Under the pieces are notes generated by a model that did not search any database, was not told the DNA's origin, and was given only the letters and a program-made list of their open reading frames with translations. The translations under genes and the position numbers were made by a program. From Sulfurovum sp. (GTDB lineage Bacteria; Campylobacterota; Campylobacteria; Campylobacterales; Sulfurovaceae): 35,102 bases of DNA. Positions 1-35,102 of the stretch are shown piece by piece. Within the stretch, counting starts at the first letter, position 1; each line of letters opens with the position of its first letter. The DNA lies in assembly GCA_015663065.1 (NCBI GenBank), contig DQSX01000032.1, positions 1 through 35,102 on the forward strand. The letters run 5' to 3'.

Positions 1-164
1 TCATGCGCATCCAGATAAATCTGTTTGATCTGTGAAAACTCTTTGTCGAACAGATCTTTAAATTTTGGTCTGAGTGCATGGCAGACATTGCAGTTCTCTC
101 CTGAGAAATAGAGGAGTACACCTACTTCACTTCTTATAGTTGTTTGTAGTTCTTCTAGTGTCAT
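1..164 (-). CDS. Thioredoxin-like protein, partial (runs off window start)
   Basis: Reverse-strand translation from ATG at 164: MTLEELQTTIRSEVGVLLYFSGENCNVCHALRPKFKDLFDKEFSQIKQIYLDAH, with a CxxC (CNVC) thioredoxin-like motif; not in the ORF track because it is truncated. Confidence 0.75.
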   Translation of the reverse strand, partial: MTLEELQTTIRSEVGVLLYFSGENCNVCHALRPKFKDLFDKEFSQIKQIYLDAH

Positions 165-198
165 ATCACACTCCTCAAAAATTTAAAAATTATAACGA

Positions 199-1635
199 TT
201 ATGAGCTACAAGAAAGCTTCCTGTTCTTAAACTCATCCGGTGTAGCTTCTGCCCATGGTTCATGTTCTTCGTGCTCAGCATAGGGATTTTGTGCAATATC
301 AAAAAGGTCGTTGACTAAAGTATAGTCACCCTCTTCTGCTTTATCTATGGCTTCCTGGAGCATGTAGTTCTTAAGTACAAACTTTGGATTGGTCTGCAAC
401 ATCTTTGCCTGTCTCTCTTCTTCTGTGGAGCTGTTCTCTTCGAGTCGTTCATCGTAGTCATGCAGCCAGTCATTCATCGGTGTGTGGTAAAGTCCCAGTT
501 TCAGCAGCTCCTTTCTGTCACCGTTGTATCGGCTTAGTGTTCTGAAAAAGAGTGTATAGTCTATGGAGAGTCCCTGCATCATTCCCAAAAGGTGTTTGAT
601 CAGATTCAAGTCTTCATCTTTATGTTGATCAAAACCAAGTTTTTTTGTCATGAGATTTAAATAGTGTTCCGTGTAAAACTTTGAATAATGCCCCATGACC
701 TTTTGCAACTCATCACTCTTTACCAATGGTGCCAGCGCTACCATCAAGGCACGCAGATTCCACTCTCCCACATTAGGTTGTGAACCAAAACTGTAACGTC
801 CGTACTGGTCTGTGTGGTTACAAATGAAAGCAAAATCATAGTCATCCAAAAAGGCATACGGACCGTAGTCAATGGTGAGTCCGGCTATGGACATATTGTC
901 AGTATTCATCACTCCATGGTTAAAGCCGACTGCCTGCCACTCTGCCATGAGTCTGGCCGTTTTACCAACCACTTCTGCAAAGAAATAGAAGTATTTATTT
1001 TCCTCATCCGCCAAATGAGGATAAGACTCAGCAATGGCATAGTCTGCCAATGCTTCCAACTCTTTGTACTTCTTTTTATGGGCAAAGTACTCAAAGGTAC
1101 CAAAACGCACCCAGGAAGGGGAAACACGAAGTACCATGGCCCCCTTCTCCCATGTTTGTCTATAGACTTCATGTTTGGAACCCATGAGTGCCAATGCTCT
1201 TGTCGTCTCAATGCCCAGTCCATGCATCGCTTCAGACATCAGATATTCACGGATCGAAGAACGTAAAACAGCACGTCCGTCTCCGGAACGGGAATATTTA
1301 GTCTGCCCTGCTCCTTTAAGTTGCATATGTAAATTATTAATGGTTCCTATATTGATAGCTCTACCATCACCCAATCTCTCTACAAAAAAACCAAACTGAT
1401 GCCCGGCATAACACATGGCAAAAGTATCGGATCCTTCCAAAGCCAAAGCACCGTTGGCAAAAGCTGCAAATGATTCTGTATTGAGCTCCTCTACATCAAT
1501 ATCCAGCATCTTTGCCACTTCTTCATTGGCATGAATGAGAAATGCATTTTTAAGGGGTGCAGGCTTTACTCTGTCATGGCACTCATCAGGCAGATTTAAA
1601 TAGGGGTTTGTTAGTTTTAATTCGTTTAATTTCAT
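199..1635 (-). CDS. selO: SelO/YdiU family protein adenylyltransferase (pseudokinase fold)
   Basis: 478 aa; SelO/YdiU-like segments NPYLNLP, YAGHQFGFFVERLGDGRAINIG, NHGVMNTDNMSIAGLTIDYGPYAFLDDYD and C-terminal SCSS. Confidence 0.93.
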   Translation of the reverse strand: MKLNELKLTNPYLNLPDECHDRVKPAPLKNAFLIHANEEVAKMLDIDVEELNTESFAAFANGALALEGSDTFAMCYAGHQFGFFVERLGDGRAINIGTINNLHMQLKGAGQTKYSRSGDGRAVLRSSIREYLMSEAMHGLGIETTRALALMGSKHEVYRQTWEKGAMVLRVSPSWVRFGTFEYFAHKKKYKELEALADYAIAESYPHLADEENKYFYFFAEVVGKTARLMAEWQAVGFNHGVMNTDNMSIAGLTIDYGPYAFLDDYDFAFICNHTDQYGRYSFGSQPNVGEWNLRALMVALAPLVKSDELQKVMGHYSKFYTEHYLNLMTKKLGFDQHKDEDLNLIKHLLGMMQGLSIDYTLFFRTLSRYNGDRKELLKLGLYHTPMNDWLHDYDERLEENSSTEEERQAKMLQTNPKFVLKNYMLQEAIDKAEEGDYTLVNDLFDIAQNPYAEHEEHEPWAEATPDEFKNRKLSCSS

Positions 1636-1711
1636 AAGAACAATATACTGACCGAAACTTTAAAGTGACTTAGGAGTATAATAACGCCAATATTATACGA
1701 AGGAAAGAGAT

Positions 1712-2449
1712 ATGGGTAGGGCATTTGAATACCGTAAAGCAGCAAAAATGAAACGATGGGGAACTATGTCAAGAGTCTTCCCTAAACTGGGCAAGATCAT
1801 CACTATGGCAGCCAAAGAAGGCGGCATGGACCCGGACATGAACCCTAAACTTCGTACTGCCATTTTGAATGCAAAAGCACAAAATATGCCAAAAGACAAC
1901 ATCGATGCCGCTGTTAAAAGAGCAGCAGCAAAAGATCTTGCAGATATTAAAGAGCTTACTTATGATGTCAAAGCCGGTCACGGTGTACAGATGATCATCG
2001 AATGTGCCACAGACAACAACACAAGAACCGTTGCCAATGTTAAAGCCATCTTGGCACGTAACGGTGCTGAGATGCTCACTTCAGGGTCTTTAAACTTCAT
2101 GTTCACAAGGAAATGTGTCTTTGTATTTAACAAAACAGATGAAATGGACTTAGAAGAGTTAGAGTTGGAACTCATCGATTTTGGTCTTGAAGAGATAGAA
2201 GAAGATGTTGAGCCGCAGGAAGATGGTGAAGATATCAACATCGTTAGAATTTACGGTGACTTTACATCATTTGGTGAACTTTCCAAAGCGTTGGAAGATA
2301 TGAATATTGAAGTAAAAAAAGCAACACTTGAGTACATTGCCAATACACCCATAGACCTTCCAGAAGAGCACCTAGAAGAGATAGAAACCCTCATTGACAA
2401 ACTAGAAGACGATGAAGATGTACAGACAGTCTTTACAAATATAAACTAA
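1712..2449 (+). CDS. yebC: YebC/PmpR family transcriptional/translational regulator
   Basis: 245 aa; [38 protein letters not shown]...[14 protein letters not shown] is typical of the family. Confidence 0.95.
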
Positions 2450-2533
2450 ACTAAATTTACTCATAAAGGCATCATTGACTTCTCATTATATTTCAGTCTA
2501 AAATTGGCAATATATTGTACTAAAGGATGTCCT

Positions 2534-2777
2534 ATGCAAGCTGTCAATTACTCTCATGCAAGAAACAATCTGAAATCTATTATAAAAGATGTGCAAGAAG
2601 CTTTAGCGCAAGCAGACCGTGCTGACTTAATGGATATAGACGAAGTATTCGATAAAGTTTTTTGGTAACAGTGCAGAGTTCTGGATGCATTTACAAAATG
2701 AATTTGATTTAGAAACAGTTAGAGACAATTTAGCAGAGAAAATAGATGAAGAGGTAACGCTTTATCAAGCATCCTAA
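2534..2777 (+). pseudogene. Degenerate mosaic antitoxin remnant (YefM-like N-terminus, HigA-like C-terminus, frameshifted)
   Basis: Manual translation: frame 1 2534-2668 MQAVNYSHARNNLKSIIKDVQEALAQADRADLMDIDEVFDKVFW*, then in another frame 2664-2777 GNSAEFWMHLQNEFDLETVRDNLAEKIDEEVTLYQAS*. Confidence 0.6.
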
Positions 2778-3364
2778 TGTATGACCGGTGGTGTGATCTT
2801 CTCTCCGAGTTTTGCATAAGACTTTCCAATGCGTGCGATGGCATCTAACTCTAAACTCATTTTTTCACTATCTGTGATGATACTCTCATCAATATAAAGA
2901 TGTTTGATCTCTATGATCACAGGGATGGTTTTGCTTCCTTCTAAGTCTACTTCTTGCAAATATTCACAAAAAAACGCTGCTTTGACACCTGCGACCATCG
3001 GAGGAAAATCATCAAATACCTTCTGTGTGGCTATATCGAACACTTCAGCTTCACTTTGACTTGCATCTAAACCTTTAGAACTGTAATGCATTGCTTCCAG
3101 ATACGATTCATCTACCATGCATACTACACATTTTTTAGTTTCACGCAAATTTCGCAGTGTATCTTTTGCTGTCCCATCAGGGCGATGGCCAATAGATACG
3201 ATCATCGTAGGAGGATTTGAGGAGAGACCTGTAAAGTAAGAGAAAGGAGCGATGTTAATTACTTCCCCCTCAGTGACTATCCATGCAATAGGACGAGGGA
3301 TAATAAGCTGTGCCATGAGATTATATTTCTCATTCAGCACTCTATCTTTAAAATCTATTAGCAT
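2774..3364 (-). CDS. Flavin reductase-like (FMN-binding split barrel) domain protein
   Basis: 196 aa; IIPRPIAWIVTEGEVINIAPFSYFTGLSSNPPTMIVSIG resembles the DIM6/NTAB flavin reductase-like family. Confidence 0.85.
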   Translation of the reverse strand: MLIDFKDRVLNEKYNLMAQLIIPRPIAWIVTEGEVINIAPFSYFTGLSSNPPTMIVSIGHRPDGTAKDTLRNLRETKKCVVCMVDESYLEAMHYSSKGLDASQSEAEVFDIATQKVFDDFPPMVAGVKAAFFCEYLQEVDLEGSKTIPVIIEIKHLYIDESIITDSEKMSLELDAIARIGKSYAKLGEKITPPVIH

Positions 3365-3381
3365 CTCTACTCCTTTATATT

Positions 3382-4995
3382 TTAATGTCCGTGCTGCTCT
3401 ACAAAGGCTTCATAGTCACCTTCAAAGTCGATCACTGTACCATCCTCATTGAATTTAATGATACGGTTGGCAAATGCATCGATGAGTTCTCTATCGTGAG
3501 AGACACAGATCACTCCACCCTTATAGTTATGCAGTGCTTCACCCAATGCAACGATCGCTTCAAGGTCAAGGTGATTGTTCGGCTCATCCATGACCAGGAA
3601 GTTTGATGAATCCATCATGATCTTGCTTAGCATAACACGGTGCTTTTCTCCACCTGAACAGGCATTGATCTTTTTCTTTTGCTCTTCCCCTGAGAAAAGC
3701 ATACGGCCTAGTGTTTTACGAATGTCATCAATGTGCCATTTTACGTCAAAGCCCTGTATCCACTGTGGCAACTCTTCATCGCCTACTACAAGGTCTGTCG
3801 TATTCTGTGGAAAATACGAGTGGGTAATGGTCTGTCCCCATTTGAATTTTCCGGCATCTGCTTCTATCTCTTCCATGAGGATTTTAAGCAGTGTGGTTTT
3901 ACCTACACCGTTGGTACCGATAAGAGCAATTTTGTCACCCTTGTTGATCTTGAATGTCAGGTTTTCAAAGACAGTCTCACCATCATACGATTTAGAAAGA
4001 CCTTCCACTTCAAGCACTTCATTTCCAATGTCTCTGTGTGCTTTGAACATGATGGACGGGTCACGTCTTGACGAGAGTTTAATGGCTTGCACATCGAGTT
4101 TATCCAGTTGTTTTTGACGAGATGTTGCCTGCTTTGCTTTGGAGGCATTCGCAGAAAATCTTGCGATGAACCCTTCAAGCTCTTCTTTCTCTTTAAGTGC
4201 TTTATTTCTATCTGTTTCTGCCTGTTTTGCTATGAGGTTTGCAGCAATGTACCACTCGTCGTAGTTTCCTGTAAATTCACGGATATTCTGGAAGTCAAGG
4301 TCAAGAATGTGTGTTACGACACCGTTAAGGAAGTGTCTGTCATGAGAGATGACCATCAGTGTACCTTCGTGACGTTTCAACTCATTCTCAAGCCATGAGA
4401 TCGTCTCCATATCAAGGTTGTTCGTAGGCTCATCGAGCAGCAATACATCCGGCTTAAGGAAAAGAACCTGTGCCAGCAAGATCTTGAATTTGTCACCACC
4501 TGTCAATGAAGACATAAGCTCTCCATGCTGATCAACAGGAAAACCTAATGACTGAAGCAGTTTTTCTATTTTGACATCAGACTCATAGGTCGGGTCTTCG
4601 TCGGCACAGATCATTTCAAGTTCACCCAGACGGTTATTGACCGCATCGTCTTCAAAGTCACCCTCCATATAGAGTTTCTCTTTCTCTTTTTGTGCATCAT
4701 AAAGCTTTTTATTACCGTAAAGTACGGCATCTGTCAGAGTATACTCTTCAAACGCATACTGGTTTTGAGAAAGCATTCCCAGTTTCAGTCCCGGCTGAAG
4801 CTGTACTTCACCGTCACTTGGTTCAAGTTCTCCTGCAAGGATCTTCATAAAAGTTGATTTACCCGCCCCATTGGCACCGATGAGCCCATAGCGTTTCCCC
4901 ACATCCATTGTCATGTTGATCTTGTCAAAAAGTACTCTCTTTCCGTAACGTTGTGTTAAATTTACTGTACTTAGCAAATGATATCCTTCTGTCAT
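3382..4995 (-). CDS. ybiT: ABC-F family ATPase, YbiT-like
   Basis: 537 aa with two Walker A motifs (GANGAGKST, GTNGVGKTT), signature sequences and Walker B/D-loops (LLLDEPTNNLD, LVMDEPNNHLD). Confidence 0.92.
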   Translation of the reverse strand: MTEGYHLLSTVNLTQRYGKRVLFDKINMTMDVGKRYGLIGANGAGKSTFMKILAGELEPSDGEVQLQPGLKLGMLSQNQYAFEEYTLTDAVLYGNKKLYDAQKEKEKLYMEGDFEDDAVNNRLGELEMICADEDPTYESDVKIEKLLQSLGFPVDQHGELMSSLTGGDKFKILLAQVLFLKPDVLLLDEPTNNLDMETISWLENELKRHEGTLMVISHDRHFLNGVVTHILDLDFQNIREFTGNYDEWYIAANLIAKQAETDRNKALKEKEELEGFIARFSANASKAKQATSRQKQLDKLDVQAIKLSSRRDPSIMFKAHRDIGNEVLEVEGLSKSYDGETVFENLTFKINKGDKIALIGTNGVGKTTLLKILMEEIEADAGKFKWGQTITHSYFPQNTTDLVVGDEELPQWIQGFDVKWHIDDIRKTLGRMLFSGEEQKKKINACSGGEKHRVMLSKIMMDSSNFLVMDEPNNHLDLEAIVALGEALHNYKGGVICVSHDRELIDAFANRIIKFNEDGTVIDFEGDYEAFVEQHGH

Positions 4996-5097
4996 TAATT
5001 AATGCGATTTTATCATAATGTTCTGAAAGTGAAAATATGACGAAAAAATTAGTTATTTTTAGTATAATTCTTCTATGACAAAAAAAGGGGGGAATGC

Positions 5098-6303
5098 ATG
5101 GAACGAAGAGATTTTTTTAAAAAAGCACTGACAGTAGCGGGGAGTGCTGCTGTAGGAAGCACTACTGTAGGGGCTGCCCAAACGGTACATCCTGTGGACA
5201 ATAGAAAAGTCTCAGACATTGCATTTCCCCAAAAAAGACCCCTCATCACCTACTCTGACAGACCCCCATTACTTGAGACACCAAGAGAGGTATTTACCTC
5301 TGCACTCACACCCAATGACCTCTTTTTTGTACGTTGGCACATGCCTGTCATCCCTACCTACATCAACCTAAATACATTTTTCATACATATCAACGGAGAG
5401 GTGGAAAAAGAGATCAAAGTCTCACTGAAAACACTTAAAACAGAATTTGAAGCCGTAGAGCTGACTGCTGTGCTGCAATGCGGTGGGAACAACCGCACTG
5501 CCTTTCAGCCCACTGCGGGAGGGATACAATGGGGAGTTGGTGCCATGGGTTGTGCCAAATGGAAAGGGGCAAGACTCAAAGATGTACTTCAAAAAGCAGG
5601 TCTCAAAAAAGAGGCCGCATGGATAGGCTTTAATGGTGAAGAAAAAGCTGTCTATGCTGAAACAGCCAATTTTGTACGTGAACTTAAACTTGAAGAGATG
5701 CATGACGATATCATCATCGCCTATGAAATGAACGGTGAAGATCTGCCTTACCTTAACGGATACCCGATCAGACTGATACTTCCCGGTTTCTACTCAGACT
5801 CCTGGATCAAGATGCTCTGCAATATTACAGTGACCAAAGAGAGACAGAAGCTGCACTTTATGGACCATGCCTACCGCATACCGGACAATGACTGCGAGTG
5901 TGAAACACCGGACAGTTTAGCGCAAAAGACCAAACCCATTGAAGAGATGAATGTTAACTCTCTCATAGGCTATCCTATAACCAGTACAAAGGTAAAAAAA
6001 GATGCTGATCTTGTGGTACGGGGGGTTGCATTTGACGGAGGTCACGGCATTGCAAAAGTAGAAATCTCTACAGACGATGGCGCCAGCTGGACTAAGGCAG
6101 TGCTTGATGACGGTAAAGAGGGTAAATATGCATACAGAGCTTTCACCTACTCTTTCAAACCACAAAGCTACGGACAACAAAACATTCTCTGTAGAGCCAG
6201 CAATAAAAAAGGTGAAGTACAACCTTTTGCCAAAGATATACAGTGGAATCGCGGCGGATACAAATACAACGGTATTGATGAAGTTAAAGTGGAGGTCGTG
6301 TAG
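5098..6303 (+). CDS. sorA: Sulfite oxidase family molybdopterin protein (SorA-like), Tat-exported
   Basis: 401 aa; Tat motif ERRDFFKK, Moco Cys region LQCGGNNRTAF, C-terminal dimerisation-like domain; adjacent small cytochrome c. Confidence 0.85.
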   Translation: MERRDFFKKALTVAGSAAVGSTTVGAAQTVHPVDNRKVSDIAFPQKRPLITYSDRPPLLETPREVFTSALTPNDLFFVRWHMPVIPTYINLNTFFIHINGEVEKEIKVSLKTLKTEFEAVELTAVLQCGGNNRTAFQPTAGGIQWGVGAMGCAKWKGARLKDVLQKAGLKKEAAWIGFNGEEKAVYAETANFVRELKLEEMHDDIIIAYEMNGEDLPYLNGYPIRLILPGFYSDSWIKMLCNITVTKERQKLHFMDHAYRIPDNDCECETPDSLAQKTKPIEEMNVNSLIGYPITSTKVKKDADLVVRGVAFDGGHGIAKVEISTDDGASWTKAVLDDGKEGKYAYRAFTYSFKPQSYGQQNILCRASNKKGEVQPFAKDIQWNRGGYKYNGIDEVKVEVV

Positions 6304-6614
6304 TGAAAAAATTATTATTTATACTTGTTTTAATAAACGTTACACTCTTTTCCCAGTCCAATACCGGCATCACCATGCCTTACGTAGACTTCCCCATGAA
6401 AGAAGGCAAAGGGATGTACTCCACCAAAGGAAAATGCAACATGTGCCACTCATGGGGATACACGGTCAATCAAGGCTTACAGTCTAAAAAGTTTTGGCGA
6501 GAAAAAGTCATGAAGATGATCGTAGTCTTTAAAGCGCCCATTAAAACCCAGAAAGACATCGACACAGTTGTAGATTACCTCTTTGAAAATTATGGGAATG
6601 GGAAGTTGGAGTAA
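6303..6614 (+). CDS. sorB: Small c-type cytochrome subunit (SorB-like)
   Basis: 103 aa, signal peptide, CNMCH haem motif; start overlaps the sorA-like stop. Confidence 0.75.
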   Translation: MKKLLFILVLINVTLFSQSNTGITMPYVDFPMKEGKGMYSTKGKCNMCHSWGYTVNQGLQSKKFWREKVMKMIVVFKAPIKTQKDIDTVVDYLFENYGNGKLE

Positions 6615-6630
6615 TGATGGGAAATCCCAC

Positions 6631-6984
6631 CTATGCATCTAAAAGAGATATAATATTCTCTATGGGTCTGCCTATCGCTGCTTTTCCGTCTTTGATGACG
6701 ATCGGTCTCTCTATGAGTTTTGGGTTCTCTGCCATGGCATCGATGAGTTTTTCTTCATCATTTTCATTTTTAAGATCCAGTGTTTTGTAGATCTCTTCTT
6801 TGGTACGCATCAACTCACGTGCTGAGATACCAAGCATCTTTAACACCGCTACGATCTCTTCTCTGCTTGGCGGTGTATCGAGGTACTTGACCACTTCAGC
6901 GTTTATGCCTTTTTCTTCTAAAAGTGTTGCTGCAGATCTTGATTTTGAACATCTTGGGTTATGCCATATCTTTACATTTTGCAT
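6631..6984 (-). CDS. arsC: ArsC/Spx-family arsenate reductase-like protein
   Basis: 117 aa; IWHNPRCSKSRSAATLLEEKG...LIERPIVIKDGKAAIGRP. Confidence 0.9.
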   Translation of the reverse strand: MQNVKIWHNPRCSKSRSAATLLEEKGINAEVVKYLDTPPSREEIVAVLKMLGISARELMRTKEEIYKTLDLKNENDEEKLIDAMAENPKLIERPIVIKDGKAAIGRPIENIISLLDA

Positions 6985-7807
6985 AATATTTTCCTTTATT
7001 GTGAAATTTGACTATCTTTTTATCTACACCGGTGACCACAGAGTCATCTTTGCCTTCATAGTCTATATTGAAAAGCAGATACCTCACCGCGTTGAGCCTG
7101 GCTCTTTTTTTGTCATTGGCATCAAGTTCGCACCAGGGGGCATAGTCGGTCCCTGAAAGGGTGAACATCTTGTCTCTTAACTTCTCATACTCCGGGTAAG
7201 CTGCATGTGACTTGTAATCCATCTCAGAGAGTTTCCAGCTTTTGAGCCTGTCATCTTCTCTGTCTTTTATACGGTCTGCCTGCGTTTCATAAGAGATGTT
7301 CAAATAAAATTTGAAAAAGTATATCTTGTCATCTACCAGCATCTCTTCTACCCCATTGACCTGTCTGTAAAAGTGATCGTGCTGCTCTTGTGTACAAAAA
7401 CCAAAGATCTGTTCAATACCTGCCCGGTTGTACCATGAACGATCAAAAAAGACGATCTCTCCGGCATTGGGTATCTGTTTGAGGTGTCTTTGGAAATACC
7501 ACTGTCCAAGCTCTTTGGAGTTAGGCTTAGGCAATGCTACAGAACGTGCTTCTCTGGGGTTTAGGTAGCTGTTAAACTCTTTAATGGTTGAGCTTTTCCC
7601 TGCCGTATCCATCCCTTCAAAAATGACCAGTACTCTTTGCTCATTGTCTATGACCCATTTTTGAAGCTTTACCAACTCGTACTGGAGTTTTAAAGACTCC
7701 TCTTCATAAAATTTACGTTCTATTTTTCCGGATCTTTTAAAGACTTTGGATGCTTTTTCCTGGTACTCCCCAATCTCTTCACTGTAGAAGATACGCTGCT
7801 TTTTCAC
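6959..7807 (-). CDS. ppk2: Polyphosphate kinase 2 family protein
   Basis: 282 aa; VIFEGMDTAGKSSTIKEF and FFDRSWYNRAGIE motifs of PPK2. Confidence 0.93.
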   Translation of the reverse strand: MKKQRIFYSEEIGEYQEKASKVFKRSGKIERKFYEEESLKLQYELVKLQKWVIDNEQRVLVIFEGMDTAGKSSTIKEFNSYLNPREARSVALPKPNSKELGQWYFQRHLKQIPNAGEIVFFDRSWYNRAGIEQIFGFCTQEQHDHFYRQVNGVEEMLVDDKIYFFKFYLNISYETQADRIKDREDDRLKSWKLSEMDYKSHAAYPEYEKLRDKMFTLSGTDYAPWCELDANDKKRARLNAVRYLLFNIDYEGKDDSVVTGVDKKIVKFHNKGKYYAKCKDMA

Positions 7808-8349
7808 TAGGCATCACCGCTGTTTTGTTTTTTTCCCATCTCTGTAGCAAACCGTGCTTCACTCTCAAGTTTCATGAGAAGCCGTGCATTATTGACATGC
7901 AGTTTATTGTTGTCTTCCTGTAGTGCTTCAAATTTTTCCCTGATCGTTCTGTGCTCTTCAGTCAGTTTAGCCAGCGTCGTTGATGTATGGTCCAGTTCAG
8001 ATCTTGTTTCAGCCTGCAGCTTTTCAAGTGCGGCACTTGTTGTCTGCAGACGTTCCAGTTTACTTTCAGTCTCTTCGAGTATTTTTTTTGTCTCTGCAAA
8101 ACGCTGAAGTTCCTGTTCGTTTTTTGCATTTTTTATCTGCAGTGCTTTCAGCTCTTCCTGCAGGCTGGAGATGAGTGCATCTTTCTCCTGGTTGTCTATC
8201 TGTATATTGATAAACCTGTCTTTATAGCTTTTAATACGCATACTTGAGGTCACCACCATCAATACCACAAAAAGCAGGATCACGATCGCAATGGCTATAA
8301 GGACCATGAAGCCTGAATCATCGTTTATTTTACAAAGCAGTTCATCCAT
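7807..8349 (-). CDS. Membrane-anchored coiled-coil protein of unknown function
   Basis: 180 aa with one N-terminal TM segment followed by a long Glu/Lys/Leu-rich predicted coiled coil; abuts ppk2. Confidence 0.7.
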   Translation of the reverse strand: MDELLCKINDDSGFMVLIAIAIVILLFVVLMVVTSSMRIKSYKDRFINIQIDNQEKDALISSLQEELKALQIKNAKNEQELQRFAETKKILEETESKLERLQTTSAALEKLQAETRSELDHTSTTLAKLTEEHRTIREKFEALQEDNNKLHVNNARLLMKLESEARFATEMGKKQNSGDA

Positions 8350-8350
8350 A

Positions 8351-8875
8351 TTATCCCCTTATTATGTCATACGATTTCGGATAGCTACAGGTCATTTTTT
8401 TAGAAGAGAGTTTACCTTTTCCGTATTTGACTTTTCTAAATGCAATTTGCACTTTATTATCCAGGTCATCAAAATAGGCCACTGCCTGTAGTCTGTTGTT
8501 TTTGTCAACCTGTATCGTGTATTTTTTCCCGTCATAGTCTGCCAGATAGAGTTTCTTGCTGTGATACTTTGCTTTTTTCAATATTTCGCTCAAATTAAAA
8601 CCTTTGGAGATATTGTATTTGGAGACCTGTTCTAGATCGTGGTCAACCACCAGAAGCTCCAAACCATTGGTACAAACCTCTTTTTTAGTCGGTTTCTTAT
8701 ATTCCCACTTCAATTTTGATGCCTCTGAAAAATAGACTTTTCCAGAATAATTGATGACTTTTTTCTTAGGGTTTGTGATCATTTGTGTAAAATTTGCCTG
8801 AAAATTCTCTGGAATATTGATAGATTTAGCAAAGATAAATATACTTAGTGTAAAAATCAATAAAAGTTGTCTCAT
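8351..8875 (-). CDS. lolA: Outer-membrane lipoprotein carrier protein LolA
   Basis: 174 aa; signal peptide, NFQANFTQMITNPKKKVINYSGKVYFSEASKLKWEYKKP. Confidence 0.85.
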   Translation of the reverse strand: MRQLLLIFTLSIFIFAKSINIPENFQANFTQMITNPKKKVINYSGKVYFSEASKLKWEYKKPTKKEVCTNGLELLVVDHDLEQVSKYNISKGFNLSEILKKAKYHSKKLYLADYDGKKYTIQVDKNNRLQAVAYFDDLDNKVQIAFRKVKYGKGKLSSKKMTCSYPKSYDIIRG

Positions 8876-9034
8876 ACAAATCCTTCGTATAATATAAAAG
8901 TGTTTATTATATATTAAATTACCAAAAACACCACTTTACATAACAGTGATTATGGCAAAAAATCGTGTATCAACAGTGTATAAACACTTTTTAGATAAAA
9001 TCATTGCCATTAAACCATAACTAGGCAAATAAAG

Positions 9035-11674
9035 ATGATAAAAAGTGTTCTAAAGCTCTTTGGCACCCAAAATGACAAAATTGTTAAAAACTACCTCAAA
9101 AAAGTAAAAAACATCAATGCACTTGAAGCAGATTATGAAAAGTTAAATGATGATGAACTTAAAGCAGCATTCAACACACTGAAAGAAGCGGTAAAAAGTG
9201 GCGAGAGGACTTTAGACTCTGTACTTTATGAATCATTTGCTATCACCAGAGAAGCGAGTAAACGAACACTGGGACTTAGACACTACGATGTACAGATGGT
9301 CGGGGGGATGACCCTCAATGACAGCAACATTGCGGAAATGAAGACCGGTGAAGGTAAGACACTTGTTGCCACACTTGCCGTTGTCCTCAATGCCATGACA
9401 GGTAAAGGAGTACATGTAGTAACAGTGAATGACTACCTGGCAAAAAGAGACTCCGAAGAGATGGGTAAGCTTTATGAGTTTTTGGGCTACACGGTAGGAT
9501 GTCTGACTGCTGACATCCATGACGATATGGGCAGACAGGCACAATATGCTGCAGACATCACTTACGGTACAAACAATGAATATGGTTTTGACTACCTCCG
9601 TGACAACATGAAAGTACGTGAAGAAGAGAAAGTGCAGCGCGCACACTACTATGCCATCGTCGATGAAGTAGATTCCATCCTCATCGATGAAGCGAGAACA
9701 CCGCTTATCATCTCCGGACCGACACAAAGAGACCATAACTATTACGCCAGAGCAGATGCCATTGCAAAACAAATGCAGCGCGGAGAAAAGATAGAGACAA
9801 AAGCAGGTGAAGATGAGCAGACTACGGGTGATTTCATTGTAGATGAGAAGAACAGAACCATTGTCATGACCGAAGAGGGACTTCAAAAAGCACAAGATCT
9901 TTTTGAAGTTGATAATCTTTACTCTCTTGAAAATGCAGCACTTTCACACCACCTGGACCAGGCGCTCAAGGCTCACTATATTTTTGAAAAAGATGTGGAT
10001 TATGTGGTACAGAATAATGAGATCATCATTGTTGATGAGTTTACGGGAAGACTCTCTGAGGGACGCAGATACTCAGAAGGGCTGCACCAGGCACTCGAAG
10101 CCAAAGAGAATGTAGAGATACAGGAAGAGTCGCAAACACTCGCTGAGATCACTTATCAGAACTATTTCAGACTCTATGAAAAACTCGCCGGTATGACGGG
10201 TACAGCACAAACTGAAGCCACAGAATTTTCACAGATATATAACCTCGAAGTGATCTCCATCCCTACCAATGTACCCATTGCAAGAATTGATAAAAATGAC
10301 CTTATTTACAATACAGAACGTGAAAAACTCGATGCAGTAGTAAAAAGGGTGAGAGAGCTTAATGAAAAAGGACAGCCTGTACTCATTGGTACTGCTTCTA
10401 TTGAAAAATCTGAAATGATCGATGCGAGACTTAAAAAAGAGAAGATCCCGCACAATATGCTCAATGCAAAAAACCATGAACATGAAGCAGAGATTATTAT
10501 GAATGCAGGGCAAAAAGGTGCAGTAACCGTGGCTACGAATATGGCCGGCCGTGGGGTTGACATTAAGATCGATGATGAAGTCAGAGAGCTTGGGGGACTG
10601 ATGATCCTGGGAACAGAGCGTCATGAGAGTAGACGTATCGACAACCAGTTAAGAGGTCGTTCAGGTCGTCAGGGTGATCCGGGTGAGAGTCAGTTCTTTC
10701 TAAGCCTGGATGACAACCTTCTGCGCATTTTCGGTGGAGATAAGATCAGAAATATCATGAATAAACTCGGTGTTGAAGAGGGTGAATACATCGACTCCAA
10801 GATCGTAACAAGATCTGTTGAAAAAGCACAGAAAAAAGTAGAGAACCAACACTATGAGTCCAGAAAACACATTCTTGAGTACGATGATGTTGCCAACCAC
10901 CAGAGAAAAGTGATCTATGCATTCAGAAATCAGCTTCTTGATAAGGAATTCGATATTGATGCGAAAATCAAAGAGAATCGGAAAGAATATATTGAGTATC
11001 TTCTGGCTGAGTGTGAAATTTTTGACGGTATGCCAAAAGAAGACTTCAACATAGAAAAACTCGGAGAACTTATTAAAGAAGAACTTCATACAGAAGTGGA
11101 TCATCAGCATTTTACAGACAAGGAACCTGAAGAGCTTGCAGAGATGATCATGGAGATGATGGAGAATATTTATGAAGAGAAGATGTCCCAGCTTGACCCT
11201 GAACAGAGAAAAGAGATTGAACGTATCCTGTACCTTCAGGTACTTGATCCGCAGTGGAGAGACCACCTCCATGAGATGGATGTACTCAAAACCGGTATCG
11301 GGCTGAGAGGGTACAACCAGAAAGATCCGCTTACAGAGTACAAGCAGGACTCTTATAAACTCTTTACAGACCTTGTAGAACGTATTAAGCGTGAAGCGGT
11401 AAAAGTACTGCACCTTGTACAGTTCGACTTCAACTCTCCAGAAGAAGAAGAGGCAGCCATCGAGCAGATAAGAGAAGAGTTGGAAAGTGATGTAGCTGAT
11501 GCACAGCTGAACCAGTCTTATGAAGAGGGTGTGATCGCAGAAGATTCTGCAAAACTAAAACCGATCTCCGGCACAAAAAAACCAAAAAGAAATGACCCTT
11601 GTCCTTGTGGTTCAGGGAAAAAATATAAAAACTGCTGTGGGCAGAGCGGACCAAAGAAAGGTCTGTTGGCATAA
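9035..11674 (+). CDS. secA: Preprotein translocase ATPase SecA
   Basis: 879 aa; [33 protein letters not shown]-terminal zinc motif [14 protein letters not shown]. Confidence 0.99.
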
Positions 11675-12894
11675 TGTCCAGAGCCCTCTCCAAACCTAAC
11701 AAGAAATTTGTTAGGCACATCATCAAACACTATCTAAAATACGATAAAGAAAACCCCTTTATATTTATTTCAGCCGTACTTGCATTTTTAGGTATTGCTG
11801 CGGGTGTGATGGTACTGATGATCGCCATGGGGATCATGAACGGTACGCAAAAAGAGTTTTCAAAAAAACTTTTTGTTATGAACTACCCGTTGACCCTGCT
11901 CCCTGTTGAAGAAAACTCTGTCAATGATGACCTTGTAAACACCCTTCAAAAAGAGTTTCCGCATTTTAAATTTTCACCCTACTACAGCACACAGGTCATT
12001 ACTAAGAATGAAGGTTCGGTTCAAGGTTCTTTACTTTATGGGGTTGATTTTGACAAAGAAGCTGCCATTAATCATATTTTTAAAGAGGCACGTGGAGAGT
12101 CTAACAATAAGTTCAGAGTGATCGTGGGAGATTCACTCTCTTATGAAATGAATGCAGCCAAAGGGCAAAAAGTCACACTCTACTTCTCTGAGCAGACGGC
12201 TGTGGGCTTTGGTACCATGCCGCTGCAAAAACGTTTTATGGTAGACGGTCTCTTTGACTCCGGTCTCAAAGCCTATGACAAAGCCATTATGTATACCTCT
12301 TTGGAAGCTTTTGAAAAGCTGCTTAAACGACAAGATGGCGTCTATGACGGTTTACACATTTACACTGAAGACCCCATGAAAGAGATAGACAAAATACGGC
12401 AAATAGTACCTGAAACAGTCATTGTGGAAGGCTGGTGGCAGCAGAACGGAAACTTTTTTGCCGCCATGGAGATGGAGAAGAAAGCCCTCTTTCTGGTCTT
12501 GCTGCTTATCATTCTTGTCGCTTCTTTGAACATCATCTCCTCTTTGCTTATGACAGTGATGAGCAGACGCTCCGAAATTGCATTGATGCGAACACTGGGT
12601 GCCAGCAAAACTGAGATAAGGTCTATCTTCTTCAAGCTGGGACTTATCATAGGGTCAGCAGGTATTTTGGCAGGTGCACTGCTTGGAAGTTTCGGTATCT
12701 GGCTCTTGACCACGTTTGACATTATCTCCATGCCTGCAGATGTCTACGGCAGCAGTAAACTGCCTGTTGATCTGAGCATGGGTGATTTTGGACTTATTAT
12801 TCTGGGAACATCAGTGATCATTCTTCTCTCGGCACTCTATCCGGCAAGAAAAGCTGCACAGACAAACCCTTTAACTGTGTTAAGGAATGAATAG
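11674..12894 (+). CDS. LolC/LolE-type lipoprotein-releasing ABC transporter permease
   Basis: 406 aa; N-terminal TM, large periplasmic region, three C-terminal TMs with MTVMSRRSEIALMRTLGAS; overlaps the secA stop by 1 nt. Confidence 0.88.
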   Translation: MSRALSKPNKKFVRHIIKHYLKYDKENPFIFISAVLAFLGIAAGVMVLMIAMGIMNGTQKEFSKKLFVMNYPLTLLPVEENSVNDDLVNTLQKEFPHFKFSPYYSTQVITKNEGSVQGSLLYGVDFDKEAAINHIFKEARGESNNKFRVIVGDSLSYEMNAAKGQKVTLYFSEQTAVGFGTMPLQKRFMVDGLFDSGLKAYDKAIMYTSLEAFEKLLKRQDGVYDGLHIYTEDPMKEIDKIRQIVPETVIVEGWWQQNGNFFAAMEMEKKALFLVLLLIILVASLNIISSLLMTVMSRRSEIALMRTLGASKTEIRSIFFKLGLIIGSAGILAGALLGSFGIWLLTTFDIISMPADVYGSSKLPVDLSMGDFGLIILGTSVIILLSALYPARKAAQTNPLTVLRNE

Positions 12895-12909
12895 TCTTTT
12901 TCGCTCTGT

Positions 12910-15615
12910 TTAAGGAGCGATCTTGTTGAATACTTTTGGTTGTTTTTCTATTTTTTTCTTTTTTGAAGCCTTTTCCCTGGCTTCTTTTTGTTTCTCTTCT
13001 TCCGTTTTATTCACTATGTGCCCCGGTGACTGAAAGGTTCTTTTTATCAGATCAAGAGGAAGTTTCAATAACTCTTTGGTCGCTGATGTTTCTACGATTG
13101 GTTTGGAGAGAGAACCTGTGATCTTCAATCCTACAGTCATACTTTTGTCATCGCCCATCAATATATACCCGAGCAGAGGAATACTTCCTACGACTTTTCC
13201 CAGCTCCCTGGCTGTCTGTATGGCCAGTTTCATATTGATACTGTTCTTCTCCAAATCTATGACTCCTTTACCAACAAAACTGGCTGATTCTCCTTTAATA
13301 ACAATAGAGTCAAAAATGATCTTCTGTCCTATTTTTCGGTATTTTGCCACACCTTTTTCAATGTGAAAACCTTGTTTTGAATACCCGGGACTGTGCAAGG
13401 TCGCCAGTGCCGGAAGGGTATTAATGAAGGCAAGTGTATTGTTGTAGGCTTTAAAATCACGCATCACTCCCCCTTCAATACCTACCTCTCCATAGATCAC
13501 TTTGTCAGGATCTCCTGATGCTTTAAAACTGTAGCGTCCCTGATGCAAGCCATTAAAATTGATAAGAGGATGCAGTAGACGGTCTTTAATGCGATTGGCT
13601 TCTATTTGTATATTTTTGCCAATTTTTTTAAGGCTTACCTTGTCACTTCCAAGCTTCCCTTCAGCATTGATGTTACCATTGGGTGCAATGGCAATATTAT
13701 AGTTGTCTGTCACAAGTGTAAATTCTTTATACCTGAGGTTACTTTTTTTACCAAAGATACGCAATGTTTTATTTTGTGTTTTTTTCATCGTGCTTGTTCT
13801 TTTTCGTTCACGTGACTGAAAAAGTGCTTTAAGGTCAACATTCAAATGGTTTACATGTATCGTAGCTTTAGTGACATCGACCGTCAGACGGTCTTTGAAA
13901 GCAGAGAGGTAGAGACCTTTCTTGGAGATCTTTCCTTTGCAGGGTATCTGTGTATGACAGACATTCTCTTTGTCATAGAAGAAACAGGCATCTCTTTTTA
14001 ACATACCGGCATAGCTGTATTGCAGGAAATCACTGGTCTTTATATCCAGATGACCTCCATCTATCTGAATGTCTAAGTTTTTCAAATAGGGTTTGATCGT
14101 TTTAAGGTCTGAAAGTGTGATCGTAAATGTTTTCTCTTTACGCTGGATCTTTGTTTTCAAGGCAGGTATTTGCATCTGCAGTTTTTCATAGTCAAGCTTC
14201 ACATCCAGTGCTTTGTTCTTTAACACAAAATATTTATTTTTGCCCTCCCCTATAGAGAGCTCTTCAACATTCATCCTCAAGTCTGCTTTTTTTGAGTTAA
14301 GATAGACAGCTCCGTTCAACACCCCTTTATACCAACGCTCTTTTAAGTAGACATCTTTAAGCGTGATCTTGCCATTTTCATAATGCAGATCACCTTTGAG
14401 CACAGGCAGTTTTAGCTTTTTATTGATGGTCACCTCTCCTTTTGAAAAACTTGCATCTACCGCTACGTTTACTTTATGTTTTGCTTTCTCCTGAGCAGAT
14501 TTAAATTTTTTCAGAGGAATACGTAACTTGATATTTGCTCTGATCTCTTTTCCTTTCTGAGTGACAGGGACCTTCACTTTATAGGCCTGAAGTATTTCAT
14601 GAATAACAGCATCTAACTTACTTTTGATATGAAGATCAAGATTTAAATATGGGATCTTGCCTTTTTTTATCTTTCCAATAGAGAGTGTAGAACCCTGCAG
14701 ATCTCTTTTACGATAACTGGGATCTTTAAGATCAAAATAGAGTGTGTTCTCTTTGTAAAGCAGCTTTGCTTCTTTTACCAGAACAGGGGCCAGTTCCTTT
14801 TTGTATTTGATCTTGACATCTTCCAGAGTGGCTTCTCCACGCAATGAAGAGAGGTCCGGTTTCAAAGCATTGTCAACAATGTTCGCTTTGCCTACAAAAG
14901 AGTGCAGTTTGTAACTTTTGGCAAGCACTCTATCTGTTATCCAGATTTTTACTGTATCTTCAAGAGGAAGATGTGCCGTGAGGGTTTTAAGATCATAAAA
15001 CTCATCACTTTTAACGGCAAAAGAGACAAGGTCATCCTCCTTCATCGCCGCAAAATTCCCTTTTATATTGAAGCCTTCAAAAGCCCCTTCGGTCTCCAGT
15101 CTGTCTTTGTTTAAAAAATACTTTAGTTTCCCGACAATGTTCACTTTATGTTTCTTGAGGTACAAGAGTGAGACATCTGCGATCAGCCGGCTTCCCTTTC
15201 TCTCTATATTCCCTGCAACCTCGTAAGCATCAGTGCTGATATAGAGTACATCATCAGCAAAGAGAAATTTTAATTTATTGTTTTTAAAATGGATCTGCTG
15301 CAGGTCGATATAGTCAAAATAGGTAAACAGGTATTTTATCCTGTCAAAAGTTTCATCTATGTTGTCAAAGGAGGGTCTCTCTTTTGTTTTAGGTAAAATG
15401 ATCTTGTCTGCTTTGAGTGTAAGCTTTTTATCGAGTTTAATGTATAATCCCTCAATTTCATACTGACCCAATGTTAATTTGTCAGCATGTACCCCATAAT
15501 ACAACCAGGCAAAGAGAGCCATAAAAAGGACGATCAGAAAGATGAGTAGATCACGTAAAATGACATGGAGAACATGGATGGTATGGGCAGAAAACATTGC
15601 CGTAGTTTTGATCAT
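12910..15615 (-). CDS. AsmA/YhdP-like (DUF3971-type) membrane-anchored protein
   Basis: 901 aa, single N-terminal TM, long beta-rich repetitive body, C-terminal MKLAIQTARELGKVVGSIPLLGYILMGDDKSMTVGLKITGSLSKP. Confidence 0.8.
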   Translation of the reverse strand: MIKTTAMFSAHTIHVLHVILRDLLIFLIVLFMALFAWLYYGVHADKLTLGQYEIEGLYIKLDKKLTLKADKIILPKTKERPSFDNIDETFDRIKYLFTYFDYIDLQQIHFKNNKLKFLFADDVLYISTDAYEVAGNIERKGSRLIADVSLLYLKKHKVNIVGKLKYFLNKDRLETEGAFEGFNIKGNFAAMKEDDLVSFAVKSDEFYDLKTLTAHLPLEDTVKIWITDRVLAKSYKLHSFVGKANIVDNALKPDLSSLRGEATLEDVKIKYKKELAPVLVKEAKLLYKENTLYFDLKDPSYRKRDLQGSTLSIGKIKKGKIPYLNLDLHIKSKLDAVIHEILQAYKVKVPVTQKGKEIRANIKLRIPLKKFKSAQEKAKHKVNVAVDASFSKGEVTINKKLKLPVLKGDLHYENGKITLKDVYLKERWYKGVLNGAVYLNSKKADLRMNVEELSIGEGKNKYFVLKNKALDVKLDYEKLQMQIPALKTKIQRKEKTFTITLSDLKTIKPYLKNLDIQIDGGHLDIKTSDFLQYSYAGMLKRDACFFYDKENVCHTQIPCKGKISKKGLYLSAFKDRLTVDVTKATIHVNHLNVDLKALFQSRERKRTSTMKKTQNKTLRIFGKKSNLRYKEFTLVTDNYNIAIAPNGNINAEGKLGSDKVSLKKIGKNIQIEANRIKDRLLHPLINFNGLHQGRYSFKASGDPDKVIYGEVGIEGGVMRDFKAYNNTLAFINTLPALATLHSPGYSKQGFHIEKGVAKYRKIGQKIIFDSIVIKGESASFVGKGVIDLEKNSINMKLAIQTARELGKVVGSIPLLGYILMGDDKSMTVGLKITGSLSKPIVETSATKELLKLPLDLIKRTFQSPGHIVNKTEEEKQKEAREKASKKKKIEKQPKVFNKIAP

Positions 15616-16495
15616 CTCTTTTGCCTTTTACACTACTATCCCCGTGAAGACAACGCAAACGTTATTCATACCACAAGGCTCTATTGGAAATATTATATCA
15701 CAACTGACTAAAAAAGGTTACAACCTCTCTTTCATTGACAGCTATATTCTGCGTTTTATGGGAAGCCCTCAAAGCGGGTGGATACACATAGGAAAAAATG
15801 AACTCAACCGTATTGATTTTCTCCATAAACTCACTTCTTCCAAAGCGATGATAAGCAAAGTCACGCTTATTCCGGGGGAAACATCAGAAATATTCTTTAA
15901 AACACTTGCCAAAGAGCTGAAACTGGACAAAGACAAACTTGACAAATACTATCATCAATTTTCTGTCTATCCAGAAGCGGGTATCTATGCAGACACTTAC
16001 TATGTACCCTACGGCATAAAAGAGAAACATCTCATGAACTTTCTCGTACGTGAATCAGAAAAAAAATACCGATCTATTTCAGAAAAGATTTATGGAAATT
16101 ATGATGAGAAACAGTGGTTAAAAGTACTGGTCACGGCTTCCATCATACAAAAAGAGGCTGCAAACAATAAAGAGATGCCTATGGTCTCTTCGGTCATTCA
16201 CAACCGTTTAAAGAAAAAGATGCGTTTACAGATGGATGGTACTTTAAATTACGGAAAATATTCCCACGTCAAGGTCACTCCGGAACGCATCAAAGATGAC
16301 AACAGTACCTTCAATACCTACAAATTCAAAGGACTGCCACCCTCACCTATTGGTGCAGTAAGCATTGCTGCCATTAAGGCAGCCATTAAACCGGCAAAAT
16401 CTGACTACCTTTACTTTATGAAGAACAAAGAGGGTGTACACGACTTTTCAAAAAGCTACAAAACACACAGGAAGAACATTCGAAAATCCAAATAA
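15542..16495 (+). CDS. mltG: Endolytic transglycosylase MltG (YceG)
   Basis: 317 aa; TM, IIQKEAANNKEMPMVSSVIHNRLKKKMRLQMDGTLNYG, LPPSPIGAVSIAAIKAAIKPAKSDYLYFM. Start may be at 15542, 15563 or 15578. Confidence 0.93.
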   Translation: MSRSRKMTWRTWMVWAENIAVVLIISFAFYTTIPVKTTQTLFIPQGSIGNIISQLTKKGYNLSFIDSYILRFMGSPQSGWIHIGKNELNRIDFLHKLTSSKAMISKVTLIPGETSEIFFKTLAKELKLDKDKLDKYYHQFSVYPEAGIYADTYYVPYGIKEKHLMNFLVRESEKKYRSISEKIYGNYDEKQWLKVLVTASIIQKEAANNKEMPMVSSVIHNRLKKKMRLQMDGTLNYGKYSHVKVTPERIKDDNSTFNTYKFKGLPPSPIGAVSIAAIKAAIKPAKSDYLYFMKNKEGVHDFSKSYKTHRKNIRKSK

Positions 16496-16498
16496 ATA

Positions 16499-16999
16499 TT
16501 AACTCATTTTATTCTTCCAGTAATTCATCCAAACTTGTCGTAATCTTTTATTGCTTATGTGTCTGTATTTTTTAGGCAAGTTTCTTCTCAGTTTTTCATA
16601 AGAATACGCAGTCATTCCTTCATTGTTCACAATACACTTAAACCCTGTAGCACCCTGCTGATGACAACCATAAACAGTAAAGGCATTGACATCCATACCA
16701 TTCTTTTTTAAACTTTCTACATTATCGGACAGTAAGGCCATAAAGATCTTGTCCTGGTTTTTAGGGTGTTTCCATGTCGAGTAGTTCATGTTTAGTTTTC
16801 TTGTATAGTGCTTTGCTGTTTTAGGCATGATTTGATAGCGGCCATAAGCACCGGAACTTTTATTGACCGTGGTATATTTTCCGTTGGGGGTTTCCACTTT
16901 GACTATTTTTTTTGAAATGTCAGTCATGGAGGGTTCTCCGCACCCCTGCATCAGCAAAGCCAAAATAACTATTATCAGTACATTAAAATATTTTTTCAT
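16499..16999 (-). CDS. Lipoprotein with lysozyme/transglycosylase-like domain
   Basis: 166 aa; lipobox LMQGC, SSGAYGRYQIMPKTAKHY as in SLT/lysozyme-like folds. Confidence 0.65.
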   Translation of the reverse strand: MKKYFNVLIIVILALLMQGCGEPSMTDISKKIVKVETPNGKYTTVNKSSGAYGRYQIMPKTAKHYTRKLNMNYSTWKHPKNQDKIFMALLSDNVESLKKNGMDVNAFTVYGCHQQGATGFKCIVNNEGMTAYSYEKLRRNLPKKYRHISNKRLRQVWMNYWKNKMS

Positions 17000-17108
17000 T
17001 TTTTTCTCCCCACAGCAATATAAGTATACATATTAATATTAAAGTATATTAAAAATATAGTATAGTAAAAAACTTAGACAAAAATAAAATAACCTAAATT
17101 TTACTAGA

Positions 17109-18737
17109 TCAGAACAATATTTGCACAATATTCAGAATAAACATTACAATAAAACCCACTTTATAGACCATCATTTCATTTCTTTCAATGAACGAGAGAT
17201 TTTTATCGAAGTACGGTTTTACTCTCTGTGGATTATTTATTTCGTAGAGCATTTCGGAGTAGTTATGGTAGCGTTTGTCTGTATTGGTCTCAATAGCACG
17301 TAAAATGACACTCTCAAACCAGTCAGGTATTTTGGCATTCATTTTTGTCGGATGTATAGGTGTTTTTTCAAAAGAGGGATTTTGAAAAGGTTCTATCTCC
17401 CCAAAAGGAAATTTTTGGGTCAAAGCTTCATAGAGCGTCACACCTATGGCATACACTTCTGTCTGTTCGCTAATAGGTGCCTGTTCAAAACGCTCCGGTG
17501 CCAAATAGGATGGGGTACCCGCCCTTGACACATTGGTATACGCTTCTGTAATGGAACCAAAATCAACCATTTTAAATACAAACTTCTCTTTGCGTTTTGT
17601 CACAATGATATTTTCAGGTTTTATGTCACCGTGTACAAGGTCAAGTTTGCTCAGGAACTGTGACATATTAAGCAGAAACTGTGCCAACGCTATAGACATA
17701 TCGACCGTAATCGGCTTTTTAGCCACAAACTCTTTCAACGATACTCCATCGACATAAGACATGATGTAGTAACGGTGTGTACGCTTTTTGGGAATGACTG
17801 CTTTTGGGAAAAAACCTGCTTTGAGCCGTTTTGCCATCCAGACTTCTTTGACAAAAAAGTCTAAGATACTTTCATCTTCTATGGCTTCAGCAGGGGAAAA
17901 CTTAATAACATACTGTACTCCTTTGTTCACAGCAAGCCAGGTACGGTTGTTTTGGATCAGAGCCTTAACAAGTTTATAACCATCTATGACATCCCCCACT
18001 TTATACTTCTCTTCTATGATCAGATCGGACTGTTTAAGCTGCAGTCTGGGGTCAAGTTCTTTGATCTCCAGAACCACTGCAGTGGTATCATCGGGTAGTT
18101 TGTCATCATACGCTTTAGAAGCTTTTTTCACTAAAAAAGAGGCTCCCATATGTAGTCCCTCTGCCAGAACCTTTTCTGACAGTACCGTATAGAGACCGTC
18201 AGAACAGAGCAGTATCTGGTCTTTTGCCTGAAGATTGTTCTCAAAGTAGTACGGGTCTACAGTTGTTTCAAGGCCTATGGCAGCGGTCAGTACACCTTCC
18301 ATGCCCTCTTCTTCCATTGCATGATCATAAGAGAGTTGTGTAAAGCCTTCCTTTCTTTTTAAATAGATACGGCTGTCTCCCACATTGGCACCATAGAGTC
18401 TGTCACCTTCTATGACCACCAGCGTCATGGTTGTTACCAACTCTTCACGTTCATACTCTTCCATAGACTCAAGGTAAAGCACCCTGTTGATGTTTTCAAT
18501 GAAGTGTTTGATGGATTTTTCCATACTCCAGGACCTGGGTCTGTTCTTTAAAGAGTGCACCAAAAAATGGGAGACACGTTTTGCAGCTTCAGCACCCTGC
18601 ATAGCAGAGCCCACACCGTCGCAAACTACTGCCACAGTAATGTTCTCCAGGACTTTGACTTCAAAAAAATCATCTCCTTTGAGCTGTGTACCTTTTGCTA
18701 AAGTAAATCCTGATGTATCTATGGTTTGTTTGGACAT
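17109..18737 (-). CDS. Bifunctional PP2C-type phosphatase / Ser-Thr protein kinase with C-terminal TM
   Basis: 542 aa; PP2C motifs VCDGVGSAMQGAEAA, GDSRIYL, LLCSDGLY, DDTTAVV; kinase motifs VHGDIKPENI, VDFGS, GTPSYLAPERF; C-terminal hydrophobic VGFIVMFILNIVQILF. Confidence 0.92.
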   Translation of the reverse strand: MSKQTIDTSGFTLAKGTQLKGDDFFEVKVLENITVAVVCDGVGSAMQGAEAAKRVSHFLVHSLKNRPRSWSMEKSIKHFIENINRVLYLESMEEYEREELVTTMTLVVIEGDRLYGANVGDSRIYLKRKEGFTQLSYDHAMEEEGMEGVLTAAIGLETTVDPYYFENNLQAKDQILLCSDGLYTVLSEKVLAEGLHMGASFLVKKASKAYDDKLPDDTTAVVLEIKELDPRLQLKQSDLIIEEKYKVGDVIDGYKLVKALIQNNRTWLAVNKGVQYVIKFSPAEAIEDESILDFFVKEVWMAKRLKAGFFPKAVIPKKRTHRYYIMSYVDGVSLKEFVAKKPITVDMSIALAQFLLNMSQFLSKLDLVHGDIKPENIIVTKRKEKFVFKMVDFGSITEAYTNVSRAGTPSYLAPERFEQAPISEQTEVYAIGVTLYEALTQKFPFGEIEPFQNPSFEKTPIHPTKMNAKIPDWFESVILRAIETNTDKRYHNYSEMLYEINNPQRVKPYFDKNLSFIERNEMMVYKVGFIVMFILNIVQILF

Positions 18738-18804
18738 GTGCTGCCTTATGGTTTTGTCTATAGAACGATTATACCATTCTATGACATATTTTTTTGTATT
18801 TCTT

Positions 18805-18821
18805 TGATTAAAATATGTTCA
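18805..18821. promoter_or_regulatory. Half-degenerate operator TGATTAA-AAT-ATGTTCA upstream of the PP2C-kinase gene
   Basis: Left half identical to the four perfect operators; centre 18813 lies exactly 40 nt from first base of minus-strand extended -10 TGG-TATAAT (18773-18768). Confidence 0.55.
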
Positions 18822-18902
18822 GTTGGACTATAAATAATTTTGATGACAATTCCGTGACATTTCTATGTTACACTGTTTACATAACTTTTCTAGGGGATCT
18901 TC

Positions 18903-19121
18903 ATGACGGTATATAAAGTGATCTATTTGAACCACTATGGTGAACAAGTTGCAGAGTTTGGTTATTATAAAGATAAACTTGATGCTGAAAAAAGAGTATT
19001 TGACGTAAAATTAAAAGCATCTCAAAACGGGAAAGTGGAAATTCAAGATGTTTTTGTACATGAAAGTTCTTATGAGACAAACGAAGACAAGGTCGTGAAC
19101 GATGTCTATGGCTTTAAATAA
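18903..19121 (+). CDS. Small hypothetical protein (72 aa)
   Basis: Complete ORF with GGGGA upstream of ATG and a hairpin directly after the stop; no family recognised. Confidence 0.65.
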   Translation: MTVYKVIYLNHYGEQVAEFGYYKDKLDAEKRVFDVKLKASQNGKVEIQDVFVHESSYETNEDKVVNDVYGFK

Positions 19122-19143
19122 CATAAAGGAGAAAGCCTTTATG
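19122..19143. terminator. Hairpin between convergent genes
   Basis: Perfect inverted repeat CATAAAGG-agaaag-CCTTTATG between the 18903..19121 and 19148..20428 stops; no strong T-tract. Confidence 0.45.
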
Positions 19144-19147
19144 CAGA

Positions 19148-20428
19148 TCAGATCATTCCTCCGGCACTTGCTCCCCATGTTGTTCTCCATCGTGTCTTCA
19201 CAAAGCTGAGTCCTGCGATCGCCACAAGTACCACTGCTGCAAAGATAAGAAAACCGATCATGTAGCCGTCAAAAGCACCTTTTGACCAACCTAAGGTTTT
19301 AATCAGCGCTGTACCGCCGAGACCACCTGCAGCCCCGACAATCCCTGTCATAATACCGATATCTTTACCAAAACGCTGCGGTACCAGTTGAAAGACCGAA
19401 CCGTTTGCCATACCCAAACTTGCCATAATGAGAAAAAGTACTGCAATAGCAACAAAAAATGGTAGTTTTGCTATTGCCAGCAGTGTCACAAGTGCAGCAA
19501 CTGCTCCGTAGAAAAAGTAAAGTGCTTTAACGCCACCTATTTTATCGGCGATGCTTCCCCCTACAGGTCTGAGTACAGCTCCCGCAAAGATGGTCAGGGC
19601 ACCAAAGTACCCGGCGATGACTTTTACGTTAGGTTCAGAAAAGACATCCAGCCCAAAAGCTGACATATCTGCCTGGTAAGTATTCATCAAATAGACTTTC
19701 ATATACCCTGCAAATCCTACAAAACCACCAAATGAGATGGCATAAAAAAGATTGAACCACCAAGTATCTTTGTCTTTGAGTAATTTTCCATAATCTTTTA
19801 GTTTTTTAGGTCTTACTTTATAGACAGACTCCGGAGCATTTTTCGCGATGAATGCATAGGCAATAAATACTACGATCGCCATAATGGCACCAACTAAAAA
19901 TACAGACTCCCAACCCCATTTTTCAGCGATCTTAGGCGCAAAAAGGAAATCGATAACCACACCGATATTACCAGCCCCCGCAATACCAAGTACGACTCCC
20001 TGAAGTTTTGGCGGGTACCACTGTCCTGCCTGTGGCAGCGCCACAGCAAAAGAGGCACCGGCAAAACCAAGTCCCAATGCAACAAGAAGTAAAGCATTAT
20101 AGGTAATGCTCTCCCCCATGAAGTATGCGGTTAAAAGTGCTACTATCACCACTGACTGTGCCATCAGTGCTGTTGCTTTTGCACCCAGTTTGTCTACACC
20201 AAAACCAAGCAGTATCCTTAAAAATGCTCCGGACAAGATAGGAAGAGAAAGCAAAGTCGCTTTTTCACCTGCTGTCATGATGTACCCTGTTACTGCCAAG
20301 GCTTCTGCGATCTCAGTAGAGAGTGGACCCAACATCGTCCATACCATAAAACTCATATCGAAATATAAAAATGCCATAAATAAGGTAGGTGCATGTCCCT
20401 GTCCTTTTAATGCTTTAAATCCTGCCAT
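19148..20428 (-). CDS. narK: NarK/NasA-type MFS nitrate/nitrite transporter
   Basis: 426 aa MFS protein with AGAGNIGVVIDFLFAPKIAEKWGWESVFLVGA and MTGIVGAAGGLGG nitrate-signature-like segments; linked to nirA/nasA. Confidence 0.88.
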   Translation of the reverse strand: MAGFKALKGQGHAPTLFMAFLYFDMSFMVWTMLGPLSTEIAEALAVTGYIMTAGEKATLLSLPILSGAFLRILLGFGVDKLGAKATALMAQSVVIVALLTAYFMGESITYNALLLVALGLGFAGASFAVALPQAGQWYPPKLQGVVLGIAGAGNIGVVIDFLFAPKIAEKWGWESVFLVGAIMAIVVFIAYAFIAKNAPESVYKVRPKKLKDYGKLLKDKDTWWFNLFYAISFGGFVGFAGYMKVYLMNTYQADMSAFGLDVFSEPNVKVIAGYFGALTIFAGAVLRPVGGSIADKIGGVKALYFFYGAVAALVTLLAIAKLPFFVAIAVLFLIMASLGMANGSVFQLVPQRFGKDIGIMTGIVGAAGGLGGTALIKTLGWSKGAFDGYMIGFLIFAAVVLVAIAGLSFVKTRWRTTWGASAGGMI

Positions 20429-20495
20429 TGTATCTCCTTAAGATAATTTATTTAAGGAAGTATATAATATTATTAAGCCACACAAAACTTTTTAT

Positions 20496-20512
20496 TGATT
20501 AATTTTTAATCA
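20496..20512. promoter_or_regulatory. Perfect 17-bp palindrome TGATTAA-TTT-TTAATCA (putative operator for narK)
   Basis: 7-3-7 inverted repeat read in sequence; centre 20504 is 40 nt from the first base of a -10-like TATACT on the minus strand (20464-20459). Confidence 0.75.
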
Positions 20513-20574
20513 ATCATACATTGTCCTTATTCCCTTGCCTTGTATCTATATTCCATTAAAAATAAATTTTGCAT

Positions 20575-20591
20575 TGATTAAATTTTAATCA
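20575..20591. promoter_or_regulatory. Perfect 17-bp palindrome TGATTAA-ATT-TTAATCA (putative operator for nirA operon)
   Basis: 7-3-7 inverted repeat; centre 20583 is 40 nt from the first base of extended -10 TGC-TATAAT (TATAAT 20623-20628). Confidence 0.8.
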
Positions 20592-20661
20592 TACTGTTTC
20601 TATTTTAACGTCTTCTTCCTGCTATAATAAAAACAACAATATATACGAAAAGAGAAAGTCA

Positions 20662-22581
20662 ATGGAAGCATTACAAAAAGCACGTGAAGCAAGATCTAAA
20701 AAAGTTAATAAAGTAGAAGCAACCAAAGCACTCAAATCCCCTATGGATGTCTATGAAAGACTTGAAGAGATCGCAGCAGCAGGGTATGAAAACTTAAGTA
20801 AAGAAGATTCGGCCTACTTTTTAAAATGTTTTGGACTTTTTGACAAAGGTGAGTACTTCATGCTAAGAGTACGTGTACCTGCCGGACAGCTTAGCAATGA
20901 CGAAGCCATCCGCATCGCAGAAGTAGCTAAAAAGTATGGTGATGACTACATCGATATCTCCACACGTATGCAGATCGTTCTGCGATATATCAAGATAGAG
21001 AACATAGCCACTGTCCTGAAAGAACTCAAGGAAGTGGGTCTAACGACCTTTCAAACCGGTGCAGACAATACAAGAAATACAGTATCTGACCCACTGGATG
21101 GTTTGGCTTACGACAATATCATTGAGACCAAACCTCTCATTGATACACTTGAAAACACTTTTATAGAAAATCCAGAATGGATCTCTACACTTCCCCGAAA
21201 ATTCAACATAGGTATATTGGGTTCTCTTTCAAACTCCTGCAATATCTTTGGACATGACTGCTGTTTTGTACTGGCACAAAAAGAGGGTATTTTTGGTTTT
21301 AACATTTTCCTTGGGGCACGTGTGGGTGTGCAGGCAAAAGATGCCAACCTCTTTGTCACAACAAATGAAATACCTGCCTTTTACACTGCGTTACTGAATG
21401 TCTATAAAACCTACGGGTACAGAGACAACCGAAACAAGAACCGTCTACACTTTTTACTCACAGACGTAGGCATACCCACTTTTGTAGAAGCAGTAAAGAA
21501 AGAGGCAGGATTAGACTTTGCAGATGCCGGAGTAACCATGGTTCAGTCACAGAACATTGCCCTTGGAGCTAACAAAGTCCTGCTGAAAGACGGTACTTTT
21601 GCCTACAAGATCATTGTACCCTCAGGGATCTTTTCAGGGACGGATCTTATCGCATCTGCAAACACAGCAAAAACATTCGGTTCGGGGGACATTAGACTCA
21701 CTTACGACCAGAACCTCTACCTCATCAATGTACCTTCTGAACAACTCTCTGCACTTGAAGAGAGTGCACTGGTAAAGAAATATGCCCAGTATCATAACCT
21801 CTATTTTCAGGATATGATCGCCTGTGCAGGTACCAAAACCTGTTCTTTTGCTGTCATTCCCAATAAATCCGATGCCATTGAGATGGCACACTTCCTCAAC
21901 TCTGAAGTACCTTTGAACAATGCCGTTATTCGTATGAACTGGTCAGCCTGTCCTAAAGGCTGCGGTATCCACGGCATTGCCGACATTGGATTTGAGGGGT
22001 GTAAAGCCAAAGATGCTGAGGGAAAACGTGTGGACGGTGTGCATATTTTTGTGGGTGGCAAGATCACCCGTGAAGCCAAAGAGGCACATACCCTGCACAA
22101 ATCACTTCCTATCACAGAAGCGAAACATCATGTGAAATATCTGCTGAAAACCTACGCTGACAACAAAGAGAGAGCAGAAACCTATGAAGCATTTGATGAC
22201 AGATTTTTAAGCCGAAATTACAGTTTTCAGGCACTGGGTTTTTTCACAAAGATCAACTACATTTTAAATGACAAACTGAATCTCAACATTCCGTTTGAGC
22301 TTGAGAAAGAACCGACGACCTCCAAAAGAGAAGCGTATGAACTTTTTGCCTTTGGACTCAAGCTCTTTAAACTGCTTAGCGGTGAAAAACGTTTTGAATC
22401 TGTAGACGGACTGCTTCCTACCCTTGTAAAACCAAGAAAGATCACACGTGATGAAATTTCCAGGATCAATCCAAAAGTACCTCTAAAATTATCTGAAATC
22501 ATATATAATATGACCCATGAGAACAAAAATGAAAGAGCACAGGTATTTTCAGAATTGCTAGTGGCTTTAAAAGAAGTATAA
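20662..22581 (+). CDS. nirA: Siroheme/4Fe-4S assimilatory (ferredoxin-type) nitrite reductase
   Basis: 639 aa; parallel NirA/CysI repeats, STRMQIVLRYIKIENIATVLKEL, FeS-siroheme Cys motifs CAGTKTC and CPKGC. Confidence 0.88.
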   Translation: MEALQKAREARSKKVNKVEATKALKSPMDVYERLEEIAAAGYENLSKEDSAYFLKCFGLFDKGEYFMLRVRVPAGQLSNDEAIRIAEVAKKYGDDYIDISTRMQIVLRYIKIENIATVLKELKEVGLTTFQTGADNTRNTVSDPLDGLAYDNIIETKPLIDTLENTFIENPEWISTLPRKFNIGILGSLSNSCNIFGHDCCFVLAQKEGIFGFNIFLGARVGVQAKDANLFVTTNEIPAFYTALLNVYKTYGYRDNRNKNRLHFLLTDVGIPTFVEAVKKEAGLDFADAGVTMVQSQNIALGANKVLLKDGTFAYKIIVPSGIFSGTDLIASANTAKTFGSGDIRLTYDQNLYLINVPSEQLSALEESALVKKYAQYHNLYFQDMIACAGTKTCSFAVIPNKSDAIEMAHFLNSEVPLNNAVIRMNWSACPKGCGIHGIADIGFEGCKAKDAEGKRVDGVHIFVGGKITREAKEAHTLHKSLPITEAKHHVKYLLKTYADNKERAETYEAFDDRFLSRNYSFQALGFFTKINYILNDKLNLNIPFELEKEPTTSKREAYELFAFGLKLFKLLSGEKRFESVDGLLPTLVKPRKITRDEISRINPKVPLKLSEIIYNMTHENKNERAQVFSELLVALKEV

Positions 22582-22582
22582 G

Positions 22583-24190
22583 ATGACAATAGAACCTTTA
22601 AGCAAACATACTCCTCTGGAGAGTTTCATCAAGCACAAAAATGAGACCGGTATGCAGTGTGGTAATTACAGCATTGACATTCCTGAACTGAAAGAGGGAG
22701 AGCAGTATCGTTTTCACTTCGATGCCACTGCCTGTGTAGGCTGCCACTGTTGTGAAGTCGCCTGTAATGAGCAGAATGCAAACCCTGACGACATCAAATG
22801 GCGACGAGTAGGCGAGATGGAGATGGGAGAATTCCCTGACACCCTGCAACTCTTCAACTCTATGAGCTGTAACCACTGTATAGACCCGGAGTGTCTTAAA
22901 GGCTGTCCTACAGAGTCATACATTAAGCTAGACAACGGCATCGTCTGGCATGACGATCCAAGCTGTATCGGTTGTCAGTACTGTACCTGGAACTGTCCTT
23001 ATGAAGTGCCTACGTTCAATCCTGACCGAGGCATTGTGACCAAGTGTCATATGTGTGTAGACAAACTTGAAGCAGGTCAGACTCCTGCCTGTGTACAAGC
23101 CTGTCCTGGCGGTGCCATAGAGATAGAAAGCGTCAACATAGAGCAGTGGCTTGCAGAAGATATGGAAAAAGAGGGTGTTGCGCCACATCTTCCAAGCATC
23201 GACATTACCAAACCCACTACGCGATATACACTACCTGAGATCAAAGAGGGAGAAGAGATACGTCCTGCGGATGAACACCTTTTAAAACCAGCACACACTG
23301 AGTTGCCTCTTGTCTTTATGACTGTACTGACACAAGTCTCACTAGGTGCATTTTTTGCCCTCTTTTTAGGGCAACTCCTGTACTCTTTAGGATTTAATCT
23401 ACCTGAACCAAATCTGACTATGGCTATTTTAGCCTTTTTACCTGCTGCCATCGGTCTGCCACTCTCAGCCCTGCACCTTGGACGCCCCATTAAAGCTATG
23501 TCTGCCATGAAGAACTGGAGAAGCTCCTGGCTCTCAAGAGAAGCCATTGCTTTAGGTGCCTACACAGGTCTTGCTACCCTGGTAGCAGCACTCTACTTTT
23601 TTAAGCTCAACGGCTTTGCACTGCTCTTTGTGGAAGCAGTGACGTTAAGCATTGGTATATTCGGCATTTATGCCCAGTCCATGATCTACCGTATTAAGGC
23701 ACGTCCTGCATGGAACAGAAAATCAACCACTAAAAGATTTTTTGGTTCAGGCTATGTAGGCTTTTTACTCATCGCCATGGTCCTACTCATTTCCAATGGT
23801 TCTCAGGGTGCCATTGTCCTCTTGGCAGTGACCCTTCTCACAGGAATGGGACAGGTTCTAGTGATCTTTGAAGAAGTCATGTTCTACCGTCATTTAGACA
23901 AAGAAGATCCACTCTACTACCAATACAACAGAACAAGGATCCTGCTTCAGGAGCATTTTCCAAAAGTCAAAAAGTTCAGGGTTTACTCTTTGGCACTGTT
24001 TGCTTTGACACTGCCACTCTTCGCCATACTCTTCACGGCTAGTGGATTGGCCAACCTTGCAATCGTAACTTTGACTGTAGCAACTGTAGGTGCGTTTATC
24101 TCTGAACTGGCAGGACGCTACCTCTTCTACAGAACCGTAGTACCGTTAGGACTGGCTGGGAATTTCTTTGCCGGTAATCAGAGACATTAG
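22583..24190 (+). CDS. Fused DmsB-like 4Fe-4S ferredoxin + DmsC-like membrane anchor
   Basis: 535 aa; N-terminal CVGCHCCEVAC, CNHCIDPECLKGCP, CIGCQYCTWNCP, CHMCVDKLEAGQTPACVQACP clusters, followed by about 8 TM helices. Confidence 0.88.
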   Translation: MTIEPLSKHTPLESFIKHKNETGMQCGNYSIDIPELKEGEQYRFHFDATACVGCHCCEVACNEQNANPDDIKWRRVGEMEMGEFPDTLQLFNSMSCNHCIDPECLKGCPTESYIKLDNGIVWHDDPSCIGCQYCTWNCPYEVPTFNPDRGIVTKCHMCVDKLEAGQTPACVQACPGGAIEIESVNIEQWLAEDMEKEGVAPHLPSIDITKPTTRYTLPEIKEGEEIRPADEHLLKPAHTELPLVFMTVLTQVSLGAFFALFLGQLLYSLGFNLPEPNLTMAILAFLPAAIGLPLSALHLGRPIKAMSAMKNWRSSWLSREAIALGAYTGLATLVAALYFFKLNGFALLFVEAVTLSIGIFGIYAQSMIYRIKARPAWNRKSTTKRFFGSGYVGFLLIAMVLLISNGSQGAIVLLAVTLLTGMGQVLVIFEEVMFYRHLDKEDPLYYQYNRTRILLQEHFPKVKKFRVYSLALFALTLPLFAILFTASGLANLAIVTLTVATVGAFISELAGRYLFYRTVVPLGLAGNFFAGNQRH

Positions 24191-24198
24191 GAAATAAA

Positions 24199-26523
24199 AT
24201 GAAGATGATAGATAAAATAAAAACCTTTTTAGGTACCGATATAAAAGAAGGGCAGTATGCACTTGTCGATGACCCCATCTTTGGAAAAGTGGCAAAAGCC
24301 AAAGCACCGGACAAATGGGTTCGTTCCACCTGTGGCTACTGTGGCGTGGGCTGCGGGATGTACATTGGGGTTAAAAACGGTAAAGCCGTTTACTCCAAAG
24401 GAGACCCTTTACACCCCGTCAATATGGGTACACTCTGCCCCAAAGGTTTGAGTGAACATAAAATGGTTGAGGCAGACTCCCGCGTACCAAAACCTCTGCT
24501 CAAAAAAGAGGGGAAACTGCAGCCAGCTTCCTGGGATGAAGTCTTTAGTAAAACCTCAGAGGAGTTCAAACGTATCCAGGAGGAACACGGCAAAGGCGCG
24601 GTGGCAGTCATCTCTACGGGACAATTGCTCACTGAAGAGTTTTATGCTTTAGGAAAGTTCACGCAACTGGGTCTTGAGACCAACAACTACGACGGGAACA
24701 CCACACTTTGTATGGCTTCGGCAGTGATGGGCTACAAACAGACTTTTGGTTCAGACGGACCAACAGGCTGTTATGAAGACTTTAGCAAAGCAGATGTGAT
24801 TCTTTTGATCGGTGCCAATATTGCAGACAACCACCCTATTTTGAAACTGCATATTGCTAAAAACCAAAAAGAGACAGGGAAAAAACCAACACTCATCGTG
24901 GTAGATCCTCGAAAGTCAAAAACTTCACAAATGGCAGACATATTTGTACCCCTCTCCCCTCGTTCAGACCTTGCTCTGCTTAATGGACTTTGTTACATCA
25001 TTATGGAACAGGGTTGGGAAGATGAGAAGTTCATAAAAAACAGAACCAACGGGTACAAAGCGTTTAAAAAACATATTTTAGCCAACTACCCGCCTCAGGA
25101 AGTAGCAAACATCACGGGCTTAGATGTTAAAGAACTTTACAACCTGGCAAAGGTCTATGCCGCTGCAGACAAAGCCATGTCAGCCTGGACCATGGGAGTG
25201 AACCAGAGTTCCATTGGTACAGATACCGTCTCTGCCATCTGTAACCTGGCACTCATTACGGGAAATCTTGGAAAAGAAGGTGCTGCACCTATGTCCATTA
25301 CCGGTCAGTGTAATGCCATGGGTACGCGAGAGTTTGGTTTTACCTCATCCATTCCCGGTTACAGGAACTATGCCTCTCAAAGTGACAGAGCAGACTTTGC
25401 CAAGATCATCAACGTGCCTGAAGCGCTCATTCCTACAGCACGTGGTTATGCCTACCCACAGATCATCGATGCCATCAACCGTGGTGAGATCAAAGCGCTA
25501 TGGGTGGTTGCTACCAACCCTCTGGTCTCTTACCCGGACCAAAACGCATTGAGATCCGCACTGAAAAAACTTGACATTCTTGTGGTGCAGGATGCCTTTA
25601 TGTCTGATACTGCTCAGATCGCCGATGTGGTCTTTTCAGCAGCCACCTGGTCTGAAAAAGAGGGTTGCTACACCAACTCGGAACGTCGCTGTAACTATGC
25701 CAAAAAAGCCATAGAACCTTTGGGTGATACAAAAAGTGACTTAGACATCGTTTTGGAATTTTCAAAGTATTTTGAAGGTAAACATGAACTGCTGTTTAAA
25801 GATCTCTCAACCCCAAAAGATCTCTTTAACGAGATCAAACGTGTCAGCAAAGGACAACTCTGTGACTACTCGGGAATGGACTATGCACTCATAGAAAATC
25901 TTGGCGGGATCCAGTGGCCCTGTAATGAGCATGCTCCCAAAGGAACCAAACGTCTCTACTCAGAAGAGATGAAATGTAAGACGGCTGACGGCAGAGCCAA
26001 TCTGCTTCCTGTAGACTGGAAACCTCTCTCTGAAATGGCCTGTGAAGGTCTGCCTCTCATACTTAACACAGGACGAACAGTAGAGCAGTTCCACACCAGA
26101 ACCAAAACCGGTACCATTGGCATACTTGACGCTTTGGCTCCTGAAGCCTGGGTGGACATTCATCCCAAAGATGCACAAAAACTCAAAGTCAAAAGCGGAG
26201 ACCGTATTGCACTCTCAGGAACACGCGGTCGTGTAGAAGATGTCATCGTCAAAGTGAGTCAAACGGTAAGAGAGGGAAATGTCTTTGTGCCTTTCCACTT
26301 TAACGAACAGCTCATCAACAACATTACCATCCCGGAGTTTGACCCAAAATCGTTTGAACCCAACTACAAACAGTGTGCAGTACAGTTGCACTCAGAAGCA
26401 GTACCGGAAGGCATTGCCTATGAAGAAGTGGAGATATCTGGTTATTTGGAAGGGGTGAAGGTGTATCACGATGAAGAAGTAGTCGATGAAAAAAGTGAAA
26501 TATCTCACGATGTAGCACGGTAA
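24199..26523 (+). CDS. nasA: Assimilatory nitrate reductase catalytic subunit (NasA/NarB type)
   Basis: 774 aa; STCGYCGVGCGMYIGVKNG...GTLCPKG FeS motif, Moco-bis-PGD family domains, no Tat signal. Confidence 0.9.
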   Translation: MKMIDKIKTFLGTDIKEGQYALVDDPIFGKVAKAKAPDKWVRSTCGYCGVGCGMYIGVKNGKAVYSKGDPLHPVNMGTLCPKGLSEHKMVEADSRVPKPLLKKEGKLQPASWDEVFSKTSEEFKRIQEEHGKGAVAVISTGQLLTEEFYALGKFTQLGLETNNYDGNTTLCMASAVMGYKQTFGSDGPTGCYEDFSKADVILLIGANIADNHPILKLHIAKNQKETGKKPTLIVVDPRKSKTSQMADIFVPLSPRSDLALLNGLCYIIMEQGWEDEKFIKNRTNGYKAFKKHILANYPPQEVANITGLDVKELYNLAKVYAAADKAMSAWTMGVNQSSIGTDTVSAICNLALITGNLGKEGAAPMSITGQCNAMGTREFGFTSSIPGYRNYASQSDRADFAKIINVPEALIPTARGYAYPQIIDAINRGEIKALWVVATNPLVSYPDQNALRSALKKLDILVVQDAFMSDTAQIADVVFSAATWSEKEGCYTNSERRCNYAKKAIEPLGDTKSDLDIVLEFSKYFEGKHELLFKDLSTPKDLFNEIKRVSKGQLCDYSGMDYALIENLGGIQWPCNEHAPKGTKRLYSEEMKCKTADGRANLLPVDWKPLSEMACEGLPLILNTGRTVEQFHTRTKTGTIGILDALAPEAWVDIHPKDAQKLKVKSGDRIALSGTRGRVEDVIVKVSQTVREGNVFVPFHFNEQLINNITIPEFDPKSFEPNYKQCAVQLHSEAVPEGIAYEEVEISGYLEGVKVYHDEEVVDEKSEISHDVAR

Positions 26524-26536
26524 AGCATCTATATAG

Positions 26537-26564
26537 GGCGTTTTTTGTAAAAAACTCCTTTTTT
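26537..26564 (+). terminator. Rho-independent-like terminator after nasA
   Basis: GGCGTTTTTT-gt-AAAAAACTCC (one mismatch) followed by a T run. Confidence 0.6.
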
Positions 26565-26661
26565 GGCTAAGATATACTTAATTCATTATAATGCAAAAAT
26601 AAGAAAGAGAAGTGCCATCATGCTATTTAGCACGCCTGTGCTATAATGCCACTTATTAAAC

Positions 26662-28140
26662 ATGAAGGTCATCTCTTTGGAAACTCCTGCAGTAAAAACT
26701 CAAAAATTCATCTTAAAACTTTTCCCTGAGATCATGGTAAAAGGCTCTTCAGCCAAAAGACAGATGGTTGGACAACTCTACAATAACCTTGTGAAACTTT
26801 TAGAGAGATTCTCTACAGATATTCATATCAAAAAGTTCTCAGACAAAATAGAAGTACTTACTCCCCTTGACGTAGTAGTGGAAGTGAGACAATGTCTTTT
26901 GGACACCCCGGGTATTGAGCAGGTGCTTGAAGCGCTGCAGTTTAATGACATGGACTCTCTTGACAAGATCAAAGTCAAAGTTGCAGAGATGATGACACAT
27001 AAGATAGAGGGGAAAACCTTTGTAGTACGTGTCAAACGTTCCGGAAAACATGAGTACAACTCCACAAAGATCGAACAAACCGTCGGTGGTTACATGCTGG
27101 CGCACTCTTCCGCCAAAGGTGTTGACCTGCACAACCCGGAAGTGACCATTAGAATAGAACTCATTAACGACCAGCTCAACATCATTACTACCAAACATGC
27201 GGGACTCAGCGGTTTTCCCATCGGTACTCAGGGAGACATCCTCTCTTTAATGTCAGGTGGGTTTGACTCTACCATCGCCTCTTACCTGACAATGAAACGA
27301 GGGTTAAAAACACACTTCATCTTCTTTAACCTTGGCGGTATAGCCCATGAGATAGGTGTAAAACAAGTAGCACTGTACCTCTGGTCTAAGTTTGGTGCTT
27401 CACATAGAGTGAAGTTCATCTCCGTGCCTTTCGAAGCTGTAGTAGAAGAGATTTTCCGTTCTACCCATGAGAGCTATATGGGAGTGACCCTCAAACGTCT
27501 TATGCTCATGGCCTCTGAAAGAGTAGCCAATGAACTGGAAATTGATGCCTTGCTCACCGGTGAATCTGTAGCACAGGTTTCCAGCCAGACACTGCGCAAC
27601 CTGGCACTCATTGACCAAGTGACCAATAAACTTATACTCCGTCCGCTTGCCACTATGAACAAACCAGATATCATCAACATTGCCAATGACATAGGGACCA
27701 AACGTTTTGCTGAAAATATGCCTGAGTATTGTGGTGTGATCTCTAAAAATCCCATTATCCATGGTTCATACAAACGTATGGAGAGAGAAGCGAAACGTTT
27801 CAACTATGAAGTCTTAGACAAAGCGGTAGAAGATGCACAACATCTTTATGTTGATGAGATCATTGATGATGTAGCCTCTGCTTCTCCGGTGGAGGTGATC
27901 AAAGATCTAAATGATGATAACAATTTTGTCGTGATCGATATACGTGCAGAAGATGAATGTATAGAAACATCTTGTAAAAGCATCAAAATACCTTTCCATC
28001 AACTCAAAACAGAGTTTAAAAAACTTCCTAAAGACAAAGAGTACCTGCTCTATTGTGAAAAAGGGATCATGAGTCAACTGCATGCCCAGTATCTACGTGA
28101 TGCAGATGATGTGAAAAATGTGCGGGTTTACAGACCTTGA
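26662..28140 (+). CDS. thiI: tRNA 4-thiouridine synthase ThiI with C-terminal rhodanese domain
   Basis: 492 aa; THUMP region, LSLMSGGFDSTIASY PP-loop, C-terminal VVIDIRAEDEC...LLYCEKGIMSQ rhodanese. Confidence 0.92.
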   Translation: MKVISLETPAVKTQKFILKLFPEIMVKGSSAKRQMVGQLYNNLVKLLERFSTDIHIKKFSDKIEVLTPLDVVVEVRQCLLDTPGIEQVLEALQFNDMDSLDKIKVKVAEMMTHKIEGKTFVVRVKRSGKHEYNSTKIEQTVGGYMLAHSSAKGVDLHNPEVTIRIELINDQLNIITTKHAGLSGFPIGTQGDILSLMSGGFDSTIASYLTMKRGLKTHFIFFNLGGIAHEIGVKQVALYLWSKFGASHRVKFISVPFEAVVEEIFRSTHESYMGVTLKRLMLMASERVANELEIDALLTGESVAQVSSQTLRNLALIDQVTNKLILRPLATMNKPDIINIANDIGTKRFAENMPEYCGVISKNPIIHGSYKRMEREAKRFNYEVLDKAVEDAQHLYVDEIIDDVASASPVEVIKDLNDDNNFVVIDIRAEDECIETSCKSIKIPFHQLKTEFKKLPKDKEYLLYCEKGIMSQLHAQYLRDADDVKNVRVYRP

Positions 28141-28146
28141 CATTCT

Positions 28147-28210
28147 TAGGAACCTTGAACTTGTTCAAGTCTTTAAGCCAACATAGCCTTAAACGAGTTT
28201 AAGGTTCCTA
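28147..28210. repeat. Compound palindromic element A
   Basis: Outer TAGGAACCTT/AAGGTTCCTA (10 bp), inner hairpins CTTGAAC-TT-GTTCAAG and CCTTAAAC-GA-GTTTAAGG. Confidence 0.7.
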
Positions 28211-28216
28211 TTTATT

Positions 28217-28978
28217 TTAATCCAAAAGAATTTTAAGGTCTTCCAAATCAAAAAGAAGCAGTTTTTCATCTTTCAAAGAGAGCAGTTCATTGGAAAACCC
28301 GCTTTTTGAAAAAAGTGCATAGATATCTACGGCTATACCTGACTGAAGGGCTTTCTCTTTAAGCTTATTGAGCTCATTTTTGCATATTTTCCGATCTTTG
28401 TATTTACACTCGCCCAGTATCAGTTTCTTATCTTTTGTAATGGCGAGGATGTCAAACTCACTATGTTGGTTCCAGTAAGACCCAGAGCTTAAAAGTGCTG
28501 TGCTCTTTTCATAATATTTCACAAGAAGATCATTACAAAGCTGTTCGTAGATCAAGGTACGCAGTCGTTCATAATGTTTTTCAAAGTTTTCCAGAAAATC
28601 ATTACCCCTGCCTTCTATCAGCTCTTTTCTATAGTACGTCACAAATCCAAACCAAAAACGCATAAAAGGCTGTACAAAACGCAATTTGTCCTGTACCCTG
28701 TAGGAACGTAGCTCTTTTTTAAGTTTATGTTTGGGATGTATTTTCAGTGGCTGTTCTCGGGTAGGTTCGATATAGAGTATATTTAAAGCGATAAGTTCAT
28801 CGATGATCGCTTCACCGCTACCTTCACTTAACCTTGCTTTTCTTAATACAGAGTAGAACTTTCCATCACCTCTTGCCACCGCCATCAATACATCACGATA
28901 GGGACTTTCAAGCAGGTAAGAGGGAGAAACAAGTGTTTGGAACTTGACAAAATCTTCTACAAAATTACTTTGCACCAT
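28217..28978 (-). CDS. DUF234/ATPase-associated C-terminal domain protein; N-terminus uncertain
   Basis: 253 aa; FMRFWFGFVTYYRKELIEGR...LLSSGSYWNQHSEFDILAITKDKKLILGECKYKDRKI resembles the nuclease-like C-terminal half of DUF234 ATPases. The open frame continues upstream without an ATG. Confidence 0.65.
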   Translation of the reverse strand: MVQSNFVEDFVKFQTLVSPSYLLESPYRDVLMAVARGDGKFYSVLRKARLSEGSGEAIIDELIALNILYIEPTREQPLKIHPKHKLKKELRSYRVQDKLRFVQPFMRFWFGFVTYYRKELIEGRGNDFLENFEKHYERLRTLIYEQLCNDLLVKYYEKSTALLSSGSYWNQHSEFDILAITKDKKLILGECKYKDRKICKNELNKLKEKALQSGIAVDIYALFSKSGFSNELLSLKDEKLLLFDLEDLKILLD

Positions 28979-29223
28979 AGAGAAGACATTGTCAAAAAAG
29001 TCCAGCTCTATATTCTCTTCTATTCCACCTAGAATTGAGAAGTGTTCAACCGACTGTTCCAGTGTTAAATGGGGGTTGTAATGACAAAAGTAGTTAAATG
29101 CATTTTTTATGGGACGTTTACCTCATTTTTTTATTCATAGTGTTCAACTATAAGTTTAACATAGATTTGATATAATACCTTATAGAATAAATGGCTATTT
29201 TTTAATCATTATAAAGTACGACT

Positions 29224-29958
29224 ATGCAACAATTTTTCACCAAATCTGAACAGGTACACAATATCATCAAAGGATTTAACCTTACAAAAACCCTCTTTGT
29301 CTCCTCTATCATTATAGGGGAAGAGCATATTGGGAAAAAGCTTTTTGTAAAACATCTTTTTCCTGATGCTCCTGTAGTATCCGGAGAAGATCAGGGAGCT
29401 GTGGTAGACGCGTTAAGGGAGTATGATGAGCTGATCATCACCGACTTTGAAAAACTGCGTAATCAGGAGTCGCTGGAGCTGGACAATAAGCGCATCATTG
29501 CCACAGCTTCTTATATAGGCAATCAAACGATCATTGATGATATGTTTGCATTTATCTATACCCTGCCCTCGCTCAAAGAACGTCCTGAAGATGTTGAATA
29601 CATTAAAGCACTCTTTATCAAAGAGGCAGCGTCAGACTTGATGCTGACAAATACAAACTTTGACATCACTGCAATCCCTGTCAACCTGACACAAAACACA
29701 AAAAGTCTTAAAAGTACTATATACCGATATCTTATGATACATTCAATGAGTAAAAATGAGATACAGGATGCTGTCTACTCATATGTTTCGGAAAAACTTG
29801 AGGGAAATAACGGATACAAGGAGCATCTTGCACTTTACGAAAAACCACTGATAGAAGCCGGATTGAAAAAATTTGGTTCGCAACTGCAACTTTCCCAAAT
29901 ACTGGGGATCAATAGAAATACCCTTAGGAAGAAGATACATGAACACCACATCGACTGA
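29224..29958 (+). CDS. Truncated NtrC-like protein: degenerate AAA+ remnant plus Fis-type HTH, no receiver domain
   Basis: 244 aa; IIIGEEHIGKKLFVKHLF where NtrC has GESGTGKE; TLPSLKERPEDVEYIKALFIKEAA resembles the LPPLRERxEDIP region; C-terminal LSQILGINRNTLRKKIHEH resembles NtrC/Fis HTH. No GAFTGA. Confidence 0.75.
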   Translation: MQQFFTKSEQVHNIIKGFNLTKTLFVSSIIIGEEHIGKKLFVKHLFPDAPVVSGEDQGAVVDALREYDELIITDFEKLRNQESLELDNKRIIATASYIGNQTIIDDMFAFIYTLPSLKERPEDVEYIKALFIKEAASDLMLTNTNFDITAIPVNLTQNTKSLKSTIYRYLMIHSMSKNEIQDAVYSYVSEKLEGNNGYKEHLALYEKPLIEAGLKKFGSQLQLSQILGINRNTLRKKIHEHHID

Positions 29959-30658
29959 GTCTGAAAACACCATAGATTTTCAGAGTTTTCTGGACTGGGA
30001 CAACAGTCCTTTTATACTCTTTAATGCTGCTGGCAAGATCCTCTATCTTAACAATGCTGCAGAAATTCTTTTTGGTTATGTCTCCAAAAAAGAGCTGTAT
30101 GACCTTGCACTTGCCTATGCCCCTCATGACTTTGGGTACACAACCACCACACTGGCACTCAATTATGATGCCTTTACCTTTTATGCCATCACGGTAGGGT
30201 ATGAGAATGAAGATCAGATCTCTATTCGTTTTTACAATGCGCCACGGATCAAATCCAATGTACCTATTGAAAGAGACAAACTTGTGGAGACAAACATCAA
30301 CCTTCTGCTTGAAGCCAATATTGTTCTTTTTAAAACAAAGAACAGTAACCATCTTCAACTCCTGACCGATCATGATATACCTACATTTAAAATAGACCAG
30401 AACAAATTTTCAAAACTGCTTAGAAAGACACTTGAATCATTCAGGTCATCAGACTCCATCCATATTACACTCAAATTATTGACCGGTGAACATGTGATCA
30501 TTGCAGGAAAGAAAAAAGCCATTGCCCAACTCAGAGTTGAAGCAAACGGCCGATACACTGACGCAGATGAGGAGATCAAAAATATTGCTATGCACTGCCA
30601 CATTACACACATTCTTAAAGAGAAAAGTATCAAACTAGAAATACCACTCATTGATTAA
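29939..30658 (+). CDS. PAS-domain protein, NtrB-like remnant without recognisable His-kinase H-box
   Basis: ORF 29873..30658; likely start ATG 29939 preceded by AGGAAG. FLDWDNSPFILFNAAGKILYLNNAAEILFGYVSKKEL is PAS-like; IPTFKIDQNKFSKLLRKTLESF resembles the N-box entry of HATPase domains. Confidence 0.65.
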   Translation: MNTTSTESENTIDFQSFLDWDNSPFILFNAAGKILYLNNAAEILFGYVSKKELYDLALAYAPHDFGYTTTTLALNYDAFTFYAITVGYENEDQISIRFYNAPRIKSNVPIERDKLVETNINLLLEANIVLFKTKNSNHLQLLTDHDIPTFKIDQNKFSKLLRKTLESFRSSDSIHITLKLLTGEHVIIAGKKKAIAQLRVEANGRYTDADEEIKNIAMHCHITHILKEKSIKLEIPLID

Positions 30659-30668
30659 AAATTAATCA
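30652..30668. promoter_or_regulatory. Perfect 17-bp palindrome TGATTAA-AAA-TTAATCA upstream of amt1
   Basis: Centre 30660; overlaps the stop codon of the PAS gene; 40 nt from first base of extended -10 TGC-TATCAT (30700-30705). Confidence 0.78.
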
Positions 30669-30738
30669 CTCTGCCGATAAAATATACTTCATTAAATGCT
30701 ATCATATCCCTTGAAATAATAAAACAAAGGAATAAAGC

Positions 30739-32046
30739 ATGAAGTTAAAACTTTTCGCTCTACTGGCAACACTCTTGCCAATTGCTGCATTTGCAGAAGA
30801 CAAACTTGATTCGGGTGACACAGCATGGATGATGATGTCCACAGCACTCGTTCTACTAATGACACCGGCAGGACTGGCACTTTTTTATGCAGGTATGACA
30901 CGATCTAAAAATGCCTTAAATACCTATGCAATGGTGATGGGTGCATTTGTACTTGCATTTGTTGTGTGGATCGTTGCAGGATACTCCATAGCATTCGGTA
31001 CTTGTGAAAATGCTACATTACAAAATGTATTTGGAGGACTTGGAAATGTACTTCTTTCAGGTACAAAATGGACTGACCTTTCAGGTTCTTACCCCACATA
31101 TGTGTTTGTTGCATTCCAGGGAACATTTGCTGCTATTACAGTAGCGATTGCATCTGGTTCAGTCATCGGTCGTATGAAGTTCTCTACATGGATGGTGATC
31201 GTTGCCCTATGGGGTCTGGTTGTATATGCTCCTATTACTCACATGGTATGGGGTGGAGACGGTGCACTTCTTTTTGATGCTGGTGCACTTGACTTTGCCG
31301 GTGGTACAGTGGTACACATGAATGGTGGTTTGGCTGGTCTTGTACTTGCCATCCTGGTAGGTAAAAGAACAGGCTACAACAAAGTACCTATGAAACCTTT
31401 CAGTATTATCTTTACAGCAGCAGGTGCTGCACTACTATGGTTCGGTTGGTATGGATTTAACGGCGGTTCTGCATTTGGTGCAAATGCCATTGCCGGTCTT
31501 GCTGTACTTACTACCACTGTTGCTACTGCAGTTGCAGGATTGACCTGGGTACTGATTGAGTGGTTTGTGTTTAAAAAGCCTACACTGCTTGGTATCGCAT
31601 CTGGTATCATTGCCGGTCTTGTGGCTATTACTCCGGCAGCAGGATTTGTTTCTGTTGGCGGTGCATTCATCATTGGTATCTTCGGATCAGTGATCGCATT
31701 CTTCGGTGTTGTGACACTTAAAAAGAAACTTGGTTATGATGATTCACTGGATGCTTTTGGTATTCACTTCCTGGCTGGTCTATGGGGGGCACTTGCAACC
31801 GGTTTCCTTGCACTAAATGACAAAGATCTTCTATGGGATGGTCCACTTAAAGAGTCTGGAGACAGAATGGGACAATTCATGGTGCAAGTTGAATCCGTAG
31901 TCATTGTGGGTCTGTGGACCTTGATCGGTACCGTCGTTGTCTATTATGTGGCGTCTGCATTGACAGGTGGTGCCAGAGTCGACGCCGAAACTGAAGAGAT
32001 GGGCCTAGATGAAGCTGTACACGGTGAAAAAGGCATGAATCTGTAA
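30739..32046 (+). CDS. amt: Ammonium transporter (Amt), with signal peptide
   Basis: 435 aa; MTPAGLALFYAGMTRSKNALNT, DFAGGTVVHMNGGLAGL, WFGWYGFNGGSAFG, AFGIHFLAGLWGALATG. Confidence 0.96.
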   Translation: MKLKLFALLATLLPIAAFAEDKLDSGDTAWMMMSTALVLLMTPAGLALFYAGMTRSKNALNTYAMVMGAFVLAFVVWIVAGYSIAFGTCENATLQNVFGGLGNVLLSGTKWTDLSGSYPTYVFVAFQGTFAAITVAIASGSVIGRMKFSTWMVIVALWGLVVYAPITHMVWGGDGALLFDAGALDFAGGTVVHMNGGLAGLVLAILVGKRTGYNKVPMKPFSIIFTAAGAALLWFGWYGFNGGSAFGANAIAGLAVLTTTVATAVAGLTWVLIEWFVFKKPTLLGIASGIIAGLVAITPAAGFVSVGGAFIIGIFGSVIAFFGVVTLKKKLGYDDSLDAFGIHFLAGLWGALATGFLALNDKDLLWDGPLKESGDRMGQFMVQVESVVIVGLWTLIGTVVVYYVASALTGGARVDAETEEMGLDEAVHGEKGMNL

Positions 32047-32057
32047 GTAGACGTGAT

Positions 32058-32071
32058 CAGGCAAAAGCCTG
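32058..32071 (+). terminator. Small hairpin between amt1 and glnK1 (attenuator-like)
   Basis: CAGGC-AAAA-GCCTG; only a weak T-rich tail. Confidence 0.35.
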
Positions 32072-32113
32072 TTGCGTTTGTGGTGTAAAATTTATAGTAT
32101 ATAGAAACAATAA

Positions 32114-32464
<351 letters not shown>

Positions 32465-32466
32465 AG

Positions 32467-32521
32467 TTTAGGAATCTCGAACTTCTTCGAGATAAACGCG
32501 AAGAACTTCGCGTCTCCTAAA
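32467..32521. repeat. Compound palindromic element B
   Basis: Outer TTTAGGA/TCCTAAA, inner hairpins ATCTCGAA-CTTC-TTCGAGAT and ACGCGAAG-AA-CTTCGCGT; same architecture as 28147-28210. Confidence 0.7.
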
Positions 32522-32531
32522 TATACTCTCC

Positions 32532-32548
32532 TGATTAATAATTAATCA
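32532..32548. promoter_or_regulatory. Perfect 17-bp palindrome TGATTAA-TAA-TTAATCA upstream of amt2
   Basis: Centre 32540; no clear -10 hexamer at the 40-nt spacing (nearest candidate TATTTT at 32589). Confidence 0.72.
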
Positions 32549-32664
32549 CATTTTTCTATCATTTTCCCCAAAAAACCCATTTCTTGCATATTTTTTCAAC
32601 AATACATTTACACTATCTCTCCTGATTACTGATACACTAAGAGTACAAATTTTTAGGAGATCTT

Positions 32665-33840
32665 ATGGAAATAAATTACGTCATCGATACTTTCTTTGCT
32701 ATCTTTGCCATGACCCTCATCATTTTAATGGTGCCGGGCTTTGCCATGCTTGAAGCAGGACTGGTACGAACAAAAAACGTGACATCTGTACTAACAGTCA
32801 ATGTCATGATCTACGCAGTAGCCTCTCTCTCTTTTATGCTTATAGGGTATGAGTACGCATTTGGCAGCTGGGACCATCAGGACGGTATGAGTAAATATGC
32901 TTTCTTTATGTTTCAGATGGCTTTTGTAGGTAAAGTGGTCAACATTATGTCCGGCGGGGTCAGTGAACGTTCACGTATCTTGCCTTTGGCACTCTTTACC
33001 GTAGCCGTAGGTGCTTTCATCTACCCTACCATTGTGAACATTACCTGGGGAGCAAACTTGCTAGACGGCACCTTTTTAGACATTTCAGGTATGGCTGACC
33101 TTGCAGGATCAACAGTCATTCACTCCACAGGTGGCTGGGCCCTGCTTGCTGCTATACTCATCATGGGTGCGAGACGTGGCCGTTTTAAAAAGAACGGCGC
33201 TATTCAGGTCATCCCTGCTTCGAACATCCCTCTTGTGACCCTGGGTGCTTTTTTACTCTGGATAGGCTGGTTCGGATTTAACGGTGGTTCTGTTGGAGCC
33301 ATCTCAAGCAAAGAGAATGCAGATGCTGTGGCACTTACCATTATGAATACCAACACAGCCGGTCTTGCCGGTGCCATTGTCGGGTGGCTCTTAACCTACT
33401 ACCGCTATAAAAAATTCGATATTACGATGATCCTGAACGGTGCCTTGGGTGGTTTGGTTGCAGTTACAGCAGGACCTGACCAGTATGACATCTATACCCC
33501 TATACTCATAGGTGCCATAGGTGGCGCACTGGTTGTTCTCTTTGTACCGATCTTTGACAGACTCAAAATGGATGACCCTGTGGGTGCACTCTCAGTTCAC
33601 CTGGTAAATGGTATCTGGGGGACACTGGCTGTTGGTATTTTTGTATCAGAAGTGAGTATTTTGACACAACTTAAAGGTATTGTTGTGGTGGGTATCATCG
33701 TATTTCCAATAGCCTATGCTACAATATATATGATCAACAAGATATTCAACTTGCGTGCCGGAGATGAAGAGCAGTTAGAAGGAATAGACGTTACAGAGTG
33801 TGGTATAGAAGCCTACCCGGAATTCAAACGTTCATTCTAA
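32665..33840 (+). CDS. amt: Ammonium transporter (Amt), second divergent copy
   Basis: 391 aa; MVPGFAMLEAGLVRTKNVTSVLTVN, DLAGSTVIHSTGGWALLAAI, WIGWFGFNGGSVG, VHLVNGIWGTLAVG. Confidence 0.95.
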   Translation: MEINYVIDTFFAIFAMTLIILMVPGFAMLEAGLVRTKNVTSVLTVNVMIYAVASLSFMLIGYEYAFGSWDHQDGMSKYAFFMFQMAFVGKVVNIMSGGVSERSRILPLALFTVAVGAFIYPTIVNITWGANLLDGTFLDISGMADLAGSTVIHSTGGWALLAAILIMGARRGRFKKNGAIQVIPASNIPLVTLGAFLLWIGWFGFNGGSVGAISSKENADAVALTIMNTNTAGLAGAIVGWLLTYYRYKKFDITMILNGALGGLVAVTAGPDQYDIYTPILIGAIGGALVVLFVPIFDRLKMDDPVGALSVHLVNGIWGTLAVGIFVSEVSILTQLKGIVVVGIIVFPIAYATIYMINKIFNLRAGDEEQLEGIDVTECGIEAYPEFKRSF

Positions 33841-33858
33841 TAAAAAATATAAGGATAA

Positions 33859-34203
<345 letters not shown>

Positions 34204-34207
34204 TCTA

Positions 34208-34234
34208 TAGGGTGTTTGAGAGTACAGCACCCTA
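34208..34234. terminator. Hairpin between convergent glnK2 and yigZ-like gene
   Basis: TAGGGTG-13 nt-CACCCTA. Confidence 0.4.
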
Positions 34235-34783
34235 CCCGTTCTTAAATGTCTCTATTTTCTCTTCAGAACTTCTAATGATCCAATCCACACCCTCTACACC
34301 AAAATCACGTTTATAATCTAAAATACCTATCTGCTTCAGTGTATGCAAGGTCTTATCTACTTCAGAATAAGATGTAGAAAAATCATAGGCTACCTGCTTC
34401 TCATAAGTAATCAATGTGGAAACCTGTAACACATCTTTCACAGCCAAAGCATAAGCCCTTGCCATCCCACCGGTACCCAGCTTAATACCGCCAAAATAAC
34501 GTACGATCAATACAGCACAGTTGATCATCTCTTCACCGCGAAGGACATTCAATGCAGGTGTTCCTGCACAGCCTTTGGGTTCACCGTCATCTGATGAATT
34601 TTCAACAACTTGATCATATTCATTCAGGTAACGCAGTGCATAGACCACATGATTGGCTTTAGGATGTTCCTCTTTCAGTCTGTTTTGCAAACCTTCATAC
34701 TCAGAGATGGGTACCAGATGGGTCAAAAATTTTGAACGATTGACTTCTGTCAGAGATTCAAAAGAAGATTCAACTGTTTTCAC
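34232..34783 (-). CDS. yigZ: YigZ/IMPACT (UPF0029) family protein
   Basis: 183 aa; NHVVYALRYL...SSDDGEPKGCAGTPALNVLRG...VLIVRYFGGIKLGTGGMARAY. Confidence 0.93.
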   Translation of the reverse strand: MKTVESSFESLTEVNRSKFLTHLVPISEYEGLQNRLKEEHPKANHVVYALRYLNEYDQVVENSSDDGEPKGCAGTPALNVLRGEEMINCAVLIVRYFGGIKLGTGGMARAYALAVKDVLQVSTLITYEKQVAYDFSTSYSEVDKTLHTLKQIGILDYKRDFGVEGVDWIIRSSEEKIETFKNG

Positions 34784-35084
34784 AGATAGCTTCCAGTTTT
34801 TTATATGCTAAGTACAAGAGTAACCCTATAACGATACCAATACCATCAGCAACAATATCCAGCAATTCTGCACAGCGATTGGGTGTGAAGTATTGGGAAA
34901 ATTCAATAAAGCAGGCATAGAGTAAAAGAGCGACTACACTCTTCCACCATGCCATTCTATACGAAAGATTGTACAAAAGTGCCAAAATGGCAAAAGCAAT
35001 AAAATGCAGTGTTTTATCCGTAAGGTTTCCAATTTCAGGAGCCATCTCCTGTGGAATGATCGCCAAAACATACGACCCTATCAA
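34770..35084 (-). CDS. VanZ-like family membrane protein
   Basis: 104 aa; DKTLHFIAFAILALLYNL...FIEFSQYFTPNRCAELLDIVADGIGIVIGLLL. Confidence 0.82.
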   Translation of the reverse strand: MIGSYVLAIIPQEMAPEIGNLTDKTLHFIAFAILALLYNLSYRMAWWKSVVALLLYACFIEFSQYFTPNRCAELLDIVADGIGIVIGLLLYLAYKKLEAICENS

Positions 35085-35102
35085 GGCAAGCCAAAAGAGA
35101 AA

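Follow-up and report, generated by a model that had tools for sequence, protein, structure and literature searches.

Regulators of the NtrC type that have parted with the GAFTGA motif are known from Caulobacter and Rhodobacter capsulatus, where such NtrCs act at sigma70 promoters (PMC10274813), and they provide a precedent for activation without sigma-54. In the NifL-NifA system, in turn, GlnK joins via the GHKL domain of NifL (PMC9866876). In the Campylobacterota, A. butzleri has been reported to have neither NtrB/NtrC nor RpoN (PMC2147049). As far as we found in the open-access subset of the literature, no nitrogen-control regulator has been described for the phylum, and the gene considered here, its operator and a Campylobacterota NtrBC are all without prior description. 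The Campylobacterota abound as primary producers at vents and in sulphidic water, and many of the free-living sulphur- or hydrogen-using forms appear to have kept a cut-down NtrB/NtrC pair that still switches on genes for ammonium, nitrate and glutamine synthesis via an operator that can be recognized in their DNA.

The window, by which we mean the whole stretch of DNA analyzed, comprises 35,102 nucleotides from a draft genome of Sulfurovum sp. (contig DQSX01000032.1; Table 1). An earlier note, made from the sequence alone, had read one of its genes as a receiver-less NtrC derivative without GAFTGA, with an intact Fis-type helix-turn-helix (HTH); we call this protein mini-NtrC. That interpretation is essentially right. 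It can be widened to cover a gene pair with its operator, regulon and type of promoter, and three points are new to it: the NtrB partner, itself degenerate, the strict joint occurrence of both genes and the intact Walker A motif. Judged by sequence profiles and a structure model, the protein is an NtrC relative with a compact NtrC-type AAA+ core and a Fis-type HTH. The HTH matches Pfam HTH_8 (Fis family) above the cut-off (8.9e-7), and Fis structures are the top PDB sequence matches; weak Pfam matches of the glycosyltransferase and HTH_17 types were discarded as under the cut-off. Among the NCBIfam models ntrC (TIGR01818) fits best; it scores 36.2 bits against a cut-off of 558.6 and is matched, likewise far under the full-length cut-off, by all 31 orthologs of a diverse alignment. 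An AlphaFold (AF2) model built from 29 sequences (mean pLDDT 89) has NtrX, ZraR, PspF, FleQ, NtrC1 and VpsR as its Foldseek neighbors (E about 1e-6 to 1e-5 for the first four), RuvB also turning up, as an AAA+ relative of a more general kind; model and search together place the core in the AAA+ fold of the bEBPs, and the unrelated fold that the note had named as refuting its reading did not appear.

Table 1. Features of the locus and of its predicted regulon in the window
Feature	Position	Strand	Remark
mini-NtrC	29224..29958	+	244-codon open frame, 244 aa; compact AAA+ plus Fis-type HTH
P-loop GEEHIGKK, residues 32-39	29317..29340	+	alignment columns
beta-3 / former Walker B LIITDF, residues 70-75	29431..29448	+	catalytic D-E not conserved
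Fis/NtrC-type HTH, residues 203-240, ...LGINRNTLRKKIHEH	29830..29943	+	Pfam, alignment
NtrB-like partner, PAS + CA/GHKL-fold	29939..30658	+	overlaps mini-NtrC stop by 20 nt
degenerate operator, 3 mismatches	29192..29208		24 bp before mini-NtrC start
operator TGATTAAAAATTAATCA	30652..30668		upstream of amt1
operator TGATTAATAATTAATCA	32532..32548		upstream of amt2; -10 not found at usual spacing
operator TGATTAAATTTTAATCA	20575..20591		nirA-like side of divergent promoter
operator TGATTAATTTTTAATCA	20496..20512		narK-like side of divergent promoter
extended -10 TGC-TATCAT, amt1 promoter	30700..30705	+	31 bp after operator
extended -10 TGC-TATAAT, nirA-like operon	20623..20628	+	31 bp after operator
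-10 TATACT, narK-like gene	20459..20464	-	31 bp after operator
ammonium transporter amt1	30739..32046	+	predicted target
PII protein glnK1	32123..32464	+	predicted target and candidate signal input
ammonium transporter amt2	32665..33840	+	predicted target
PII protein glnK2	33862..34203	+	
nitrite/sulfite-reductase family (nirA-like)	20662..22581	+	first gene of predicted target operon
MFS transporter, narK-like	19148..20428	-	predicted target
DUF234 protein	28217..28978	-	divergent from mini-NtrC; 253 aa

Alignment of 97 mini-NtrC orthologs with 30 full-length NtrCs shows which parts have survived. Still present in the family are the P-loop, the core of beta-strands, an LPPLxER stretch, the PGNVREL Asn and a recognition helix, NRNTLRKK, which is that of NtrC. 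On the other hand, GAFTGA is found in none of the 97 orthologs as against 24 of the 30 NtrCs, the whole loop being missing; both arginine-finger positions are deleted in all 97; the Walker B Asp/Glu columns are replaced, mostly by T/K/E and D/N; and the sensor II Arg is lost. No Pfam receiver match is found in mini-NtrC, which starts at the AAA+ core. The one motif that the earlier note had misjudged is Walker A, which it held to be degenerate: G32 and G37 are invariant and K38 is present in 93 of 97, and the stretch is a normal bEBP P-loop but for its last residue, since NtrC itself has GKE rather than GKS/T. The family thus retains Walker A while lacking the other catalytic features of a bEBP AAA+ domain, and it has an NtrC-type HTH with neither the full-length score nor the phospho-Asp receiver of NtrC (NR-I). 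The loss of GAFTGA, arginine fingers and the Walker B D-E together agrees with the note's view that such a protein could not be a normal sigma-54 activator. In two draft genomes (G031, contig C11; G040, contig C86) the frame is broken by stops or frame changes, which could be assembly errors.

The gene that lies between mini-NtrC and amt1, which the note had taken to be adjacent, encodes what profile matches and a structure model identify as an NtrB relative without a phospho-accepting histidine or nucleotide boxes. A profile built from 58 relatives was run against 533 ORFs in the neighborhood of true NtrC genes and picked out NtrB, which lies immediately upstream of NtrC; these matches at far NtrC loci, along with kinase CA folds, point to a PAS plus CA architecture homologous to that of NtrB. 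The model resembles PAS and histidine-kinase CA domains, although only its C-terminal part is confident, the PAS part being of low confidence. The H, N, G1 and G2 boxes are each found in 0 of 58 partner orthologs. The H box is present in all 16 NtrB controls, whereas the strict N-box pattern found 1 control and the G2 pattern 4, so that the loss of N and G2 rests more on the alignment. The DHp helix with the phospho-His domain is missing altogether, not merely mutated.

The two genes share one distribution. Among 100 genomes drawn from the genus and order of the window, mini-NtrC relatives occur in 87, normally once per genome; the NtrB-like gene occurs in the same 87, and both are missing from the same 13. 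A further 28 genomes comprise 14 with both genes and 14 with neither, giving 101 with both, 27 with neither and none with a single gene; the genomes being related, independent losses number fewer than 27, but they are spread over several families. The pairing holds where the genes are unlinked (e.g., G202, G213, G245 and Sulfurimonas-type genomes). Across a phylum-wide sample mini-NtrC is present in 55 of 200 genomes and is missing from most members of several families. A canonical NtrC scoring over its cut-off was found in none of the 100 relatives, and sigma-54 was found neither in the draft genome of the window nor in three closed genomes that carry the pair (G016, G024, G050). Most of the genus has no RpoN; the few members that have it (G001, G004, G029, G051) also encode, about 5-11 kb off on the same contig, a sigma-54 activator with an open frame of 540-575 aa.

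Two features of this distribution count against the explanation proposed below. In Sulfurimonas-type genomes mini-NtrC is flanked by slyD and fabD and stands apart from nitrogen genes, and three pair-negative genomes (G067, G085, G097) have glnK, so that PII is not tied to the pair. In the Sulfurimonas/Sulfurospirillum-type locus, pal-cpoB-slyD-[mini-NtrC]-fabD (L080:6941-7738; similar in L033, L037-L039, L042-L047 and L078-L098), the ortholog overlaps the end of slyD and the NtrB-like gene is elsewhere.

The palindrome TGATTAA-N3-TTAATCA occurs with no mismatch four times in the window and once more in the rest of the draft genome, before a porin-like gene. The earlier note had mini-NtrC directly upstream of an amt/glnK cluster carrying the operators; only the copies at 30652 and 32532 lie in that cluster, and those at 20496 and 20575 belong to the divergent narK/nirA promoter. 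The cluster itself is a tandem amt-glnK-amt-glnK array (30739-34203), whose PII proteins, two in number, share about 86% identity. Across 60 genus members the operator, with at most one mismatch, is found 287 times against 18 for a reversed control pattern (~16-fold), and sites lie upstream of amt, glnK, glnA, narK-, nirA- and nasA-like, NMT1-like binding-protein and porin-like genes and of mini-NtrC itself. At the site before the mini-NtrC start, degenerate in the window, 18 of the 30 closest loci have good copies, which suggests autoregulation. A divergent DUF234 gene adjoins mini-NtrC in most genus members (relatives 252-311 aa), and the operator in the gap between them has a -10-like element towards DUF234, which may therefore be regulated too. 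Operators at the usual spacing also precede porin-like outer-membrane proteins (MKxTKLSLxAALAVS...; L031:13-1146 (-), L216, L209), several of them in tandem in one genome, which have zero Pfam matches at 1e-10. In L208 and L161 a perfect operator precedes the start of a UPF0014 family gene by 79-83 bp; in G003 this gene adjoins an NMT1-like binding-protein gene.

The association can be followed at glnA, with a matrix from the genus sites and significance assessed by shuffling each upstream region. A significant glnA site is present in 24 of 30 pair-positive genomes and in 0 of 8 pair-negative ones outside the genus (Fisher P = 6e-5, the sites of close relatives not being independent), and in 10 of 14 additional pair-positive genomes; in one mixed family it is present in 2 of 3 pair-positive members and 0 of 2 pair-negative ones. 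Against this stand the 6 of 30 pair-positive genomes in which the site is not significant and the weak sites of two pair-negative genus members (G048 and the incomplete G033). The survey of orthologs that the note had proposed as a check thus finds mini-NtrC co-occurring with nitrogen genes and with the operator that precedes them. The inner bases of the operator differ from the classic NtrC consensus, TGCACCA-N3-TGGTGCA, which counts against the explanation proposed below; in distant families the site drifts to TGCTTAA, TGGTTAA or TGCA..., nearer the classic half-site.

The promoters have a fixed geometry. We took 82 non-redundant promoters in which 68-90 bp separate the operator centre from the start codon. 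In 50 of them a hexamer agreeing with TATAAT at 5 or more of its 6 bases stands exactly 30-32 bp past the operator, as against 4-9 in control windows, and 47 have the TG extension of the -10; a -35 element is no better represented than in shuffled sequence. Three of the four operators of the window have a -10 at this spacing, which places the operator centre near -52 of a predicted sigma70-type promoter. The fixed spacing and the many hosts without RpoN led us to reject the operator as part of sigma-54 promoters. The note's suggestion of action at sigma70 promoters is strengthened by the same spacing and by those closed genomes that encode mini-NtrC but no sigma-54.

The computed ancestry, lost parts, strict pairing, operator-regulon association and promoter geometry make it probable, in our judgment, that mini-NtrC and the NtrB-like protein are remnants of an ancestral NtrB-NtrC pair that jointly act as a nitrogen regulator of free-living Campylobacterota, by a route of binding, activation and contact that we infer as follows. 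A Fis-type dimer of mini-NtrC would sit on the 17-bp palindrome, its centre near -52, and recruit the housekeeping sigma70-type RNA polymerase to mostly extended -10 promoters without a -35, activating them with no need of sigma-54 or of ATP hydrolysis; nucleotide may still be bound at the intact P-loop. With both the phospho-Asp domain (REC) and the phospho-His domain (DHp) gone, no phosphorelay is open to the pair, and the signal would pass by direct contact, the simplest route left. By analogy with NifL and NifA, the PAS/CA protein would hold mini-NtrC inactive when nitrogen is in ample supply, probably in a complex with the unmodified form of GlnK (PII); the loss of both phospho-sites, the strict pairing and the glnK linkage are what suggest such contact-based control with PII input. 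The fuller evolutionary statement is evenly poised: that a complete two-component system became a phosphorelay-free, obligately paired regulator, its sigma-54 AAA+ activator turned into an ATPase-dead sigma70 activator under a PII-NtrB-like contact switch, and serves most free-living Campylobacterota as their main regulator of nitrogen.

Alternatively, another regulator, for instance of the CRP/FNR or MarR type, might bind the operator, with mini-NtrC nearby and co-occurring since both mark free-living nitrogen-assimilating lineages. We consider this unlikely: the weak glnA sites that persist in the two pair-negative genus members would fit it, whereas outside the genus glnA is kept but its site is gone wherever the pair is absent. 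The operator, moreover, stands just before mini-NtrC in many genomes and is a 17-bp palindrome whose outer TG...CA has the geometry of an NtrC site, drifting towards TGC...GCA in distant families, and the recognition helix that would read it is NtrC's. A different division of labor, in which mini-NtrC is a repressor or a Fis-like architectural protein and another factor activates, is improbable, even though some operators lie just upstream of its own start codon, where a repressor would be well placed, the NtrC of Caulobacter works both as repressor and as activator, and the HTH is Fis-like. The fixed position near -52, the mostly extended -10 and the absent -35 are as expected of an activator, and the targets are genes that a cell short of nitrogen needs. 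That so many catalytic motifs are gone from both proteins might also suggest a decaying, functionless pseudogene pair. We give this hardly any credence, as the frames are open, the HTH is strongly conserved over about 20 families, usually as one copy per genome, and the pairing is strict even when the genes are unlinked; this conservation and pairing contradict it.

The analysis thus provides a gene pair, an operator, a promoter geometry and a regulon for nitrogen control in Campylobacterota. If the descent from NtrB-NtrC and the joint action proposed above are true, the pair would be a two-component system that has lost the phosphorelay from both members while keeping partnership and regulon, a textbook system rebuilt minus its phosphorylation step, and would be a further instance of NtrC proteins giving up their dependence on sigma-54, as they have done repeatedly. 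Of the systems compared, NtrB-NtrC (GlnL-GlnG) is the one from which both proteins derive by profile matches, and with it they share the HTH recognition helix, a 17-bp palindromic operator and an amt/glnK/glnA/nitrate-assimilation regulon. They differ from it in that mini-NtrC lacks receiver, GAFTGA, arginine fingers and Walker B, the partner lacks phospho-His and nucleotide boxes, and the predicted promoters are of the sigma70 type with the site near -52. The GAFTGA-less NtrCs of R. capsulatus and Caulobacter and VpsR of Vibrio cholerae are likewise of the NtrC type, have shed the sigma-54 loop and function at sigma70 promoters (PMC10274813), yet they keep a receiver with its aspartate and a nearly full AAA+ domain, and the NtrCs also a working kinase partner. 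Fis has a C-terminal HTH homologous to that of mini-NtrC, but no AAA+ core, partner gene or such operator. The proposed working analogue is NifL-NifA with GlnK, in which a PAS/GHKL protein resembling a kinase regulates, through contact, an activator of AAA+-Fis type and receives the PII signal (PMC9866876). However, NifA is a genuine activator of sigma-54 promoters, NifL has retained an H domain as well as, in Azotobacter, a GHKL domain that binds nucleotide, and sequence ties the present pair to NtrB-NtrC.
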